Shown here: piece by piece, positions 1 to 64,000 of the stretch | How positions within the stretch are numbered: the stretch's first letter is position 1 | Layout of the letters: each line of letters begins with the position of its first letter | NCBI RefSeq assembly: GCF_004087835.1 | Contig: NZ_CP035119.1 | Location: 1,550,001 to 1,614,000 of the forward strand | Origin: Halorussus pelagicus | GTDB taxonomy: Archaea > Halobacteriota > Halobacteria > Halobacteriales > Haladaptataceae | DNA: 64,000 bases | Reading direction: 5' to 3' | The notes under the pieces: generated by a model | The model's database searches: none | What the model saw: the letters and a program-made list of their open reading frames with translations, nothing else | Told to the model about the DNA's origin: nothing | Made by a program: the position numbers and the translations under genes

Positions 1-175
1 CCGGGTCCGACCGAACCGTGCCATCGACGAGCGCCCGGCGCACCCGCTCGACGCCGCGTTCGACCGCGGGGTGGCGCTCGTCGCCCGCCACGACGGCCAC
101 GAGACCGATGTCGGCCTCGCGGACGCTCTCGCGGGCCGCGGCGAGAAACGGGTACCGGGCGTGAAGCGGGTCCAT
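1..175 (-). CDS. priL: DNA primase large subunit PriL (5' end only)
   Basis: The reverse strand from the ATG at 173-175 stays open to the window edge and encodes about 58 residues beginning MDPLHARYPFLAAARESV. That opening is, from memory, typical of haloarchaeal PriL, the iron-sulfur large subunit that partners PriS in replication primase. The fragment is only the N-terminal helical part; the FeS cysteines lie outside the window, so the call rests on the N-terminal signature. It is transcribed leftwards, away from the SnoaL-like gene, so about 100 bases hold both divergent promoters. Confidence 0.72.
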   Translation of the reverse strand, partial: MDPLHARYPFLAAARESVREADIGLVAVVAGDERHPAVERGVERVRRALVDGTVRSDP

Positions 176-276
176 ACTCGCCTCATTTCGGCCGACCCCG
201 ATAAACGCGACGAAGACCGACCGGTCGGTGGGACGAACCGCATGGCTTGATACGGCGGCCGTCCCTCGTTGCAGTC

Positions 277-624
277 GTGACCGACGCGACCGACCTCGCC
301 CGCGCCTACTACGACGCCATCGACGCGGGCGACTACGACCGGTTCGAAGCCTTGCTCGCGCCCGATATCGTCCACGAGCGCCCGGACCGAACCATCGAGG
401 GCCGCGAGACGCTGGTCGGATTCATGCGCGACGACCGGCCGAACACGGACACCTCTCACGAAATCGGCGCGGTGTACGCGGACGACCCCGGCGCGGAGGT
501 CGCGGTCAGGGGTCGCCTGCGCGACGCCGACGGCGCGCCGATGTTCGCGTTCGTGGACGTTTTCGAGTTCGGAAGCGGGAGTGGCGACGAGACGATTACC
601 CGGATTCGGACCTACACGCAGTAG
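277..624 (+). CDS. SnoaL-like / NTF2-fold small protein
   Basis: A protein of about 115 residues of the nuclear-transport-factor-2/SnoaL superfamily. The N-terminal ATDLARAYYDAIDAGDY helix followed by a segment with ALLAPDIVHERP is the usual start of this cone-shaped fold, and the C-terminal strands (FAFVDVFEF, ITRIRTYTQ) complete it. These proteins act as small-molecule isomerases, hydrolases or ligand binders; the substrate cannot be told. The frame opens with a TTG at 247, but the residues before the GTG at 277 do not resemble the family, so I prefer 277. It stands alone between priL and the zinc-ribbon gene. Confidence 0.75.
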   Translation: MTDATDLARAYYDAIDAGDYDRFEALLAPDIVHERPDRTIEGRETLVGFMRDDRPNTDTSHEIGAVYADDPGAEVAVRGRLRDADGAPMFAFVDVFEFGSGSGDETITRIRTYTQ

Positions 625-716
625 CCGGGGTGCTACTTACGGGGCGGCGTCTCGCTGGCTACCAACTTCACCGTGCTACCAAGACTTATGCCGCTGTTCT
701 CCGATTCCTACACATA

Positions 717-890
717 ATGAGCCTCTTTAGAGACCTCGGACAGAAAGTCGAGGAGTTCAAGCAGGCGTCGGCGGCCGCGGCCGAGGAGGAAGCGAGCCAC
801 GAGTGTCGAGACTGCGGCGAGCGCTTTTTCGCCGACCGCGAGTCGTGTTCGGAGTGTGGCGGCGACGACGTGGTCCCGCTCGGAGAGTGA
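717..890 (+). CDS. Small zinc-ribbon protein
   Basis: 57 residues starting MSLFRDLGQKVEEFKQ. An amphipathic, alanine/glutamate-rich helix (about 1-28) is followed by a compact zinc ribbon with two CxxC knuckles (CRDC and CSEC). The pattern is that of small haloarchaeal zinc fingers, which may bind nucleic acid or protein. The ATG at 717 is chosen because the frame upstream (to 228) is arginine-rich shadow sequence overlapping the SnoaL-like gene. No partner is evident. Confidence 0.72.
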   Translation: MSLFRDLGQKVEEFKQASAAAAEEEASHECRDCGERFFADRESCSECGGDDVVPLGE

Positions 891-988
891 CGGGGGTCGC
901 GGGTGCGGTGCCGATACGTCCCTGTCTCAGTTCCGGATGCGGTGTCCGGAATCCCAACCGATAGGTGTGGCAGTTTCCAATGGCGGCC

Positions 989-1402
989 ATGAACTACATC
1001 GCGTGGGCGGTCGTTGCGTTGGTCGGCTACTCCATTTTCACGCCGCTGGCGAGTCTGGCGACCAACCGAATTCCGAGTACGGTGGTCGCGCTGGTCGCCA
1101 ACAGCATGCTCGCGCTGTCGGCGGCCGCCGTCATCGTCTATCGGGACGAACCAGTCGTCACTCACCTCACGGGCGAGAATGCGATTTACATGTACGCGGC
1201 GGGGGTGTTTCTCAGCGTCGGCATCATCGCGTACTACCGGGCGCTCGGGTCCGGCCCGGTCAGCGTCGTGGTCCCCATCTTCGGCATGTTCCTCGTCGGG
1301 AGTTCGCTCATCGGCGTGGCGTTCCTCAACGACCCGCTGACCGCGAAGAAGGTCGCCGGAATCGTGCTGGCGGCCGTCGGGATGTATTTGACGACGAGCT
1401 AA
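989..1402 (+). CDS. Half-size EamA/DMT-family transporter
   Basis: About 137 residues, almost wholly hydrophobic, with four to five predicted membrane helices (AWAVVALVGYSIF, VVALVANSMLALSAAAVIV, YMYAAGVFLSVGIIAYYRAL, VSVVVPIFGMFLVGSSLIGVAFL, VAGIVLAAVGMYL). This is a single EamA domain, half of a standard drug/metabolite transporter, so it probably works as a dimer. The alternating conserved pattern YYRALGSGPVSVVVP is the EamA hallmark. An in-frame ATG also exists at 980. The stop overlaps the serS stop tail-to-tail by four bases. Substrate unknown. Confidence 0.8.
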   Translation: MNYIAWAVVALVGYSIFTPLASLATNRIPSTVVALVANSMLALSAAAVIVYRDEPVVTHLTGENAIYMYAAGVFLSVGIIAYYRALGSGPVSVVVPIFGMFLVGSSLIGVAFLNDPLTAKKVAGIVLAAVGMYLTTS

Positions 1403-2754
1403 TCCTTCTCGCCCGCGCCGAGGGCGCTCTCGCCGACCGGTTCGTGGCCCTCGATAACCTCCTTGTTGCCCATGTAGGGGCGCAGCGCCTCGGGCACCGT
1501 CACGGTGCCGTCGTCGTTCTGGTAGTATTCGAGAACGGCGACCATCACGCGCGGCAGAGCCAGTCCCGAGGCGTTGAGCGTGTGCAGGTACTCGGTCGAT
1601 TCGTGGCGCTCGGGCCGGTAGCGAAGGCCAGCGCGCCGGGCCTGAAAGTCCTCGAAGTTCGAGGCCGTCGAGACTTCCAGCCAGCGGCCGCCCTGCTCGG
1701 GACCGTCCTCCATGTCGTCGCCGGGTGCCCAGACTTCGAGGTCGATCTGCTTGGCGGCCTTGAAGCCGAGGTCGCCCGTGCAGAGTTCGAGAACGCGGTA
1801 GGGAAGGTCGAGGCGTCGGAGGACTTCCTCGGCCTCGTCGAGCAGTCCGTGGAGTCGGTCGTAGCTATCTTCGGGTTCCACGAAGTTGACCATCTCGACC
1901 TTGTTGAACTGGTGGACGCGGACGATGCCCCGCGTCTCGGTGCCGTGTTCGCCCGCTTCGCGCCGGAAGTTCGGCGTGTAGGCCTGATGTTTTAGCGGGA
2001 GGTCGTCGCTCAGGAGGATGTCGTCGCGGTACATGTTCGTGACCGGAACCTCCGCGGTGGGGCAGAGCCAGAGGTCTTCGTCCTCCAGTTTGTAGGCGTC
2101 GTCGGCAAACTTCGGTAACTGGCCCGTTCCGGTCATCGACTCGCTGTTGATGGGGATGGGCGGGAAGATTTCCTGGTAATCCTGCTCGCGGTGAACGTCC
2201 ATCATGAACTGCATCAGGGCGTGTTCGAGTTGACTCCCCTCACCCTTGAGGAAGTAATAGCCGCTCCCGCTGGTCTTGGCGGCGCGCGCCTCGTCGATGA
2301 TGTCCAGTTCCTCGCCGAGTTCGTAGTGGGGCGTCACGTCGTCGGGCAACTCGCGCAGGTCCTCGAAGCCCTCGCGGCGTGTCTCGACGTTGTCGTCCTC
2401 GTCCTCGCCCTCGGGGACGCTCTCGTGGGGTACTTGGGGTACGCGTAGGAGAAGGTCCTCTAGCTCCTCTTCCAACTCGGCGGCGCGCTCCTCGACCTCC
2501 TCGATTTCGGCCTTGAGTTCTTGCGAGCGTTCGATTGCCTCGTCGGCCTCGTCGTGCTTTCCGGCCTGCTTGAGGTCGCCGATTTTGTCGCTGACCTGAT
2601 TGCGCTCGTGGCGCAGGTCGTCGCCGCGCGCTTTCAGGTCGCGCCATTCCTCGTCCTTTTCGAGAATCGCGTCGAGGTCCACGTCGGTCCCGCGCTTGCG
2701 GAGACCCTCGCGGACCGCTTCCGGGTTGTCGCGGATGTAGTTCCGGTCGAGCAT
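1399..2754 (-). CDS. serS: Serine--tRNA ligase
   Basis: 451-residue class II aminoacyl-tRNA synthetase that charges tRNA(Ser). The start MLDRNYIRDNPEAVREGLRKR begins the N-terminal coiled-coil arm (about residues 30-110, very rich in Glu/Arg) that grips the long variable arm of tRNA(Ser). The catalytic core shows motif 2 (FRREAGEHGTETRGIVRVHQF) and motif 3 near the C-terminus (GLALPRVMVAVLEYYQ). Length fits the bacterial/euryarchaeal type rather than the rare methanogen type. The frame stays open upstream to 3066, but that extension is low-complexity intergenic sequence, so ATG 2754 is used. A T-rich box near 2780-2790 lies at promoter distance. Confidence 0.96.
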   Translation of the reverse strand: MLDRNYIRDNPEAVREGLRKRGTDVDLDAILEKDEEWRDLKARGDDLRHERNQVSDKIGDLKQAGKHDEADEAIERSQELKAEIEEVEERAAELEEELEDLLLRVPQVPHESVPEGEDEDDNVETRREGFEDLRELPDDVTPHYELGEELDIIDEARAAKTSGSGYYFLKGEGSQLEHALMQFMMDVHREQDYQEIFPPIPINSESMTGTGQLPKFADDAYKLEDEDLWLCPTAEVPVTNMYRDDILLSDDLPLKHQAYTPNFRREAGEHGTETRGIVRVHQFNKVEMVNFVEPEDSYDRLHGLLDEAEEVLRRLDLPYRVLELCTGDLGFKAAKQIDLEVWAPGDDMEDGPEQGGRWLEVSTASNFEDFQARRAGLRYRPERHESTEYLHTLNASGLALPRVMVAVLEYYQNDDGTVTVPEALRPYMGNKEVIEGHEPVGESALGAGEKD

Positions 2755-3108
2755 TCCTACTCTCTCAATTCTTCTCCCGGCAAAAAACCGTATCGTTCGT
2801 GGGACAGTGGTTGGCAGGGGGACGGGTTGGGAACGTTGCTGTATCAGTACAGTCGTTGCCTTATTAGGACATTGTCTTTCCCGGTCGGCGCGTGGGGCGC
2901 GGCGTCTCGTCGCCGCGCCGAACCGCGCGAGGGACGAGTAGCGCAGTGGAGCGTAGCGACCGAGCAACGCAGGAGGATGGGGAGGTGTGAGGGCGTCGCG
3001 GTGCTGTGCGGGGCGGAAAACTCCTTTGTTCAAGTCTGAAACTAGCTTTGGAGAATCAAACTTCAATTAGAAACGAAACTTTAGGCCGATTAGCCACAAT
3101 CGCAGAAC
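2755..3108. other. Intergenic stretch with GC hairpin and AT-rich 3' part
   Basis: No convincing gene. It holds a perfect 9-bp inverted repeat (arms 2896-2904 and 2911-2919, loop of six) followed by purine-rich sequence with repeated GAGCG/GTAGCG-like words to about 3000, resembling the intergenic filler near 38.14 kb and 38.89 kb. A smaller palindrome (CTGTA-TCAG-TACAG) lies at 2839-2852. From about 3020 to 3108 the DNA becomes AT-rich and probably contains the promoter for the frame at 3109. Confidence 0.6.
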
Positions 3109-3357
3109 ATGGAGCAGACCGTCGAATCTGCGGTTGAACGCTATCAAGAAGGAACTATTTCACTCGGCCGCGCCGCCGAGATAGCTGACACGTCGGTCTG
3201 GAAGTTAATCGACGTTCTCGCTGACCGAGGCGTCGAGTTGAACTACGACGAGAGTGACCTCGAAACCGACCTTCGAGCAGTCCGAGACGAACGAGATCTC
3301 ACTGCCCAACCTTCCGACGCCGAACATCTTTTACCCCGCCGAGACCCATCAACGAAC
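3109..3357 (+). pseudogene. UPF0175-like antitoxin remnant read through into the next gene
   Basis: Residues 1-83 of a frame that continues without a stop into the hydrolase at 3358. It reads AVERYQEGTISLGRAAEIAD then TSVWKLIDVLADRGVELNYD, matching the C-terminal helix-turn-helix-like half of UPF0175 proteins, usually antitoxins of PIN-domain toxins. The usual N-terminal segment is missing and the frame is closed upstream by a TAG at 3091. Normal members would end at about the RDERDL here (near 3300). Codon usage is more AT-rich than in the hydrolase. Either a decayed antitoxin whose stop was lost or a genuine N-terminal fusion; no PIN toxin is adjacent. Confidence 0.55.
3329..3333 (+). promoter_or_regulatory. 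Putative TATA box of the internal hydrolase promoter
   Basis: TTTTA centred about 27 bases before the ATG at 3358, the spacing expected of a leaderless haloarchaeal transcript. It supports the hydrolase being expressed on its own rather than only as a fusion. Confidence 0.45.
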
Positions 3358-4272
3358 ATGCCACAGGGCGACCTCCGGGAGGTCACGACGGGCGACTGCT
3401 CGGACCTCTACTACCTCGACACCGGGATGTACGGCACCGACGAGTACGGCGCGGTCTACATCTACGACGCCGCCCGGCCCGCCATCGTGGACACGGGCAT
3501 CGGCACCCACCACGAACTGATTCTCGACGCGCTGGACGAGTTGGACATCGCCCGCGAGGACGTGGCGGTCATCGCACCGACGCACGTCCACCTCGACCAC
3601 GCGGGCGGCTCTGGCTACCTCGCGGAGGCCTGTCCCAACGCCGAGGTGATGGTTCACGAAATCGGCGCGTCGCACCTCGTGGACCCCTCGCGCCTCGTGG
3701 AGGGGACGAAGGCCGCCGTCGGCGACCAGTGGGAGTTCTACGTCGAACCGAAACCCGTGCCCGAGGAGCGCGTGGTCGAACTCAACGGCGGCGACACCAT
3801 CAACCTCGGCGACCACCACCTCGACGTGTACCACGCGCCGGGCCACGCGCCCCATCAGGTCGTCTTCCACGACCGAGACGACGATTCGGTCTTCACCGCC
3901 GACGCGGCGGGCATCTGGGTGCCGACGGCCGGAGAGATTCGCCAGACCTCCCCGCCGCCGAACTTCGACCTCGAACAGTGTCTCGCGGACCTCGAAATCG
4001 TCCGAGACCTCGACCCCGAAACGTTGCTCTATCCGCACTTTGGCCCGCGTAAGTACGAGCAGGGCGTCATGGATGAGTACGCCGACGTGCTGCGCGAGTG
4101 GGTCGAGACAGTCGAAGCGAAGTACGAGGAGTTGGGTGACGCCGACGAGGTGGAGGACTACTTCGCGGCGAACGCCGAGATGACCGAGGTGTGGGGCGAG
4201 CGCAAGGCCAGCGAGGAGGCGCGACTGAACGTCCGCGGCGTCGTCACGTATTTGGACCGGCGCGAGGAGTGA
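3358..4272 (+). CDS. Metallo-beta-lactamase-fold hydrolase
   Basis: 304 residues from ATG 3358 (MPQGDLREVTTGDCSDLYYL). The first metal motif THVHLDHAGG, a downstream GHAPHQ histidine and an Asp in FTADAAG give the dinuclear zinc site of the MBL superfamily; PHFGP near the end is the final histidine. Such stand-alone enzymes are usually thioester hydrolases, glyoxalase II-like proteins or lactonases; the substrate is not evident. The C-terminal helical part (about 230-304, Glu-rich) packs against the fold. The same frame is open back to 3109, so annotation pipelines may report a 387-residue fusion. The AMP-ligase gene downstream (160 bp) has its own promoter-like box. Confidence 0.87.
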   Translation: MPQGDLREVTTGDCSDLYYLDTGMYGTDEYGAVYIYDAARPAIVDTGIGTHHELILDALDELDIAREDVAVIAPTHVHLDHAGGSGYLAEACPNAEVMVHEIGASHLVDPSRLVEGTKAAVGDQWEFYVEPKPVPEERVVELNGGDTINLGDHHLDVYHAPGHAPHQVVFHDRDDDSVFTADAAGIWVPTAGEIRQTSPPPNFDLEQCLADLEIVRDLDPETLLYPHFGPRKYEQGVMDEYADVLREWVETVEAKYEELGDADEVEDYFAANAEMTEVWGERKASEEARLNVRGVVTYLDRREE

Positions 4273-4432
4273 GCGCGGTCGGCGACGCGCGCGCGAGTGA
4301 CGAACTCGGGCAGGAAGACACCGCAAATCGCGCCAATTGGCGAAAACGACGCCGCGAACTGCCAGATAAACGCGATTGAACGCCCCGAAAGTTCGGGAGT
4401 ACCTTAATGTCACGGGGTTCTGATTGAATGGT

Positions 4433-6397
4433 ATGGAGTGGCGTGACGCCGAACGGGACTACGACGACGAAGTGGTCGGCCGATCGACAATACCGCGGTT
4501 GTTCGAGGAGAGCGCCGCCCGGCACGAGAACCGTCCGGCACAGCAGTACAAGGGCGGAGTGTACGACCGGTCGCTCGTCGGGTCGGCGGTCACCGCGGCC
4601 GCCGTCGGTGAGTTTCGGTCGCTCTCGTACGCCGAGATGCGCGACATCGTCCGGTCGCTCGCGGCCGGATTCCGCGACTTGGGCGTTGAGGCCGACGACC
4701 GCGTGGGCATCTTCGCCGACACCCGGATGGAGTGGGCACAGACCGACTTCGGCCTGCTCGCCGCTGGCGCGGTCGTGACCACCGTCTACCGCGGCTCCTC
4801 GCCAAGTCAGGTCGAGTACCTGCTCGGCGACCCCGACGCCGACGGCGTAGTCGTGGAGAACGCCGAACTGCTGGAGCGAGTCGTACAGGTACAGGATTCT
4901 CTCGACCTTGAGTTCGCGGTCGTGATGGACGAACTCGGCCCGGCGGGCGAGACCACTGCCGAGGACGCCGCGTTCGAGGTCCACACGCTCGGGGACCTCT
5001 ACGAGCGCGGGAGCGAGGCGTTCGACGCCGAGGAGTACGAATCGTGGGTGGACGCCCGCGACCCCGAGGACCTCGCCACGCTCATCTACACCTCCGGCAC
5101 GACCGGCAAGCCGAAGGGCGCTAAACTCAGCCACTGGAACTTCCGGTCGAACATCAATCAGTGTTACAAGCGGTTCGGCCCGCGTCCCGACAGGGAGGGC
5201 ATGCCCGCAATCGACGAGAACGCCAGCACCGTCTCGTTCCTGCCGCTGGCCCACGTTCTCGAACGACTCGCGGGCCACTTCCTGATGTTCGCCGCGGGCG
5301 CGACCGTGGCCTACGCCGAGGACCCCGAGACCCTACAGGAGGACTTCCAGTTGGTCGAACCGACCACCGGAACCAGTGTCCCGCGAGTGTACGAGCGCAT
5401 GTACGACGCCATCCGCGAGCAGGCCGAGTCCTCGCCGGTCTCCAAGCGCCTGTTCGAGTGGGCTACCGAGGTCGGCCGCGAGTTCTTCGAGACCGACGAC
5501 CCCGGACTCGCGCTCCGGGCCAAGCGCGCCGTCGCCGACAAACTCGTCTTCCGGAAGGTTCGGAACGGTCTCGGCGGCAACATCGACTTCCTCATCAGCG
5601 GGGGCGGAAGCCTCTCGCCGGACCTCTGTGCGCTCTATCACGGGATGGGCCTGCCGATTCTGGAGGGGTACGGCCTGACCGAGACCTCTCCCGTCATCGG
5701 GGTCAACCCGCCCGAAGCGCCGAAAGTCGGCACCATCGGGCCGCCCGTGGTGGACGCGGAGGTGAAGGTGGACAACTCGGTAGTCGCTGACGAGACCTTC
5801 GACGGCGAGGTCGGCGAACTCCTCGTCAAGGGACCGAACGTCACCGAGGGCTACTGGGAGATGCCCGAGGCGACCGAGCGGGCGTTCACCGAGGACGGGT
5901 GGTTCCGGACCGGCGACATCGTGGAACTCCGTGACGACGACTACATCGAGTTCCGCGAGCGCGCCAAGGAACTGCTGGTCCTCTCGACCGGGAAGAACGT
6001 CGCGCCGGGTCCCATCGAGGACGCCTTCGCGGCCAGCAACGTAGTTGAACAGGTCATCGTCGTTGGCGACGGGCACAAGTTCGTCTCGGCGCTCGTGGTC
6101 CCGAACTTCGAGGGCGTCCGAAAGCGCGCCGACAGCGAGGGTATCAACCTTCCCGACGACGACCGGGAACTCACCCGAGACGACCGCGTTCGGGAGTGGA
6201 TGGACGCGGAAGTCGAGCGCGTCAACCAGCAGTTCGAGTCCCACGAGCGAATCAAGCAGTTCCGGGTCGTCAGCGAGGAGTTCACCGAGGACAACGACCT
6301 GCTGACGCCGACGATGAAGAAGAAGCGTCGTAACATCTTGGAGCGGTTCGCCGACGAGATAGACGAAATATACGGGCGCAAGTACGGGAACGCCTGA
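4433..6397 (+). CDS. Long-chain acyl-CoA synthetase (AMP-forming)
   Basis: 654-residue ANL-superfamily enzyme that adenylates a fatty acid and transfers it to CoA. The phosphate-binding loop YTSGTTGKPKGAKLSH sits at residues 219-234, followed by SFLPLAHVLER, the adenine motif EGYGLTETSP, and FRTGDIVEL with the hinge FRERAKELLVLSTGKNVAPGPIED, all as in the FAA1/long-chain subfamily. The C-terminal lysine region (TPTMKKKRRNILERF) is present, so it looks intact. ATG 4433 is preferred over TTG 4424; a CTTAATG box lies about 27 bases upstream. It stands alone, so whether it serves fatty-acid breakdown or lipid remodelling is unclear. Confidence 0.92.
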   Translation: MEWRDAERDYDDEVVGRSTIPRLFEESAARHENRPAQQYKGGVYDRSLVGSAVTAAAVGEFRSLSYAEMRDIVRSLAAGFRDLGVEADDRVGIFADTRMEWAQTDFGLLAAGAVVTTVYRGSSPSQVEYLLGDPDADGVVVENAELLERVVQVQDSLDLEFAVVMDELGPAGETTAEDAAFEVHTLGDLYERGSEAFDAEEYESWVDARDPEDLATLIYTSGTTGKPKGAKLSHWNFRSNINQCYKRFGPRPDREGMPAIDENASTVSFLPLAHVLERLAGHFLMFAAGATVAYAEDPETLQEDFQLVEPTTGTSVPRVYERMYDAIREQAESSPVSKRLFEWATEVGREFFETDDPGLALRAKRAVADKLVFRKVRNGLGGNIDFLISGGGSLSPDLCALYHGMGLPILEGYGLTETSPVIGVNPPEAPKVGTIGPPVVDAEVKVDNSVVADETFDGEVGELLVKGPNVTEGYWEMPEATERAFTEDGWFRTGDIVELRDDDYIEFRERAKELLVLSTGKNVAPGPIEDAFAASNVVEQVIVVGDGHKFVSALVVPNFEGVRKRADSEGINLPDDDRELTRDDRVREWMDAEVERVNQQFESHERIKQFRVVSEEFTEDNDLLTPTMKKKRRNILERFADEIDEIYGRKYGNA

Positions 6398-6527
6398 GCG
6401 TCCGCTCGCATCGAATCGTTTTCGCCGCTGCCTCCGCGTTGCTCACGACCAGACTGTTTCTCCGCGTGGATAGCGTCGAGTGCGCCAAATCTCTCCACGG
6501 ATAGATGTAGAGATTATTTCAACAAAT

Positions 6528-6577
6528 ATATAAAAAAATATCATATAAAAATAAGGTGTAAAGTTTTATTTCTACAC
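6528..6577 (+). promoter_or_regulatory. AT-rich promoter and small palindrome before the halocin-like gene
   Basis: A very AT-rich block (TATATAAAAAAATA from about 6528; TTTTATTT at 6564-6571, about 27 bases before ATG 6595) in otherwise GC-rich DNA. The second box fits a leaderless start. It is embedded in an inverted repeat, GTGTA (6556-6560) and TACAC (6573-6577), with a 12-base spacer, a plausible operator covering the TATA box. Confidence 0.55.
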
Positions 6578-6594
6578 TTTCTACTAAAAATTGC

Positions 6595-7461
6595 ATGTCC
6601 GATAATGGGCCAAGTAGACGAAGCGTACTGAAAGGTATGGGCAGTGCTGGCGTCGCTGGCGTCGCGGGGACGTTCTCGGCTTCCATCGCCGCGGCCGAGG
6701 GTCCCGAGCAGGACCCGATTACGATGCTGGAGAAGGGCCGCAAGATGGCCCTCGCCCGCAAACTCTCCCGCACCCAGCAGTTCGACGACCTGATAGAGGT
6801 CGCCAACGAGAAGGGCTACGGGTTCTCGTGGGACCTCGACAACCTCGACGCCGCGCGGGTCGAAGCCGGTGACTTCCGGCGCGAACTCGTCGCGTACAAC
6901 TTCGAGACCGAAGGCGACCACCGCGCGGCCGTCGTCGTTGGCAGGGACCTCGATACCGAGGCCGTCGAACTGGCCCAACTCGACTTCGAGTATTACCGAG
7001 AGGACGGCGTCCTCGACCGAACCGAACGCTACGAGGCGGCGACGCAGGTCGAGGCGACCCAACTCGGCAAGGAGACGACCGACAGCGGCGTCACCCACCG
7101 GACCATCCGGCCCGACCCCGACGCCATCAAGTCGTTCATCAACGAGGATGTCAACGCCACCGACTGGAACGACTTCCCGGACTATCTGAACATCAGCTAC
7201 TGTAGCGGCTGTTACTGGGCGGCCAACAAGACCTGCCGACTGCTCTGTAGCACGGTCGGGGCGTTCGCTTGCGGCGCGCTCGGCGTCACCGTCGTCGGTG
7301 CCGTCTCCTGCGTCACCTTCGTCAAGGGCGTCTGCTACGTCGTCAACTACGTCAGCGGCTGTGGCGACGACCTCGGAGCGACCATCTGTAAGGGCGGCCT
7401 GAACGTCTGCGACGACGACGCGTCCGGCGACATCGTCAACGTGGATATCCCGTACTTCTGA
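6595..7461 (+). CDS. Halocin C8-like precursor (immunity/leader part plus C-terminal microhalocin)
   Basis: 288 residues. A Tat leader (RRSVLKG, residues 8-14, hydrophobic to about 33) is followed by an acidic domain to about 197, then a hydrophobic ten-cysteine module (Cys 203, 206, 214, 218, 226, 239, 247, 256, 265, 272). From memory, halocin C8 has the same arrangement: CSxC, AA-xxx-C, xxxCS, G-x-F-x-CG-x-LG, SC, FV-xx-VC, SGCGD, then a final Cys. All intervals match except two that differ by one residue. In the C8 precursor the N-terminal part is the immunity protein HalI and the C-terminal 76 residues are the secreted antimicrobial; total lengths are close (283 and 288). Here an extra tail of about 16 residues follows the last Cys. 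Cleavage would be near residue 196. Confidence 0.88.
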   Translation: MSDNGPSRRSVLKGMGSAGVAGVAGTFSASIAAAEGPEQDPITMLEKGRKMALARKLSRTQQFDDLIEVANEKGYGFSWDLDNLDAARVEAGDFRRELVAYNFETEGDHRAAVVVGRDLDTEAVELAQLDFEYYREDGVLDRTERYEAATQVEATQLGKETTDSGVTHRTIRPDPDAIKSFINEDVNATDWNDFPDYLNISYCSGCYWAANKTCRLLCSTVGAFACGALGVTVVGAVSCVTFVKGVCYVVNYVSGCGDDLGATICKGGLNVCDDDASGDIVNVDIPYF

Positions 7462-7481
7462 GCGACGGACAGTCGCTTTTT
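7461..7481 (+). terminator. Intrinsic-type terminator of the halocin-like gene
   Basis: AGCGAC, a five-base loop GGACA, then GTCGCT and a run of five T. The stem begins on the last base of the TGA stop codon, so transcription probably ends immediately after the gene and before the convergent membrane-protein gene. Confidence 0.6.
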
Positions 7482-7551
7482 CGTTCGTCCGACTCTCGCG
7501 GGCCGCTGGTCGTCGCGCGCGACTACGCGAGCGCCGGGCGAACTGTGCCGA

Positions 7552-8271
7552 CTACGCGAGCGCGAACAGTCCCGCACCGACGACCAAGAACGTGAGCGCC
7601 GCGACGAGCGGAAACGCCGCCGCTCGCAGGCGACCGAGCGCGACCGCTCCCGGCGATCCGTCGGCTATCACGGACGGATTCGTGAGGACGACGCGGCCGT
7701 CTCGGTACTCGGGGCGGCCCGCGACGACGTGGGACTTCTCCGGGTCGATTCGGCGCTCGGTGTACCGCCGCGCTCCGATACCGAGCGACGCGAGGGGACC
7801 GCCCGCGGTGGGCGAGAGTTCGCCGCGCGCTTCCACGAACGCCCGGATTCGCTCGGGCGGTTCCTCGCCCGCCGAGACGCTGATGGTCTCGCTCTCGGTG
7901 TCGAGTCGGAAGCGTCTTGATTCGGGGGCAACTCGGACGCGGCCGCCGTCGTCGCGCAACTCGAAGGGGACCGTCGCCACGCCGTCGTCGCGGTGACCCC
8001 ACGTAAACGGAATTTCGGTCGCCGTGAGTTCGCGCTCGCTGATTTCGTATTCGAGACCGAGACAGTTCTTTCCGGTGAACGGCCCACTCAGCGTCTCGCC
8101 GACCGATTGGGTCCGGCCGCGACAGACGACGAACTCGTCGTCGGAACTCACGGACGCCGGGCCGACGACCTCCGTCCGCACGAGTCGCGGAACGACCGCG
8201 AGCGGTCGGAGACCGTACCACCCGAACGCGACGCCCCCGAGCAGGAAGACGACCCCGAGTACGGTAAGCAT
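7552..8271 (-). CDS. GIDE-domain membrane protein
   Basis: 239 residues with an N-terminal membrane helix (MLTVLGVVFLLGGVAFGWYG) and a second at the C-terminus (AFPLVAALTFLVVGAGLFAL). Between them is a GIDE-like module: GPFTGKNCLGLEYEISERE, then a TW segment, then VPFELRDDGGRVRVAPE. This matches the GIDE domain of mitochondrial MULAN-type ligases and their prokaryotic relatives, without any RING finger. It lies 27 bases after the methylase stop on the same strand, so it is probably the last gene of the restriction-modification operon. Function in archaea is unknown. Confidence 0.72.
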   Translation of the reverse strand: MLTVLGVVFLLGGVAFGWYGLRPLAVVPRLVRTEVVGPASVSSDDEFVVCRGRTQSVGETLSGPFTGKNCLGLEYEISERELTATEIPFTWGHRDDGVATVPFELRDDGGRVRVAPESRRFRLDTESETISVSAGEEPPERIRAFVEARGELSPTAGGPLASLGIGARRYTERRIDPEKSHVVAGRPEYRDGRVVLTNPSVIADGSPGAVALGRLRAAAFPLVAALTFLVVGAGLFALA

Positions 8272-8298
8272 CTCGTGTGCGGGATTCGCCCCTCTGCC

Positions 8299-10545
8299 TC
8301 AAGTATCTTCGGCTCGGAATAAACTCTCGCCGTCGTCGGCCAGCGCCTCCTCGACGAGGCGGTCGATTTCGGCTTGGACGGTCTCCAACTCGGGTATCGT
8401 CTTCCGGTTGTAGGCGCGCTTGGAGGTGTCTGTGTGTTCGGGCACGATGTCGTGGGCCTGCATCGAAAGGTCGGCGAGTCGTCGCTGTCGCTCGGTCCCC
8501 CGCCACTCGGGGAGTTGAAGATTCGAGACGACCGATTTCGAGAGGCTAGCCTTCCCCTCCGAAGCGACGTGTTTCAGCGACCGCTGGTAGGTCGCCGAGT
8601 TGAGCAGGGCACAGAGGAAGTGGGCCTCCCGCTCGCCGTCGGCCGAAATGAACATGAAGTGGTCGCCGGGCACGACCTGCTTCTGGCCCAAATCTGCGTC
8701 CTCGACGGTCGAGACGACCGCGAAATGGGGCTTGAACCCGAGGCGACACCACGCGACCTTGTACTCGCTCCACGTATACTCGCCCAGTCCGAAGACGTTG
8801 TAGAACGGTCCCTTGTCGAGCCACGACGACGACCGGGATTCGAGCGCGTCGCGGTGCGTTTCGAGGTAGTCGTAGGTCTTCGGATACCGCTCACGCAGTT
8901 CCTTTTCGTTGTCCTCGTTGGCCTTCCGGAGCGGAACCAGTCGCAGTTCGTGGCCGAACAGGCCGTACTTGACGACGTGGCGCGACTTGACGTAGGGGTA
9001 GACGAACTCGTCTTCGAGGTCGGCCAGTTCCTCGCGCTCGACGGAGAAGACGGCTTGGGCGTCGTCCTTGACGCCGTGGCGAATCTCGTGGGCGCACTCG
9101 CCGAGCGCCGCGTGCTCGGCGTCCGCGCGGACCCACGCCGACGCCTCCTCGTCGGCGTCCACCGGGACGAGCGCGGTCTCTTCGCGGTCGAGCGTCCGGC
9201 GCATTGACGCTCGCGTGGCGAAGTCGGCGGGGTCGTCGCGCTCGCTGGCGGTCCACGAAACCGTCTCGACGGGGAACTCGTGGTCGGCGTCGGCCCGGAG
9301 CGCGTAGACGGCGGCGTTCGCGCCGACCTGCTCGCCGAAGGGTCGGAGTCGGTTGAAGTCGTGGACCGCTTCGAGCGCGAGCGGTCGTTCGTCCACACTC
9401 AGCGTTCGGAGAAGTTTGCCCGCAGGTCCCTTCGAGACGGCGCGCTTCAGGACGAAACTCGCCCCGCCGCCCGCGTCCAGATAGCGGTCGATACAGACCC
9501 AGACGAACGGCAGGGAGATGTCGTCGTTGGCGTGGCCCAACCGCGAGGCGGTCCCGTCGTGGGGGAGTAGATCGAGTTCGTCGCCGCGCTCGCGCCAGCC
9601 AGCTTTCACGGTCTCCGAGAGGCGACTCCACGGAATCCACGGCGGGTTCCCGACGAGGTAGTCGGCGGCGGGGTCGAACTCCTCGCCCCGGAACGAAATC
9701 CGGTCGTCGCGGGTCAGACCGACAGCGTCGGTCAGAAAGACCGGGAGTTCGACGCGCTCGGTCTCGGCCGCGTCGAGGACGGGCAACAGCGAGAGCAGGT
9801 AGTTCAGTTTCGTACTCGTGACCGCGACCGGATTCAGGTCGATGCCGAAGACGCTCGACGTGACGTTGGCCACGATTTCGTCGGGGGAGTGGGTGTCCTC
9901 CAGCGCCGCAATCTTGCGCTCGATGCAGACCGACGGAAACACGCCCGACCCGCATCCGGGGTCGAGAAACGTCGCGTCCGCGAACTCCTCGACGCCGAGT
10001 GCGTCCACCGCGAGTTCGGCGACGCCTCGCGGGGTGTGGTACTCCCCGAGCGCGAGGCGGAGGTCCCGAGAGACGACGCCCTCGTAGAGTCGCCGGAGAA
10101 AGCCGGTGTCGGCCGCCCGGAGGTCGGCCCTCGTGAGCGCGTCCTCGATTGGGTCGGGGACGCGCCCGTCGAGGTCGGCGAGTTCGCTCACGACGCGGTC
10201 GTGCAACGCCCGGAAGCGAACCGACAGCGCGCCGGTGTTCGCCCGCGGTTCCCGATTGGCCAGCGCGAACCCGAACTCGCGCTCGGCGAGCGCGACGATG
10301 CGGTCCACCACGAAGTCGTAGTACAGCGAGTCCACGAACAGTTCGTCGGTCGGTCGCTCGCCCGCGGCGCTCGGGCGCTCTACGTCCGCGAGGGCGTCGC
10401 CGTGGCTGGTCTCGAAGAACGTCTCCCACTCCGAGCGGGCGGTCCGAAACCGCTCGTCGCTCGCCAGCAGGTCGCGCGCGACGTCGCGGTAGGCCTCGTA
10501 CAGCGCGCTCTCGCGGCCCCACCGCTCGGCGATGTCGGCCGTCAT
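8299..10545 (-). CDS. N6-adenine DNA methylase (Eco57I-like family)
   Basis: 748 residues. The SAM-binding motif I is FLDPGCGSGVF (about 193-203), followed by GIDLNPVAVTSTKLNYLL (motif II/III region) and the catalytic motif IV NPPW (about 300-303), the signature of gamma-type adenine methylases. Later segments (DHFMFISADGEREAHFLCALLNS, SLSKSVVSNLQLPEW) resemble target-recognition regions of type I/IIG proteins. I see no nuclease motif at its N-terminus. It begins two bases after the stop of the large RM protein, so the two are translated from one message. It may methylate the second strand, broaden specificity, or be a separate enzyme. Confidence 0.86.
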   Translation of the reverse strand: MTADIAERWGRESALYEAYRDVARDLLASDERFRTARSEWETFFETSHGDALADVERPSAAGERPTDELFVDSLYYDFVVDRIVALAEREFGFALANREPRANTGALSVRFRALHDRVVSELADLDGRVPDPIEDALTRADLRAADTGFLRRLYEGVVSRDLRLALGEYHTPRGVAELAVDALGVEEFADATFLDPGCGSGVFPSVCIERKIAALEDTHSPDEIVANVTSSVFGIDLNPVAVTSTKLNYLLSLLPVLDAAETERVELPVFLTDAVGLTRDDRISFRGEEFDPAADYLVGNPPWIPWSRLSETVKAGWRERGDELDLLPHDGTASRLGHANDDISLPFVWVCIDRYLDAGGGASFVLKRAVSKGPAGKLLRTLSVDERPLALEAVHDFNRLRPFGEQVGANAAVYALRADADHEFPVETVSWTASERDDPADFATRASMRRTLDREETALVPVDADEEASAWVRADAEHAALGECAHEIRHGVKDDAQAVFSVEREELADLEDEFVYPYVKSRHVVKYGLFGHELRLVPLRKANEDNEKELRERYPKTYDYLETHRDALESRSSSWLDKGPFYNVFGLGEYTWSEYKVAWCRLGFKPHFAVVSTVEDADLGQKQVVPGDHFMFISADGEREAHFLCALLNSATYQRSLKHVASEGKASLSKSVVSNLQLPEWRGTERQRRLADLSMQAHDIVPEHTDTSKRAYNRKTIPELETVQAEIDRLVEEALADDGESLFRAEDT

Positions 10546-10547
10546 GG

Positions 10548-13500
10548 TCAGTCCATCGGCCCGCGCTCGGCCAGTTCGTCGTAGGTCTCAGCCACGAGGT
10601 CGAAATACTCCTCGGTCATCATCCGCGGGTCGCGCACCCGGTGGAAGTCGTCCAGCACGAACCGGGTCTCCTCGCGGTCGAGTCCGTAGGCGTGGAACGC
10701 CGCGGCGTCGATTTCGGCTTGGAGACGCTGGCGCTCGTCGGGGTCGGTCGCGGCGTCGATGCCGCCCAACCGCTCGCGCATCTCCGCGAACTGCTCGCCG
10801 TAGCAGTTGAGGCGCGCCGCGCGATGGGAGATGTATTCGAACCAGTCGTCGCCCGAGGTGAGGCGGGGGACTTGAGATTCTTTGAATTTATACTGGACAA
10901 TACTTGAGTCGATTTTTGTCCTCATTAGGAAGTCAAACGGAATGCTATTGAGTAGTCCCAACGCTACGAATAGTTCTTTATCGGTGAATATTCGGTTGTA
11001 AGCGCCGTGAAGACGCTTCTTCTGGAGATGTTTTTCTTCCGGTTGAATTGAGTACGGCCGAAGAGTAGGTAATTTGTGGTAGCTTATTACTCCCTTCGGG
11101 ATTATTGCGGCAATCATCGTCCGCTCGTCAGTTGAACGAGCGATTTCTCGGTAAGCAAGCCGGTACTCTGTGCAGTCAAGAAGAACGTCTTCTTCGGTTA
11201 ATGGTTCTCCTCGCTCGTCTTCTAATAGGTCGTTTACAAACTGCTTCTGGGACTTGCTGGTCTTTTCTCCACCGAACTCGTCGTAAACCGACCGCTTCAA
11301 ATCTGGAAGGTTCTTTTCTCGAATTCGCTGTTTTCCACTCTTTTCAGGGTCCGTTTCCTCACTAACACTCCAGAAGTTAGGAGATTCTAAATCGTCTACG
11401 AAATCCGGAGAATAAGAGTACTGATAGACATTCCTACCGCCAAGAACAGGGTAGTCTCCGTTATATTTCTCTTCGACAAGCCGATCAGAATCTTGGGATA
11501 AGTGTAGTTCGGTATAGGGGTCAGCGTACCATTTTTCTCCGCTTTGTTCACCTATAGCCGGGTTCTTGAGTACTTTTTCTAGAACGTCAGTTTCTTTTCC
11601 GGAGTTAACGCTGGGGAATATACTCGCTTCTGGTGAGAAGTTTCCAAGAACTGTTTTGCTGATGCTGATTGCTTCTTCGTCCAGATTTTTGAGTATTCGA
11701 AGATCCTTTTGCACGAACTTCCCCTTGAGAACGTCTGTCTCTCCGGAGTTCTTCAGAACGAGAGTGCCGAAATTGTACCTGTTATCAATATCGTCAAATA
11801 TCCCGTGGTTTTCAAAAGTCACGAGAGAATTCACTCTTGTTTGGTTCAGTAAGTGTTTGCGTAGGTCTTTACAGGAAGCGCCAGTAAATACGACGCCCGG
11901 CAGAACTTGTGAAACGTAACCATCATTGTCAGCCAATTTAAGAACACGTTCTAAAAATAGGGCCGACAAGTCGTTTTCATTGGCGACTGTCCGCCCGGCT
12001 ACTTTCGGAGTTTGCAACTCGTAACTCCCACTCTTTTTAAAGTAGGTAGACCGGATTTTCATCCGCCGCTGATAGTCCTGCCATTTCGGTTGAATTTCTC
12101 TCTCGTCTCTCTCCAAGAGTTCTTTCTGTTTCTGGTCTTTCTCCGAGGGTGTTCGTGTTCGAAAACGACTGTCAAACTGCGAGAAAAAGTCGTCTCGATT
12201 TACTGTCAAAACTTCCCACGGCGGATTCCCCACAATCACGTCGAACCCACCATCACCATACACCTGCGCGAACTCCAAGACCCAGTGGAACGGTTCGTAC
12301 TCCCGGACCTGCTCGACGCCGATGTCCTCGATTCCGGCCTCTTTGAACTCCAACAGCACCTTCTCGTCCAAGTCGTCGCGGTACTGGTCCAGCAGTTCCT
12401 CGGCGTCTTCCAGATACGCCTTGGCCTCCTCGGTGTCGCTGGTTGCCTTGTGCTTCTCGACCAGTTCGATGATGTCGCCGTACTTCTCGCGCACCGTGTC
12501 GGCACCCCACGCGTCGAGGCGCGACTGGTCGCTGTCGGAACTCGTCTCCATCAGGTCGGTGTAGCCGATGAGGCTGTTGCCCTGCCGGACGTTGAACACC
12601 ACGTTCGGGAGCGCCAGTTCCTCGTCGTCGTAGGTGGCCACCTCGTCGGGGTCCACCTCGGTGATGATGGAGAGCCAGAGTCGGAGTTTGGCGATTTCGA
12701 CCGCCGGGTTCACGATGTCCACGCCGTAGACGTTCTGGACGACCGTCTGCTTGTGGAGTTTCCACGTCGGCGGAGTCTCGTCGTGTTTCTCGTAGAGGGC
12801 CTTCCGGATACCGACGAGTTCGCTCTGGACCGAGGTGAGGAAGTGGCCCGACCCACAGGCAGGGTCGAGCGCGCGGAACTCGTCTACCACCGCGAGCAGG
12901 TCCTCGATGAGGTCGGTGTTCGTCTCGGGGAGCGCGTCCACGAGTTCGTACACGTCGTCGTAGTCGGCCATCTCGTCGGTCCAGCCCCATTCGGCGACCA
13001 TTCGGTCGGCGAACCGCTCCAAAAGCGCGGGTTGGACCGTCTCCTCCGCGCAAAAGCGCGTGATTTCGTCGGGCGTGTAGTAGGCTCCCAGTTCCTTCTT
13101 CTGGTCGCCCGCGTCGCCCGTGATGTGGTTGATAGTCTTCTCGAAGACGTTGCCCAGCACGCTCGGGTCGAGGTCGGTCGGCCCGCCGTCCGCCGAGAAG
13201 TCGTGGCGCTCCAGCAGGTCCACGATGGAGAGCAACACCGTGTCGCGCACGTCGAACTCGCGCTCGTTCACGTCGCCGTCCCACTCGCTGGTCGGCCGGA
13301 ATAGGCCACCGTTGAGATACGGCACCTCGCTGTACACGTCGATGTCCCGAATCCGGCCCGTCCGGTCGTCGGGTTTCTCGTCCAAGATGCCGAAAAACAG
13401 CGGTTCGAGATAGGTCTTGTAAAACGTCTCGGGGTTCAGACCGTCGTCGTGGTCCGCCACCAGTTTCCGGAGGAGGTCGGCGTCCACCAGTCGCTTGTCT

Positions 13501-14435
13501 TCGAGGAACTTCAGGAAGACGAGGCGGTTCATCAACCCGACCGCGAACAGTCGCACGTCGTCGCCGGTCGCCGCTTCCGGCGCGATTACGCCGTCGCCGA
13601 CGAGGCTTCGGGTCGTCCGCTCCTCGCCGTCGGGTCGGATGCCGAAGACGTACTGGACGTACTCGTCGTAGAACTCGTCGGTGATTTCGGCTTTCGTCTC
13701 CTTGATGACCGCCCGCGCCTCGCTGGCGATTGAGACGAAGTTCTCGTAGCCGAACGACCGGACGAACGTCTCTACCAGCTCCCGGTCGTCGCCTTCGACC
13801 CACTCGTCCAGTCCGACGTTGCGCCCCGTCTGGTTCTCGAACGCTTTGACGAAGGTCCGCTGGAGGTTCACCTCGGCCAAGGTGTCGTAGCTGTAGGTGT
13901 CGCGGTCGTACTTGACCAGCACCCACCGTAGCCCGTCGGTTGCCAACCCGAAGTTGGCGTCGAACTTCTTGCGGTCGAGCCAGTCTTTGACTTGCCCGAG
14001 TCCGTGGCTCTCTTGGTCGAGTCGCTTGTTCATCGGTTCGGCCTCGACCAGCAGTCGCCCCGAGTCCACGTCGTCGTACTCGGCGAGCGAGAAGGAGTAG
14101 TCCGCCTGCTTGCCTCGTTCGTCCGAGCGGTCGCCCGCCTCGACGGCGGGGTCGGGATAGCCGAGCGCCGCGAACAGCGGTTCGATGACGGTTCGCTTGG
14201 TGATGGGTTCGGGGTCCTCGTTCTCCGCGCTGTCGCGCGCCATCAGCGTCGTGGCTTCGCCGTCTCGGAGCAGTTCTTCGAGTCGGTCGTCACCGACGCT
14301 CTCTCGCAGGTCAGCGACGGCGTCCGAGACCGCGGTTGCGACGCTCTCGATTTGGGACTCCGATACCTCGGTGTCGAACGCTTCGGTGACGAACTCGGTG
14401 GGGACCGAGCGTAAGGGGTTCTCTCGCTCGTTCAT
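10548..14435 (-). CDS. Type IIG-like restriction-modification protein (Eco57I family)
   Basis: 1295 residues, start MNERENPLRSVPTEFV (the open frame extends to 14501 but the extra residues look non-coding). N-terminal part: a PD-(D/E)XK-like nuclease region with Asp112 and VEAEP at 130-134; the usual 'ExK' reads E131-A-E133, so nuclease competence is uncertain. Then a helical linker, the methylase core with motif I LDPACGSGHF (about 522-531), GVDIVNPAVEIAKLRLWL and motif IV NPPW (737-740). Residues about 741-1189 are the presumed target-recognition domain and are encoded by markedly AT-rich DNA. The last 100 residues return to host-like composition. First gene of a three-gene operon. No BREX or DISARM partners are nearby. 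Confidence 0.88.
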   Translation of the reverse strand: MNERENPLRSVPTEFVTEAFDTEVSESQIESVATAVSDAVADLRESVGDDRLEELLRDGEATTLMARDSAENEDPEPITKRTVIEPLFAALGYPDPAVEAGDRSDERGKQADYSFSLAEYDDVDSGRLLVEAEPMNKRLDQESHGLGQVKDWLDRKKFDANFGLATDGLRWVLVKYDRDTYSYDTLAEVNLQRTFVKAFENQTGRNVGLDEWVEGDDRELVETFVRSFGYENFVSIASEARAVIKETKAEITDEFYDEYVQYVFGIRPDGEERTTRSLVGDGVIAPEAATGDDVRLFAVGLMNRLVFLKFLEDKRLVDADLLRKLVADHDDGLNPETFYKTYLEPLFFGILDEKPDDRTGRIRDIDVYSEVPYLNGGLFRPTSEWDGDVNEREFDVRDTVLLSIVDLLERHDFSADGGPTDLDPSVLGNVFEKTINHITGDAGDQKKELGAYYTPDEITRFCAEETVQPALLERFADRMVAEWGWTDEMADYDDVYELVDALPETNTDLIEDLLAVVDEFRALDPACGSGHFLTSVQSELVGIRKALYEKHDETPPTWKLHKQTVVQNVYGVDIVNPAVEIAKLRLWLSIITEVDPDEVATYDDEELALPNVVFNVRQGNSLIGYTDLMETSSDSDQSRLDAWGADTVREKYGDIIELVEKHKATSDTEEAKAYLEDAEELLDQYRDDLDEKVLLEFKEAGIEDIGVEQVREYEPFHWVLEFAQVYGDGGFDVIVGNPPWEVLTVNRDDFFSQFDSRFRTRTPSEKDQKQKELLERDEREIQPKWQDYQRRMKIRSTYFKKSGSYELQTPKVAGRTVANENDLSALFLERVLKLADNDGYVSQVLPGVVFTGASCKDLRKHLLNQTRVNSLVTFENHGIFDDIDNRYNFGTLVLKNSGETDVLKGKFVQKDLRILKNLDEEAISISKTVLGNFSPEASIFPSVNSGKETDVLEKVLKNPAIGEQSGEKWYADPYTELHLSQDSDRLVEEKYNGDYPVLGGRNVYQYSYSPDFVDDLESPNFWSVSEETDPEKSGKQRIREKNLPDLKRSVYDEFGGEKTSKSQKQFVNDLLEDERGEPLTEEDVLLDCTEYRLAYREIARSTDERTMIAAIIPKGVISYHKLPTLRPYSIQPEEKHLQKKRLHGAYNRIFTDKELFVALGLLNSIPFDFLMRTKIDSSIVQYKFKESQVPRLTSGDDWFEYISHRAARLNCYGEQFAEMRERLGGIDAATDPDERQRLQAEIDAAAFHAYGLDREETRFVLDDFHRVRDPRMMTEEYFDLVAETYDELAERGPMD
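10870..12215 (-). other. AT-rich target-recognition segment inside the type IIG gene
   Basis: Base composition shifts sharply to AT-rich just after the codons of the catalytic NPPW motif (12216-12227) and returns to GC-rich near 10870, still within the same open frame. The encoded stretch is rich in Lys, Asn, Ile, Phe and Ser, unlike the acidic host proteins. The placement matches the specificity domain of type IIG enzymes, suggesting replacement by recombination from a lower-GC donor. Confidence 0.7.
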
Positions 14436-14560
14436 GGTGAACCTCGAAGACCGCAGGGTACTGGTGATACTGGTTCGGCCCTCCCACATAAATTCACGCA
14501 ACTAACTTCGCTGGCCGCTACCGACTGTTTTAAACCACTCACCCCACTTTACCCTCAATA

Positions 14561-14565
14561 GGAGG
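14561..14565 (+). promoter_or_regulatory. Strong Shine-Dalgarno site deciding a GTG start
   Basis: GGAGG ten bases before the GTG at 14576. In a window dominated by leaderless starts this clear ribosome-binding site fixes the antiporter start and implies a leadered transcript. Confidence 0.65.
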
Positions 14566-14575
14566 ATTACATAGA

Positions 14576-16441
14576 GTGGCAGCAGAAGGTGGCGCGCTTG
14601 TACCCATCGTCGCCGCGATTATCGGTCTCGGTGTCGGAGCGCAGGTCCTAGCCGACCGTTTTCAAGTGCCCAGCGTGCTGTTTCTCATCCTCGCTGGAAT
14701 TATTATCGGTCCCGAGGGGTTACAGATAATCACGCCCGAGGCGTTCGGCGGCGCGCTGTCGGCCATCGTCGGGCTTTCGGTCGCCATCATCGTCTTCGAA
14801 GGGGCGTTCCACCTCACGACCGAGAAGCTTCGTGAAGCGCCCTCGGCGACGCTCAGACTCGTGACCATCGGTGCCATCGTCGCGTTAGTCGGCACCGCGG
14901 TCGTGGTCCGGTTCGCGCTCGGCGTCCCATGGGACGTGGCGATGCTCGTCGGGTCGCTGCTGGTCGCCACCGGTCCGACGGTCATCACGCCCATTCTCGA
15001 AGTGGTGCCCGCCCGCGACCGCGTCGAAATCGCGCTCGAAACCGAGGGCGTGGTCAACGACGTGACCGCCGCGATTCTGGCTGTCGTCACCTTCGAGTTG
15101 GTGCTTCTGGAAAGTCCGACCGTCAACGAGGTCGTCGCCGACTTCGCGCGCCGACTCGGTATCGGCATCCTCGCCGGGCTGGTCGTCGCCGGAGTCGTCT
15201 GGTACCTCTTGCAGTACGTCGATCTCTCGCCGGACAACGCTCCGCAGAACGCCCGACTCATCACCCTTGCGGGCGCGTTGGTCGCTTTCGGGAGCGCCAA
15301 CACCCTCGCAACCGAGGCGGGAATCGCGGCGGTGGCGACCGCGGGCGTCGTCCTCGGGAATCTCGACATCCCGTACAAGGAAGACATCGAGGCGTTCAAG
15401 GGCGACATCACGTTGCTCGTCCTCTCGTTCGTCTTCATCGCGCTGGCGGCCCTGCTTGAGTTCGATACGTTGCTGGGTCTCGGCGGCGAGGGTATCGTGG
15501 TCGTCGTGGCCGTCGCGCTCGTCGTTCGTCCGCTCGGCGTCATGCTCTCGACGACGGGCGACCGATACACCCTCAACGAGCGCGTCTTCATGAGCGTCGT
15601 CGGGCCGCGAGGCATCATCCCGGCGTCGGTCGCCACGCTATTCGCGGTCCAACTCCAGAACCAAGGACTGGGTGAGACCGCGGACATCCTCGTCGGGACT
15701 GTCTTCCTCGTCATCCTGACGACGGTCGTTTTCGAGGGCGGATTCGCTCGACACATCGCGGAATACTTGGACGTGATACCTATGCGTGTAATCATCGTTG
15801 GAGGCGGGAAGGTGGGCCGCTCGCTCGCCGAACGCCTCGAAGACCGTGGCGAAAACGTGGTCCTCATCGAGAGAGATCAGGAAATGGTAGAGCTAGCCCG
15901 CGGCGAGGACTTCACGGTCCATCAAGGAGACGGGACCGACACCGAAGTCCTCCAGAATGCGGGCGCAGAGAACGCGAAAATAATCGTGGCCGCGACCGGC
16001 GACGACGACGCGAACCTGCTGGTCGCGCAACTCTCGAAGTCGAAGTTCGACGCCGAAACCGTCATCGCGCGGGCCAACAACCCCGACAACGTCGATGCCT
16101 TCGAGGACCTCGGTGTCCAGACCATCGACGCCTCGTCGGCGACGGCGTGGGCCATCGACAACGCCATCGAGCGCCCGGCGCTGTCGGACTGGATGACCGA
16201 ACTCGGCCGGTCGGGCGACGTGCAGGAAATCGAGGTCACCGCGGACGACCTCGTGGGCAAGACCATCTCGGAACTCGACGACGAACTCCCGAACGGCGTC
16301 CTTATCGCGCTGGTCGGCCGAGACGGCGACAGCGAGGTTCCGAGCGAGGACTTCACGCTTCAGCGCGGCGACCACATCACCTTGCTCGGTCGGACGGAGT
16401 CGGTCCATCAAGCCATCAATCGCTGTCACCCGCGGACCTGA
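14576..16441 (+). CDS. Cation/proton antiporter with C-terminal RCK (TrkA) domain
   Basis: 621 residues. Residues 1-400 form about 12 membrane helices of the CPA/NhaP superfamily; ATGPTVITPI and TEGVVNDVTAAILAV carry the polar ion-binding motifs. Residue 403 begins MRVIIVGGGKVGRSLAERL, the Rossmann NAD-binding motif of a TrkA-N/RCK domain, with the acidic end of beta-2 in VVLIERDQEMV; a TrkA-C lobe (about 540-621) follows. The RCK domain probably gates Na+ or K+ export in response to nucleotide or cation, which suits a salt-in organism. The GTG start is supported by a Shine-Dalgarno site at 14561. Divergent from the RM operon. Confidence 0.9.
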   Translation: MAAEGGALVPIVAAIIGLGVGAQVLADRFQVPSVLFLILAGIIIGPEGLQIITPEAFGGALSAIVGLSVAIIVFEGAFHLTTEKLREAPSATLRLVTIGAIVALVGTAVVVRFALGVPWDVAMLVGSLLVATGPTVITPILEVVPARDRVEIALETEGVVNDVTAAILAVVTFELVLLESPTVNEVVADFARRLGIGILAGLVVAGVVWYLLQYVDLSPDNAPQNARLITLAGALVAFGSANTLATEAGIAAVATAGVVLGNLDIPYKEDIEAFKGDITLLVLSFVFIALAALLEFDTLLGLGGEGIVVVVAVALVVRPLGVMLSTTGDRYTLNERVFMSVVGPRGIIPASVATLFAVQLQNQGLGETADILVGTVFLVILTTVVFEGGFARHIAEYLDVIPMRVIIVGGGKVGRSLAERLEDRGENVVLIERDQEMVELARGEDFTVHQGDGTDTEVLQNAGAENAKIIVAATGDDDANLLVAQLSKSKFDAETVIARANNPDNVDAFEDLGVQTIDASSATAWAIDNAIERPALSDWMTELGRSGDVQEIEVTADDLVGKTISELDDELPNGVLIALVGRDGDSEVPSEDFTLQRGDHITLLGRTESVHQAINRCHPRT

Positions 16442-16512
16442 GACGACCGGAATAGCGAGACGAACGCCTGTTTCCGAATTTTTCCTGCACCGGCTCACAA
16501 CGAATTTTTATC

Positions 16513-16830
16513 ATGAACGCGAACGCACTGCGTGCCGACGGCTGGCAAGACGCCCTCGCGTCTCTCCTGATGACGATACTGGCCGTGTTCTTCTGGTACA
16601 CACACGGCCTGTACGTGAACTGGCTCGTCTTCGTCGCCGGGAGTTGTGCGGGCGTACTCGTCTCTCGCATCTACGATTTCGCGGAAACCCGTCCGGTAGC
16701 CGGATTCCCGGTCACGATAGCGTTCGCTCTCGTCATGACTGCGGCAATTAGGATGCAATCGTTAGTCGCTGGTGTCGTCGCTGCGCTGACCGTTGGGACG
16801 GCGCTCGAACTCCGCAAAGTGTACCTGTAG
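16513..16830 (+). CDS. Small multi-pass membrane protein
   Basis: 105 residues with about four hydrophobic segments (LASLLMTILAVFFWYTHGLYV, WLVFVAGSCAGVLVSRIY, VAGFPVTIAFALVMTAAIRM, LVAGVVAALTVGTALEL). No catalytic motif or known family is recognised. It lies 71 bp after the antiporter on the same strand and could be co-transcribed, though a T-rich box near 16476 may be its own promoter. The C-terminus abuts the uvrB 3' end convergently. Confidence 0.65.
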   Translation: MNANALRADGWQDALASLLMTILAVFFWYTHGLYVNWLVFVAGSCAGVLVSRIYDFAETRPVAGFPVTIAFALVMTAAIRMQSLVAGVVAALTVGTALELRKVYL

Positions 16831-16936
16831 GACCGAGCGCGACGCCGTCGCCAGCCGTCTCGGGGTCACCTGAGAGGTTCGGTCGAACGTTCGACTGTAA
16901 GACAGGTAGACCCTCCTCAACTCGAAGACCGGCCGT

Positions 16937-18997
16937 TCACAGCCCGTCTCTTGGTTCCGGAACGCCGCCCTCAACGTCCACATCGACTTCGAACTCCTCG
17001 CGCAACTCCCGAATCCGGTCGCGGATGTCGGCCGCCAACTCGAACTCCAGATTGCTCGCAGCGTCGTTCATGCGCTCCTCTAACTCCTCGATGCGGCGCT
17101 CGGCCTCCTCGTCGGTCTCGGGTTCGCCGTCGGTCACGCCGGAGGTGTCGGTCTTGCTCCCCGGCAGGTTCGCGTCCGAGACTTCCTTCTCGATTGTCGT
17201 CGCCTCGAAGCCGTGTTCTTCGTTGTACTCCTGCTGGATGGCCCGACGGCGCTGGGTCTCGTCGATTGCGGCCGCCATCGCGTCGGTGGTCTCGTCGGCG
17301 TAGAGGACCACCTCGCCGTTGACGTTCCGGGCGGCCCGACCCATGGTCTGGACCAGCGAGGTCTCCGAGCGCAGGAACCCCTGCTGGTCGGCGTCGAGGA
17401 TGGCGACGAGCGAGACTTCCGGGATGTCCAGTCCCTCGCGCAGGAGATTGATGCCGACGAGAACGTCGAACTCGCCGAGGCGCAGGCCCCGAACGAGTTC
17501 GTGGCGCTCCAAGGTGTCGGTCTCGTCGTGCATGTACTCGACCGCGACGCCAGCCTCTTCGAGGTACTCGGTCAGGTCCTCGGCCATGCGCTTGGTCAAC
17601 GTCGTGACGAGGACGCGCTCGTTGTTGTCGGTCCGAGTTTCGATGCGGTCCATCAGGTCGTCTATCTGGCCCTCGGCGTCCGTGACCTCGACTTTGGGGT
17701 CCACGAGATGCGTGGGCCGAACAATCTGCTCGACTATCTGCTCGCTCTGCTCGCGCTCGTAGTCGGCGGGCGTCGCCGAGACATAAAGGGTCCGGTCGGT
17801 CTTCCCCTCGAACTCCTCGAACTGGAGCGGACGGTTGTCGTAGGCCGTCGGCAGGCGAAAGCCGTTTTCCACGAGGCTGTCCTTCCGGGACTTGTCGCCC
17901 GCGAACTGGCCCTTGATTTGCGGGACGGTCTGGTGGGATTCGTCGATGACGGTCAGGAAGTCGTCGGGGAAGTAGTCCAACAGCGTGAAGGGCGCGTCGC
18001 CGGGGTCGCGGTCCGAGAGGTAGACCGAGTAGTTCTCGATGCCCGAGCAGTATCCGGCCTCCCGCATCATTTCGAGGTCGAAGGTCGTCCGCTCCTCGAT
18101 GCGCTGGGCCGCCACGAGGTCGTTGTTCCGCTCGAAGTAGCCGATGCGGTCGTGTAAGTCGTCCTCGATTTCGGCGATGGCGTCGTCCATCGTCTGTTCG
18201 GGAATCGAGTAGTGTTCGCCGGGGTGGACGAGGACGGCCGACTCCTGCGATTGGACTTCGCCCTCCAAGGGGTCAACCTTCAGCATGCGGTCGATTTCGT
18301 CGCCCCACAGTTCGACGCGCACGGCGTATCGGCCGTACATCGGGAAGATTTCGACGGTGTCGCCCCGCACGCGGAAGGTGCCTTGCGTGAAGTCCACGTC
18401 GTTGCGCTCGTAGTTCAGGTCCACGAGGCGCGCCAGCAGTTCGTCGCGTTCGATTTCCTCGCCGACTTCGAGACGCAGGCTCATCTCCTCGTAGTTTCGC
18501 GGGTCACCAAGCCCGTAAATCGCGGAGACCGACGCGACGACGATTACGTCGTCGCGCGTGAGAAGTGAGCGCGTCGCGGAGTGGCGCAGGCGGTCTATCT
18601 CCTCGTTGATGGAGGCGTCTTTCTCGATGTACTTGTCGGTCTGCTCGACGTAGGCTTCAGGCTGGTAGTAGTCGTAGTAACTGACGAAATACTCGACGGC
18701 GTTGTCGGGGAAGAGGTTCCGGAACTCCTCGTAGAGTTGGGCGGCGAGCGTCTTGTTGTGTGCGATGACTAGCGTCGGTTTCTGAATCTCCTCGACCAGC
18801 CACGAGACGGTGTTGGTCTTCCCCGACCCCGTCACCCCGAGCAGGGTCTGTTTGTCCATTCCCGACCGATACCCCTCGGCCAACTGCTCGATGGCCTCCG
18901 GTTGATCCCCGGCGGGGTCGAAGGGCGCATCGACCCGGAACTCGGACTCGGCCTCGGGCCTGTCGGGCGAAAGCGGCCCGCTGTCGGCGTCGCTCAT
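16937..18997 (-). CDS. uvrB: UvrABC excision nuclease subunit B
   Basis: 686 residues. Walker A GVTGSGKT lies at 54-61, the DNA-wedging beta-hairpin ([20 protein letters not shown]) at about 108-127, and the helicase motif [20 protein letters not shown] near 510. The C-terminal UVR motif ([20 protein letters not shown]) that contacts UvrC is intact. UvrB receives damaged DNA from UvrA and positions UvrC for dual incision in nucleotide excision repair. uvrA and uvrC are not in the window. Start ATG 18997 is followed by a 20-residue acidic tail common in haloarchaea. Confidence 0.97.
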
Positions 18998-19085
18998 TGT
19001 GGAGCGTATTAGGGATTGAAGCTACTTTACCTCCTCGTCGCTCCCTCGATGGCGACGCCACCCCGGCGACGACACCGCGACCCGA

Positions 19086-19451
19086 CTACTCCTTCGCCCA
19101 CTCCATCGCGTCCTCGAAACTCGACGTGGTCGTCGTCTCGACGCCCTCGATTTCGTTGATGGAACTGGCGACGGCCATCTTCTTGATGCCCTCCGAGACC
19201 ATCGCCCACTTCGTGATGCCGTAGGTCTTGCCGACGCGAGCGGCCTCGGCCGCCTTCTCGTAGACGCCCTCGTGCAACGCGTCGTCCATCTGCACGAACG
19301 AGATGTGAGCCGTCACGTCCTCCTTCGCGGCGAGTTCTTCGAACTGCTCGTTCACCTTTGCGAACTCGGACTCATCTGCTGGCATCCCTTCGGGGAATCT
19401 CGCTACCAAGACGTTGTCTTCCGTATATAGCTCCCACGCAGAGTCAGTCAT
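19086..19451 (-). CDS. SpoIIAA/STAS-SEC14-like small protein
   Basis: 121 residues starting MTDSAWELYTEDNVLVARFPEG. The alternating strand/helix pattern, with ARVGKTYGITKWAMVSEGIKK and a C-terminal VETTTTSSFEDAMEWAKE helix, resembles the SpoIIAA-like (STAS/SEC14) fold in which a final Ala-x-x-Trp helix is typical. The assignment is by overall pattern and is tentative; function unknown. The frame is open to 19559 but residues before the ATG at 19451 look non-coding. Transcribed in the same direction as uvrB with an 88-bp gap. Confidence 0.6.
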   Translation of the reverse strand: MTDSAWELYTEDNVLVARFPEGMPADESEFAKVNEQFEELAAKEDVTAHISFVQMDDALHEGVYEKAAEAARVGKTYGITKWAMVSEGIKKMAVASSINEIEGVETTTTSSFEDAMEWAKE

Positions 19452-19638
19452 ATCTGACTGAGGTGGCCGTAATACAATCAAACCTCGTGTCCCGGCACGT
19501 CTCTCCAATGGCTCGACTCGTCCGGAGAAACCCTCCGTTCGCGTTGTGTGAGCGCGCACGAATCGTCGGCGAGTTCGGTACTCACGACGCGTTCGTCGCT
19601 AGTCGTCGCGCACAGGGCTACTTGCTGGAACCGTCGCC

Positions 19639-20277
19639 TCAACATACCGGCTTCGGATTCACACCCATCCCCTCCAGCGTCTCGGTGTACTCGTCGTAGG
19701 CCGTCCCAATCGCACCGCTCGCCGCCTCCAGCGCCGCGTCCCAGTCCTCGTCGCTCTCACAGACTTCCGCCAGCAGTTCCGTGCCGCGCTCTATCTGCCC
19801 ATCCAAGTCCTCGCCCAAGTCGCGGAACAGTTGGGCGGTCTGGGGGTCGGCCTGTCCGACGAAGAAGCCGACCATCTGCTCTTTGGACTTCTCGCTGGCG
19901 AGCGTCCGGCCCAAAAATCCGCCGACGCGCGCGGGGTCGGTTTCGAGACCGCGCAGGTACTCGTGGATGGCGGGCACCTCGCTCGGGTCGTGGTTCTCTA
20001 CGCCCTCGTCGAGTTTCCCCACGACCTGCTCGTAGTGGTCGCGCTCTTGGTCGCCGAAGTCGGCGAACGTCTCGCGGACCGACTCGGCGCTAGCGTCGTC
20101 GGCCCACGCCCCAAAGGTCTCGCTGGCGGCGTACTCGGCGTCGGCGGCGGCGCGGAACACGACTTCGGGTTCCATCTCACCCTCGGTTTCGGCGTAGAGC
20201 GACTTCGAGGAGCCGAGTCGGGAGAGCGCGGTCTCGTTGTCGTCGCGGACGGTGTCGAGGAAGTTCTCGGAGTTCAT
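19639..20277 (-). CDS. Rubrerythrin/ferritin-like helical protein
   Basis: 212 residues, almost all alpha-helical and acidic. Segments such as EPEVVFRAAADAEYAASETF and FGDQERDHYEQVVGKL carry the E...ExxH spacing of ferritin-like diiron carriers, suggesting a rubrerythrin-type protein of oxidative-stress or iron handling. No rubredoxin domain is present. The open frame extends to 20400; ATG 20277 is chosen because a CTTACAAG box (about 20303-20310, minus strand) sits at leaderless promoter distance. Iron binding is inferred only. Confidence 0.62.
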   Translation of the reverse strand: MNSENFLDTVRDDNETALSRLGSSKSLYAETEGEMEPEVVFRAAADAEYAASETFGAWADDASAESVRETFADFGDQERDHYEQVVGKLDEGVENHDPSEVPAIHEYLRGLETDPARVGGFLGRTLASEKSKEQMVGFFVGQADPQTAQLFRDLGEDLDGQIERGTELLAEVCESDEDWDAALEAASGAIGTAYDEYTETLEGMGVNPKPVC

Positions 20278-20354
20278 ACCGAAGCGTACGGAAACCAGTC
20301 GCTTGTAAGTAGCGTCTGCGGCGAGAAATTGGAGTGGTTGCGAGGACGAGTCCG

Positions 20355-20588
20355 TCAGCAGTAGTACGGTAACGGATTCGGGCATGTGGGTGAGCCACAC
20401 ATCACGGAGACTCCCGACATGTCACAGATGGGGTCGTTGGCCAGCACGATGTCGATGGACTGAGTCACGTCGTCGGTTATCGGCTGTGCATTTACGCTCG
20501 CGTCCGCTGTCGTCGCAGTCGCACCGGCGGTGAACGCGGTCAAAACCACTGCGGCGACGAGCAGGAGTTTCGTTCGTTTCAGGGTCAT
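20355..20588 (-). CDS. Small secreted cysteine-containing protein
   Basis: 77 residues. The start MTLKRTKLLLVAAVVLTAFTAG is a Sec-type signal peptide (charged n-region, hydrophobic core, cleavage near ATA/ADA at 25-30). The mature part is about 45 residues with four cysteines (ICDMS, VMCGSPTC, and Cys as the last residue), suggesting two disulfides. No family is recognised; it could be a small peptide effector or surface protein. Its ATG directly follows an (AC)n tract on the coding strand. The same frame is open through the repeat to 20681, but that part is AT-rich promoter-like DNA. Confidence 0.6.
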   Translation of the reverse strand: MTLKRTKLLLVAAVVLTAFTAGATATTADASVNAQPITDDVTQSIDIVLANDPICDMSGVSVMCGSPTCPNPLPYYC

Positions 20589-20608
20589 GTGTGTGTGTGT
20601 GTGTGTGT
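20588..20608. repeat. (TG)n dinucleotide tract abutting a start codon
   Basis: Twenty-one bases of alternating T and G on the plus strand (ten and a half units). On the coding strand it is an (AC)n tract whose last A is the first base of the ATG of the small secreted protein. Such tracts mutate by slippage and could change leader length or, if translation starts further upstream, reading frame. Confidence 0.9.
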
Positions 20609-20742
20609 CACCTGCGTCCGTGAGTTGGAGCAGTGATAACAGGCAACACACTAATCGGATAAAATATTTTCTATTTTTCACCAGTAGTTAATATCTAGTT
20701 GGCTAGAAAATATGGCCCGAACCTCGCTCGGCTACCGGTACG

Positions 20743-21855
20743 TTACGCCGCGTCGAGCGTGAGAACGACGCGAGTTCCCCCGGAATCGCTCTCTTCGAAG
20801 CGCACCTCGCCGCCGTAGCTCTCGACGACCCACTTGACAAGCCAGAGACCGAACCCGCTCCCGTGGTCGAGTTGCGTGAGGTTGCGGTCGCCGGTCAACA
20901 CCGCCACCTCGTCGTCAGGGATGCCCGGTCCGTCGTCGCTGACCCGGACTTCGACCCGGTCGCCGAACCGCTCGGCGGCGAGTCGGACCTGCGGGGAGTC
21001 CCCGCGGTGGTGTTCGAGAGCGTTCTCCACGACGTTGGCGAGGACGCGCCGGAGTTGGTCGTTGGCGCTGACTGCCATCCCGTCTGGGACCGACACCGCG
21101 ATGTCGGCGTCGGGGGAGGTCTCGCGGAACTCCTCGGCCACCGCGTCGGCGACCGGCCGGAGTTCGACCGGGCGGGTCGGGGCCGCCTCGCCCTCGATGG
21201 TCTCCTGAATGTCGGCGACCTTGCCGTACATCCCGCCGAGGTCGGTGGCCTTGCGTTCGACGCGGCCCGCAACGTCGGCGAGTTCCGGGTCCTCGACCTC
21301 CGCGGTCAGTCGCTCGGCGAACCCGCCCAGCACCTGCACGTCGTTCCGGAGGTTGTGTCGAATCAGGCGATTCAGCACCGCGGTCTTCTCGCGCTCGGTC
21401 GCCAGTTCCTCGGCCCGGATGCGCCGCACGTCGTTGACGCCGATGATGACGTGCGCGGCCGCGCTGACGCCCAGCACGGTCGCCACGACGAACGGCGGAA
21501 CCGCGAGCGGTCGGTAGAAATAGACCAGGGCGAGAACCGCTCCGAGGACGACCACGCCGAGCGTGTTCCATCCGGCGATGCGCAGGGTGTTCGACGCCGA
21601 GAACCCGGCGCGGTGTATCAGGTATCCCGCCGCGACGAGGACGAGCGCGACCACGGTTCCGAGGCCAGCGAGAACGCCAGCGACGAGTGATTCCGGCCCA
21701 GCGACGAGTCTGGAGACGGTCGGCACGAGGAGCGCGAATCCGGTAAGCGCGATGATGCCGCTTCCCGCGACGCGCCGCAGGTCGCCGTCCGCCCGACCGT
21801 CGCTGGTCTCGTCGGTTGAGAGTGGTCCAGCAATCGTTTCTCCGAGAGATGACAT
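20743..21855 (-). CDS. Membrane sensor histidine kinase
   Basis: 370 residues. Four hydrophobic segments occupy about 32-140 (IIALTGFALLVPTVSRLVAG, AGVLAGLGTVVALVLVAAGY, TLGVVVLGAVLALVYFY, PPFVVATVLGVSAAAHVIIG). A linker leads to the H-box with the phosphoacceptor in RLIRHNLRND (His167). The HATPase domain has an N-box (VVENALEHH), a G1 box (SDDGPGIP) and a G2 box (GSGFGLWLVK). There is no PAS or receiver domain, so input is probably through the membrane part. The acetoacetate decarboxylase-like gene ends 26 bases upstream, and the two may share a transcript. No response regulator is adjacent. Confidence 0.9.
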   Translation of the reverse strand: MSSLGETIAGPLSTDETSDGRADGDLRRVAGSGIIALTGFALLVPTVSRLVAGPESLVAGVLAGLGTVVALVLVAAGYLIHRAGFSASNTLRIAGWNTLGVVVLGAVLALVYFYRPLAVPPFVVATVLGVSAAAHVIIGVNDVRRIRAEELATEREKTAVLNRLIRHNLRNDVQVLGGFAERLTAEVEDPELADVAGRVERKATDLGGMYGKVADIQETIEGEAAPTRPVELRPVADAVAEEFRETSPDADIAVSVPDGMAVSANDQLRRVLANVVENALEHHRGDSPQVRLAAERFGDRVEVRVSDDGPGIPDDEVAVLTGDRNLTQLDHGSGFGLWLVKWVVESYGGEVRFEESDSGGTRVVLTLDAA

Positions 21856-21881
21856 CTACTCGTATGGATACGTCCCTCGCA

Positions 21882-22700
21882 TTATAAGACCGCCGCTCCG
21901 GGGTGCAACCGCGCCTCCGTCCGCGACGAGTACAGTCGGCCGAGCGAACAGTTCCGAATCCCGAGAGCGCGAAGCTCGTCCGCCAGGTCGTGGCTCCCGA
22001 GCGAGACCGAGGCGCGCTGGCTCAACGGCCGGACCGCGAGCGGGCCGTCGAGAGCCACGCGGGTCCCGAGAAGGTCGCCGTCCAGTTCGGTGTAGCTCTG
22101 CAACGTCAGGTCGCGCTTGCGGGTCACCGCGGTCGTCACGTCGCACGTCCTCGGCTCGACCGGTTCCACGTCGAGAACAACGACCAACTCGCCGTCGAGC
22201 GAGACGGTCGTGCGTCGAGTTCCCGCGCGCTCCTCGATTTCGATGTCGGCGACTTCCTTGGGGTAGCCCCAAATCTCCCGCCCGAGCGCGACCGACTCCT
22301 CGGTCGTGACCGGCAACCAGTGGACCCACCCGCCGAGGTCCCCGCCGACGAACTGCACACCCGGCAAGTCGGTCCGGGCGTCGGCGACGACCGGGACGAT
22401 AACCGCGAACTCGTCGTAGGGGTCCAACCCGCCGACGCGGTGGTATTCGATGCTTACGAGCGCGAGTGCGCCGGTCCGGGGCGCAACCCGGACCGGCGAG
22501 AGGCGGTCGGGAAGCCCGGTGGCGAGACTCTCAGCCGAGGCGGGAAACAGCGCGCCCGCCATCGTGAACTCGCAGTCAAGCGGGAGTTCGACCGTGTGGC
22601 CCGTCGAGAGCTGGCGTACTCTTCGTCCATCAGCGCGCTCGTCGTCCTGTCGGGCGCGTTCTCCCTTCCGCTCGCTGGCGCGCTCGTCGTCTGGGACCAT
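21882..22700 (-). CDS. Acetoacetate decarboxylase family protein
   Basis: 272 residues. The segment ALGREIWGYPKEVADIEIEE (about 138-157) carries the family's Schiff-base lysine (Lys148 in GYPKE), and FAVIVPVV and GVQFVGG are further family strands. True decarboxylases remove CO2 from acetoacetate; many archaeal members act on other keto acids or have lost decarboxylation, so the substrate is open. The first 30 residues are charged and atypical, so a later start is possible. Divergent from the SDR gene with a 59-bp gap; co-directional with the histidine kinase. Confidence 0.8.
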   Translation of the reverse strand: MVPDDERASERKGERARQDDERADGRRVRQLSTGHTVELPLDCEFTMAGALFPASAESLATGLPDRLSPVRVAPRTGALALVSIEYHRVGGLDPYDEFAVIVPVVADARTDLPGVQFVGGDLGGWVHWLPVTTEESVALGREIWGYPKEVADIEIEERAGTRRTTVSLDGELVVVLDVEPVEPRTCDVTTAVTRKRDLTLQSYTELDGDLLGTRVALDGPLAVRPLSQRASVSLGSHDLADELRALGIRNCSLGRLYSSRTEARLHPGAAVL

Positions 22701-22759
22701 GCGCGGGGCTACTCGCCGGACACCCGAAACCTTTGGCGTGGCTCGTCCGAACGTCGAGT

Positions 22760-23629
22760 ATGACCGCGACAGAGCGCGACCGAACCGTCCTCCTCACGGG
22801 ATGTGGGTCCGGCATCGGCCGCCGGACTGCCCGCGCGTTCGCCCGCGAGGGTTGGACCGTCTACGCGACTGACCTGCGCGAGGACCTGCTCGACCCGTTG
22901 GCCGAGGAGTGTGAGACCGCGGAACTCGACGTGACCGACGCCGAGCAGTGCGAGGCAGTCGTCGCCCGAGTCGCCGACGAGACCGGGGGCATCGACTGTC
23001 TGGTCAACAACGCTGGCTTCGGCGTCGTCGGCGCGATGGAGGACGTGTCGGCCGACCTCGCCCGCGAGCAGTTCGACGTGCTGGTCCACGGGCCACACCG
23101 CCTCGCGCGCGCCGCCCTGCCCCATCTGCGCGCGTCCGGGTCCGGCCGCCCCGGTTCCGGCCGCATCGTCAACGTCTCTAGCGTCCTCGGCCGGGCGGCG
23201 TTCCCCGGTCTCGGCACCTACAGCAGCGCGAAGTTCGCGCTCGAAGGCCTGACCGACGCGCTCCGACTCGAAGTCGCTCCGGAAGTCGAGGTGGTCGCCG
23301 TCGAACCCGCGTGGGTCCGGACGAACTTCGAGGAGGCCGCGATGGACCGCATGGCCGACGCCGAGCGCTCCTCGGCCTACGACGACGTGTACGACCTCTA
23401 CGAGCGCGGTGCCGCACTCGACGGCGGCCCGCTGGCGGTCGGTCCCGAGCGCGTCGCCGAGACGATTCTCCGGGCCGCCACCGTCTCGGACCCGAAGACG
23501 CGCTACCCGGTCGGGTGGGTCGCGCGAGCCATCGTCTCCTCGCGGATTCTACCCGACCGCCTGCGAGACAGGGCTATCTGGGGGTTAGCGAAGTCGGCGG
23601 TTCGGTTGCGGGAGTGGGGTTTGATTTGA
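22760..23629 (+). CDS. Short-chain dehydrogenase/reductase
   Basis: 289 residues from ATG 22760. The classical SDR cofactor loop TGCGSGIG lies at 13-20, NNAG at about 83-86, the catalytic Ser in NVSSVLG (about 140) and Tyr154-x3-Lys158 in TYSSAKFALEG. The acidic or neutral residue after beta-2 (YATDLRED) suggests NAD(H) preference. The substrate is unknown; the divergent neighbour is an acetoacetate-decarboxylase-like protein, which hints at keto-acid or lipid metabolism. The frame is open back to 22733 but MTATERDR is the natural start. Confidence 0.9.
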   Translation: MTATERDRTVLLTGCGSGIGRRTARAFAREGWTVYATDLREDLLDPLAEECETAELDVTDAEQCEAVVARVADETGGIDCLVNNAGFGVVGAMEDVSADLAREQFDVLVHGPHRLARAALPHLRASGSGRPGSGRIVNVSSVLGRAAFPGLGTYSSAKFALEGLTDALRLEVAPEVEVVAVEPAWVRTNFEEAAMDRMADAERSSAYDDVYDLYERGAALDGGPLAVGPERVAETILRAATVSDPKTRYPVGWVARAIVSSRILPDRLRDRAIWGLAKSAVRLREWGLI

Positions 23630-23678
23630 AAGAAGAGGCGGGACGGAAGGGAGCTATTCGCGCTGAAACGCTCGCTCG

Positions 23679-24545
23679 CTATTCTCCGCTACCGGTTTCA
23701 ATCGGCGCGTCCACGAGATTACCCCACTCGGTCCACGACCCGTCGTAGTTGACGGTGTCGTCGTAGCCGAGCAGTTCGTGGAGCGCGAACCACGCGACCG
23801 ACGACCGCTCGCCGATGCGGCAGTATGCGACGGTGGTCCCGTCGCCGTCGATGCCCTCCTCGGCGTAGAGGTCGGCGAGTTCGTCGCGGGTTTTGAACGT
23901 GCCGTCCTCGTTCGTGACTGCGGCCCACGAGATGTTCTTCGCGCCGGGGATGTGGCCGCCGCGCTGGGCGGTCTCCTGGAGTCCTGGCGGGGCAAGGACT
24001 TCGCCGCTGTACTCCTCGGGCGACCGAACGTCCACGAGCGGAACGCCGCGGTCGATGGCCTTCTCTACGTCGTCGCGGTAGGCCCGGATGGACTCGCGCG
24101 GGCCGCCCGCGTCGTAGCTCTGCTCGGAGAACTCCGGCACCTCGTCGGTGGTCTCGTAGTCGTTTTCGAGCCAGAACTCGCGGCCGCCGTCGAGGAGACG
24201 TACGTCGTCGTGGCCGTAGTATTTGAACTGCCAGTAGGCGTAGGCCGCGAACCAGTTCGAGTTGTCACCGTAGAGGACTACGGTGGAGTCTTCGGTGATG
24301 CCGTGACTCCCCAGCAGGTCCTCGAAGTCGTCCTTTTCGAGGATGTCGCGCTGGGTCTGGTCCTGCAACTGGGTCTCCCAGTTGAAGCCGACAGCACCCG
24401 GCGCGTGGGTCTCGTCGTAGGCCTCGGTGTCTACGTCAACCTCCACGAGTCGGTACTCGGAGTCGTCGCTCTGGAACTTGTCGAGGTGGTCCGCCACCCA
24501 GTCGGCGGTGACAAGAACATCGTTCGCGTACGCTGAATTGCTCAT
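23679..24545 (-). CDS. Thiosulfate sulfurtransferase (two-domain rhodanese)
   Basis: 288 residues, tandem rhodanese domains (about 8-130 and 150-285). The second domain has the active loop YCRIGERSS with catalytic Cys242; the first lacks cysteine at the equivalent site (LYGDNSNWF), as in classical thiosulfate:cyanide sulfurtransferases. It moves a sulfane sulfur from thiosulfate or mercaptopyruvate to a thiol acceptor. MSNSAY (ATG 24545) is preferred; another ATG is in frame at 24551. Divergent from a second rhodanese with which it shares a mirrored AT-rich motif. Confidence 0.93.
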   Translation of the reverse strand: MSNSAYANDVLVTADWVADHLDKFQSDDSEYRLVEVDVDTEAYDETHAPGAVGFNWETQLQDQTQRDILEKDDFEDLLGSHGITEDSTVVLYGDNSNWFAAYAYWQFKYYGHDDVRLLDGGREFWLENDYETTDEVPEFSEQSYDAGGPRESIRAYRDDVEKAIDRGVPLVDVRSPEEYSGEVLAPPGLQETAQRGGHIPGAKNISWAAVTNEDGTFKTRDELADLYAEEGIDGDGTTVAYCRIGERSSVAWFALHELLGYDDTVNYDGSWTEWGNLVDAPIETGSGE

Positions 24546-24574
24546 AACCATCTAGTCCTACACGTCCTCACGTT

Positions 24575-24699
24575 ATATCTTCTTTACTTACGGTAGGTAA
24601 CGCCTTCTGTCTCCCCTACCAGAGAGTATTGCCGATACCCGTCTCGCTGGTGTCGAACGGGTCGGTGCCGACATGTTTCGCACCTCCAAAAGAAGATAT
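24575..24699. promoter_or_regulatory. Mirrored 11-bp AT-rich motif between two rhodanese genes
   Basis: ATATCTTCTTT at 24575-24585 and its exact reverse complement AAAGAAGATAT at 24689-24699. The first lies about 30 bases before the start of the minus-strand rhodanese; the second about 80 bases before the plus-strand one, which has an additional CATTTAG box at about -27. The symmetry suggests shared promoter or operator elements. Confidence 0.5.
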
Positions 24700-24779
24700 T
24701 TTTGCCGGTAGCTATGAGATTTGGCGAACGACCGTCCGGAACCCGAGGCATTTAGCCGCGGCCGCCCTACCTTCGTCCG

Positions 24780-25562
24780 ATGAACGAAAACGTCGTAGTC
24801 AGCGCCGACTGGCTCGAAGACCGCTTGGACGACGTACGAGTCGTGGACGTGCGCGACTCGTGGGAGTACGACGGCATCGGCCACGTTCCGGGCGCGGTCA
24901 ACGTCCCGTTCGACAGCTTTCGGGACCAAGACAGTGACGCTTCCGGAACCCTGCCCGGCGCGGAGGCGTGGGCCGACCTGTTGGGCGAGGCGGGAATCTC
25001 GGCGGACGACACCGTGGTCGCCTACGACGACACCCACGGCGTCTTCGCCGCGCGGTTCCTCGTCACCGCGGAGGCCTACGGCCACACTGACCTCCATCTG
25101 CTCAACGGCGACTATAGTTCGTGGATGCGCGAGCGCGAGACGACCAGCGACGCGCCCGAGGTCGAATCGACCACCTACGAGGTCCGCGAACCGGACCATT
25201 CGCCCTTCGTGGGCCACGAGCAAGTCGAGACGGCGGTAGACGACCCCGACAGCGTCCTCGTGGACACCCGCGACGACTGGGAGTACGAGGAGGGCCACCT
25301 GCCCGGCGCGGTCAACCTCGACTGGCGCGAACTCGTGGACGACGAGACGCGCGGGCTGAAACCCGAGGCGGAGATGACCGACGTGCTGGCGGCACACGGC
25401 ATCACGCCCGACAAGCGCGTGGTCCTCTACTGCAACACGGCCCGGCGAATCAGCCACACCTACGTCGTCCTCTCGTCGCTGGGCTACGACGACCTCGCGT
25501 TCTACGAGGGGAGTCTGACCGACTGGGAGTCGGTCGGCGGTCCCATCGAGACCGGGACCTGA
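24780..25562 (+). CDS. Thiosulfate/3-mercaptopyruvate sulfurtransferase
   Basis: 260 residues with two rhodanese domains; the N-terminal one (AYDDTHGVFAARF loop) is inactive, the C-terminal one carries the catalytic Cys218 in VVLYCNTARRISH. A paralogue of the divergent protein at 23679 but shorter and with a different active-site loop, so substrate preference may differ. The characteristic rhodanese strand VDTRDDWEYEEGHLPGAVNL is present at about 161-180. The start ATG 24780 is the first good start after the shared regulatory region. Confidence 0.93.
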   Translation: MNENVVVSADWLEDRLDDVRVVDVRDSWEYDGIGHVPGAVNVPFDSFRDQDSDASGTLPGAEAWADLLGEAGISADDTVVAYDDTHGVFAARFLVTAEAYGHTDLHLLNGDYSSWMRERETTSDAPEVESTTYEVREPDHSPFVGHEQVETAVDDPDSVLVDTRDDWEYEEGHLPGAVNLDWRELVDDETRGLKPEAEMTDVLAAHGITPDKRVVLYCNTARRISHTYVVLSSLGYDDLAFYEGSLTDWESVGGPIETGT

Positions 25563-25585
25563 CGGCGGGGTCGGTCTGCACATAA

Positions 25586-25762
25586 TTATAATTTATTCAC
25601 CACGAAATAGAGAATCGAGAAACACGCACCAGATAGGAGACAATACACTATCCATTCCATCGAAAGTCGGTTCATCGAAGTTACTATTACGAGTCCACCA
25701 ATTGAAAATACCAACCCTTGCTTTAGACTTCCCACCGCTCTCTTATTCTGTAAAATACTCAC
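25586..25762 (-). CDS. Tiny two-transmembrane protein (58 aa)
   Basis: GTG at 25762 opens a frame of 58 residues ending TAA at 25586. It encodes a basic N-terminus (SILQNKRAVGSLKQ) and two clear membrane helices (GLVFSIGGLVIVTSM and WIVYCLLSGACFSILYFVV) separated by a short NRLSMEW turn. AT-rich codons and the coherent two-helix pattern argue for a real gene in a stretch that otherwise looks empty. An in-frame stop lies shortly before the GTG. It is convergent with the rhodanese gene, 23 bases apart. No family recognised; it resembles in plan the 66-aa protein at 48690. Confidence 0.58.
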   Translation of the reverse strand: MSILQNKRAVGSLKQGLVFSIGGLVIVTSMNRLSMEWIVYCLLSGACFSILYFVVNKL

Positions 25763-25820
25763 GCTTACGCTCCCATTTCACAATATTCAAAATCAACTCT
25801 GCGGTATAGTGTCTGCTATC

Positions 25821-25829
25821 TATATATTT
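25821..25829 (+). promoter_or_regulatory. TATA box for the beta-helix surface protein
   Basis: TATATATTT about 110 bases before ATG 25937. This predicts a leader of roughly 80 bases, unlike the leaderless genes around it. The stretch 25763-25936 shows no other gene. Confidence 0.45.
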
Positions 25830-25936
25830 GGATTGAGCGAGAGTAATCCTCACGTCATGCTAGCATGTCGGGATTCCGCGGACCACCTCGTCTCTCAACT
25901 GGACAGTGACCCAGGTTCAGACAGGTCACGACCGGT

Positions 25937-28900
25937 ATGATTTATGGTTTTCATCTCCCAATAGCTAGTGTGAACCGCGCGCCAACTCGGACGCTCGCCC
26001 TGCTAATGGTCTTGATTCTGGGGGTTTCGGCGGTCGCTCCCGCGACGGCCGCGCTCGCGGCCGACGCCGCATCGGTCGGCAGTGCGGCGGACGACGCAAC
26101 CTCGGCGAGCGCCGACGTAACCTACGTCGAGGCGGACATCACCGAGGACACGACGTGGTCCGCGGACGGAGGTCCCTACCGCGTCGCGGCCGACGTGACC
26201 GTCGAGGAGGGCGCGACGCTCGTCGTGGAACCCGGAACGACCGTCCAACCCGCGGCGAATATCGAGATTACGGTCCAAGGCAATCTCACCGCCGAGGGCA
26301 CCGAGAGCGACCCGATTACGGTCGCAACTGCGCCCCAAGCCCCGGACGACGTTCGCTGGGCGTCGATTCGCTACGAGGGCGGGCGGCGCTCGCACCTCTC
26401 GCTCGCGCACGCGACGGTCGAAAACGCGACGAACGCGCTCACTGTCGGGAGCGCGGTCGGCCGAGTGGACGTTACCGCCGTCACCGTCCGCAACGCGAGT
26501 CGCAACGGAATTCTGGTCAGTGACGTGACCGGCACGCCCAAACTCACTGTCGAGGACTCGACGTTTACCAATATCGGCGAGCGAGGCGTCACCGTCACAC
26601 CCGGTGCCGGAACAGTCGGCGAGTCGAACGTCGTTCCCATCTCGACCGAACTCGGCGACCGGACGATCCACCGAACCTCGCTCGCGCTCGGTGCCGATAC
26701 GACGATGGACACGCTCCGAATCGACTACCGCGGACACGGAAACATCGCGGATCTGACACGGGGGTCGCTCCTCCAGTTCGGCATCGACCGCAATCGAAAC
26801 GGCACCATCGACCGGTCGCTCCGTGCCGAAATCGAGAACGCCACCCACCGCAGGCCCAACGGCTACGAAATCGAACTCTCCGAGACGATTACCGTCCCAG
26901 CAGGCGCGACCGTCGTCGCCGTCTACGAGGACGTTGTCAACCCGCGAACCTACGGGACCTATCCCGTCGAACTCGACCTCCGGACGAACGGCGTCTCTCA
27001 GACCGCGACGACCGTCCTCCCCTTCGACCTCCGGTCGTCCGGCGCGGGGTCGAGTTCGGACGTGGCGGAGAGTCGTACTCGCGGAGTCACCGTCACGGGG
27101 TCAACCTTCGAATCGACGGGCGAGCAGGGCGTCTTCGTTGCGGCGGACAAGACCCGCCGCGTTCGGGTCACGGACAACTCCTTTTCTCACACCCGCGGGT
27201 CGGGAATCTCGCTTCGCGGTCGGCGGGTCGAGTCGTCGGTCATCAGCGGGAACCGCCTCTCGACTGTCGGTGACGGGGCCGACGGCGTCCGAGTCGCCGC
27301 CCAGCGAGCGACCGACCTGACACTCCGTGACAACCGAATCGCAGACGCCGACGCAGGTATCGGTCTCTACGCCAGCGAGGAGAACGCCGACCGGATTCGA
27401 ATCGACTCGAACGCCGTCACCGAGAGTTCGACCGGGGTGCGCGTCCGCCACCGCGCGAAACACTACTCTCAGCACCTCTCGATGACGCTCGCCGACAACA
27501 CGCTCTCTCAGAACGACGGCCGAGGCGTCTCAGTCGTCGCCTCCTCGACGCGACTCCGGGACATTGCAGTCCGGGGCAACGACGTGTCCGAGAACGGGGA
27601 CGCCGGACTCCGCTTCAAGGGGAACGTCCTCTCTCGACTCGACGTTCGGGACAACCGCTTCGAGGGCAACGACGCCGACGGCGTGCGCTTGCTCGCCGAC
27701 CGATTCCGCAACTCGACGATTCGGAACAACACGCTGGCTCGGAATCGCGGCGACGGTCTCTCCGCTCGGACGGAACTGGTCGTCCACGAGGTCTCGGCCG
27801 CGTCGAATCGCGTCCTCGACAACGCGGGCGTCGGCCTGAACGTGAACAACCGGTTGTCCCACGCCGGAGTGGTTGAGTTGTCGGACAACCTCGTGGCGGC
27901 GAACGCCTACGGAATCCGGGTCGCTGGCGCGTTCGGCAGTCGAATCTCGAACAACACCGTCGTCTACAACACCCACGGTCTTGACGCGCCGGTCGAACTC
28001 CGAGAGTATCGGCCGGGGACCGGCATCGTGGTCGAAGAGGGCGACGCGGGCGCTATCTTCCGAACCGACGAGGTCAGCGAGGAACTCGCCGAACTCATCG
28101 ACGACCGCGAAGTCGAGCGACTGCTCGACCGCCGCCCGCCCGACGAGTACACCGTCGTTCTCCGCCCCGGCAAGGAAGGCGACGTTTGGGACAACGGGGA
28201 CGCCGCGCTCTCGGTGCAGTCGCTTTCGGCGGACATCCCCACCGGCGTCGTGCTTCGGAAAGGAGACGAGGAGCGACAGGGTGTCGCCCTCCGGGGCAAC
28301 GACGTGTACGGCCACGACCGCGGGATGATGGTCAACGTCAATACGCTCGTGGACGCGAACACGACCACGCGCCTGTTCGTCAACGCCACCCGGACCGTCG
28401 TCGCCGAGCGTAACTACTGGGGTGCTGAAACCGGGCCGACTCACGCCTCGATTCACCCCGAGGGGTCCGGCGACCGAGTCGTGACTCGGCGCGGGTGGGT
28501 CGATTTCGTCCCCTCGGCGTCCTCGCCGTTCGGTCCGCGCTACCACCGGCCGGTGGCGAACGTCGCCGTCTCGCCGACTCCCGCGGGAGTCGGCGAGCGC
28601 GTGGTCCTCTCGGGCCGCGAGTCCAGCGACGCCGACGGGAGCGTCGAGAGCTATCGGTTCGCGGTCGCTCCGACTGGGAACGTCTCGGGACCGACCGACG
28701 ACGCGTCCGCGCCGGGGAACGCGACCGCCTCCTTCGGCGAGACGGGCAACTACACCGTCTCGCTGGTCGTCGCCGACGAGATGGGAATCGAGAGCGCCGC
28801 GCCCGCCGAGACCACTGTCGCGGTCCGCAGCCGAACCGCGACGACCACGACGAGCGTGGGCGGTACGGCGACCACGAACGCGACCACCCGACCGAGTAAC

Positions 28901-29224
28901 GAGACGACGCTCCCGTCGAGCGCCGAGAGCGCCTTCCTGCCGCGACCGACCGTTTTCACCACATTCGGGGGTCTCCTCGGTCTCGTCCTCTACGGGAGCG
29001 GCCTGCTCCTTGGCGCGGTCGGCGCGTTCCAGACGGTTCGACGCGCGGGCGTCTCCGTCAGCGGGAAGACCATCAACGCGCTCGCGGTCGCCGGAACGAC
29101 CGTCTGGGTCGGGTTCGGCCTATTCGGAACCGACGGACTGCTCAGGGTCGGGGTCGGGAGCGGCGCGCTGTGGGTCGCGCTGGTCGCCCTGCTCTGGGCG
29201 GTGACGCGATTCATCTACGACTGA
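25937..29224 (+). CDS. Large exported right-handed beta-helix protein with PKD-like domain and C-terminal membrane anchor
   Basis: 1095 residues. A signal peptide is evident at about 15-40 (ALLMVLILGVSAVAPATAALA; an in-frame GTG at 25970 could be the true start). Residues about 60-140 are a beta-rich cap, then many parallel beta-helix rungs (repeats of the type NxFxxNxxDGVRLxA, about 150-640), interrupted at about 215-370 by a beta-sandwich insert. A PKD-like Ig fold lies at about 873-955 (SSDADGSVESYRFAVA, FGETGNYTVSLVV), followed by a Thr/Asn-rich linker and three membrane helices at 1003-1095. Such helices bind or cleave polysaccharide or scaffold surfaces; no catalytic residues can be assigned. 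Confidence 0.85.
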   Translation: MIYGFHLPIASVNRAPTRTLALLMVLILGVSAVAPATAALAADAASVGSAADDATSASADVTYVEADITEDTTWSADGGPYRVAADVTVEEGATLVVEPGTTVQPAANIEITVQGNLTAEGTESDPITVATAPQAPDDVRWASIRYEGGRRSHLSLAHATVENATNALTVGSAVGRVDVTAVTVRNASRNGILVSDVTGTPKLTVEDSTFTNIGERGVTVTPGAGTVGESNVVPISTELGDRTIHRTSLALGADTTMDTLRIDYRGHGNIADLTRGSLLQFGIDRNRNGTIDRSLRAEIENATHRRPNGYEIELSETITVPAGATVVAVYEDVVNPRTYGTYPVELDLRTNGVSQTATTVLPFDLRSSGAGSSSDVAESRTRGVTVTGSTFESTGEQGVFVAADKTRRVRVTDNSFSHTRGSGISLRGRRVESSVISGNRLSTVGDGADGVRVAAQRATDLTLRDNRIADADAGIGLYASEENADRIRIDSNAVTESSTGVRVRHRAKHYSQHLSMTLADNTLSQNDGRGVSVVASSTRLRDIAVRGNDVSENGDAGLRFKGNVLSRLDVRDNRFEGNDADGVRLLADRFRNSTIRNNTLARNRGDGLSARTELVVHEVSAASNRVLDNAGVGLNVNNRLSHAGVVELSDNLVAANAYGIRVAGAFGSRISNNTVVYNTHGLDAPVELREYRPGTGIVVEEGDAGAIFRTDEVSEELAELIDDREVERLLDRRPPDEYTVVLRPGKEGDVWDNGDAALSVQSLSADIPTGVVLRKGDEERQGVALRGNDVYGHDRGMMVNVNTLVDANTTTRLFVNATRTVVAERNYWGAETGPTHASIHPEGSGDRVVTRRGWVDFVPSASSPFGPRYHRPVANVAVSPTPAGVGERVVLSGRESSDADGSVESYRFAVAPTGNVSGPTDDASAPGNATASFGETGNYTVSLVVADEMGIESAAPAETTVAVRSRTATTTTSVGGTATTNATTRPSNETTLPSSAESAFLPRPTVFTTFGGLLGLVLYGSGLLLGAVGAFQTVRRAGVSVSGKTINALAVAGTTVWVGFGLFGTDGLLRVGVGSGALWVALVALLWAVTRFIYD

Positions 29225-30222
29225 GGACGGTACGCTTCGTAGCCGTTGACCTCGGCGGCCAGCAACTCGCTGGCCTCCACGAGGAGCGCAACGACGAGCG
29301 GCCCGGCGATGAATCCGATGGGACCGACGCTGAGCAGGCCGCCCGTGAAGCCGACAAAGTAGAGGCTTCCGGGCAGGTCGGCCGTCTCGCGGGCCAACCG
29401 CGTCCGGATGACCGCGTCGGGCAACCACCCGATGACGAGGCCGCCCACGACGAAGACCAGTATTGCGCCCGTGAGGTCGTCGCCGGTCAGGCGATAGAGC
29501 GCCAGCAGGGCGACGAGGAACGAGGGACCGACGATGGGGAGAAACTGGAGGAAGCCAGCCACGAGCGCGAGCGTGAACACGAACGGGAAATCGAGGGCGT
29601 AGAACACGGGGAGCGCCACGAGGAAGGTCCCGACCGCTGTCGCGGCTTGCAGGACGTAAATGGCGTAGAGCGTGGCGCGGGTGCGCTCGTGGAACGCCGC
29701 GACAACGTCGCGGTAGGCGTGGGGAATCGGCGCGAGCAGAGCGCGACGCGCCCGCTCTCGTCCCACGAGCAGGCCGAACACCAACAACGCGAACAGGGTG
29801 CCCTTGAGCGCGAGGACCGGCGCGGTGCGCGCGAGTCCGAGCGCGACGACGCCGAGGTACTCGCGCAGTATCTCCGTCACGAACCCGGCCTCAACCGTGT
29901 ACGCCGCGCCGAACAGCTCGAAGGTGACGCTATTGGGGAGACCGATCAGGAAATCTACCAACTCGCTCCGTCGCCGGTAGAGCAGAAAGCCGAACGATAG
30001 GAACAGCAAAAGGACGCTCACGAACGCGACGGCGCTGGCGGCCGCGCTGGCCCACCACGACGGCACCCCGCGCTCGACGAACCGCTCGTGGAGCGGCACG
30101 AGAACGTAGGCCACCGTGATGGCGAGGAAGACGGTGCCCAACACGTCGAACAGCACCGCGGCCGCGAGTAGACCGACCAGCGCCAACACGCCCGCCAGCA
30201 CCCACTGGCGCGACTGAGACAT
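29215..30222 (-). CDS. AI-2E family permease-like membrane protein
   Basis: 335 residues with about eight membrane helices in the AI-2E/PerM arrangement: N-terminal pair (VLAGVLALVGLLAAAVLFDVL, AITVAYVLVPLHERF), a soluble amphipathic segment, and a C-terminal bundle with FLQFLPIVGPSFLVALLAL and GFIAGPLVVALLVEASE, the family signatures. Members export small molecules or ions in some organisms; substrate here unknown. MSQSRQW (ATG 30222) is favoured over the in-frame start nine bases upstream. The 3' end overlaps the beta-helix gene by ten bases, convergent. Confidence 0.87.
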   Translation of the reverse strand: MSQSRQWVLAGVLALVGLLAAAVLFDVLGTVFLAITVAYVLVPLHERFVERGVPSWWASAAASAVAFVSVLLLFLSFGFLLYRRRSELVDFLIGLPNSVTFELFGAAYTVEAGFVTEILREYLGVVALGLARTAPVLALKGTLFALLVFGLLVGRERARRALLAPIPHAYRDVVAAFHERTRATLYAIYVLQAATAVGTFLVALPVFYALDFPFVFTLALVAGFLQFLPIVGPSFLVALLALYRLTGDDLTGAILVFVVGGLVIGWLPDAVIRTRLARETADLPGSLYFVGFTGGLLSVGPIGFIAGPLVVALLVEASELLAAEVNGYEAYRPQS

Positions 30223-30340
30223 ATCCGCCACATCGAACCCCCGTAGGAAAACGTTTCGGCTGTCGGTTCGGCACGTCGCGCGGTCGGTCGAACGCCGACT
30301 CGATGCGACGATTCCACGCCTCTATTCCACATCCGGCCAG

Positions 30341-30347
30341 TTAAGTA
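30341..30347 (+). promoter_or_regulatory. Leaderless promoter box of the thiamine-type ABC operon
   Basis: TTAAGTA about 27 bases before ATG 30371. The short remaining upstream space leaves no room for a TPP riboswitch between promoter and start. Confidence 0.45.
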
Positions 30348-30370
30348 TCACCGGATGAAACCACTCGGTA

Positions 30371-31534
30371 ATGAAACGAAGAACGCTGCTGAAACACGGC
30401 GGGACTGCGACGGTTATCGGTCTCGCTGGCTGTACGGGTGGCGGTGAGCAGGGGACGACGACCGAGGAGACCACCGCGACGACGACCGAAACGACGACGG
30501 AGACGACCACCGAAACGACCGAGGAGACCGAGACCGCGACCGAACAGAGTCTCAGCGGCACGCTCAAAGTCGCCACGTACAGTTCGTTCGTGGACGCGCC
30601 GAGTTCGTCGCCTGGCCCGTGGCTCAAAGAGGAGTTCGAGAAGCGCCACCCCGACGTGACGGTGGAGTACGAGACGCCCGACAACGAACTCAACTACTAC
30701 ATCCAACAGCAGTCTCAAGGCGTCGATATCGACACCGACGTGTACGTCGGTCTGAACGTTGACCACCTGCTCCGAATCGACGAGAAACTTGGCGACGACG
30801 CCCTGTTCGCCCCGATGGCCGACTCGCTGTCGAACTACGAACACGTCAAGGAGAGTCTGACGTTCGACCCCCAACAGCGCGCGATTCCCTACGACACCGG
30901 CTACATCAGCCTCGTCTACGACGGCAACGAGGTCGAACAGCCACCGGAAACGTTCGAGGACCTGCTGGCCGACCGCTACGAGGGCGACCTCATCGTCCAG
31001 AACGCCAAGACGGCGGCCACGGGTCGGGCGTTCCTGCTCTGGACGGTCAAGACGCTCGGCGAAGACCAGTATCTCGACTACTGGAAGGACTTGGAGAGCA
31101 ACGGTCTCAGAATCTTGGGGTCGTGGGACGACGCCTACACGGCGTGGGAGAACGGCGAGGCCCCGATGGTCGTCTCCTACTCGACCGACCAAGTGTACGC
31201 CAACCGCTACGACCAAGACATGAGCAAGCATCAGATCGGCTTCCTCAACGGTCAGGGCTACGCCAACCCCGAGGGAATGGCGAAGTTCGCCGACACCGAC
31301 CGACCCGAAATCGCCGAGGCGTTCATGGACTTCGTGCTGTCGAAAAAGGCACAGGGCGAAATCGCGGTCCGAAACGTCCAGTTCCCCGCGACCGACTGGG
31401 CCGACCTGCCCGCGGAGTTCGAGCAGTACGCCAAAGTGCCCGACGACCCCGTGACGTTCACCTACGAGGAGTTACAGGGCAACCTCGACGGCTGGGTGGA
31501 CTCGTGGGCGCGCCAGATAGCGGGCGGCCGATAG
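30371..31534 (+). CDS. Thiamine-type ABC transporter substrate-binding lipoprotein
   Basis: 387 residues. A leader with KRRTLLKHGG and lipobox LAGC (Cys21) marks a Tat-exported lipoprotein, followed by a Thr/Glu tether (30-60). The body has the TbpA/ThiB pattern: LKVATYSSFVDAPSSSPGPW at its start, then IPYDTGYISLVYD, GTGRAFLLWTVKTLG-like helices, and VVSYSTDQVYANRYD near the ligand pocket. It captures thiamine (or a phosphate ester) outside the cell and delivers it to the permease directly downstream (7-bp gap). The ligand is inferred from family resemblance, not proven. Confidence 0.86.
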   Translation: MKRRTLLKHGGTATVIGLAGCTGGGEQGTTTEETTATTTETTTETTTETTEETETATEQSLSGTLKVATYSSFVDAPSSSPGPWLKEEFEKRHPDVTVEYETPDNELNYYIQQQSQGVDIDTDVYVGLNVDHLLRIDEKLGDDALFAPMADSLSNYEHVKESLTFDPQQRAIPYDTGYISLVYDGNEVEQPPETFEDLLADRYEGDLIVQNAKTAATGRAFLLWTVKTLGEDQYLDYWKDLESNGLRILGSWDDAYTAWENGEAPMVVSYSTDQVYANRYDQDMSKHQIGFLNGQGYANPEGMAKFADTDRPEIAEAFMDFVLSKKAQGEIAVRNVQFPATDWADLPAEFEQYAKVPDDPVTFTYEELQGNLDGWVDSWARQIAGGR

Positions 31535-31541
31535 CCGACCC

Positions 31542-33371
31542 GTGGCCCGAGGCGAGGAGGTCGGCCGCGACGCGGGCGACGCGCGACCCGACACCCGCCG
31601 CCCAGACCGCACCGCGCCGACCCGATGGCTCGAACGCCGCGCGCTCGCGCTCCTCGGAGTCGCAACTGTCCTCGTCCTCGCGGTCGTCTTCTACTACCCG
31701 GTGTTGACCGTCTTCGCCGACGCGGTCCGCGTCGGCGGCGAGTGGACCGGCGAAGTCGTCCGCGGCGTCCTCGAAGACCCGTTCTACTTCGGCGTTCTCG
31801 CCCCGATTTTCGGCGGCGACTTCGGCGCGATTTCGGAGGTCGCCGCGGAGTCTCCGCTCGGCCTGTTTGGGTTCACCGCCTACCAAGCCCTGCTCTCGAC
31901 GATTGCCAGCGTCGCGCTCGGCCTGCCGGGAGCCTACGTTCTCTCGCGCTACGAGTTCCCCGGCAGGCGGACGGTTCGCTCGCTGACCATCCTGCCGTTC
32001 GTGATGCCCTCCATCATGGTCGCCATCGGATTCGTCGCGTTCTTCGGGGCGAACGGCCCGCTGAACGACCTGCTGGCCCTGTTCGGTCTCGGTCCCGTGA
32101 ACCTGCTGTTCACCCTCGAAGCAATCGTCGTCGCTCACGCCTTCTACAACGCGCCGCTGGTCGCCCGCGTGACGACTGCGGCGTGGGAGAGCGTGGACGC
32201 CCGGATGGTCGAGACGGCGCGCTCGCTCGGCGCGAACCCGTGGCACGCCTTCCGCGACGTGCTGGTTCCCCAACTCCTGCCCGCGATTTTGACGGGCGCG
32301 CTTCTCACCTTCATTTTCACGTTCATGTCGTTTCCCATCGTCCTCGCGCTCGGCGGGTTCCAACTCGCCACGGTCGAGGTGTGGGTCTACTCGCTCGTGC
32401 AGGAGTTGGAGTACGCGGAGGCCGCCGCGCTCGCGGTGGCCGAGACGGTCCTCTCGTTAGCGCTGACTTACGCCTACCTCCGGTACGAGGCGCGCCAATC
32501 GGGCGGCGGGCGGGCCGCGAACCCACCGCCGCGAAAGCGCCTCCTGCCCGACTCGCCGTCGCTACTCGCCGCGCTCGAACGCGTCGGTGTCCTCGCGTAC
32601 GCCGCCGTGGTCGCGGTGGTCTTCGTCGGACCAATCGCCAGCATGGTCGCCGAGAGCGTGACCGGTCCCTCCGGGTTCACGCTCCAGTATTACGAGTTCC
32701 TCGTCCAGCGGCAGGCCGAGGGCGCTTCCTTCCAGACCAAACCGGGCGTCGCGGTACGCAACTCGGTCGCCTTCGGCGTGGCGACCCTGCTCGTCGCGCT
32801 CCCGATGGGCGTGACCATCTCGGTCCTCACGACCCGCGGGAGCAGGGGAAGCAGACTCGCCGACGCGGCGGCGATGGCTCCGTTCGCGGTCAGCGGCGTC
32901 GTCGTCGGTCTCGGGATGCTCCGCGGGTTGGTCTTCGGCGTCGAGGTGTGGGGCTATCGCTTGCAGGTGACGGGACCGGTCGCCATCGTCGCGGCCCACG
33001 GCGTCGCCGCCTACCCCTTCGTCGTTCGGAACGTCGCGCCCCTGCTCGGCGGTCTGGACCGCTCGCTCGTGGAGTCAGCACGCGCGCTCGGGGCGACTCG
33101 CGTCCGGGCGTTGCTCGACGTGGAACTCCCGATGGTCGCCTCGGGGGTCGCCGCCGGGACCGCCTTCGCGTTCGCCATCAGCATCGGCGAGTTCGATTCG
33201 ACGGTGATTTTGGCGACCGGAAGCTCTAGCTACACGATGCCAGTCGCCGTCGAGCGCTACATCGGCAACCGCACGCTCGGTCCCGCGACGGCGATGGGGA
33301 CGGTCCTCCTCGCCGTCACGAGTCTCAGTTTCGTCGTTGTCGATAGACTGGGAGGTCGGTGGGAGGCGTGA
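31542..33371 (+). CDS. Thiamine-type ABC transporter permease (fused two-domain)
   Basis: 609 residues, GTG start seven bases after the binding-protein stop. About twelve membrane helices form two BPD-transp domains joined in one chain, as in bacterial ThiP. Each half has its EAA loop (ETARSLGANPWHAFRDVLVP at about 225-244, ESARALGATRVRALLDVELP at about 510-529) that docks on the ATPase. Codons overlap the ATPase gene, so the three genes form one operon. A poorly conserved 30-residue cytoplasmic N-terminus precedes the first helix. Confidence 0.88.
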   Translation: MARGEEVGRDAGDARPDTRRPDRTAPTRWLERRALALLGVATVLVLAVVFYYPVLTVFADAVRVGGEWTGEVVRGVLEDPFYFGVLAPIFGGDFGAISEVAAESPLGLFGFTAYQALLSTIASVALGLPGAYVLSRYEFPGRRTVRSLTILPFVMPSIMVAIGFVAFFGANGPLNDLLALFGLGPVNLLFTLEAIVVAHAFYNAPLVARVTTAAWESVDARMVETARSLGANPWHAFRDVLVPQLLPAILTGALLTFIFTFMSFPIVLALGGFQLATVEVWVYSLVQELEYAEAAALAVAETVLSLALTYAYLRYEARQSGGGRAANPPPRKRLLPDSPSLLAALERVGVLAYAAVVAVVFVGPIASMVAESVTGPSGFTLQYYEFLVQRQAEGASFQTKPGVAVRNSVAFGVATLLVALPMGVTISVLTTRGSRGSRLADAAAMAPFAVSGVVVGLGMLRGLVFGVEVWGYRLQVTGPVAIVAAHGVAAYPFVVRNVAPLLGGLDRSLVESARALGATRVRALLDVELPMVASGVAAGTAFAFAISIGEFDSTVILATGSSSYTMPVAVERYIGNRTLGPATAMGTVLLAVTSLSFVVVDRLGGRWEA

Positions 33372-34429
33372 CGAGCATTCGCCTGCGGGACCTCTCGAAG
33401 TCCTTCGACGGCGTGGACGCCCTGCGAGACGTGCGCCTCGACGTGGCCGACGGCGAGTTCTTCACGCTCGTCGGTCCCTCGGGGTGCGGGAAGACGACGA
33501 CCCTGCGCGCTATCGCAGGGTTCGAGTCGCCTGACTCGGGTTCGGTCCGGTTCGGCGACCGCGAGATGGCCGGGGTCGCCCCGGAGGACCGCGACGCGGG
33601 CATCGTCTTCCAGAACTACGCGCTGTTTCCCCACATGACGGTCGGCGAGAACGTCGCCTACGGACTCCGGTTCCGGGACGCACCCGGCGGCCAGTCGAAG
33701 TCCGAGCGCGTGGCCGACCTGCTGGAGCTGGTCGATTTGCCCGACTTCGAGGACCGGGACCCAGACGAACTGTCGGGCGGCCAGCGCCAGCGCGTCGCGC
33801 TGGCGCGGGCGCTCGCGCCCGGTCCCGACGTGCTGTTGCTGGACGAACCGATGAGCGCGCTCGACGCGAGACTCCGCGAAGACCTCCGGACGCAGGTGAA
33901 GGCCATCCAGTCGGAGTTGGGAATCACCACTGTCTACGTCACACACGACCAAGAGGAAGCCCTCGCCGTGAGCGACCGAGTGGCGGTCATGCACGACGGT
34001 GGCGTCGAGCAGGTCGGCACGCCCGAGGCGGTCTACCGTGAACCCGAGACCCGATTCGTCGCGGAGTTCCTCGGCGAGAATAACGTCTTCGCGGGCGAAG
34101 TCAGGGGCAGCGCGGTCCGCGTCGGCGCGACCTCCTTTGCGCTCTCGGACCTCGACGCGCCCGAAGGGAGCGAGGTCGTCTTCTGCGTCCGCCCGGAGGA
34201 CCTGAGTCGCGGGCCGAGCGAGAACGGCTTCGAGGCGACCGTCGAGACCGTCGAGTTCCTCGGCGAGTCGTTCCGCGCGCACCTCGACTGGGAGGGCCGA
34301 GCGGTGACGCTTCGACTCCCCGAGCGTCCCGAGCGCGAGCGCCTGCGGGTCGGATTCGCGCCCGAGGACGCACACGTCGTTTCGAGCGGTGGGCAGGCGA
34401 GAGAAGTTCTCGACCGGGACCTCGGGTAA
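33368..34429 (+). CDS. ABC transporter ATP-binding protein (thiamine/iron/polyamine type)
   Basis: About 353 residues, GTG at 33368 overlapping the permease stop (GTGA). Walker A GPSGCGKTT at 36-44, Q-loop VFQNYALFPHMT, signature LSGGQRQRVALARAL, Walker B VLLLDEPMSALD and switch VTHDQEEAL are complete. A C-terminal TOBE-like domain (about 240-353; FCVRPEDLSRG) is present, as in the PotA/FbpC/ThiQ-like CUT subfamily. It powers the importer encoded by the two preceding genes. An in-frame GTG at 33359 is an alternative start. Confidence 0.88.
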   Translation: MTSIRLRDLSKSFDGVDALRDVRLDVADGEFFTLVGPSGCGKTTTLRAIAGFESPDSGSVRFGDREMAGVAPEDRDAGIVFQNYALFPHMTVGENVAYGLRFRDAPGGQSKSERVADLLELVDLPDFEDRDPDELSGGQRQRVALARALAPGPDVLLLDEPMSALDARLREDLRTQVKAIQSELGITTVYVTHDQEEALAVSDRVAVMHDGGVEQVGTPEAVYREPETRFVAEFLGENNVFAGEVRGSAVRVGATSFALSDLDAPEGSEVVFCVRPEDLSRGPSENGFEATVETVEFLGESFRAHLDWEGRAVTLRLPERPERERLRVGFAPEDAHVVSSGGQAREVLDRDLG

Positions 34430-34495
34430 CGCCGCTCGACCCGAGAGGGAGAACCACTAACAAGTTTCTTAGAGTTCAACCACGTTTACCTACCG

Positions 34496-35497
34496 ATGTC
34501 GGTACATCCAATCGTGAGCAACCCCGACGAACAGTTTCGAGACGACTCGACACGCGCGGAAAATCTGGAGTACGAAGACGACGTAGAACTCGAAACGGAA
34601 GTCGAGGAGATAGAACAGGACGTTCAGGCCGACGCCGATTATGACCGCGAGGCCGCCAGCGAGATACAGACCTCGCTCGCGGAACTGCAGGACTCTTCGG
34701 AGGGCATCGCCGACCGCACCCACGAGATTACTGCCCTCGCCCGCGAACAGTCCGAGGGCATGTCGCAGGTCTCCGAAGAGGTGTCGGACCTGAGCGCCGC
34801 CGTCGAGGAAATCGCCTCCTCCTCCGAGGAAGTGGCGTCGGCCAGCGAACACGCCCACCAACAGGCCGAAGAGGGGCAAGAGGCCGCCGCCGAGGCCAGC
34901 GAGACGATGACCGAGATACGGGCGGCCGCCCAGAGCGTGACCGAAGACGTTCAGACCATCCGCGAGAGCGTCGAGCAGATAGACGACATCATCGAGGTCA
35001 TCAACGACATCGCCGAGCAGACCAATCTGCTCGCGCTCAACGCCAACATCGAGGCCGCCCGCGCGGACGAGGGCGGCGACGGGTTCGCGGTCGTCGCCGA
35101 CGAAATAAAGACGCTCGCTGCCGAGTCCCAAGAGCAAGCCGACGAAATCGAGGGGCGGGTCGGTCGGATTCAGGAGAACACCGAGAACGCGGTCGAAAGT
35201 CTCGAAGAGAGCAACTCGCGCATCGACGACGGGATAGAGACCGTCGAATCGGCCGTCGGGAGCCTCGACGAAATCGCCGAGTCGGTCGAAGAAGTCAATC
35301 AGGGCATCGAGGAAGTGGCGTCGGCGACCGACCAGCAGGCCGCGAGTACCGAGGAGGTCGCCGCGATGATCGACCAGACGACCGAGAACGCCGACGATAT
35401 CGCCGACCGCACCGACGCGATTTCCGAAGAACTCGACGACCAGACCGACCAGATTTCGGATATCAACCGGCAGATAGACGACCTCGTCGAGGAGTGA
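34496..35497 (+). CDS. Soluble methyl-accepting chemotaxis-type transducer
   Basis: 333 residues with no membrane helix and no recognised sensor domain. Residues 1-50 are acidic and probably disordered; the rest is a long antiparallel coiled coil with the highly conserved hairpin tip (DIAEQTNLLALNANIEAARA, then GFAVVADEIKTLAAES) that binds CheA/CheW. Methylation-helix heptads rich in Glu/Gln/Ala flank it (EEIASSSEEVASASEHAHQQ; EEVASATDQQAASTEEV). It is a minimal cytoplasmic haloarchaeal transducer; input must come from a partner protein or from the N-terminus. A TTTCTTA box about 30 bases upstream suggests a leaderless start. Confidence 0.88.
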   Translation: MSVHPIVSNPDEQFRDDSTRAENLEYEDDVELETEVEEIEQDVQADADYDREAASEIQTSLAELQDSSEGIADRTHEITALAREQSEGMSQVSEEVSDLSAAVEEIASSSEEVASASEHAHQQAEEGQEAAAEASETMTEIRAAAQSVTEDVQTIRESVEQIDDIIEVINDIAEQTNLLALNANIEAARADEGGDGFAVVADEIKTLAAESQEQADEIEGRVGRIQENTENAVESLEESNSRIDDGIETVESAVGSLDEIAESVEEVNQGIEEVASATDQQAASTEEVAAMIDQTTENADDIADRTDAISEELDDQTDQISDINRQIDDLVEE

Positions 35498-35552
35498 CCG
35501 TCGTCGTGGACGCGGCCAAGAGCACAGTCCTGTCGAAGCGCGGACGCCTCAG

Positions 35553-35669
35553 CTACTCGCCGACGTTCCACGCGTCGTGGTCTGTCGTCACGTCGGTCTC
35601 TTCGTCACTTTCGTAGCCGTCGAAGTCGGCGAATGTCCGCCCTTTCTCGTCGTCTCGGGCGTCACTCAT
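35553..35669 (-). CDS. 38-aa acidic protein coupled to the helicase gene
   Basis: The ATG at 35667-35669 lies three bases after the helicase stop on the same strand and opens MSDARDDEKGRTFADFDGYE, ending DAWNVGE-TAG at 35553. The strongly acidic composition, natural start and operon spacing support a real small gene despite its length. It could be an accessory peptide of the helicase; no family recognised. Confidence 0.55.
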   Translation of the reverse strand: MSDARDDEKGRTFADFDGYESDEETDVTTDHDAWNVGE

Positions 35670-35672
35670 CGT

Positions 35673-38030
35673 TCACTCCCGCCCGCGCCAGAATCGCTCC
35701 AGTCCGAGCGACAGCATATCGGGACTCACCGGTTGGAACTCCTCGCGCTCGGTCTCGGGGAAGTACGTCCGAACGCTGTCCCACGAGTCGCGGGCGTACC
35801 GCGAGTCCACCAGCACGCGGACGCCAACCTCCTCGGGGCCGCGGATGACCCGTCCGAGGGCTTGGCGTGCCTTCCGGACCGCCGGAACCGTGAGCGCGTA
35901 CTGGAACCCGTCGCCGAACGCGCGCTCGTAGGCCGTCCTGACGGCCTTCGTCCGCGGACTCGCGGTGTTGATGATGGGGACGCCACAGACCACCGCGGCG
36001 CTGAGACGGTCGCCCTCGTAATCGACGCCCTCCGTGAGCGTGCCCCGAAGGCTGGTCACGAGGACTTTGCCCTCGCCGCCGAAGAACTCGGCTTTCAGGT
36101 CCTCGGTCACGTCGTCGGCGCTACTCTCGTCCAATAGGACCGGTTTCTCGACTGCGGAATCGTCGCGCAGGCGCTCGGCGGCCCACGTCGCTTCGGCGTA
36201 GTTTGGCATCCCGACGAGGACGTTCCCTGGCGTCTCGGTCGCCACCTCCCGAAGCGCGTCGGCGTACATCCGGCGGGTCTGGGTCTCCTCGCCCGGAGAC
36301 CCCCGGTTGTCGTAGGTGAACTTCGGGGCGTCCACCGCGAAGCTCTCGCGGCGCTCCTCGGGGAAATTCAAGCCGTACGTCCGCTCTTCGACCGGACGGC
36401 CCTGCTCGGCGTCCAGATGATTCAGTCCCGTCACCTCCTCGAACACGTCGAGGGGTTCGAGCGTCGCGCTCATCAGGACGCCGCCGCCGAACTCCGCGAG
36501 CTGTTCGCCGATGGCGTCGCTGGGCACGCAGTTCTGCATGGCGAGGCTGGCGTTGTACGCGCGCCGCCACGAGGTGTCGGGTTCTTTTTCGTTCCACGTC
36601 CGTTCGAGTTCGATTTCCCGGAAGTAGTGTTCGTGGTCGTTGCGGTACCACTCGCCGAGGACTCGGCCCGCGGCGGGGGCGGCGCGCTCTTTCTCGTCGT
36701 CTTCGGCCTCGTTCAGGATGCGCGCGACGACCGACCCCACGGCTTCGGCCTTGACCCAGATACCGTCGTGATAGCCTTCCGATTCGGCCCACGCCGAGAT
36801 TTCGTCCTCTCGGGGTTCGGTCGGGTCCCGGAGCGGAATCTCGTCGTCGGGCAGGTCGTGGAGGTTCGACTTCCAGCCTCGGTGTTCGCGTTCGAGGTGG
36901 GCCGTGACCCGGCGGTCCAGTTCCTCGCGCAACTCCCGGACGAAGTCGCGGGTCGCTTCGAGGTCCGAAAGGGACACGTCACTGTCTTCGAGTTCGCCGC
37001 GCACGAGGTCGGCGTCGGCGGCGGTGTGGGTCTCCTTGTCGCCGTCGAACTTGAGCGGTTGGATGACCCGCGTGAGTTCCGACTCGGCGTCTCGCAGGGT
37101 CTTGTCGCCCACCGCGTCGCTCACGAGGTCCCGGACGCGCGGTTCGAGCATGTGTGCCTCGTCGCAGACGACGAAGGTGGACGAATCGAGTAGTGCACCC
37201 GTGAACCCGCCGGTCGTCACGGGGTCGAAGGCGTGGTAGTAGTTGCCGACGACGACCTCCGCGTGGGGCAACATTGCGCCCATCATCGAGTGGGGACAGG
37301 TGCCGTGCTGGACCGACAGCGAGACCAGTTCCTCGGGGTCGATGAGACCCATACCGTCGAAGTCGAACGGGACCGCCTCCACGGGGTCGCCGTCCTCGGG
37401 CAACTCTTCGAGGAACTGCGCGTAGAACGGGCAGTATTCCACGTCGTCGTACTCGGGCATCTCGGGGGGATACGGCGTCGGCTCGTCGGCGGTCTCCAGA
37501 TAGCTCGCCGCGGCCCGGCCCTGCGTCCCCGAGTCGGCCAGTCCGGTCTGCTGGCTCCGAGCGCGCGAGACGAGGCTCCGGGCGGTCGTCGCGCCGCCCT
37601 CGCCGGTAATCCCGCGGGTGTCCTCCCGGAGGGATTCGCACCGTTCGTAGACGTTGCCGTCGTCGATGCCGCCCGCGTTCTCGCGGTTGTAGGGGCACAC
37701 GTCGGCCTTCCCGACGAGGGTCAGACTCGTCACGGGCTCGGCGTCGCTCGGCAGGTTCGAGTTGATGGTCCGCAGGTCCTCCTCGAACTGCCGGAGTTGC
37801 TGTTTGACGCTGGTGAGGACGACCACGCGCTCGTAGTGGCTCTCGGGGTCGCGGACGAGGTCGATTCCCGCGGTCAGCGCCAGCATGGTCTTGCCGGTCC
37901 CACAGGCACCCTCGACCACCGCGAACCCGCCTTCCTCGGCGGTGTCGATGGCGGTCTCGATGCCATCGACCTGCTCGTCGTACGGTTCGGCGTGGCCGAA
38001 CACCTCGCGCCACGAATCGCTTGCGGTCAC
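35673..38030 (-). CDS. Rad3/XPD-type ATP-dependent DNA helicase
   Basis: 785 residues of superfamily 2. Walker A GACGTGKT at 41-48, Walker B box CDEAHML, and C-terminal motifs (VLVTSLRGTLTEGVDYEGDR, QALGRVIRGPEE) are complete. Four cysteines (in VCPYN, ERCES, YCPFY and GTCPH, about 115-250) are arranged like the XPD/DinG iron-sulfur cluster. Such 5'-3' helicases act in repair or unwinding of D-loops and R-loops. A long acidic insertion follows the FeS region. It is followed by a coupled 38-codon ORF. Confidence 0.9.
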   Translation of the reverse strand: MTASDSWREVFGHAEPYDEQVDGIETAIDTAEEGGFAVVEGACGTGKTMLALTAGIDLVRDPESHYERVVVLTSVKQQLRQFEEDLRTINSNLPSDAEPVTSLTLVGKADVCPYNRENAGGIDDGNVYERCESLREDTRGITGEGGATTARSLVSRARSQQTGLADSGTQGRAAASYLETADEPTPYPPEMPEYDDVEYCPFYAQFLEELPEDGDPVEAVPFDFDGMGLIDPEELVSLSVQHGTCPHSMMGAMLPHAEVVVGNYYHAFDPVTTGGFTGALLDSSTFVVCDEAHMLEPRVRDLVSDAVGDKTLRDAESELTRVIQPLKFDGDKETHTAADADLVRGELEDSDVSLSDLEATRDFVRELREELDRRVTAHLEREHRGWKSNLHDLPDDEIPLRDPTEPREDEISAWAESEGYHDGIWVKAEAVGSVVARILNEAEDDEKERAAPAAGRVLGEWYRNDHEHYFREIELERTWNEKEPDTSWRRAYNASLAMQNCVPSDAIGEQLAEFGGGVLMSATLEPLDVFEEVTGLNHLDAEQGRPVEERTYGLNFPEERRESFAVDAPKFTYDNRGSPGEETQTRRMYADALREVATETPGNVLVGMPNYAEATWAAERLRDDSAVEKPVLLDESSADDVTEDLKAEFFGGEGKVLVTSLRGTLTEGVDYEGDRLSAAVVCGVPIINTASPRTKAVRTAYERAFGDGFQYALTVPAVRKARQALGRVIRGPEEVGVRVLVDSRYARDSWDSVRTYFPETEREEFQPVSPDMLSLGLERFWRGRE

Positions 38031-38382
38031 TGGACCGGGGTTGGTCGGCTTCGGGTTTGAACGTTTGGAATCGTGGAATTCGACTGTCAGAGCGACCGTC
38101 CGAGAACCGCGTTCTGTTGAGATTTCCGCTGTTCACCTCGGCGGACGCGGGTTGTCCGCCGGTGGATGAGGACCGCAACGGAGTGAGGACCGCAGTCGGT
38201 TGAAGAAGAGTGAGGCTGATGCGGTTGCGGTGCGGGACAGTCAACTTCGTGGCGTCGGCGATAGATTGCTGTGCGGTCGCGGTTCCGCAGTGCTGTCCGC
38301 CTATCGGGAGTCTCCCTATCGAGGACGCATCTCCGCCACCGCGAAGCGAGGATTTTTGACCGATGCCCGTCCACGTAGAGAC
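38031..38382. other. Intergenic stretch with hairpin and repetitive purine-rich sequence
   Basis: No gene seen. A perfect 7-bp inverted repeat (GGCGGAC at 38140-38146, GTCCGCC at 38154-38160) is followed by two near-copies of GAGGACCGCA (about 38168 and 38184) and purine-rich sequence. The TTTTT at 38353-38357 lies about 28 bases before the UspA start and is the likely promoter of that gene. The hairpin-plus-tail plan resembles that at 2896-3000. Confidence 0.55.
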
Positions 38383-38838
38383 ATGACCGAGCCGCCGCTC
38401 GAAGTCGAGACTGTCCTCGTCCCCGTTGACGGGAGCGACGAGTCGGTCGAGGCCGTCGAGTACGCCGCCGCCGTCGCCGAGCAGTACGAGGCGTCCGTCC
38501 ACGCGATGTACGTCCTCGGCGAAGAACTCGTTCGTGGCATCGAACACGGAGCCGTCGCCGAGGAGGACGTTCTCTCGGACACCGAGACGTTCATGGAGCA
38601 AGCTCGGGACCTCGCGGCCGAGTACGACGTGGCCGTCTCGACCTCGAACGTCTACGGCTTCTCGACCACCAGAAAGACCCAACACCCCGGAAGCGCGGTC
38701 CTCGACACCGCCGAGGAACTCGACGCCGACTTCCTCGTCATCCCGCGCGAACCACTGAGCGGCGAACCCGGCGAGGTGCTGGAGAAGGCCGCCGAGTACG
38801 TGTTGCTGTACGCGAGCCAGCCCGTGCTGTCCGTATAA
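38383..38838 (+). CDS. Universal stress protein (UspA family)
   Basis: 151 residues: VETVLVPVDGSDESVEAVEYA is the UspA beta-1/loop/alpha-1 start, and a central Asp/Glu-rich helix and C-terminal strand AEYVLLYASQPVLSV complete the fold. The usual nucleotide motif (G-2x-G-9x-G-S/T) is degraded: the C-terminal loop reads IPREPLSGEPGEVLEKAAEY, so ATP binding is doubtful. The open frame extends back to 38200, but MTEPPLEVE at 38383 has a T-run promoter at leaderless distance. Confidence 0.87.
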   Translation: MTEPPLEVETVLVPVDGSDESVEAVEYAAAVAEQYEASVHAMYVLGEELVRGIEHGAVAEEDVLSDTETFMEQARDLAAEYDVAVSTSNVYGFSTTRKTQHPGSAVLDTAEELDADFLVIPREPLSGEPGEVLEKAAEYVLLYASQPVLSV

Positions 38839-38952
38839 TATTTTTCACCGGGAGGTAGAAAAAGAACCCAGTGTTTTTCATCGACGTTTTGCCAGCGAGC
38901 GGAGCGTCGGCGCCGGAGGCTCAGACGCGACCGAGCGCAGCAAACGGTCGTC

Positions 38953-39474
38953 TCACAGCCGCAACACCATCTCTATCTCGAAGCTCTCGGTCCCGTTGGT
39001 CTCGAAGCCGACCGACTCGTAGAGGTTCACCGCGGCGTGGTTCCAGCGCTCGACGGTCAGCCAGACTTTCTCGACGCCCTCGGCCTGGCCGTGGCCCAGT
39101 AGCGCCCGGATGAGGTCCGACCCGATGCCCGCGCGCTGGTAGTCCTGATGGACGAAGATGGCCAGTTCCGAGGCGTCGTCGTCGGGAACCAGCGTGGCGT
39201 GGCCGACCGCTCGGTCCTCGTGCCACGCGACAACGTTCAGCCCCTCAAGCAGGTTCTCGAACCAGTCGCGGACCCGCGACTCGGTGGCTGGCGGGATGCC
39301 CTGCGCGCGGTCGGCGGGTTCGAAGTCGGCGTACATCTCCACGACCGCCTCGAAGTCCGCGTCCTCGTAGGGCCGAATCTCGATGCGTCGGTCCTTCCTG
39401 TCCTCGAACGACACCGGCGGCTCCGGGAACGAGTCGGCCTCGTCGTCGGGGTAGCTCCCGTCCTCCGGACTCAT
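38953..39474 (-). CDS. GNAT-family N-acetyltransferase
   Basis: 173 residues. Motif A for acetyl-CoA is DYQRAGIGSDLIRALLGHG (about 112-130), preceded by the beta-4 strand ELAIFVHQ and followed by KVWLTVERWNHAAVNLYESVGF (motif B). An acidic N-terminal tail precedes the fold. Its ATG overlaps the stop of the upstream UspA gene (ATGA), implying translational coupling and possible acetylation under stress; the substrate is unknown. Confidence 0.88.
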   Translation of the reverse strand: MSPEDGSYPDDEADSFPEPPVSFEDRKDRRIEIRPYEDADFEAVVEMYADFEPADRAQGIPPATESRVRDWFENLLEGLNVVAWHEDRAVGHATLVPDDDASELAIFVHQDYQRAGIGSDLIRALLGHGQAEGVEKVWLTVERWNHAAVNLYESVGFETNGTESFEIEMVLRL

Positions 39475-39839
39475 CGTACTAGCTTGACGCTAACAGGGGA
39501 GTTCAGCAGGACGAACTCCGCGATGTGTCCCAGTTTTATTTTCCCCATCGGACTGCGCTGGCCGCCGCCGAGGACGATCTGGTCGAACTCCTCGCGCTCG
39601 GCGAGGTCCACGAGTTGGCTTCCGGGGTCGCCCGAGAGGTGCCGGACTCCTGCCGTGAACGTCGTTCGCTCCAGCGTCTCGAACACTCTCTCCTCGATAT
39701 CCTCGGTCTCGCGGTCACTTTCGGGATTTTCGAGGATGGCGACGACGAGGTCGTCACCGGCGGCCTGTGCGCGGCCGACCGTCTCTTCGAGCGCGCGAAA
39801 CGAGTCGTCGCTTCCGCCGATTCCGAGCAGTACGTTCAT
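39471..39839 (-). CDS. Universal stress protein (UspA family), ATP-binding type
   Basis: 122 residues, MNVLLGIGGSDDSFRALEETV at the start. The C-terminal nucleotide loop VLGGGQRSPMGKIKLGHIAEFV retains the glycine-rich G-2x-G-9x-G pattern of ATP-binding UspA, and the protein ends in the dimer strand SPVSVKLVR. ATG 39839 is chosen because the frame upstream (to 39866) contains GGAGGAGAT, a Shine-Dalgarno-like element. First gene of a two-gene unit; its TGA overlaps the acetyltransferase ATG by four bases. Confidence 0.84.
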   Translation of the reverse strand: MNVLLGIGGSDDSFRALEETVGRAQAAGDDLVVAILENPESDRETEDIEERVFETLERTTFTAGVRHLSGDPGSQLVDLAEREEFDQIVLGGGQRSPMGKIKLGHIAEFVLLNSPVSVKLVR

Positions 39840-39966
39840 ATCTCCTCCAATCGGTCCCTGCATCAAAACAGTTACTGGTAGGCGCGAGACGCGGCTCGTC
39901 CGCCGAAATCCGTGTTAACGACCGCCAGACGATACGCTTTTCCACCTCCCACCGCTACCCCGACTC

Positions 39967-40692
39967 ATGGCCGACGACCCATCGCGTCCACCCGAGAATG
40001 ACGAACAGGACGCCGAGCGGTCCGACGACTCGCCGACCGAGGAGCGTGCGGATATCGATGATGAACCGGACGCCACTGCCGAGACCGAGTCCGCCGCCGA
40101 GGAAACCTCTCCCGAAGCGGACGCCGACGACGTGCCCCCGGAGGTGCGCAAGTACGAGCGGTTCAAGAAGGTCGATGGCGCGCAGTACGACCGGGTCAAC
40201 GAGTTCCTGCGCGACCGGACGTACATCACCGCCCGCGAGTGGGCCATCGCCCGACTCTGCGCTGACTTCCGGACAGAGACCGGCGTCGAGATGACGAAAA
40301 TCGGCGAGAATCTGCCGGAACTCGTCCCGTTCATGACCGACACCTACACCCCGCAAGCGGTCAATCAGGCCCGCTCGTCGTTCGAGGGGAAAGTCCGGCA
40401 GGCAGGTGCAACGTTCCTCTACGGCGCGATGTCGGGCTTTTTCACTGCGGAGGAATTGGACGACATGATGTACGAGGTGACGGAAGTCGCCAAGTTCCTT
40501 CTCGAAGTCGAGGGCGTCGATTTGTCCGTCGAAGAGGAGCTAGAGACCGAAGACCGAATCTCGGGCGTCATGCGCGAGGTCCGGTCGGCCAGCGAGCAGT
40601 TGCGCCACGACGAGATGGAGTGTCCTCACTGCGGCCACGAGATGGAGGCTTCGGGAGCCGAAACGGTCGATACTGCCGACGGCGACGACTGA
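39967..40692 (+). CDS. Conserved haloarchaeal protein (probably DUF5806)
   Basis: 241 residues. The first 55 are a disordered acidic tail; then a helical body (EVRKYERFKKVDGAQYDRVN, TYITAREWAIARLCADFRTE, GVEMTKIGENLPELVPFMTD) ends with a small zinc ribbon (CPHCG plus a preceding His/Cys pair) near 218-226. The TARE-x-AIA-RLCADF helix looks like a helix-turn-helix, so a DNA-associated role is possible. The family name is recollection; the biochemical role is not known. Confidence 0.75.
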   Translation: MADDPSRPPENDEQDAERSDDSPTEERADIDDEPDATAETESAAEETSPEADADDVPPEVRKYERFKKVDGAQYDRVNEFLRDRTYITAREWAIARLCADFRTETGVEMTKIGENLPELVPFMTDTYTPQAVNQARSSFEGKVRQAGATFLYGAMSGFFTAEELDDMMYEVTEVAKFLLEVEGVDLSVEEELETEDRISGVMREVRSASEQLRHDEMECPHCGHEMEASGAETVDTADGDD

Positions 40693-40720
40693 GCAATACG
40701 GACATCTTCGCCCAACGTCC

Positions 40721-40885
40721 TCATTTTTCCTCGTGCTGGTAACTCCCGGCGACGACGAACCAGCGGTTGGCGTCGATGACAAGCCAGCGTTTGAAATCGA
40801 AGAGCGCCGCTCCGAGCGGTCCGCGGTCGGGTTGCTCGATAGTGTCGGTAATCTCGGTCGGCGAGTCGATGTCCGACCCTGTCAT
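40721..40885 (-). CDS. 54-aa conserved-looking small protein
   Basis: ATG at 40883-40885 opens MTGSDIDSPTEITDTIEQPD, a typical acidic haloarchaeal N-terminus, then GPLGAALFDFKRWLVIDANR and WFVVAGSYQHEEK before TGA at 40721. The amphipathic hydrophobic part may be membrane-associated. It is in the same direction as the three hypothetical genes and S6e upstream and is flanked by a natural gap, so I consider it real, though it is embedded in a longer arginine-rich shadow frame. Confidence 0.5.
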   Translation of the reverse strand: MTGSDIDSPTEITDTIEQPDRGPLGAALFDFKRWLVIDANRWFVVAGSYQHEEK

Positions 40886-40932
40886 CCGGACAGCAGTGTT
40901 CGACAGCCTTCCGTATTGTTCCGTCGGCCAGC

Positions 40933-41547
40933 TTACTCGCCGGTGGCGGTCGGCCGCGCGAAGTTTTCTGGCTCTCGGTGGGTGAACTCGATTCGGTCGT
41001 TGGTCAGCGTCCTGACGTAGCTCCGCATCTCGCCCGCGCGCTCGGCGGCCGCGAGCATCGATTGGGCGCTCTCGGCGTCGTAGTAGGCGGGGTAGAGAAC
41101 CGCGAGTTGCGCGTCGGGGTCCTCCATGGCGACCACGAGCAACACGAGACTGTCGGCCGTCGCTCGGAACGCCTCGTAACTGTCGAAGGAGATGCCGCCC
41201 TCCAGTAGCGATTCGAGTTCGCCGAACTCGTCGTCGGGCACCAACACGTCGATACCGAAATCGTCGTCTCCCTCGCCGTCGGGCACCAGCGGGGTCACGT
41301 CGCCGGGGTGGAGTTGAAGCGTCTCCCAGCCCTCTGCCTCGTACTCCTCGGCGGTCGCCTCCATGTCGGCGACGATGTCCTCCCAGAACTCGGCGGCGCG
41401 GAGGTGGGTGCCGGAGAGTTCGCTCACCTGTTCGAACGCCGCGGCGGGACTCTCCTCGGCGAGTGATTCGGGGTCCGCGCTCTCTCCGTCCGCGTCGGAT
41501 GCTCCGGCGTCCCGTGACTCCTCGTGGTCCTCGGCGTCGTCGTTCAT
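40933..41547 (-). CDS. Acidic haloarchaeal hypothetical protein
   Basis: 204 residues. A 35-residue acidic tail precedes an alpha/beta body: helices FEQVSELSGTHLRAAEFWED and MEATAEEYEAEGW, a strand TLQLHPGDVTPLVP and a hydrophobic strand/helix ADSLVLLVVAMEDPDAQLAV. No cysteines or catalytic motif. Conserved in haloarchaea as far as I recall, without known function. Part of a minus-strand run from S6e to the 54-aa ORF with short gaps, possibly one transcript. Confidence 0.7.
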   Translation of the reverse strand: MNDDAEDHEESRDAGASDADGESADPESLAEESPAAAFEQVSELSGTHLRAAEFWEDIVADMEATAEEYEAEGWETLQLHPGDVTPLVPDGEGDDDFGIDVLVPDDEFGELESLLEGGISFDSYEAFRATADSLVLLVVAMEDPDAQLAVLYPAYYDAESAQSMLAAAERAGEMRSYVRTLTNDRIEFTHREPENFARPTATGE

Positions 41548-41600
41548 GGTTTCGAACGCGACGGTCCGCGGTAAAAATCTTGGTACTCGGGGACGTAACG

Positions 41601-42041
41601 CTACTCGTCGAGTCCCTGTGCGATGTCGGCCAGACTCTCGTCGGGCGACTCGGTGGCCTCGTAGAAGACTCGCTGGCCGGGTTCGCGCAGGCCGTACTTG
41701 AATCCTTCCTCGATAACGTCCACGAGGACCGACTGGCCGAACTCAACGTTCGTCCCGTCCAACCACGTCGAGAGGTGGTTCTCGCCGTCTTCCGGATTGC
41801 GAGCGAGCGTCGGCGACTCGTAGAGACCCCGAATCTCGCGGCCGTCGTCGGTCAGGGGCGACTCGATGCGGGCGCGATACTCGGTGTCGTCGGCGACGAC
41901 CCGGACGAGTTCGCCGTCGGGGAACGACTCGACGGCGTCGCCCGGAATCTCGATTTTTGGGCGGTCCAGTCCGCCGCTTCGGACGAGAGTCGCGCGGACG
42001 GTCGTGAGCGAGGAGTGGTCGCTAGAGATGCGTTCGGCCAT
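41601..42041 (-). CDS. Conserved haloarchaeal protein of unknown function
   Basis: 146 residues starting MAERISSDHSSLTTVRATLV. Mostly beta-strands with charged loops (RPKIEIPGDAVESFPDGELV, TEYRARIESPLTDDGREIRG) and a helical C-terminus (EFGQSVLVDVIEEGFKYGLR). The pattern suggests a small beta-barrel, perhaps nucleic-acid binding. Lies 58 bp after S6e on the same strand and could be co-expressed with it. No motif allows a function. Confidence 0.72.
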   Translation of the reverse strand: MAERISSDHSSLTTVRATLVRSGGLDRPKIEIPGDAVESFPDGELVRVVADDTEYRARIESPLTDDGREIRGLYESPTLARNPEDGENHLSTWLDGTNVEFGQSVLVDVIEEGFKYGLREPGQRVFYEATESPDESLADIAQGLDE

Positions 42042-42099
42042 AACAGGTGTTGTACGGGTTTCGTGCGTAGATGCAAAAACGGCTCCGGTGGGACCGTCG

Positions 42100-42501
42100 C
42101 TACTCGTCGTCTTCGTCGCCGCCCTCGCCGAGGAGGTCCTCGACGGACTCCTCGCCGTACTCGCTGATTTTGACGTTGAGCTGTGCGGTGGCGTCGCTGA
42201 CTTCGCCGCCGCGGACGGTCACGCGCTTGCGCTCGCCGTCGCGGGACGGCTCGTAGCCGACGCCGCCGTCGAGGAGAACTTCCTTGAGGTTCGGGCCGTC
42301 AACGTCGCCGCGCATCGGTCGCCCCGCGTCGTCGGAGCCGCCGGTAATCTCGACCGTGTAGCCGTCGAGACCGACCGCGCCGCCGTCGGCTTCCTCGCCG
42401 ATGGATTTGCCGAGGAATCGGTTGGCGTCCTGTCCGTCCACGTCGTGCTGGTAGGTCGCCCCGGAGTCGGGGTCCGCGACGACGACCTGAAAGTCTGCCA
42501 T
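42100..42501 (-). CDS. rps6e: 30S ribosomal protein S6e
   Basis: 133 residues: [20 protein letters not shown], then [20 protein letters not shown] and [20 protein letters not shown] match archaeal S6e, a small-subunit protein. The C-terminal phosphorylated tail of eukaryotic S6 is absent and is replaced by a short acidic end, as in other haloarchaea. Length is normal. The start ATG 42501 is the only reasonable one. Confidence 0.96.
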
Positions 42502-42622
42502 ACGGGTTGAAAAGAGGACGCTCCCTAAAAATACGTCGAAGTGCCACGGGACGAGGGCGACCGGCGGCGCGACTCTCTCGGTCGGCGAGTGAGCTTTTCA
42601 GTCGCCGCGCCGTACTCGGCCC

Positions 42623-43273
42623 ATGCGAACTCGAACGACGGCGCTACTCGCCGGAGCGGGCGGACTCCTCGCGGCGTGGGTCGGCTGGGGAGCGTACAGT
42701 CGCCGGACCACCGAGCGCGTGCCCGCGGAGACCCTCGCCGAATTCGACGGCGTGGAACTCCGGCGCTACCCGCGCCTCGTCCTCGCCGAGACGGCGGCAG
42801 AGTCCGAGCGAGAGGCCTTCGGCCGCCTCTTTCGGTATCTCTCCGGCGAGAACGAGACCGGCGACGAGGTGGCGATGACCGCGCCCGTGGCGACGTGGGG
42901 AACGAAACTCCCGATGACCGCGCCGGTTCGAACGACCGGCGATGAGGGCGAGGTGACGATGGCGTTCTACCTCCCAGCCGACTACGGTCCCGGCGACGCG
43001 CCGGTCCCGACGAACCCCGCGGTCAGACTCGCGGTCGAACCGCCGCGGACACTCGCCGTCGCTCGATTCTCGTGGTACGCGACCGAGAGCAGGGTCGAAA
43101 AATACCGCGAGTCGCTGCTCGACGCGCTCGACGCTCGCGGCATCGAACCCCGGACTCGGCCGACCTTGCTCCAGTACGACGACCCGTGGACCCCGCCGTT
43201 CATGCGCCGCAACGAAGTCGCGGTAGAGGTGGACCACGAGACCGTGACGCGAGTCGGCGGGGCGGGGACCTGA
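42623..43273 (+). CDS. SOUL heme-binding family protein
   Basis: 216 residues with an N-terminal membrane anchor or signal (TTALLAGAGGLLAAWVGWGAY, 5-25). The SOUL/HBP fold is marked by FDGVELRRYPRLVLAET, the paired VAMTAPVAT / LPMTAPVRT strands, and a C-terminal DDPWTPPFMRRNEVAVEV. Members bind heme or tetrapyrroles; whether this one does is unproven. It is convergent with nosL with no gap between stops, so heme and copper cofactor handling may be only coincidentally adjacent. Confidence 0.88.
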   Translation: MRTRTTALLAGAGGLLAAWVGWGAYSRRTTERVPAETLAEFDGVELRRYPRLVLAETAAESEREAFGRLFRYLSGENETGDEVAMTAPVATWGTKLPMTAPVRTTGDEGEVTMAFYLPADYGPGDAPVPTNPAVRLAVEPPRTLAVARFSWYATESRVEKYRESLLDALDARGIEPRTRPTLLQYDDPWTPPFMRRNEVAVEVDHETVTRVGGAGT

Positions 43274-43906
43274 TTACTTCCCGATTAGCCCCTCGCCGAT
43301 GTCGCCGTACGCGACGACCTGCCCGCCGTACTCGTCGGCGAAGGAGTCGGCGTCGGACTCCTCGGAGAACGGAATGAACTCCGGTCCCATCGCGCCCTCG
43401 ACCTCGCTTTGGACGACGTACCGGAGGTCTTTCGCGCGGGCGAACGACGCCGGGTCGGTGTGCGAGGAGATGGTCGTCGTGCCGCCTTGCGAGGACACGT
43501 CGTACTCGACCGCCGAGTAGTCGGTGACGTAGGCGGCGTCGAGGGTCCAGCCCATCTGTTCGCGTTCGAGTTTGTACGGAAAGAAACACCGTTTCAGCGA
43601 GTCGAAGCGAGCAGGGTTGTCGTGGCCCTCGGGGTCGTTGCCGTCGTAGAATATCTGGCCGCTCGGGCCGGGGTGTTTCTCGACGACCATCCCGCACACG
43701 TCACAGTCGAGTCCTCCGGCGAGCGAGACCGCGGCCGGGACCTCGCCGTCGTCTCCCGTCAGCCCTCCGAGACACCCCGCGAGCGACGCCGTGACGCCGA
43801 GCGCGCTGGCCCGGAGTATCGTTCGCCGTCGCTGGTCGGTGTCGTGTCGGTCGCGGTGGTCGTCACGCTCGAACGCAGCGGAGTCGTCGTGGTCGCCAGC
43901 ACACAT
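43274..43906 (-). CDS. nosL: NosL-family copper-chaperone lipoprotein
   Basis: 210 residues. A twin-arginine-like leader (RRRTILRASALGVTASLAGC) with lipobox LAGC anchors the protein outside the cell. The NosL copper motif LDCDVCGMVVEKHPGPSGQI lies at about 67-86; later MGPEFIPFSEESDADSFADE and YGGQVVAYGDI are NosL signatures. It delivers copper during nitrous-oxide reductase maturation. GGAGG lies four bases before ATG 43906. Divergent from nosD across a region with a palindrome. Confidence 0.88.
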   Translation of the reverse strand: MCAGDHDDSAAFERDDHRDRHDTDQRRRTILRASALGVTASLAGCLGGLTGDDGEVPAAVSLAGGLDCDVCGMVVEKHPGPSGQIFYDGNDPEGHDNPARFDSLKRCFFPYKLEREQMGWTLDAAYVTDYSAVEYDVSSQGGTTTISSHTDPASFARAKDLRYVVQSEVEGAMGPEFIPFSEESDADSFADEYGGQVVAYGDIGEGLIGK

Positions 43907-43947
43907 ACCCCTCCATTAATCTGGAAGCCCCAATACGTCTTCTCCAG

Positions 43948-43970
43948 TTCCCGGAAACTGAAAACGGGAA
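43948..43970. promoter_or_regulatory. Palindrome between nosL and nosD
   Basis: TTCCCG (43948-43953) and CGGGAA (43965-43970) with an 11-base spacer, centred in the 131-bp divergent region. It could bind a regulator of both arms of the nos locus. It does not match the CGAAC-N4-GTTCG type motif of haloarchaeal NarO. Confidence 0.4.
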
Positions 43971-44037
43971 GAAGGGGGTAAAAGTGAGCGGTCCATACGC
44001 TTCCAACAGTACCCGCCCTGCGGAGGCCCGCAACGAG

Positions 44038-46071
44038 ATGAATCCGAAACCACTCCTCGCGGTTCTGTTCGCCTTTCTGCTCGTAAGTAGCGCCTCGTTC
44101 GCGTTCGACGCTGGCGCTCGCCCGGAGCCGGTTCCGTTCGACGAAACCATCGACATGGGAATGACGGCCGCCGCGACCGTCGAGGCCCGAGAGCGCGGTA
44201 TCGAGATTCCGCGGGCCGAAGTGTTCTACTCTCAGTATCGCTACGTCGTCGGCTATCACGGCGTCTCCTCGCTGGCCGACGAACTCGGCCGCGACGGCCA
44301 CGCCCGGCAGTTCGGTTCCCCGATGGCCGTGTACGTGACCGACTACGCGAACGCGAAACCGACCGTCGGGAACGACGGACTCGTCCGGGTTTCCGACGCC
44401 CCCTCGACCCACGTCGATTGGGTGGCCGCGGACGACGCCTCCTTCGTCGTCGGCAGTCGAGCGCGAACGCCGTCGGGCGAGGCGGTCGTCCCGTTCTCCT
44501 CGCGGTCGGCCGCCGAATCGTTCGCCGAGGAGTACGGCGGCAAAATTCTCGACTGGGACGCCGTTCGCGCGACCGATTTCGGCACCGGGACCGCGACCCG
44601 CGAGTCGTTCCGGGAGTCGGTCCGCGAGCGCCACCGATGGGCCGACGAGCGCGTCGGAGCGGCCGACACGCTGCTCGACCGGCCGGTCTCGGTCGTGGTC
44701 GGCGAGGACGCTCCTACCGTCGCCAAAGCCGTCGAAGCGGCCCCGTCCAACACCACGGTCCGCGTCCCCGCGGGCACCTACGACGCGAACGTGACCATCG
44801 ACAAGCCCCTGACGCTCCGCGGTGCCGGAAACGCGACCCACTTCCGGGGCGACGGCAACGGAACCGTCGTGACCGCGACGGCCGACGAGGTTGCGGTCGC
44901 CGACCTCCGAATTTCGGGCGTCGGCGGGACGCTCTCGGCCGAAAACGTCTCGACTGACCGGGCCAGCGAGTGGGACTATCAGGTTCAACTCGGGTACGGA
45001 TACGGCGACGCAGGGGTGGCGCTCGACTCCGCGAACGAGTCGCTGGTCCGAAACGTCTCGGTCGAGACTCCGGCGAACGGCGTCGTCGTCCGCTGGAGTC
45101 CGGACGCGGTCGTCGAGAACGTGACCGTGAATGGGACCGACGAGTGGCGCGAGGGCTTCATGGGCGTCATGGTGATGCGCTCGCAGGTCGTCGTGCAGGA
45201 CTCGACGCTCGTCGGCGGACGAGACGGCGTTTACGCCCACCTCGGCGACGGACTGGTCGTCCGAAACAACCGAATCGTCGGCAACGATGGGATGCGCTTT
45301 GGCGTCCACGAGATGTACACCTCGGACGCGCTCGTAGCGAACAACACCGTCACTGGCGCTGATATGGGCGTCGTCGTGATGACGCGCCCGACGGGGAATC
45401 TCATCGTCGGCAACGAGGTCCGGGACAGTTACTCGGGCGTCAACGTCGGCGGCCGGGCGTCCTACGTCGCAGAGAACGTGGTCGTGAACAACCACTTCGG
45501 TCTCGAAGCGCCCTCGAAGAGTTCCGTCTACGAGCGCAACGTCGTCGTCGGCAACGAGGTCGGCTTCCGGACACCGTCGCTCGCCCCGACGAACCGGGTC
45601 ACGGCCAACGACTTCGCAGGCAACGACGAGTACGTCTCGGGGGCGCTCGGTCCGCTTCGAGTCTGGACCGCCGAGGGCAGGGGCAATTACTGGGCGGGCG
45701 CACCCGGCGCGGATACAGACGGCGACGGCGTGCTGGAGCGGTCGTTCCACCCGAGCGGCCCGGTCGATAGCCGCGTGGACGACGCCACCGGCGCGAAGAC
45801 GCTGGCGGAGTCGCCAGCGCTCTCGGCGCTCCGGGCGCTACAGGGTCTCGTGCCGGGACTCCGGCCGACGGGCGTCGTGGACGAGGCACCGCTCGCAGAG
45901 CCGGTTCGCCCCGGCGCGCTCGCCGAGGCGGTGGACGCAACGGGTGTGAACGCGCCCGACGAGACAAATGCGAACGCGACCGACGAGATAGATGCGAACG
46001 CGACCGACGCCGGGGCGTCGGTCGCGTTCGCGGACGCCGCCGCGGAACACGGAGTCAGAGGTGAGCCATGA
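44038..46071 (+). CDS. nosD: NosD-like periplasmic beta-helix protein with N-terminal NosL-like domain
   Basis: 677 residues from ATG 44038 (MNPKPLLAVLFAFLLVSSAS signal; GGAGG 16 bases upstream). Residues about 25-190 resemble NosL strands without the CGM copper motif (YVTDYANAKPTVG, VVPFSSRSAAESFAEEYGGK). Then the CASH/NosD beta-helix: VRVPAGTYDANVTIDKPLTL, NSYSGVN-type rungs and GRGNYWAGAPGADTDGDGV near 560. C-terminal 60 residues are Asn/Ala/Asp-rich with repeats of ANATDE. NosD works with NosF-NosY in copper or sulfur delivery to N2O reductase. Stop overlaps nosF (ATGA). Confidence 0.87.
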   Translation: MNPKPLLAVLFAFLLVSSASFAFDAGARPEPVPFDETIDMGMTAAATVEARERGIEIPRAEVFYSQYRYVVGYHGVSSLADELGRDGHARQFGSPMAVYVTDYANAKPTVGNDGLVRVSDAPSTHVDWVAADDASFVVGSRARTPSGEAVVPFSSRSAAESFAEEYGGKILDWDAVRATDFGTGTATRESFRESVRERHRWADERVGAADTLLDRPVSVVVGEDAPTVAKAVEAAPSNTTVRVPAGTYDANVTIDKPLTLRGAGNATHFRGDGNGTVVTATADEVAVADLRISGVGGTLSAENVSTDRASEWDYQVQLGYGYGDAGVALDSANESLVRNVSVETPANGVVVRWSPDAVVENVTVNGTDEWREGFMGVMVMRSQVVVQDSTLVGGRDGVYAHLGDGLVVRNNRIVGNDGMRFGVHEMYTSDALVANNTVTGADMGVVVMTRPTGNLIVGNEVRDSYSGVNVGGRASYVAENVVVNNHFGLEAPSKSSVYERNVVVGNEVGFRTPSLAPTNRVTANDFAGNDEYVSGALGPLRVWTAEGRGNYWAGAPGADTDGDGVLERSFHPSGPVDSRVDDATGAKTLAESPALSALRALQGLVPGLRPTGVVDEAPLAEPVRPGALAEAVDATGVNAPDETNANATDEIDANATDAGASVAFADAAAEHGVRGEP

Positions 46072-46931
46072 CGGACGAACATCCATCGGCGCAGACCGAC
46101 GGCGAACCGGGCGACGCGAGCAAATCGCGCGAATCCGCGGATACTGCGGATTCGCGCGACCGAGCGCCGGTCCTCGAAGTCGAGGACCTTGGCCACTCGT
46201 TTGGCGACGTGGCGGTCTTCTCGAACCTCGACTTCGCGCTCGATTCCGGGAGCGTCACCGCGCTGGTCGGCCCGAACGGTTCGGGAAAGACGACGCTCCT
46301 CCGGGCGCTCCTCGGCCTGCTGGACCCCGACGAGGGGCAGGTGTCGCTCGCGGCGCAAACGACTTCCGGCCGCCGAGTCGGCTACCTCCCGCAGAGTCCG
46401 GCTTTCCGGCCCGCGTTTACCGTCGAGGAGACGTTGCAGTTCTACGCCGACCTGCTCGACTCGGAGGTGGACGTGTCGGCCGTCCTCGACCGGGTGGGTC
46501 TGGGCGAGGTCCTCGACCGCCGGGTTGACGCCCTCTCCGGTGGAATGACCCGACTCCTCGGGGTCGGGCAGGCAATCTTGGGCGACCCCGCGCTGGTCGT
46601 GCTGGACGAACCGACCGGCGACTTGGACCCGCGGATGACCGAGTACGTCTTCGACGTGGTGGCTGACCTCGCCGACGACGGGATGGCGGTCCTGCTGGCG
46701 ACCCACAACCTGACGGGGGCCGCCGAGGCCGACGACGTGCTCCTACTGGACCACGGCGACATGGTGGCGGAGGGGTCGCCCGCCGACCTTGTCGGCCGGA
46801 CCGACGCCGACGACTTCCGGAGCGCGTTCCTCGAACTCACGGGCGGGGAACTCGGCCGCCGCGAACCCGCGGACGACGGGTCCTCGGCCGCACCGTCCGT
46901 CGGCGTCCCCAATCGGGGTGTGGACCGATGA
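46068..46931 (+). CDS. nosF: NosF-type ABC ATPase
   Basis: 287 residues. An acidic 35-residue N-terminus precedes the ATPase: Walker A GPNGSGKTT at 68-76, Q-loop GYLPQSPAFRPAFT, signature LSGGMTRLLGVGQAIL, Walker B LVVLDEPTGDLDPRMTEY, and the switch LLATHNLTGAAEAD. The signature glycine-methionine (LSGGM) is typical of NosF. It pairs with the NosY permease, whose gene overlaps (ATGA). A 14-bp inverted repeat lies inside the coding sequence of the N-terminal tail. Confidence 0.9.
   Translation: MTDEHPSAQTDGEPGDASKSRESADTADSRDRAPVLEVEDLGHSFGDVAVFSNLDFALDSGSVTALVGPNGSGKTTLLRALLGLLDPDEGQVSLAAQTTSGRRVGYLPQSPAFRPAFTVEETLQFYADLLDSEVDVSAVLDRVGLGEVLDRRVDALSGGMTRLLGVGQAILGDPALVVLDEPTGDLDPRMTEYVFDVVADLADDGMAVLLATHNLTGAAEADDVLLLDHGDMVAEGSPADLVGRTDADDFRSAFLELTGGELGRREPADDGSSAAPSVGVPNRGVDR
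46126..46160. repeat. Perfect 14-bp inverted repeat inside nosF
   Basis: TCGCGCGAATCCGC (46126-46139), seven-base loop (46140-46146), then the exact reverse complement (46147-46160). It encodes the disordered linker of NosF about 60 bases after the start. In mRNA it would form a very stable stem. Confidence 0.85.
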
Positions 46932-47749
46932 ACCGCCGTTCGCTCGACCGTCTGTTCGCGGTCGCGGGGAGAGAACTGACCACCGTGGCCCGGACGCGGG
47001 CGTTCCTCGCGCTCGGGGGAGGGTTCGCGCTCGTCGTCGCGGTGCTAGCGTGGGCCGCGGACGCGGTCGGCTACGTGCCGCTCGTGCTGGACCTGCTCAC
47101 GCCCGTCGAGGTGCTGGTGCCCGCGCTGGCGCTGGCGTTCGGCTACCGGGCGGTGCTGGGCGACGCCGAGCGCGGCGAACTCGACGTGATTCGGACGTAT
47201 CCGGTCTCGCGCGCGACGTTCGTTCTCGGTGTCTTCCTCGGCCGGGCGGCCGCGCTGTTGGTCGCGGTTATCGTGCCGCTGCTCGGGGCCGCGGTCCTCG
47301 TCCCGCTGTTCGGCGGAGTGGGTACGTCGGTCATCGCCTCCCACGCCGCGGCGGACTCGCCGCTGGTCTACCTGCGGTTCGTCGTCCTCGCGTCGGCGTT
47401 CGCGCTCGTGGTGATGGCCGCGGCGCTGGCTATTTCGGCGACCGCGGGGACGACCCGCGCGGGTCTCGTCGTCGCGGTGGCGCTCGGCGTCGCGCTCGTC
47501 GTCGGTTTCGACGCGGGCATCGTCGCGGGACTCGCGGGCGGCGTGATTCCCGAGTCCGGACTCGAACTCCTCGTCGCGCTGAGTCCCAACAGCGCGTTCC
47601 GAGGACTCGTGCTGGAGAGCGTCGTCGGCGGTCTCGCGTCAGGTGCGCCCGCCGCCTCGCCGCTCGCCAGCGTCTTCGGACTTCTCGCGTGGCTGGTCGG
47701 GGCGCTATCTGTCGCCGTCCTCACGGTGTGGTCGGGACCGCGTCGGTAG
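46928..47749 (+). CDS. nosY: NosY-type ABC permease
   Basis: 273 residues with about six membrane helices (AFLALGGGFALVVAVLAWAAD, VPALALAFGYRAVLGDAERG, VLGVFLGRAAALLVAVIVPLLGAAVLVPL, FVVLASAFALVVMAAALAIS, GLVVAVALGVALVVGFDAG, SVFGLLAWLVGALSVAVL). The ABC-2 loop DAERGELDVIRTYPVSRATF matches NosY. With NosF and NosD it forms the copper/sulfur-handling complex for N2O reductase. ATGA overlap with nosF. No nosZ follows; the next gene is convergent. Confidence 0.88.
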   Translation: MNRRSLDRLFAVAGRELTTVARTRAFLALGGGFALVVAVLAWAADAVGYVPLVLDLLTPVEVLVPALALAFGYRAVLGDAERGELDVIRTYPVSRATFVLGVFLGRAAALLVAVIVPLLGAAVLVPLFGGVGTSVIASHAAADSPLVYLRFVVLASAFALVVMAAALAISATAGTTRAGLVVAVALGVALVVGFDAGIVAGLAGGVIPESGLELLVALSPNSAFRGLVLESVVGGLASGAPAASPLASVFGLLAWLVGALSVAVLTVWSGPRR

Positions 47750-47770
47750 CCGCGAGCCTGCTCTCTCGGG

Positions 47771-48562
47771 CTACGAGAACTCGCCGAGCGTGCTGTTGAC
47801 TCGATAGGTCTCGCCCTCTCGCTCCCCATCGCTCCCGTCGGGCGCGACCTTCCGGACCCATGCAGTGTAGCTGTCGGGCAACTCGTCCAAATCGACGCGA
47901 ATCTTCAGGACGGTCGTCTCGCGGGCCTTGGCTCGCATTGCCTCGCGCTGGCTTCGCTCGAACGACCCGTCGCCGCTCTTGACCTCGCAGACGTACTCGG
48001 TCAGGACCGGCCGGTCCGGGCCGAGCCGAACCACCGCGCGGCAGTCCGGTTCCCACCGCCTGCCGGACCCGACGGTCACCGGGTCGGGGTCGGTGTCGAG
48101 TTCGACGCGCACGTCCTCGGCGCTCGCGGTCGTTTCGGCGTCGTCCGCGCCGCTCTCGCCGTCGGTCGTGTCGAGGTCCGCATCGACGCGGGCGAAGTGG
48201 GTCAACAGCGGCGGGTTCACCTCGGGCGTCAACACGAGAGCCTCGCCGAGCGCGCCGTACTGGTTGGCCTCGGTGTCGAAGGTCAGCCCCTCGGTCGGCG
48301 ACCCGTCCGGGGCTTGGCGGCGGCGCTGTGGCCACCCGACGAGGTAGCCGTCCACGTCGTCGGGGTCTTGGGGCGCGGCGCGCTGGACCTTGACGACCGA
48401 CTCGCCCTCGGCGGAGAGTTCTCTGGCCCGCCGGTGGGCCTCGGTTTCGGACTCGAAGGTCACGCGGTCGCCCTCGATGGTCACCAGTCGTCGGGCGGGT
48501 TCGTTGGCCTCCCGCGCGCTCTCCTTGACGGCGACGGTGAACTGCTCGGCGTCGAAGGTCAT
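47771..48562 (-). CDS. PD-(D/E)XK-like candidate nuclease
   Basis: 263 residues, no recognised family by name. The C-terminal half has EPDCRAVVRL (Asp173) followed by LTEYVCEVKSGDGSFERSQR with Glu193-x-Lys195 and Gln205, i.e. the D...ExK...Q layout of PD-(D/E)XK nucleases. The N-terminal half (RRLVTIEGDRVTFESETEA, VVKVQRAAPQDPDDVDGYLV) is a mixed alpha/beta region with repeated Glu/Arg, perhaps substrate binding. The neighbouring AT-rich islet begins just beyond its 5' end. Nuclease activity is an inference from one motif. Confidence 0.6.
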   Translation of the reverse strand: MTFDAEQFTVAVKESAREANEPARRLVTIEGDRVTFESETEAHRRARELSAEGESVVKVQRAAPQDPDDVDGYLVGWPQRRRQAPDGSPTEGLTFDTEANQYGALGEALVLTPEVNPPLLTHFARVDADLDTTDGESGADDAETTASAEDVRVELDTDPDPVTVGSGRRWEPDCRAVVRLGPDRPVLTEYVCEVKSGDGSFERSQREAMRAKARETTVLKIRVDLDELPDSYTAWVRKVAPDGSDGEREGETYRVNSTLGEFS

Positions 48563-48689
48563 TACCGGGAGTGTGGTCGGGCGCGGTATTTAAACACGAA
48601 GGAAAAACAAACCGATGACACTAATAATAAATAGAGGTAGTAATTGACCACTAGTGTGATACGAAAGGAATAAAAGAGGGAAGATTCAT

Positions 48690-48890
48690 ATGTGGATCAT
48701 GGTAGAAAATATAAAAAGTTTAGATAATACTTTAAAACGTCTTACTGCAATAATTGTATTAATACAGACTATAAATACTCTTATGATTGCTATCGAAAAT
48801 CCACCGACTATTTTATACAATATACATTTGATTATTGGTGGCTTAAGTATAACTTATTTATTCCTAAGCTATACTTCTAACAAAGAATGA
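48690..48890 (+). CDS. 66-aa two-transmembrane protein in an AT-rich islet
   Basis: Encodes basic/polar VENIKSLDNTLKRL, then two hydrophobic segments (TAIIVLIQTINTLMIAI and IHLIIGGLSITYLFL) and a short polar tail. Codons are strikingly AT-rich compared with neighbours. A GAGGGAAG purine run precedes ATG 48690; an in-frame ATG at 48699 is an alternative. Convergent with the Tat-exported protein (19-bp gap). Could be a small membrane antitoxin or immunity protein, but this is only a guess. Confidence 0.5.
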   Translation: MWIMVENIKSLDNTLKRLTAIIVLIQTINTLMIAIENPPTILYNIHLIIGGLSITYLFLSYTSNKE

Positions 48891-48908
48891 ATTTTTTGTC
48901 GGGTTTGC

Positions 48909-49787
48909 TTAGTACCGATCTACTTCGACTTCGTTATTCGGCTTGACAATATGATCGACCTTCTTCTCCCAACTATAACTTCCTATTCCTACACCCACTC
49001 CGATGGGAGTTGAGTCGTAGGTGAAGTTTAGCCCAGTAACATCTGCTGTTGACCACGTGTGTGTATAAGAGCCATATAGTGTATGGCTCCGGTTATCATC
49101 CTGTCGCCAGACGCTCATGTGAGCTGAACCGGAGGTAGTGGTAGTTATATCTTCCATTGCTGGATTATTAGGATCGTCGTAAATCACACCAATCCCGTTT
49201 CCAGCCTTATTATCTATTTGAGCACCTTTCGAGCATGCGCAGTCTACGTTTGAGTCCCAATCAGGAGAAACCCAAGCGTCCCCACTCTTGTGGTCCCAAT
49301 CATCAGTTGAGAAACTCAACTGAATCCCGTCATGGGGGCGGTTATCCTCAAATTGTCCCTCTCCTGCATCGCCACCATCGCCTAATTCCCAATCAAGGGA
49401 AGTTCCCCACAGGTCGGTGTCACTATTTTTATGATAGGTAGACCGTGAGACCGTTGATGAGGATTTATCCCATTCGTCGGTAGGTTGGACTAGTGTTTGT
49501 CCACCTTGGACGGGGACCGTTACCGACTTAGCTTCTCCCGTTTCTGAGTTATAATCTACTAATTTCTTTGTGCAGGCGTTGCTAATCCCGTATTCATCTA
49601 ATATCTTACTTACTTGTTCAATTTTATTATTCCGAATCAAATTCTCGATTTTGGCATCAATTCCTTCACTCTGAGTCGTTGGATGAGTAGTTGTATCCGC
49701 TGCTCCGACAACTTGCGTTGCTCCGACGGAAGTACACGCTACACCTGAAATCTTCACGAACATTCTTCGGCTATATTTTTTCGACAT
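48909..49787 (-). CDS. Tat-exported protein of unknown function (AT-rich gene)
   Basis: 292 residues. Leader KYSRRMFVKISGVACTSVGATQ has a twin-arginine and small-residue cleavage region near VVGAADT. A helical acidic stretch (about 40-90, DAKIENLIRNNKIEQVSKIL) is followed by a beta-rich, Asp/Ser/Thr/Trp-rich secreted domain with a CACSKG cysteine pair and repeated TTTT. It ends NNEVEVDRY. The gene is visibly AT-rich against the surrounding DNA, pointing to recent acquisition. Promoter-like AATAAATAAATG lies about 28 bases upstream. No family recognised; it may be a secreted toxin, adhesin or surface protein. Confidence 0.66.
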   Translation of the reverse strand: MSKKYSRRMFVKISGVACTSVGATQVVGAADTTTHPTTQSEGIDAKIENLIRNNKIEQVSKILDEYGISNACTKKLVDYNSETGEAKSVTVPVQGGQTLVQPTDEWDKSSSTVSRSTYHKNSDTDLWGTSLDWELGDGGDAGEGQFEDNRPHDGIQLSFSTDDWDHKSGDAWVSPDWDSNVDCACSKGAQIDNKAGNGIGVIYDDPNNPAMEDITTTTSGSAHMSVWRQDDNRSHTLYGSYTHTWSTADVTGLNFTYDSTPIGVGVGIGSYSWEKKVDHIVKPNNEVEVDRY

Positions 49788-49884
49788 CGCATCTAATCAT
49801 ATCTCCCGGCAATAAATAAATGTTAGTAAATCTTCCTTTTAGAAACACTTATTTATATGTGAAATCTGTGAGTTTGATAAGAAT

Positions 49885-51360
49885 CTAGAACGGATAGTCG
49901 CGCTTCTCGGTCTGCGTCGAAATCCACTTGGTCTGTGTGAGTTCGTGGAGAATCTCCTCGCCGTCGTAGCTACCGATGCCCGAGGCCTTCATGCCGCCGA
50001 ACGGAACCGACGGCTCCTCGTTGACCGGCTGGTCGTTGACGTGGACCATGCCCGCGTCGATCTGCTCGGCGATGGATTTGGCGTGGTCAAGGTCGCCGCC
50101 GTGAATCGCGGCCGCGAGACCGTGTTCGGTGTCGTTTGCCATCTCGATGGCCTCGTCCTCGTCCGAGAACGGAATCACGGGCGCGACCGGGCCGAAGTGT
50201 TCGTTGCAGGCCGCGGCCATGTCGTTGGTCGCGTCCGAGAGGACCGTCGGCTCCACGAAGAGGTCGTCGTGGTCGCCGCCGGTTTCGAGGGTCGCGCCTT
50301 GCTCGACGGTCTGTTCGACGTAGTCGAGAATCTGGTCGCGCTGGCCCTCGTCGATGACGGGACCGACGACGTTCTCGCGCTCGCGGGGGTCGCCGATGGG
50401 GAGTTGTGCGGCGCGCTCGGCCAACTGCTCGACGTACTCGTCGTAGAGCGATTCGTGAACCAGATGGCGGTTGATGGAGATGCAAATCTGGCCCTGATGG
50501 AGGAACGACCCGAAGACGGCCGAATCGACCGCGGCGTCAACGTCCGCGTCCTCGGTCACGACGAAGGGGTTGTTGCCGCCCAACTCCATCGCGGGGAGCG
50601 CAAGGTTCTCGGCGGCTTGGGCCGCGACGTGCTTGCCGACCTCCGTCGAACCAGTGAACGCCATTACGTCGAGTTCCGGGTGTCCGGCCACGCGGTCGCC
50701 GATTTCCGAGCCGTGGCCCGTCACGACGTTCAGCACGCCGTCGGGGACTCCGGCCTCCTCGAAGATGCGCGCGAGGATCAGGCCGCCCGTAACCGGCGTC
50801 GAGGAGGCGGGCTTGAGAACGACCGCGTTACCCGTCGCCAGCGCGGGCGCGACCGCCCGCATCGAGAGATTGAACGGGAAGTTCCACGGCGAGATGATGC
50901 CGACGACGCCCTCGGGAACGCGTTGGACCTCGTTTTCCTTGCCGGGAATCATCGAGTCGGAGGTCTCGACCTCGTCCATCTTTCCGGCGAGTCCCTTGGC
51001 ATGGTGACACATCCCTTGGGCGGTCTGCCACTCGGCGAACGCCTTGGCGTTGGCGCTGCCGGATTCAACCGCCAGCGTCTCCAGAATGTCGTCGCGTCGG
51101 TCGTCCAGAATCTCGATGGCGTCCTCGATTACGGACACGCGCTCGTCTACCGACCGCTCGCTCCACGAGTCTTGGGCCTCGGCGGCGGCCTCGTAGGCCC
51201 GGTCAACGTCCTCCTCGGTGGCGGCCGGTACTTCCGTCACCTGCTCGCGGGTCGCCGGATTCTCGACCGCGATGGTCTCGCCGTCGCTTGCCTTGACCCA
51301 CTCGCCGTCGAGGTACAGTCCGTTCCAGTCACCGTCGATAGTGAACGTTTGGTCCGTCAC
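49885..51360 (-). CDS. NAD(P)-dependent aldehyde dehydrogenase
   Basis: 491 residues, GTG 51360 (a TTG at 51369 is also open). ALDH signatures: SPWNFPFNLSMRAVAPALAT (about 156-175), cofactor-binding FTGSTEVGKHV, general base ELGGNNPFVV, and the catalytic cysteine in HQGQICISINRH. Complete ALDH fold of normal length. It oxidises aldehydes to acids; subfamily resembles benzaldehyde/vanillin-type or general haloarchaeal ALDH, but the substrate is not evident. Divergent from the CHAT-protease gene with about 155 bp between starts. Confidence 0.92.
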   Translation of the reverse strand: MTDQTFTIDGDWNGLYLDGEWVKASDGETIAVENPATREQVTEVPAATEEDVDRAYEAAAEAQDSWSERSVDERVSVIEDAIEILDDRRDDILETLAVESGSANAKAFAEWQTAQGMCHHAKGLAGKMDEVETSDSMIPGKENEVQRVPEGVVGIISPWNFPFNLSMRAVAPALATGNAVVLKPASSTPVTGGLILARIFEEAGVPDGVLNVVTGHGSEIGDRVAGHPELDVMAFTGSTEVGKHVAAQAAENLALPAMELGGNNPFVVTEDADVDAAVDSAVFGSFLHQGQICISINRHLVHESLYDEYVEQLAERAAQLPIGDPRERENVVGPVIDEGQRDQILDYVEQTVEQGATLETGGDHDDLFVEPTVLSDATNDMAAACNEHFGPVAPVIPFSDEDEAIEMANDTEHGLAAAIHGGDLDHAKSIAEQIDAGMVHVNDQPVNEEPSVPFGGMKASGIGSYDGEEILHELTQTKWISTQTEKRDYPF

Positions 51361-51514
51361 GGTTCCCAATTGGAGTTCGAGCCAGAAAATACAGTCGGTA
51401 GCGTCCGATTTGGTCCCGACCGCTCGGCCGGATCATCCGCGACCGACCTCGTCACAGATATTTTGTACCCTCGCTACCACGTACCACTCGCAGCCGTCTT
51501 CGAGGCACTTCGAG

Positions 51515-53620
51515 ATGAAACCGAGGTTCGATACGCTTGACGAGGGAGTCGGATTCGAGGTCGTAGACCCCATCGAGACCCGCAGGTTCACCTTTTCGAC
51601 GCCCGACCCGGTCGAGTTGCTACCCGCCGATCCGGACTCCTTTCGATTTCCCGTCAGCTCTGCCTGTCGCGTCGAGACGAGCGAGTTGTCACTCCCCTAC
51701 CCCGTCTTGATGTACGTCCGGAACGCCGAGGGCGAACTTCTCTCCGACCTCACTCACGACGCGTCCGCCGAATTTCCACCCGACCGCTACCGAATCGAGT
51801 TGAACACGCCGGTCAAACTCTACATCGAAGTCGATGCCGGGATTCGAATCGATTCGGATACCGACTCGATGCGAATCGAATTCGACCGCGAGACCACGGT
51901 CTCGGTCGGCGCGCGGTCGTTCCACAAGTCACCGGCGGCGACGGTGACGACGACCGACGACCCCCGCGACGTGATGCGCGCCGTCTCGACGCTCGGGTCG
52001 GCGCTCAAGACGACCACTTGCGAGCGGTCGTGGCCGACGCTCCGTGGGTATCCGCCCCGCATCGAGCGCGGCGACGAACTCGACGTGCCGGACGGACTCG
52101 ACGTGCCGGACACGGGAGTGACAGTCGAGGTACCGCCGGAGTACGACGCCATCTACTCGGCCGCGCCGCTGACCTATTATTTCGGGGGCGACCTCGTGGC
52201 TGGCGAGACGCCTCGCCTGACGGTCGGCGGTTTCGAGCGGCGTTTCGACGACGGCGACGGATTCGAGGACGACGTGGTTCGGACGCTGAAGCAGGCGTTC
52301 TTCCTCGATTGCATCACTCGGACTGAAGGGTACTACCCCATCGAACTCGCCGACCGAAACGAACTCGAATCGCTGGTGGACCTCGACTTCGCGGCGCTGT
52401 ACGACGCGCCGCTGGACGAACAACTCTCGGCGTACTTCTCGGTCCCCTACTCGACGGTGGCGGAGGCGATGCCGTCGTGGCACCGCGTCACCTACGTCCG
52501 TCCGGACCCGGAGAACGTCGAGACGCTGCCGTATCTGGTCAACGACCTCTCGATTCTCCGGTCTCCGCCCCGCCCGACCTACGACGAGACCGACGAGATG
52601 CGCGAGACGCGCAACGCCATCGGGGACTTTCACCGAACCTCGCCGTCCGAGCGGACAAGCGTGAGAAGCCCGACCGAGCGGGACACGTCGGCGCGCCGCG
52701 GTGTCCCGCCTATCGACTCGTACGTCCGGATGCCCGACAAAGACGACGCGCTCGAAGTCGCGTGGGTCGGTGACGGAACACCGATTCGCGGGACGAAGGT
52801 CCTCCCCGAGGCGTTCGAGTGTGACTCCGTCGAGACGAACGACGACGCCATCGAGATTACGGTCGTCTGCAACGACGAGCAGATGCGCGAGGAGTGGGAC
52901 GCCGTCGCGGAGGTGTACGGTCCCCGCGAGACCATCTCGTTCGACCCGAGCGTTCACTTCGACGTGACGACCGACGAACTCCGAGACCTGTTGCAGACTC
53001 GGACCGACCTCTTTCACTACGTCGGACACATCAACGGCCAAGGGTTCGAGTGTTCGGACGGTGTACTCGACGCGCGCGACCTGACCGAGGTCGGGATGCG
53101 TGCGTTTCTGCTCAACGCCTGTCGGTCGCACAATCAGGGCGTCGCGCTGGTTGAGGCCGGGTGTCACGGCGGTATTGTGAGTCTCGGTAACGTCGGAAAT
53201 CCCGCCGCGGTCGAACTCGGTGAGACGCTGGCGAAACTGTTCCAAGCGGGATTCAGTATCGGAAGTGCGCTCGAAATCACGCGCGAATCCACCTTCGTCG
53301 CCACTCGATACATCGCGGTCGGCGACCCCGGATTCACGCTGGCCCAGAGCGACGATTTCGTACCGCTAATGTATTTAATCGAGTCTGACTGTGATGGTCC
53401 GCTCTCGCTAACCGGGTATGCGTATCCGACTCGGGATCACAGTCTCGGGAGCATCTCGAAGACGTATCTCGATGACGGGCCTCATTTCCTTTCCACAGGC
53501 CCGTATCACTTCGAAACGACGAGCGACCGTATCGCCGACCTTCGCAGTGACCAACCGTACTCGCCACTGATAGTCGATGATGACTTGCTGTTAGTCCACG
53601 AGTGGTTGGAAGAAGAATGA
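51515..53620 (+). CDS. CHAT-type caspase-like protease
   Basis: 701 residues from ATG 51515 (MKPRFDTLDEGVGFEVVDPI). The N-terminal half is a beta-rich haloarchaeal region (RRFTFSTPDPVELLPADPDS; TTTCERSWPTLRGYPPRIER; EVPPEYDAIYSAAPLTYYFG). The C-terminal half has LFHYVGHINGQGFEC with candidate His505, and FLLNACRSHNQG with Cys536, followed by ALVEAGCHGGIVSLGNVGNP, matching the CHAT pattern H...GH and ACxS/T plus a glycine-rich loop. CHAT proteases are effectors of bacterial defence and cell-death modules; substrate here unknown. The open frame back to 51218 overlaps the ALDH gene and is rejected. Confidence 0.78.
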   Translation: MKPRFDTLDEGVGFEVVDPIETRRFTFSTPDPVELLPADPDSFRFPVSSACRVETSELSLPYPVLMYVRNAEGELLSDLTHDASAEFPPDRYRIELNTPVKLYIEVDAGIRIDSDTDSMRIEFDRETTVSVGARSFHKSPAATVTTTDDPRDVMRAVSTLGSALKTTTCERSWPTLRGYPPRIERGDELDVPDGLDVPDTGVTVEVPPEYDAIYSAAPLTYYFGGDLVAGETPRLTVGGFERRFDDGDGFEDDVVRTLKQAFFLDCITRTEGYYPIELADRNELESLVDLDFAALYDAPLDEQLSAYFSVPYSTVAEAMPSWHRVTYVRPDPENVETLPYLVNDLSILRSPPRPTYDETDEMRETRNAIGDFHRTSPSERTSVRSPTERDTSARRGVPPIDSYVRMPDKDDALEVAWVGDGTPIRGTKVLPEAFECDSVETNDDAIEITVVCNDEQMREEWDAVAEVYGPRETISFDPSVHFDVTTDELRDLLQTRTDLFHYVGHINGQGFECSDGVLDARDLTEVGMRAFLLNACRSHNQGVALVEAGCHGGIVSLGNVGNPAAVELGETLAKLFQAGFSIGSALEITRESTFVATRYIAVGDPGFTLAQSDDFVPLMYLIESDCDGPLSLTGYAYPTRDHSLGSISKTYLDDGPHFLSTGPYHFETTSDRIADLRSDQPYSPLIVDDDLLLVHEWLEEE

Positions 53621-53621
53621 T

Positions 53622-53759
53622 TTACGGACCGCTTCCTCCGACACCCCCGCCTGCGAGAACCTGCCCCGTTTCCGCGAGGAGTAAAACGAGCAACCACGCG
53701 AGGTGTACCGCTGTTTTGCTATCTGTTATCTTCTCGACCGCACCTCTGATAACGGACAT
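53622..53759 (-). CDS. 45-aa single-transmembrane protein next to the CHAT protease
   Basis: ATG at 53757-53759 encodes MSVIRGAVEKITDSKTAVHL, then a hydrophobic helix AWLLVLLLAETGQVL and a Gly-rich end (AGGGVGGSGP) before TAA at 53622. The plan (short amphipathic start, one helix, Gly/Ala-Gly-Pro tail) recalls small haloarchaeal membrane proteins of the DUF7503 type. It is convergent with the CHAT gene, with one base between stops. Function unknown. Confidence 0.6.
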   Translation of the reverse strand: MSVIRGAVEKITDSKTAVHLAWLLVLLLAETGQVLAGGGVGGSGP

Positions 53760-53965
53760 GTAACAAACAACCAATACGGTATGTTTAGTTTATCTTTCGA
53801 TATCAGATTATAAGTGTTGAGACGTTATTATTTTAGAATATTAGGTTCAATCTAGTCAGAAATTCCTACGATTAGACCTTCTTGCCGGATAGTTATAACT
53901 TCACTTCACCAGACCACCGTTCCCAAAGATACAGTATCTCCGAGCGAGAGGGCTAAGGTGAAGAC

Positions 53966-54703
53966 ATGAAGAACGTTCTCGCTAGCATCGGCGTCGGCAA
54001 CGCGAATGTCGATACCGTTCTGTCCTCCACGACCGTCACGCCCGGTGAAACCGTCAACGCGGAAGTACACATCGACGGCGGGTCCGCCGAGCAGGAAATC
54101 GGCGCGATTCGGTTCGAAATCGAGACCCAGTACGCCACCGAGGAGGGGTACGAGGAGACCGACGTAGACCGGTTCACCCTGACCGAAGACCTGACCATCG
54201 AACCCGGTCAGGAGGAGACTCGGTCGGTCGAAATCGACGTTCCCTACGGAGCGCCCGTCACGCTCGGGAACGTGGACGTGTGGGTCGAGACCGAACTCGA
54301 CATTGACTGGGCGGTTGATCCCGAAGACAAAGACTACCTCGACGTGCAGCCGACCCCACGCTTGCAGGCGGTTTTCGACGCGATGGACGAGTTAGGTTTC
54401 TCGTTCCGGACCGCCGAGTGCGAGGCCGACCCCTACGACCGCTACGGGTCGGGCCAGCGATTTATCCAGGAGTTCGAGTTCACGCCCCAAGCCGGGCCGT
54501 TCCGCGGCGACTTGGACGAGGTGGAACTCGTCGCGCGCGAGTCCGCCGACGAACTCACCCTGTTCGTGGAAATCGACCGCCGGGGCGGCCTCCTGAGCGA
54601 GATGGCCGACACCGACGAGTCGAAGACGAGTCTGACGATTCGGGACGCCGACGCGGCGACGATTCGTGAGGACCTACAGCGCGTGCTAGAGAAACACGCC
54701 TGA
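53966..54703 (+). CDS. Spo0M/arrestin-like sporulation-control family protein
   Basis: 245 residues, MKNVLASIGVGNANVDTVLS opening, then VTPGETVNAEVHIDGGSAEQ and a beta-sandwich of arrestin-like type (IEPGQEETRSVEIDVPYGAP, LQAVFDAMDELGFSFRTAEC, RFIQEFEFTPQAGPFRGDLD). Full-length Spo0M. In Bacillus it is a regulatory sandwich protein; in haloarchaea the role is unknown. The 206 bp upstream to 53760 are AT-rich and appear gene-free; an AGTTATAACTT box near 53890 could be the promoter. Confidence 0.87.
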   Translation: MKNVLASIGVGNANVDTVLSSTTVTPGETVNAEVHIDGGSAEQEIGAIRFEIETQYATEEGYEETDVDRFTLTEDLTIEPGQEETRSVEIDVPYGAPVTLGNVDVWVETELDIDWAVDPEDKDYLDVQPTPRLQAVFDAMDELGFSFRTAECEADPYDRYGSGQRFIQEFEFTPQAGPFRGDLDEVELVARESADELTLFVEIDRRGGLLSEMADTDESKTSLTIRDADAATIREDLQRVLEKHA

Positions 54704-54826
54704 ACGCGCCTCCACGGCGGCTCTGGGACCGCTCCGTGGCGTCTGCCATCGTCCGCCGTGCCGTCGCGGTGCGGTCTTCCCGGCGTCCGACCAAACCCTT
54801 ACTTCCGCTCGCCGACACTCCTTCCC

Positions 54827-55663
54827 ATGAAGCAGTACCCCGCCGTCCCTCGCCCCGACGAGGCACCGCCCGACCTCTTCGCGTCGGGCCACCTCTGGTT
54901 GCAGGAACAGATTGCGGGTCTCCACCTCCGGTTCCGCCTGCGAGAGTCCGGCCTCCTCCAGTTTGGCGACCGAACCCGGACGTTCGACGCCGACGAAATC
55001 CCCCTGCCGTACGGCCACGCGGTCCGGCACGTCCGCGAATCGCTCGACCGCGAGGCCCTCCGAAACAGCGTCGCGGACCCCTCGTCGGTCGTGTTCTTCG
55101 GCGAGGCGACGGTCCGGCGCGCCGTCGAGTACGACTGGTCGCGGACGCCCGCCGTCCTCGGGTTCGACGTGTGGGACGCCACCGAAGAGCGGTTTCTGCC
55201 ACCCGATTCGGTCGAGCGGATTTTCGACCACCTCGGACTGCACGCCGTCAACACCTTCGAGAAGGAGGTACGTGCGGTCGATTTCGACCCCCAGAGCTAC
55301 GACCTCCCGGCGTCGGCGTGGTACGACGGACCTGCCGCGGGCGTCGTCGTCCGGAACAAGACCGGCCAGCGCGCGACGATTCGACGGCCGGACGCTCGGG
55401 CGGCGGGCGAGGACGCCGACCCCGCGACTGCGCCCGCCGACGAACTCGCCGAGCGGTACGTCACCCGCCAGCGCGTCGAGCGCATCGCGGCCGACCTCGA
55501 CGCCGCCGGACGCTCGACCGGGTTCGACGACGTTTTCGACCGCCTAATCGAGGCCATCGCCCGCGAGGAACACCAGCGACTGTTCCACGAGCGCGCGTCG
55601 GTGGACCTGCGGGCGTTCCGCTCGGCGGCCGCCGAGCGGACGCAGGAATTACTGAATGGGTAG
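54827..55663 (+). CDS. RNA ligase-like protein with degenerate catalytic motif
   Basis: 278 residues, start MKQYPAVPRPDEAPPDLFAS. The segment GHLWLQEQIAGLHLRFRLRE corresponds to motif I of the ligase fold, where haloarchaeal homologues as I recall read 'EKVDGAHLRF'; here the nucleophilic lysine position (28) is Gln and the motif Asp is Ala. SSVVFFGEATVRRAVEYDWS and VLGFDVWDATEERFLPPDSV are clear motif III-region matches; motif IV (AGVVVRNKTGQRATIRRPDA) is partly kept but the motif V lysine is unclear. It is probably a non-catalytic RNA-binding relative. The frame is open back to 54758; ATG 54827 is natural. Confidence 0.78.
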   Translation: MKQYPAVPRPDEAPPDLFASGHLWLQEQIAGLHLRFRLRESGLLQFGDRTRTFDADEIPLPYGHAVRHVRESLDREALRNSVADPSSVVFFGEATVRRAVEYDWSRTPAVLGFDVWDATEERFLPPDSVERIFDHLGLHAVNTFEKEVRAVDFDPQSYDLPASAWYDGPAAGVVVRNKTGQRATIRRPDARAAGEDADPATAPADELAERYVTRQRVERIAADLDAAGRSTGFDDVFDRLIEAIAREEHQRLFHERASVDLRAFRSAAAERTQELLNG

Positions 55664-55732
55664 CAGAGCAACCGAAATTCACGCACGGAGTGGGTAAACG
55701 GATTGTAGTCGATATAGACATTTTTCGTTTGA

Positions 55733-55741
55733 TTTATAAAT
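55733..55741 (+). promoter_or_regulatory. Leaderless promoter of the DUF6338-like gene
   Basis: TTTATAAAT centred about 28 bases before ATG 55765, in an AT-rich lead-in from about 55710. This is one of the clearest TATA elements in the window. Confidence 0.55.
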
Positions 55742-55764
55742 ACAGGTCTCTCAACCGTGGATAG

Positions 55765-56586
55765 ATGCCGAGCAGTCTCTCATTAGGGCTGAATTTAGTC
55801 TCTCTCGTCGTTTTCGTCTTACCCGGACTCGCTGGCGTAAAACTCGGGCTACTGATAGCCGACCGAGCGGACTGGTTAAATCGCGTCGATACGATTGCGC
55901 TGAGTTTCGGAGTGAGTATTCTCTCGATGGGTGGCGTTTACTTTTGGTACAGTCTCCTGAATGGCCATCTCTTGCGCTTCGCCGAACTATCGTCAGTGTG
56001 GAGTCACCTCCCGACCGCGATTACTGTCTACTTGCAACTGTTGGGAACCTCGCTCGGCGTCGGTGTTTTGCTCGGCGTCCTCGATTTCGGCGGCGACCAT
56101 GTCGCAAAACGCGAAGGGCTTTGGTACACGTTCTTCTCGGAAGTTGAGTCGAAAACCGATTCGGAGGAGTATCAGGTTCGCGTCCGAATGCAGTCCGGCG
56201 ACGAACTATGGGGTCGAGTCGAAGACAACGGCGAAATCAGCGTGAACCGGGATATTCTCCTCGAAAATCCGCGACGAGTGATTCGAGGGGAAGACGGCTC
56301 TATCGGAGATACGTATCGTTACACCGGCACTGCGTACCTCCACAACCAAGGTATCACTCACATTGAGTTTGATAGACTGAAGACCGCAGATGCAGTCGGT
56401 AGAGACGAGAGTAACCTCGACACGTCGCGTAAAGAGACCAGACCCGAATCGGACACGACTGACGACTCGGCAGACGCGGGGTCGGTCGAAGATGCCGAAA
56501 TCGAGGAGTTAGAGGAGTTTGCAGAAGAGGCGGACGAGGAGCGTAGCGGACAGGAAACCGATACCGACGAGAAGAACCCCGAATAG
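55765..56586 (+). CDS. DUF6338-like membrane protein
   Basis: 273 residues with N-terminal helices (LGLNLVSLVVFVLPGLAGVK, ALSFGVSILSMGGVYFWYSL, TAITVYLQLLGTSLGVGVLL), then a cytosolic domain: LWYTFFSEVESKTDSEEYQV, MQSGDELWGRVEDNGEISVN, RDILLENPRRVI, the pattern of DUF6338, and an acidic tail. Such proteins are often found near defence or mobile genes in bacteria. Composition is lower-GC than neighbours. Convergent with a winged-helix gene (15-bp gap), suggesting a paired accessory module. Confidence 0.7.
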   Translation: MPSSLSLGLNLVSLVVFVLPGLAGVKLGLLIADRADWLNRVDTIALSFGVSILSMGGVYFWYSLLNGHLLRFAELSSVWSHLPTAITVYLQLLGTSLGVGVLLGVLDFGGDHVAKREGLWYTFFSEVESKTDSEEYQVRVRMQSGDELWGRVEDNGEISVNRDILLENPRRVIRGEDGSIGDTYRYTGTAYLHNQGITHIEFDRLKTADAVGRDESNLDTSRKETRPESDTTDDSADAGSVEDAEIEELEEFAEEADEERSGQETDTDEKNPE

Positions 56587-56601
56587 GACGATATTAGCCC
56601 G

Positions 56602-57066
56602 TCACACAGCTCTTCCGGTAGAGATGTCGAGAACACTGTTTTTAGCCATCTCCGGGTACTCCCCGTAAACGTGTTCGAGCAACTCCCAGAGGTCCATCTC
56701 GTTGTATTGGCTTTTGACCGCCTCTAAACCGTCTACTGCTTCCGGGAACTCGTTCCCCGGAAGTTCGCGTGCTCGGTGGAGTGTTCGCTCACCCTTTTCA
56801 GTGAGTTCATAGGTTTGTTTGTCACTCTTCTTGTCCCCCGTCGGTTCATCCCGCCGTCGGATGAAGCCTTCAGACTCCAATCTATCGATGTCGTCGTAGA
56901 GTGACTTCGAATACGGTCCGTACTGACCCGGTTCGTACCGGTAAAAGTCCTGGTCAAGCTTCTCCCTCTGTGCGAGGAAGATCAGTTTCATGAACCTCGT
57001 AATCCCCTCTATTGGCTCTTCGTCGTTGCACTCCAAGAAAGCCAATGGGAGGAGTTTGGTATTCAT
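56602..57066 (-). CDS. Winged-helix protein (YwgA-like)
   Basis: 154 residues from ATG 57066 (MNTKLLPLAFLECNDEEPIE). GITRFMKLIFLAQREKLDQD and YEPGQYGPYSKSLYDDIDRL form the 'KLxFL...YGPYSxxL...L' pattern of YwgA-like and Panacea-like regulators, followed by SEGFIRRRDEPTGDKKSDKQ and TYELTEKGERTLHRARELPG, a winged-helix wing. Likely a DNA-binding regulator or antitoxin-type protein. Convergent with the DUF6338-like gene, the most obvious partner. Confidence 0.72.
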   Translation of the reverse strand: MNTKLLPLAFLECNDEEPIEGITRFMKLIFLAQREKLDQDFYRYEPGQYGPYSKSLYDDIDRLESEGFIRRRDEPTGDKKSDKQTYELTEKGERTLHRARELPGNEFPEAVDGLEAVKSQYNEMDLWELLEHVYGEYPEMAKNSVLDISTGRAV

Positions 57067-57125
57067 TACGAGGAGTTTGAACCTCAACGTATACGACTCT
57101 TTTGGTGTTTTGGACTACGCCGCGT

Positions 57126-57500
57126 TTAGAACCCGAGCGTTCGCCGAATCCGGGCGACTAGACCGCCGCCCGAGGTCGGTAGTTCCCGATGGAGCGCGTC
57201 GAGTTCGTCGTCGCCGAATCGGTCGTCGTGGCGCGCCTCGCGCACCCATTGGTCCCACTCGCTCTCGCTGAGGGTGCCCCGCGACTCGGGACCCCACTGC
57301 TCGACCAGTGCCTCGCGCTCCCGGAACGGGATGTCCATCTCGCCGCCGCCCCAGTGGAGCGGCGAGAGCCAGAACTCCGCATCGGCGTCGTCGCTCTCGG
57401 ACCCCTCCGGGAACTCGACTCGGTAGGGATAGCCGTTGTAGAGAAACACGTCGTCCGGCGTCACGGTTTCGCCGCTCGGGAGTTCGAGCGTTCGGTCCAT
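57126..57500 (-). CDS. Conserved hypothetical haloarchaeal protein
   Basis: 124 residues from ATG 57500 (MDRTLELPSGETVTPDDVFL). Contains YNGYPYRVEFPEGSESDDAD and a tryptophan-rich stretch FWLSPLHWGGGEMDIPFRER, then a basic/helical end GGGLVARIRRTLGF. It is the coding C-terminal part of a longer shadow frame opposite the beta-CASP gene. No function can be assigned. Confidence 0.68.
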   Translation of the reverse strand: MDRTLELPSGETVTPDDVFLYNGYPYRVEFPEGSESDDADAEFWLSPLHWGGGEMDIPFREREALVEQWGPESRGTLSESEWDQWVREARHDDRFGDDELDALHRELPTSGGGLVARIRRTLGF

Positions 57501-57710
57501 TCGGCCGAATCGTACGGTTCGAGGGCTTTTGGGCGTTCGGTTCCCCGGCCGTTCGCGGTCCCTTGACGCAACTCGCCCCGGCCGCGACGCCTTCGCAGTC
57601 GGCTGCGACGAGTGTACGCCATGTGCTTCGACCTCCGCGGGTCGGCGTGTCCGAGTCGAGACGCCCTGCAACCGACGGATGAAAACGGTCTCGGCCGCTA
57701 CCGACCGGTA

Positions 57711-58946
57711 ATGAACGTCGAATTTCTCGGCGGGACCCGCGAAATCGGCCGGAGCGCGATTCTCGTGGACGACTCTCTGTTGCTCGACTACGGGATGGCG
57801 ACGGGCAACCCGCCGTCGTTTCCGGTCGGCGACCCAGACCCCGACGCCGTGGTCGTGAGCCACGGCCACTTGGACCACGTCGGCGCGGTCCCCTCCCTGC
57901 TGTCGGGCGACGCCCGGCCGCCCATCCACTGGACGCCCCCGACCCGCGACCTGACTCGCGTGCTGGCCGAGGACACGCTCAAACTCCGCGGGGGAAGCTA
58001 CGACTGCCCGTTCACCCACACCGAGGTCAAGCGCATGAGTCAGGTCTCGGAGACCCACGGCTACGGCGAGACCTTCACCGCGGCCGGATACGAAGTCACC
58101 TTTTTCGACGCCGGACACATTCCGGGGAGCGCGCACGTCCTCGTCAACGACGGCGAGACCAGACTGCTCTACACCGGCGACTTCCACACCGCGGACACGC
58201 AACTGCTCTCGGGGACCACTGCACGACCCGACGCGGACATCGTGATTACCGAATCGACTTACTCCGACGTGGACCACGACCCCCGAGGCGAGGTCGAGAA
58301 GTCGTTCGCCGAGAGCGTCCGGACGACCCTCTGGGAGGGTGGTACCGTCGTCGTTCCGGCGTTCGCCATCGGTCGAACGCAGGAGATGCTGATGGTCTGT
58401 GAAGCCCACGACATCGACTGCTACGTGGACGGGATGGGCCAGCAAGTGACCGAAATCGCTCGCCAGTATCCCGAGTTCGTCCGCGACGCCGACGCCCTCG
58501 GGCGCGCGAAGTCGAACGCGCGGTTCGTCACAGGACGTGACGGCCAGCGTAGGCGCATCGCCGACAAGAACACCGTCGTCGTGACGACCAGCGGGATGCT
58601 CTCGGGCGGTCCCGCGATGACCTACGTCCCCGAGATTCGGGCAAATCCGACGAACAAACTCGCGTTCACGGGCTATCAGGTCGAGGGGACGCCCGGCCGC
58701 GAGTTGCTGGACCGGGGCCGGGCCGAAATCGACGGTCGGGTGATGCCCGTCAGCGCGCAGGTCGAAGCCTACGACTTCTCGGCGCACGCCGACCGCGACG
58801 GCCTGCTGGACTTTCTCGATTCGTACCGCGACGCCGAGATTCTGGTCAACCACGGCGACCGCTGTGAGTCCTTTGCCGAGGAACTGCGCGGCGAAGGCTT
58901 CGAGGCGAGTGCGCCGGAACTCGGGGAGCGCATCACGACAACGTGA
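57711..58946 (+). CDS. Beta-CASP metallo-beta-lactamase RNA nuclease
   Basis: 411 residues from ATG 57711 (MNVEFLGGTREIGRSAILVD). MBL motif VVSHGHLDHVGAVP carries the metal ligands; the beta-CASP module has VTESTYSD-like ESTYSD, VVVPAFAIGRTQEML, VVTTSGMLSGGPAMTYV and final FSAHAD. KH domains of archaeal FttA/CPSF1 are absent, so it is the short CPSF2-type, an endo/5'-3' exoribonuclease candidate of RNA processing or decay. Frame open back to 57612 but the start is clear. Alone on its strand. Confidence 0.93.
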   Translation: MNVEFLGGTREIGRSAILVDDSLLLDYGMATGNPPSFPVGDPDPDAVVVSHGHLDHVGAVPSLLSGDARPPIHWTPPTRDLTRVLAEDTLKLRGGSYDCPFTHTEVKRMSQVSETHGYGETFTAAGYEVTFFDAGHIPGSAHVLVNDGETRLLYTGDFHTADTQLLSGTTARPDADIVITESTYSDVDHDPRGEVEKSFAESVRTTLWEGGTVVVPAFAIGRTQEMLMVCEAHDIDCYVDGMGQQVTEIARQYPEFVRDADALGRAKSNARFVTGRDGQRRRIADKNTVVVTTSGMLSGGPAMTYVPEIRANPTNKLAFTGYQVEGTPGRELLDRGRAEIDGRVMPVSAQVEAYDFSAHADRDGLLDFLDSYRDAEILVNHGDRCESFAEELRGEGFEASAPELGERITTT

Positions 58947-59089
58947 CGCGTAGAGCGACTATGCTGTACTCTCGAAGGCGGACAGAAATAGTACGCGAGA
59001 CGGAGCAGGCCCGGTCAGTACGTCGTTGAGAGTAGCTTCTGCGGGTTTCGAAGGTGCAGGGGATTCGGATCGAAAGCGGCGTACCACTG

Positions 59090-59743
59090 CTATCCCGGTC
59101 CGAGGGCGGCGATATCGGCACCCACCGTCGCCAGCGCGTCGGCGGGGTTCGGATCGCTGTCTGCCAGATGCGTGTACTGGTGGTCCGGGATGCTCGATAG
59201 CGCCGCCGCGACGGCCTCGCTGTACGTTTCGACGCCCGGCTCGGTGGGGTCGTCGCCACCCCAAACGTCTCGGATGACCGTCATCGAATCGATGCGGACT
59301 TCCAGTCTGCGCGGCTCGTAGCGAGCCAACAGTTCCGAGAGACCGAGTTGGAGAGCGACGTACTCGGCGGTGTTGTTCCCCGTCCGGGAGCCGACGGGTC
59401 GGCCGAGACGGGCGAGTTCGTCCTCCTCGGCGTCCATGATGACAGCACCTGCCCCTGCGGGACCGGGGTTGCCGCGTGAACTACCATCGACGTAGAGGAC
59501 GAAAGTGTCGCTCGTCGGTTCGGGAGCGGATGGCCGGGTGAGTCCCGAATCCAGCAGGCTTTCGAGCGCGTGACGCAACTCGTCCGAGGTGGTCGCGGGG
59601 TCGAAGAGACCGCCGTAGCCGGAGACGGCGTCGTCGATGGCGTCGGTGGCGGCCGCCATCTCGTAGCCGACGCCCGCGAGTACCTCGTCGGCGAGCGCGG
59701 CGAGCGGCGTGAGGTGTTCGGCCGGAAGGGGGTCGTTAGTCAC
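59090..59743 (-). CDS. rnhA: Ribonuclease HI (with N-terminal extension)
   Basis: 217 residues, GTG start. The N-terminal 75 residues are helical (LAALADEVLAGVGYEMAAAT). Then the RNase H core: LYVDGSSRGNPGPAGAGAVI (catalytic Asp), NNTAEYVALQLGLSELL (Glu), VRIDSMTVIRDVWGG (Asp). The last acidic residue is probably in HLADSDPNPADALAT. It removes RNA from RNA-DNA hybrids (primers, R-loops). The haloarchaeal type-1 lineage usually has such extra N-terminus. Confidence 0.9.
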   Translation of the reverse strand: MTNDPLPAEHLTPLAALADEVLAGVGYEMAAATDAIDDAVSGYGGLFDPATTSDELRHALESLLDSGLTRPSAPEPTSDTFVLYVDGSSRGNPGPAGAGAVIMDAEEDELARLGRPVGSRTGNNTAEYVALQLGLSELLARYEPRRLEVRIDSMTVIRDVWGGDDPTEPGVETYSEAVAAALSSIPDHQYTHLADSDPNPADALATVGADIAALGPG

Positions 59744-59887
59744 GCCATTCCCCCTTCTGGCTTCGGAGTGGGGTCGTCACGCCTTCCCTCCGGACGGACT
59801 CGGTAGCTGGTCGCACCACTGCATACCGGTCCTTAGTAACCGAGCGGGATAATCCCTTCAGGTGGCATCGGTGCGAGCCGTTTCGAA

Positions 59888-60058
59888 TCAGTCGTCCCGG
59901 TCGGGCGTCGATTGCGGCGTCTCCTGTTCGGACTGTCGAACCGCGAGCGCCCAGCCGAGACCGTACACCGCGACGGCGAATCCGACTCCGGGTAGTGTCC
60001 CGAGGGGGACGACACGACGAGAAACGACGCGATACCCACACCGCGCCGACTCGCCTCG
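59888..60058 (-). other. Orphan single-TM reading frame without a usable start
   Basis: Directly downstream of the TIGR00300 gene on the same strand, the frame reads YRVVSRRVVPLGTLPGVGFA then VAVYGLGWALAVRQSEQETP ... DRDD-TGA, a plausible single membrane helix with acidic tail. In this frame there is no ATG, GTG or TTG before the helix; the next codon upstream is the TAG ending TIGR00300. Either a frameshifted or start-damaged small membrane gene, or chance. The rest of 59744-60058 shows no other gene. Confidence 0.35.
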
Positions 60059-61300
60059 CTACTCCTCGACTAGCACCTCGGCGAGTTTCGGGACGAACGT
60101 GCCCACGTCCGTCACCATCCCGATGGCCTGCGCGCTCCCGCGGTCGAGCAGTTGGGTCACCGTCGCGGGGTTGATGTCCACGCAGACGACCTTCGTGGTC
60201 GAGGGCAGGCAGTTGCCGACCGCGACCGAGTGCAGGAGCGTCGAGAGCATGATTACGAGGTCGGCCTCGTGGGCTTGCTCGCGGATGGCGTTCTGGGCCT
60301 CCACGGCGTCGGTGATGGTGTCGGGGAGCGGGCCGTCGTCCCGAATCGACCCCGCGAGAACGTAGGGCGCGTCGTTTTCGACGCACTCGTACATCACGCC
60401 CTCCTCGACGAGTCCCTGCTCGACCGCTTCCTCGATGCCGCCCGCCCGGATTATCTCGCTGATGGTGTAGATGTGGTGCTTGTGGCCTTTCCGAGGACTC
60501 TCCATCGTCTCTACGTCCATCCCGAGCGAGGTGCCGTACTGGCCGCGTTCGAGGTCGTGGACTGCGAAGCCGTTGCCCGCCGAGAGCATGTCCACGTAGC
60601 CCTCCCGAACGAGGCGGGCCAGCGCGTCGCCAGCGCCCGCGTGGATGACTGCGGGACCGGCGACCGCCAGCACCGACCCGCCGTCGGCTTTCGTCTCCGC
60701 GATGGCCTCGGCGATTTCGCGGATGAGCGACCCCGAGGGCCGTTCCGCCGAGACCCCGCCCTGCATGAACCCGAACGGTCCCGACGACCCTCGCGGGCGC
60801 TCGGGCGGGTCCACGCGGACGCCCGCCTCGTCGGCCACGACGAGGTCGCCCTCCTCGATGGCGTTCAGCACCTTCGTGTAGGCGCGCGGTGCGTCGTCGC
60901 TATCTTCGTCCGCTGGCTTGACCACCACGGCGCAGTCCATCTCGATGTTCTCGACGGGAAGCCACTCGTCCTCGTAGCGGACCTTCGTCGGATGGTTCGT
61001 CGTCGAGTAGAAGCCGTGGGGAACCACTCTGTCGCCGGGCGCGGGTTTCAGCGTCGCGTTCGGCGGGTTCGAGAGGTGCGCGCCGTGCTGGTTGAGTTCG
61101 TGCAGAATCTCGCGGAGCGAGTCCTCATCGTCGGCTGTCACCGTCATCCGGCAGTACGACTCGGCGTCCTTGTGTTCGCCCACCTCGAACTCTTCCACGT
61201 CGAAGTTCCCCCCGAGGTCCATCACGACGCCGAAGCACTGTTGCATCATCCCCGAGTCGATGATGTGGCCTTCGAGTTCGACCGTGCGTGCGACCGTCAT
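60059..61300 (-). CDS. TIGR00300-family enzyme (archaeal ornithine cyclodeaminase type)
   Basis: 413 residues from ATG 61300 (MTVARTVELEGHIIDSGMMQ). N-terminal LOR/SDH-like domain with CFGVVMDLGGNFDVEEFEVG and ATLKPAPGDRVVPHGFYSTT; C-terminal Rossmann part with VLAVAGPAVIHAGAGDALAR, DLVIMLSTLLHSVAVGNCLP and CVDINPATVTQLLDRGSAQA. One member of this family in methanogens has been described as an ornithine cyclodeaminase producing proline. A haloarchaeal role in arginine/proline metabolism is likely but unproven. Confidence 0.88.
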   Translation of the reverse strand: MTVARTVELEGHIIDSGMMQQCFGVVMDLGGNFDVEEFEVGEHKDAESYCRMTVTADDEDSLREILHELNQHGAHLSNPPNATLKPAPGDRVVPHGFYSTTNHPTKVRYEDEWLPVENIEMDCAVVVKPADEDSDDAPRAYTKVLNAIEEGDLVVADEAGVRVDPPERPRGSSGPFGFMQGGVSAERPSGSLIREIAEAIAETKADGGSVLAVAGPAVIHAGAGDALARLVREGYVDMLSAGNGFAVHDLERGQYGTSLGMDVETMESPRKGHKHHIYTISEIIRAGGIEEAVEQGLVEEGVMYECVENDAPYVLAGSIRDDGPLPDTITDAVEAQNAIREQAHEADLVIMLSTLLHSVAVGNCLPSTTKVVCVDINPATVTQLLDRGSAQAIGMVTDVGTFVPKLAEVLVEE

Positions 61301-61379
61301 ACCTCGAAGAGGGAAGGCCGAACAATCAACGTTGCGCTGGCGGTGGATTCGTCGGCGTCGGAGGGGGTCGAGAAGGGAA

Positions 61380-62519
61380 TCAGTCTCGAAGCGCCTCGAC
61401 GGGGCGCTCGTTGGCGGCCTTCCACGCGGGGTAGATGCCACTCAGGACCGCCGCGCCCACGCCGAACGCGAACCCGAGACCGATGTACTGGAACCCCTCC
61501 GCGGTGAACGCGAACGGGTCGCCGAGCAGTTGCATGTTGATGAGCAGGCCGAGCGCGACGCTCAGGGCGGCACCGACGAGCGCGCCGACGAGTCCGAGTA
61601 GCGCCGACTCCCCGAGCATGAGACGGAGGATATCGTATCGGCTGTAGCCGACGGCCCGGAGGACGCCGATTTCCTCGCGGCGCTCGATGACGCTCATCAG
61701 TTGGACGTTGAGGATGGAGATACCCGCGACGAGCAGCGAGATGCCGCCCACTCCGAGTAGGAAGAGGTTGATAGTGGACATCTGCTCGTTGAACCGCTCG
61801 ATGGAGTCCTCGAAGTCGATGATGCGGTAGCGGTCCTCCCGACCGAACCCGAGGCGGTTGCGAAGCATCTCCGCGGTCTGGCCCGCTTCCGCGGGCGAAT
61901 CGGCTCGAATCTGGACCTGCGTGTAGCTATCGCCCGTGAACGTCGCCATCGGGACGAGGACGCCGTCGTCGAGATTCTGGAACGCACCGCCGCGCGGTTG
62001 GGCTTCGAGGACGGCCGCAACGCGATACGACTTCCCGTCGAGTCTGACGCTGTCGCCGGGACCGACCTCGTAGGTGTCGGCGGTCTCCGACCCGACTAAG
62101 ACCTGCTTGCGCCACGTAGCGGGTATCGACCCCCGCTCGGTCGAGATTCGGTTTCGAGCGCCCTCGATGCCGTAAACTGAGACTCCCCCGGACTGTCGGA
62201 GATGGGTGAGTTGTCCCTGCCGCTGTTTCATCCCGTACACGTCCTTGTCGCCATCGACGTACGATTTCACCGCCGAGACCTGACTCTGGGAGAGTGCCCC
62301 GTCGGCGTCCGCGCCGGGGACCACGATGACGGTGTTTCCGAACGTCGCGCCTTGGAGGAAAGACGATTGGAACGCGACGCCAAAGACGCCCAGCGAGGCG
62401 ATAGCGACGACGCCGATGACGACGCCGAGCATCGCCAGCGCCGACCGAGTTTTCGCCCGAGAGAGGTTTCTTCGCGCCAGCATCGCCAGCGGGAACCGCT
62501 CGAACAGCCTCTCTATCAT
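61380..62519 (-). CDS. MacB/FtsX-type ABC transporter permease
   Basis: 379 residues. One N-terminal helix ([20 protein letters not shown]), a large extracellular MacB periplasmic-core domain (about 50-240), and three C-terminal helices ([60 protein letters not shown]) with [20 protein letters not shown] between. This is the FtsX/LolE/MacB layout. Such complexes export peptides, lipoproteins or antibiotics or transmit signals. ATG overlaps the stop of the ATPase gene (ATGA). Confidence 0.9.
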
Positions 62520-63289
62520 TGTATTCTACCGTCCACGAGTTCGATAGTTCGGTCGGCGAACTCCGTCACCTGTTCGTCGTGCGTGACAGCGACGACCGCG
62601 ACGCCCTCGTCGGTGATGCGGCCGAACTCCGCGAGGACCTGCGACCCCGTCTCTTGGTCCAGATTCCCGGTCGGTTCGTCGGCGAGGACGAGGTCGGGGT
62701 CGTTGACGAGCGACCGGGCGACCGCGACGCGCTGTTTCTGCCCGCCGGAGAGTTCGTTCGGCAAGTGCTGTAACCGGTCGCCCAGTCCTACGCGTTTAAG
62801 CAACTCCGTAGCTCGCTCGTGGGTCGCCGACCGGTCGCCGTCGAGCAGTCGCGGCACCTTCACGTTCTCGACCGCCGACAGCGTCGGGATGAGGTAGAAG
62901 TTCTGGAAGACGAACCCAACCGTCCGCTTGCGGAGTTGCGTCCGCTCGGCGACCGAGAGGTCGTTTACCGTGGTGTCTCGGACGGAGACGGTTCCCTCCG
63001 TGGGCGTGTCGAGCAGTCCGAGTTGATTCAGGAGCGTGGACTTGCCGCTCCCGCTCGGCCCGACGACCGCGACGAACTCGCCGGGGCGAACCGCGATGTC
63101 GATGCCCTTCAACGCTCGCAGTACCTCCTCGCCGGACTCGTACTCCTTGACGACGTTCTGCGAGCGGATGACCGGCGACGCGGTCTCTTCGTCGGACGAC
63201 GGTTCGCCGTCGTCGTCCGTCTCCGCGGCCGATTCGACCGCCGGTCGCTCGCCGCCGTCCGCTGTCCTCGTTGACTCCTCAGTCGCCAC
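62516..63289 (-). CDS. MacB-type ABC transporter ATP-binding protein
   Basis: 257 residues, GTG 63289, acidic tail of about 38 residues, then [20 protein letters not shown], Walker [30 protein letters not shown], signature [15 protein letters not shown], Walker [13 protein letters not shown] and VAVTHDEQV. The EPTGNLD and long A-loop are hallmarks of MacB/LolD ATPases. The open frame to 63454 is shadow; the upstream gene's stop (63279-63281) overlaps the start by 11 bases. Forms an operon with the permease and the extracellular partner. Confidence 0.9.
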
Positions 63290-64000
63290 GGAACCACCTC
63301 CATCCGCCCGCGAGCGCGACCAGTCCGAGGAGGCTCCCGCCGCCGATGACCGACAGCGGTAGCGACGAGTCGGACTCCGAGACCGACGACTCGGCGGGCC
63401 GCTGCGGAACGTCGTACGTGACCGGGACGGTTCGGTTCCGGCGCACGTCGTCAACGATGTAGCTAACGCGAAGCGGAATCGTCACCGTCGAGGCGTTCGC
63501 GTCGAGCGTCGCCCGGACTTTGAACGAGTTGAAGTCGCTCGACGCGACTTCGCCGACGAAATACTCCCCGCTCGACTGTCCGGCAGAGACCTTCTGATTC
63601 GACTCCACGCCGACGGTTACGCCCAAAACGTCGGTCGTCCCGACGTTGCTCGCGCTTCCCGACACTTGGAGGGTCTGTCCGCGCCGCGAGACCGAGACGC
63701 CGGTGAGTTCCACGGTACCGGGGTTCGAGAGCCTCGTGAACGTCGGCGTGAGGGTTCGAGTGGTACGTCGGTGCGTTCCGTTTGCGGTCGTGTATTCGAG
63801 GTCGGCGGTCAGGTTCGCCGTCCCGGATGTCTTGCCGGTCACCTCGTACTCGAACGTCTCGGCGGATGTCGCCGACAGTCGCGCGACGCTCCGCCGGTTG
63901 TCTTTCACCGACACGTTCTCGCCGCGGAGTCGCAGTTGGACGTTCCGAATCAAGTCGTCGTCGCCGTTCGTCAGCGAGAGGTTCAGGGTCGTTCGACTGC
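63279..64000 (-). CDS. COG1361-like extracellular partner protein of the ABC exporter (5' truncated)
   Basis: The frame is open to the window edge; about 240 C-terminal residues are visible. They contain tandem beta-sandwich units (FEYEVTGKTSGTANLTADLE, NPGTVELTGVSVSRRGQTLQ, VSGSASNVGTTDVLGVTVGV, FNSFKVRATLDANASTVTIP) of the NEW3/COG1361 S-layer-like type, a short disordered linker, and a C-terminal membrane anchor (LSVIGGGSLLGLVALAGGWRWF). Exposed proteins of this type commonly precede MacB-like operons in haloarchaea. The N-terminus is outside the window. Confidence 0.82.
   Translation of the reverse strand, partial: SRTTLNLSLTNGDDDLIRNVQLRLRGENVSVKDNRRSVARLSATSAETFEYEVTGKTSGTANLTADLEYTTANGTHRRTTRTLTPTFTRLSNPGTVELTGVSVSRRGQTLQVSGSASNVGTTDVLGVTVGVESNQKVSAGQSSGEYFVGEVASSDFNSFKVRATLDANASTVTIPLRVSYIVDDVRRNRTVPVTYDVPQRPAESSVSESDSSLPLSVIGGGSLLGLVALAGGWRWFRGD

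Follow-up and report, generated by a model that had tools for sequence, protein, structure and literature searches.

A predicted halocin C8-type precursor of Halorussus pelagicus from a tailed sister clade of halocin C8

Regulator and transporter genes have been mentioned in the literature from the vicinity of halocin C8, and the C8 family was reportedly enlarged by Makarova and colleagues in 2019. The C8 precursor is 283 aa long and yields a C-terminal peptide of 76 aa (PMC11509114), one gene making both toxin and immunity (Sun et al. 2005, as cited in PMC11509114). According to Mei et al. (2008), again as cited in PMC11509114, immunity requires a helix-loop-helix of HalI. The family has also been reported in Halorussus (Besse et al. 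2017, as cited in PMC11509114). The family, its occurrence in this genus and its annotation in public records are already known.

We have analysed a window of 64,000 nucleotides from Halorussus pelagicus (contig NZ_CP035119.1, positions 1,550,001 to 1,614,000), which contains a gene of this kind. Its features are given below in window positions, with residues numbered along the precursor:

6500..6594, plus strand: A+T-rich upstream region (80% A+T); a TATA-like motif, TTTTAT, occupies 6564-6569 and precedes the ATG by about 25 nt
6595-7461, plus strand: halocin C8-like precursor gene, an ORF of 288 aa plus stop; four more genomes of Halorussus have orthologs, and other families have distant members
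6595..6696, plus strand: putative Tat-type leader, residues 1-34, with RR at 8-9 and AAA ahead of the predicted cut
6733..6810, plus strand: helix-loop-helix predicted by AlphaFold2 at the start of the N-terminal domain, helices 47-58 and 61-72
6739..7038, plus strand: HalI-type N-terminal domain PF22862 (Hac8_like_N), residues 49-148, the proposed immunity/inhibitory part
7039..7182, plus strand: variable linker, residues 149-196, the fastest-evolving part, with the presumed maturation cut at a position inferred from C8
7183..7410, plus strand: predicted halocin core, residues 197-272, with ten cysteines (TIGR04449 and cysteine gaps)
7411..7458, plus strand: C-terminal tail DDDASGDIVNVDIPYF, 16 residues past the tenth cysteine, clade-defining
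7460..7478, plus strand: terminator-like hairpin followed by a T-rich stretch, not above chance
7552..8271, minus strand: convergent GIDE-like membrane protein (PF12483), 239 aa, with two terminal TM segments

Along with these, two neighbouring genes on the minus strand of the window (8299-14501) match DNA methylases, one of 748 aa (PF02384, just over the cut-off) and one of 1317 aa (Eco57I-type restriction-modification, PF07669).

A first-pass annotation, made from the letters alone, had placed the gene in the C8 family, and on this point the curated models, the alignment with the C8 precursor and the tree all agree. What it had described as an acidic middle domain is PF22862 (83.4 bits, E 2e-23, gathering cut-off 27), and the hydrophobic module with ten cysteines was recovered by TIGR04449 at 32 bits (E 2e-7, curated cut-off 24), with residues 203-272 covering the full model (positions 1-69). 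The Tat leader proposed at that stage remains a prediction: the RR pair would open a Tat-type leader and is invariant, together with A32 and A33, among 11 members of the tailed clade, but the generic Tat models scored just under their cut-offs (TIGR01409, 13.8 bits, cut-off 16.7; PF10518, 16.3 bits, cut-off 22.7). For comparison, we take the sequence of locus L067 (genome G034) to be that of the published halocin C8 peptide. The window protein shares 36% identity with the L067 precursor over 275 residues (E 4e-47), and the agreement in length holds (288 and 283 aa). The 283 aa of L067, with a C-terminal peptide of 76 aa, match the lengths in PMC11509114. Since the curated cut-offs were passed and four other genomes of Halorussus have orthologs, 75–84% identical, at the corresponding site, the family match is not due to chance. 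No relative with a solved structure was detected by sequence search at E < 0.1, and no relative was found in viral contigs and phage records. A protein-only query against the genome contigs returned no match; a query with the alignment led to five named loci.

The cysteine gaps are 2,7,3,7,12,7,8,8,6 in the window gene and 2,7,3,7,13,7,8,8,5 in the C8 precursor (L036 and L067), that is, seven of the nine are the same and two are shifted by one residue, exactly as had been noticed, and in the alignment the spacing is C8-like. In C8 sensu stricto the mature peptide ends at the tenth cysteine; here, 16 further residues are encoded. An extension of about this length had been noted as a difference from C8, and it is present, but it is conserved clade-wide and is not private to this gene. 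Residues D284, I285 and P286 do not vary among the 11 aligned rows, and a D-I-P-type tail was also found in the Halorussus orthologs, Haloferax larsenii, Halobacterium plasmids, Natrinema thermotolerans, Haloterrigena salina and further genomes of the order. In a tree of 41 precursors, for which the tail was left out of the alignment, all 13 tailed rows formed one monophyletic clade (support 97/95), sister to the C8 clade (99/96), and the tail appeared as a single change. As all tailed rows fall into one clade and a single change suffices, the tail is a character of the clade and not an accident of the window gene.

A second tailed C8-like gene, 41% identical, is located in the same genome at G000:C1:2302822-2303682 (L002/L015), with neither P68 nor P75 (see below) nearby. 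On plasmids of Halobacterium salinarum NRC-34001 the reading frame of a tailed halocin is interrupted by an insertion sequence of ISH30 type (L121:6028-8813), and other Halobacterium plasmids have intact copies. Furthermore, two Halorussus proteins of approx. 680 aa (L098:3636-5684, minus strand; L099:2059-4113, plus strand) combine a Tat-type leader and a long middle part with a C-terminal halocin C8 domain and are unusually large C8-type precursors; in the former, the middle part gave no significant Pfam match.

The A+T-rich region with its TTTTAT motif would fit a leaderless haloarchaeal promoter, and most orthologs are also preceded by A+T-rich regions of a similar kind. Of the 'AT-rich palindromic promoter' described earlier, the A+T richness stands and the palindrome does not, its inverted-repeat content being equalled by 245 of 300 shuffled sequences and no palindrome being evident by eye upstream of the orthologs. 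The 'intrinsic-type terminator' was set aside as evidence as well, with one hairpin-plus-T match found and 1.0 expected by chance. That the gene looks functional had been concluded from these two signals, both of which are at chance level; what speaks for function is the existence of orthologs and the selection acting on them. Across the five Halorussus orthologs, each from a different species, dN/dS was 0.23 for the whole coding sequence, with all ten cysteines kept, and by part it was 0.09 for residues 197-266, 0.17 for residues 267-288 (tail and last cysteine), 0.25 for the N-terminal domain and 0.44 for linker residues 151-196. The coding sequence is under purifying selection.

The halocin gene occupies one chromosomal site, between an AMP-ligase gene and the GIDE-like gene, in five of 18 Halorussus genomes. 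At the same site in the remaining 13, the GIDE gene alone was found in one (G015) and neither gene in 12. The carriers are scattered on the ligase tree, where at least four changes are needed, and the identities among orthologs (75–84% for the halocin, 80–88% for the ligase) fit vertical descent with repeated loss. Such a patchy distribution, with its four or more changes, resembles that of genes of antagonism. We regard the gene as real and as probably a working weapon gene of the known halocin C8 type, not a new kind.

The reading that we prefer, with a probability of roughly 0.75, is that the gene encodes the precursor of a halocin C8-type peptide antibiotic, which would be exported through Tat and cleaved to give a killing peptide, with the N-terminal domain serving self-protection. 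Export, cleavage, killing and self-immunity are carried over from halocin C8. The folded precursor of 288 residues would leave the cell by the Tat pathway, and an extracellular protease would cut the linker near residue 196, freeing a hydrophobic peptide rich in disulphides, about 76 residues long, together with the 16-residue tail. This peptide would kill related haloarchaea, presumably at the membrane, and the HalI-type domain would protect the producer by binding or masking it. More speculatively, the tail, with the alternating polar and hydrophobic residues of IVNVDI and the invariant D-I-P, might act as an edge strand docking on a partner, either the HalI domain of the precursor or the target. 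The secreted serine protease HlyR4 activates halocin HalH4, and the protease of C8 is not known (PMC12893001). There are 13 Peptidase_S8 matches in the H. pelagicus genome, and proteins of this kind could be the source of the maturation protease.

The AlphaFold2 model shows the helix-loop-helix with pLDDT 85–92 over most of its length, followed by a strand-rich part. An immunity role of the N-terminal part is plausible, given its homology to the HalI region of C8 and the predicted helix-loop-helix. The core and tail reached block pLDDT values of 22–54 in the precursor model and a mean pLDDT of 41 when modelled alone; as AlphaFold2 resolves neither of them, the docking of the tail is without structural support. 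Fold searches started from the precursor model returned nothing of use: the best Foldseek match had E 0.026, short of the threshold of E ≤ 0.001, and the best VIA Z was 4.2.

Around the tailed halocins outside Halorussus, two families of small proteins with two TM segments, P68 and P75, were found. Both are near the halocin in Haloferax, Halobacterium, G373, Haloterrigena salina (contig 27) and G331, and P68 alone in G087 and in Natrinema thermotolerans, in the latter 2.3 kb off. Genes of these families were located as follows:

L118:6953-7159, plus strand: P68/P75 family gene
L118:5680-5907, minus strand: P68/P75 family gene
L177:10249-10461, plus strand: P68/P75 family gene
L177:12087-12311, minus strand: P68/P75 family gene

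Both families have relatives at the C8 loci. The P75-like genes there are divergent (E 8e-12 to 1e-5) and the P68-like genes match more weakly (E 3e-4 to 0.03); they lie beside the gene for a 534-aa membrane protein, and an HTH regulator adjoins the halocin. The P68 and P75 pair was also detected without a nearby halocin (G248, L200), and P75 alone elsewhere; these halocin-free genes behave as immunity genes might. In the 18 Halorussus genomes no match to P68 or P75 was obtained (E ≤ 0.01), and within the 64-kb window phmmer and hmmsearch recovered no homolog of the HTH regulator, the 534-aa protein, P68 or P75.

Among more distant C8-like families, 16 of the 21 precursors with a weak or no PF22862 match are followed directly, on the same strand, by a small gene with two to four TM segments, a count which is not a formal test, since the rows share ancestry and only four changes occur on the tree. 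A downstream small gene with at least two TM segments was found for none of the ten precursors with a strong PF22862 match and for 3 of 141 control genes. We considered a clean split into one-gene and two-gene systems and had to soften it, the partners P68 and P75 of the strong class lying upstream, convergent or further off. The conservation of the P68 and P75 genes near most relatives, and in divergent form near C8, suggests that the one-gene picture of immunity may be incomplete in general, and the small membrane proteins encoded near most relatives outside Halorussus may be what really confers immunity in this family.

It should be noted that the H. pelagicus genome has a third C8-like gene, an untailed one (G000:C1; L011:1483-2253, minus strand), and that 15 bp downstream of it a two-TM protein of 83 aa is encoded (L011:1217-1468, minus strand), a candidate dedicated immunity gene.

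A further proposal, which we put forward tentatively and consider less probable than its negation, is that the tailed proteins are a sister class of C8 with a functional D-I-P docking tail, ancestrally partnered by P68 and P75, as also, in divergent form, at the C8 locus; C8 immunity or export would then not be a one-gene affair, and the Halorussus branch would have shed the partners to arrive at a stand-alone toxin-plus-immunity protein.

As none of the 18 Halorussus genomes has P68 or P75, the N-terminal domain is the main candidate for immunity there, and immunity would come either from this domain or from the convergent GIDE-like neighbour. The second possibility, in which the peptide is a halocin and the GIDE-like protein, not the precursor, protects the producer, we regard as unlikely. 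The GIDE gene adjoins the halocin in all five Halorussus carriers and 12 of the 13 other genomes lack both, G015 retains it alone, as an immunity-only strain would, and the protein has two TM segments. However, one deletion can remove adjacent genes together, and the GIDE gene is convergent with the halocin and not co-transcribed. Moreover, of 392 genomes of the order 182 have GIDE homologs, and a check of 24 further homologs showed none with a halocin ORF within approx. 1.5 kb; with homologs so common in the absence of halocins, the neighbour was demoted as a halocin-specific immunity partner. The GIDE assignment itself is below threshold (PF12483, 21 bits, cut-off 23.6).

It is also quite improbable that a secreted C8-like protein has here a present role other than killing, for example in signalling, adhesion or promotion of DNA uptake. 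The last of these is reported for halocin H4 (PMC6759562), and the tailed clade and C8 have different C-termini and cysteine spacing, but the core, and not only the N-terminal domain, is the most constrained part, and a patchy, repeatedly lost distribution is more easily reconciled with a weapon than with a housekeeping role. A decaying remnant kept by chance is very improbable: most Halorussus genomes lack the gene and relatives in H. salinarum NRC-34001 are interrupted, but the frame is intact, all ten cysteines are kept and dN/dS across five species is 0.23 overall and 0.09 in the core.

We found no description of the tailed sister clade or of the loss of partner genes in Halorussus in the literature searched, outside of which lie the key C8 papers. 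The clade and its natural loss of partners offer a ready comparison for the C8 one-gene model. If the Halorussus protein kills and protects alone, that model holds unaided; if a partner is needed, the candidates for immunity would be the small membrane proteins encoded close to C8 and its relatives.

Among known systems, halocin H4 and other HlyR4-activated precursors of Haloferax mediterranei are secreted and proteolytically activated (PMC12893001), a likeness by mechanistic analogy only. The tailed C8-like proteins of Haloferax larsenii and Halobacterium plasmids (e.g. WP_206536420.1) share the clade and the D-I-P tail at 40–44% identity; they are encoded on large plasmids, where P68 follows closely downstream and P75 lies upstream in divergent orientation, whereas the window gene belongs to the main chromosomal contig and has neither. 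Compared with halocin C8 (ProC8/HalC8), the window gene differs in its D-I-P tail, in a C5-C6 gap of 12 instead of 13 and a C9-C10 gap of 6 instead of 5, and in being without the flanking HTH regulator, 534-aa membrane protein, P75-like and P68-like genes, all of which C8 has. It resembles C8 in the putative Tat-type leader, the HalI-type N-terminal domain, the ten cysteines and the nearly equal length, and belongs to its sister clade.

Follow-up and report, generated by a model that had tools for sequence, protein, structure and literature searches.

In the restriction enzymes MmeI (type IIL), BpuSI and DrdV (both type IIG) the domains follow one order, with a nuclease, a helical spacer, a gamma-class N6-adenine methyltransferase, a recognition domain and a C-terminal helical bundle, and enzymes of types IIG and IIL use one recognition domain for both cutting and methylation (matched passages of PMC4833311). 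The exchange of recognition domains is a principle already known from bacteria (types I and III): in type I, type III and S-subunit type IIG systems of Helicobacter pylori, sequences of recognition domains are transferred by recombination at conserved flanks, both from allele to allele and between genes that are not orthologous (matched passages of PMC3077401 and PMC3983042).

The gene described here shares the domain order of MmeI, BpuSI and DrdV. It lies in a stretch of 64,000 nucleotides (the window), which corresponds to positions 1550001–1614000 of a contig in the 3.49 Mb genome of Halorussus pelagicus; the named relatives are haloarchaea. We consider it probable that residues 741–1188 of the encoded protein are a portable specificity module and that the one now present stems from a more AT-rich relative, having displaced its predecessor most likely through homologous recombination. 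Three observations carry this reading, namely the compositional mosaic with its borders, the exchange at those borders in relatives, and the conflict between phylogenetic trees.

Architecture and composition of the IIG gene

The gene (the query) is intact. A single open reading frame on the minus strand (10548–14501), with a likely ATG start codon at 14435, encodes 1,295 amino acids. Residues 741–1188 are referred to as the middle or module and residues 1–740 as the N part; in the trees and in all N-part figures the flank is residues 1–740 only, and values for the C end are given separately. The following features were assigned:

10548..14435, minus strand: type IIG/IIL-like restriction-methyltransferase gene, 1,295 amino acids (open reading frame; Eco57I methylase PF07669, 91.7 bits; MmeI_Mtase, 35.9 bits; best PADLOC REase_MTase_IIG match, 125.3 bits)
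13716..14360, minus strand: N-terminal PD-(D/E)XK-type nuclease domain, approximately residues 26–240, with invariant D112, E131-A-E133 and Q148 (predicted fold and alignment columns)
12936..13685, minus strand: helical spacer, approximately residues 251–500 (Z 11.0, rmsd 2.6, 133 residues aligned to MmeI; MmeI_hel PF20465, 21.6 bits, under the cut-off of 27)
12216..12854, minus strand: first half of the methyltransferase fold, approximately residues 528–740, from just past DPACGSG up to NPPW, of host-like composition (matches to type I M-subunit structures)
12216..12227, minus strand: left junction, the catalytic NPPW codons, residues 737–740 (maximum-likelihood border; identity breaks in homologue pairs)
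10872..12215, minus strand: AT-rich exchanged module, residues 741–1188, with the second half of the methyltransferase (about 741–944) and the target-recognition domain (about 945–1188) (maximum-likelihood borders, codon preference, fold mapping)
10551..10871, minus strand: C-terminal helical bundle, residues 1189–1295, of host-like composition, whose start is the right junction (maximum-likelihood border; breaks in homologue pairs; helices in the model)

Structure models were calculated for residues 1–500, with 37 sequences (mean pLDDT 78.3), and for residues 470–1295 (mean pLDDT 75.3). When compared with known folds (VIA-align), the N-terminal model matched DrdV (Z 10.1), an HsdR fragment (9.6) and BpuSI (9.1), and the second model matched M.BseCI (Z 15.1, rmsd 5.0, 356 aligned residues), CamA (13.7), BrxX/PglX (12.0 and 11.9) and MmeI (10.3). 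A nuclease with a DrdV/BpuSI-like N-terminal fold and a methyltransferase with an Eco57I methylase domain are thus found on one polypeptide, in which the gamma-class N6-adenine methyltransferase motifs DPACGSGHF and NPPW are followed by the recognition domain and the helical bundle. The assignment to type IIG in the earlier note is corroborated by these two folds and by the Eco57I methylase and PADLOC IIG matches, and the protein, of type IIG/IIL architecture, is predicted from its sequence and models to cut and to methylate DNA via a single shared recognition domain. Type I M-subunit structures aligned to residues 58/59 to 475–477 of the second model, i.e., to about residues 528 to 944–946 of the protein (9 of 11 rows). 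Since these matches stop at about residue 944–946, the module would comprise some 200 residues of post-NPPW methyltransferase fold and a recognition domain of some 240 residues. The earlier note had equated the segment with the specificity domain; this domain is indeed included, but about half of the segment is methyltransferase fold.

The nuclease motif is located at window positions 14004–14105 (residues 111–144), where E131-A-E133 is accompanied by a nearly invariant K137 in the set of 37 proteins. D112, E131 and E133 are invariant across the 37 aligned proteins, with Glu at the position where Lys is usual; the query thus has E-x-E where MmeI, BpuSI and DrdV have E-x-K. A similar E-x-E motif is known from BamHI.

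The composition of the gene changes abruptly at two positions. An unconstrained three-segment maximum-likelihood analysis of all codon bases placed the borders at 12215 and 10872, and the analysis of third positions only placed them at 12260 and 10872 (likelihood ratio 263 for GC3). With NPPW at residues 737–740 and the left border at 12215, the change begins at the very next codon. An abrupt change after NPPW and a return near 10870 within one intact frame had been noticed beforehand, and the calculated borders differ from these positions by at most two bases. The G + C content is 63–64% for residues 1–740, 44–47% for residues 741–1188 and 69% for residues 1189–1295, and the respective GC3 values are 86–88, 44–51, and 92% (0.88, 0.47, and 0.92 in the maximum-likelihood segments). 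When 44 gene-like open reading frames of the window were scanned more coarsely, the query reached a likelihood ratio of 255, and the next-highest value was 66. The synonymous codon score, calculated with a table built from 10 window genes, was +0.385 for the N part, −0.400 for the middle and +0.457 for the C end, and in 100-codon windows the scores of N part and middle did not overlap. The GC and codon analyses that had been proposed as a check therefore bear out the break, as the host codon preference changes sign inside the segment. As to the suggested richness in Lys, Asn and Ile, the middle contains more Lys (8.5% vs. 3.4% in the flanks) and Asn (4.7% vs. 2.7%), but Ile is only slightly elevated (4.5% vs. 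3.5%).

Homologues and exchange of the module

Relatives of the query were found at E ≤ 1e-20 in 145 of 392 genomes of the order. The homologue set, drawn from among the matches listed from these genomes, consisted of 30 loci, 40 fetched regions, and the loci L033 and L035. A scan of genome contigs returned six loci, among them L033 and L035; L031, L032 and L034 were dropped as being identical with L004, L022 and L006, respectively, and the fragment L036 was not used. Trees, GC regression and break-point count were calculated without the near-duplicates L014, L017, L043 and L046, which the pairwise table retains; L047, L048 and L050, which are incomplete and lack some regions, do not enter the regression, and the 71-row tree does not contain L073. 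Homologues aligned over residues 1–1290 were assigned to class A and those sharing mainly residues from about 562 onward to class B. The identity of class B to the query is 11–20% for residues 1–280, 30–35% for 281–500, 39–49% for 501–740, mostly 40–60% over the module and mostly 63–78% at the C end. Contrary to the expectation that the segment would be unalignable, the module can be aligned in both classes and in every full-length homologue, and that of the query is 47–60% identical to class A.

With residues 501–740 and 1189–1295 taken as flanks, 35 of 36 class A homologues have a middle of lower G + C content (median difference 6.2 points); for both classes together the figures are 70 of 72 and 4.1 points. 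The same holds for GC3 in 30/36 and 57/72, respectively. The low G + C content of the middle is thus partly a family trait, which weakens its reading as a recent import. According to the earlier note, homologues in related species carrying the segment at a divergence and composition like those of the flanks would speak against an exchange; the segment is of lower G + C content family-wide, yet the query is the most extreme case in comparison with class A. Its gap of 19.9 points exceeds those of all 36 class A homologues (next 15.3; the class B locus L062 reaches 22.6), and it falls below the regression line by z = −2.8 for GC and −2.2 for GC3 (in residual standard deviations). The family-wide dip would fit an explanation without any swap in the query, in which an amino-acid or codon constraint builds low G + C content into the segment. 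We regard this as unlikely, because the dip of the query is strong at third positions, the query deviates from the regression, and the trees conflict (see below). Moreover, homologues in GC-rich settings have middles of 58–65% G + C (L033 and L035), so that low G + C content is not demanded by the fold, and for the family as a whole this explanation is refuted by discordant pairs of homologues.

In such pairs conserved flanks enclose a divergent recognition part, a pattern seen directly in relatives and indicated for the query by trees and composition. Identities of N part, middle and C end were 95/50/84% for L038/L039, 93/55/85% for L007/L023, 97/65/94% for L009/L027 and 92/54/63% for L011/L037. 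The reverse pattern, with the middle above the N part, occurred in L033/L041 (46/66/66%). In L023/L039, too, the middles (87%) are more alike than the N parts (78%). As a control, the other four pairs with N parts of more than 96% identity (L011/L014, L044/L046, L016/L017, and L023/L043) retain the middle at 93–100%, and hence the middle is not merely fast-evolving. Recognition domains are expected to diverge under diversifying selection on specificity, and entropy is high at residues 901–980 and 1121–1140. That the middle is simply the fastest-evolving part of the protein, without recombination, is nevertheless very improbable, since N part and middle are about equally conserved in unswapped near-identical pairs, pairs with a better conserved middle exist, and L009/L027 stands beside L023/L043 (97/100/100%). 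The accumulation of breaks at NPPW and at the C-terminal bundle and the approximately unbiased (AU) tests described below also contradict it. Pairwise identities of the first 500 residues correlated strongly with those of residues 501–740 (0.94), compared with 0.38 for residues 961–1188 and 0.75 for the C end.

The 36 homologues form 630 pairs, 139 of which had N parts at least 72% identical; 58 of these had a middle lower by 15 points or more than either side, and 81 did not. Among the 58 discordant pairs, which share sequences and do not represent independent events, the left break fell at residues 735–760 in 30 and at 860–908 in 19, and the right break at 1180–1205 in 30. The breaks at 735–760 and 1180–1205 coincide with the composition borders of the query. 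Movement of the recognition domain only was considered as well; for the query the borders and the fold mapping argue against it, but the 19 pairs with left breaks at 860–908 are broken nearer to the border between methyltransferase and recognition domain.

In the tree of residues 1–740 the query groups with L002–L006 and L033 (support 96/93). This clade was rejected in the middle when all seven rows were included (AU p = 6e-56), without L033 (p = 0.029), and without L033 and L005 (p = 0.014). The grouping of the query with L002 was also rejected in the middle (p = 1.5e-6), and so was the six-row clade in the 71-row middle set containing classes A and B (p = 1.8e-33). Conversely, the middle pairings query/L018, L033/L041, and L023/L039 were rejected over residues 1–740 (p ≤ 4.5e-7). 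The pairing of the query with L005 was rejected in neither part (p = 0.083 and 0.44), and thus the moved middles may be those of L002–L004 and L006. The position of the query in the middle trees lacked starred support, and a maximum-likelihood break-point scan of the query against L002, a pair that is uninformative at such distance, chose residues 413 and 631 instead of the module borders. Exchange within the N-part clade of the query is clearly indicated by these sequence comparisons; it is less certain which members' middles moved, and the mismatch of the query itself is indicated by composition. Among the sequences searched, no relative has flanks near-identical to those of the query (the closest N part, that of L002, is 69% identical), so that composition and trees, and not a before/after pair, argue for the swap in the query.

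Locus, donor and second backbone

The surroundings of the IIG gene were compared with those in congeners:

10546..14500, no strand assigned: approximate inserted DNA relative to congeners, between the 748-amino-acid gene and the antiporter gene; ends approximate, not base-exact (9 of 9 congener loci empty)
8299..10545, minus strand: 748-amino-acid NPPW methyltransferase, resident gene of high G + C content throughout, whose start codon (10545) directly follows the end of the IIG gene

At all nine congener loci that have both neighbors, the gene of the 748-amino-acid methyltransferase and the antiporter gene adjoin without an IIG gene in between. Either the IIG gene arrived or it was lost repeatedly; arrival is simpler, and the whole gene would accordingly be a newcomer at this locus. 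The swap thus need not have occurred in the H. pelagicus genome. There is slightly less than an even chance that the chimera was formed elsewhere and that the whole gene came in this state from a high-GC haloarchaeon or a mobile element, with no swap in this lineage; this would affect the timing only and not the exchange as such. The empty congener loci and the occurrence of module relatives on haloarchaeal plasmids are consistent with such an arrival, whereas the fully host-like codon use of the flanks fits a long residence with a later swap as well as it fits a high-GC donor.

The DNA upstream of the IIG gene still resembles the intergenic region of congeners. The 748-amino-acid methyltransferase has relatives in 40 of 392 genomes of the order, including 12 of the genus (that of the window counted). 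Near the defence genes, positions 6595–7461 of the window encode a protein that combines a halocin-8-like domain at its N-terminus (PF22862, 83.4 bits) with a Cys-rich C-terminal part.

In our preferred reading, a double crossover in the conserved coding stretches on either side would have replaced the module as a unit that begins just behind NPPW, contains the later half of the methyltransferase fold and the target-recognition domain, and reaches up to the C-terminal bundle. The donor would be a more AT-rich relative from the same enzyme pool, and a single exchange would alter cutting and methylation specificity together, resulting in a changed target motif. Since one recognition domain serves both activities (matched passages of PMC4833311), such a swap would change both at once and be safe for the host. 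A search for a closer donor of the module found none: the best full match was 60% identical among 391 genomes of the class and 58.7% among 83 plasmid records, viral contigs gave four pattern matches but zero relatives, and phage records gave no match. The earlier note's proposal of modular exchange from a lower-GC donor thus stands as far as the mosaic, the exchange in relatives and the conflicting trees are concerned, but its donor is deduced from composition, the nearest sequence found being about 60% identical over the whole segment.

Class B represents a second backbone for the module, one that has a different N-terminus. A quickly built tree of the module only, in which some branches are long, mixes classes A and B, with 12 label changes, at least eight of which are forced by starred branches; the query and L002–L006 all fall within the class-B-rich part. 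At one class B locus, on the Halobaculum plasmid NZ_CP090373.1 (L120:8747–19411), the methyltransferase gene is accompanied by an inverted partial (silent) copy, a PLD-SNF2 helicase gene and a phage-integrase-family gene. A comparison of L071 or L073 with L074 shows that expressed and silent halves have changed places, with 98–100% nucleotide identity in nearly all windows and a switch near residue 550. Both orientations occur in different genomes, so this sister backbone undergoes inversion, which would act as a switch of specificity. Two class B module copy sets were also found about 121 kb apart on one contig (G097:C4:18469–23943 and 139753–145227); they have identical scores and possibly reflect a recent duplication.

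The sister backbone, with its phage-integrase-family gene beside the L120 copies, could suggest that the segment of the query is likewise an expressed cassette copy subject to inversion or gene conversion within its own genome. This kind of phase variation is, however, scarcely credible for the query, whose own genome contains a single match to the module (E up to 10) and a single match to the whole protein, so that inversion is not its mechanism at present; the exchange point of the sister system, near residue 550 and not 741, differs as well. Returning to exchange between genomes, we give an even chance to the broader view of a pool of AT-rich half-enzyme specificity modules that is common to haloarchaea across the order, each module consisting of the post-NPPW half of the methyltransferase and a recognition domain. 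These modules would move between the nuclease-fused IIG enzyme and the methyltransferase (beside a PLD-SNF2 helicase at one locus), and a specificity proven in one could be lent to the other.

Comparison with known systems

The C-terminal two thirds of the query resemble BREX PglX/BrxX in fold (8q56_A, Z 11.9, rmsd 3.9, 361 aligned residues). Unlike PglX, the query has its own nuclease domain, and its PglX scores are below the cut-offs. An identity as BREX PglX was rejected on the basis of the NCBIfam model BREX_1_MTaseX (68.4 bits vs. a cut-off of 500) and the BREX-2 (45.5 vs. 400) and BREX-6 (43.2 vs. 900) models. No BREX partner genes were found among the neighbors scanned at 4424–16441, which encode a methyltransferase and GIDE-like, halocin-like, AMP-binding and antiporter proteins. 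HVO_A0006 and HVO_A0237 of Haloferax volcanii, likened to the query by their description, are haloarchaeal IIG relatives that fragment and move (matched passages of PMC4389544 and PMC5867850); they are described with the nuclease motif PD-x14-EAK and a split gene, whereas the query has E-x-E and is intact.

A description of such exchange in haloarchaea was not found in the literature searched, which comprised listings, beginnings of abstracts and matched passages and is no proof of absence. Within this literature the wide occurrence in haloarchaea, a junction located at the catalytic motif, and the use of one module by two backbones are apparently new. The fused cutter-methylase appears to recombine right at its catalytic motif and to carry a portion of the catalytic domain along with the recognition domain, whereby one exchange could be enough to give the gene a new DNA target. 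If this is true, target motifs might be predicted from the module type across haloarchaea, for which L009/L027 and L038/L039 offer ready-made tests, and the natural junctions would be pre-tested sites for engineering enzymes of new specificity.

According to the matched passages of PMC4833311, the MmeI family diversifies via residues of the recognition domain, whereas the family of the query exchanges a block of about 448 residues that starts inside the catalytic domain. The domain movement in H. pylori, as far as described in the passages cited above, mostly concerns S or Mod genes and takes place within a bacterial species. In the query family it affects a fused cutter-methylase, extends over an order, and moves half of the methyltransferase fold as part of the unit.
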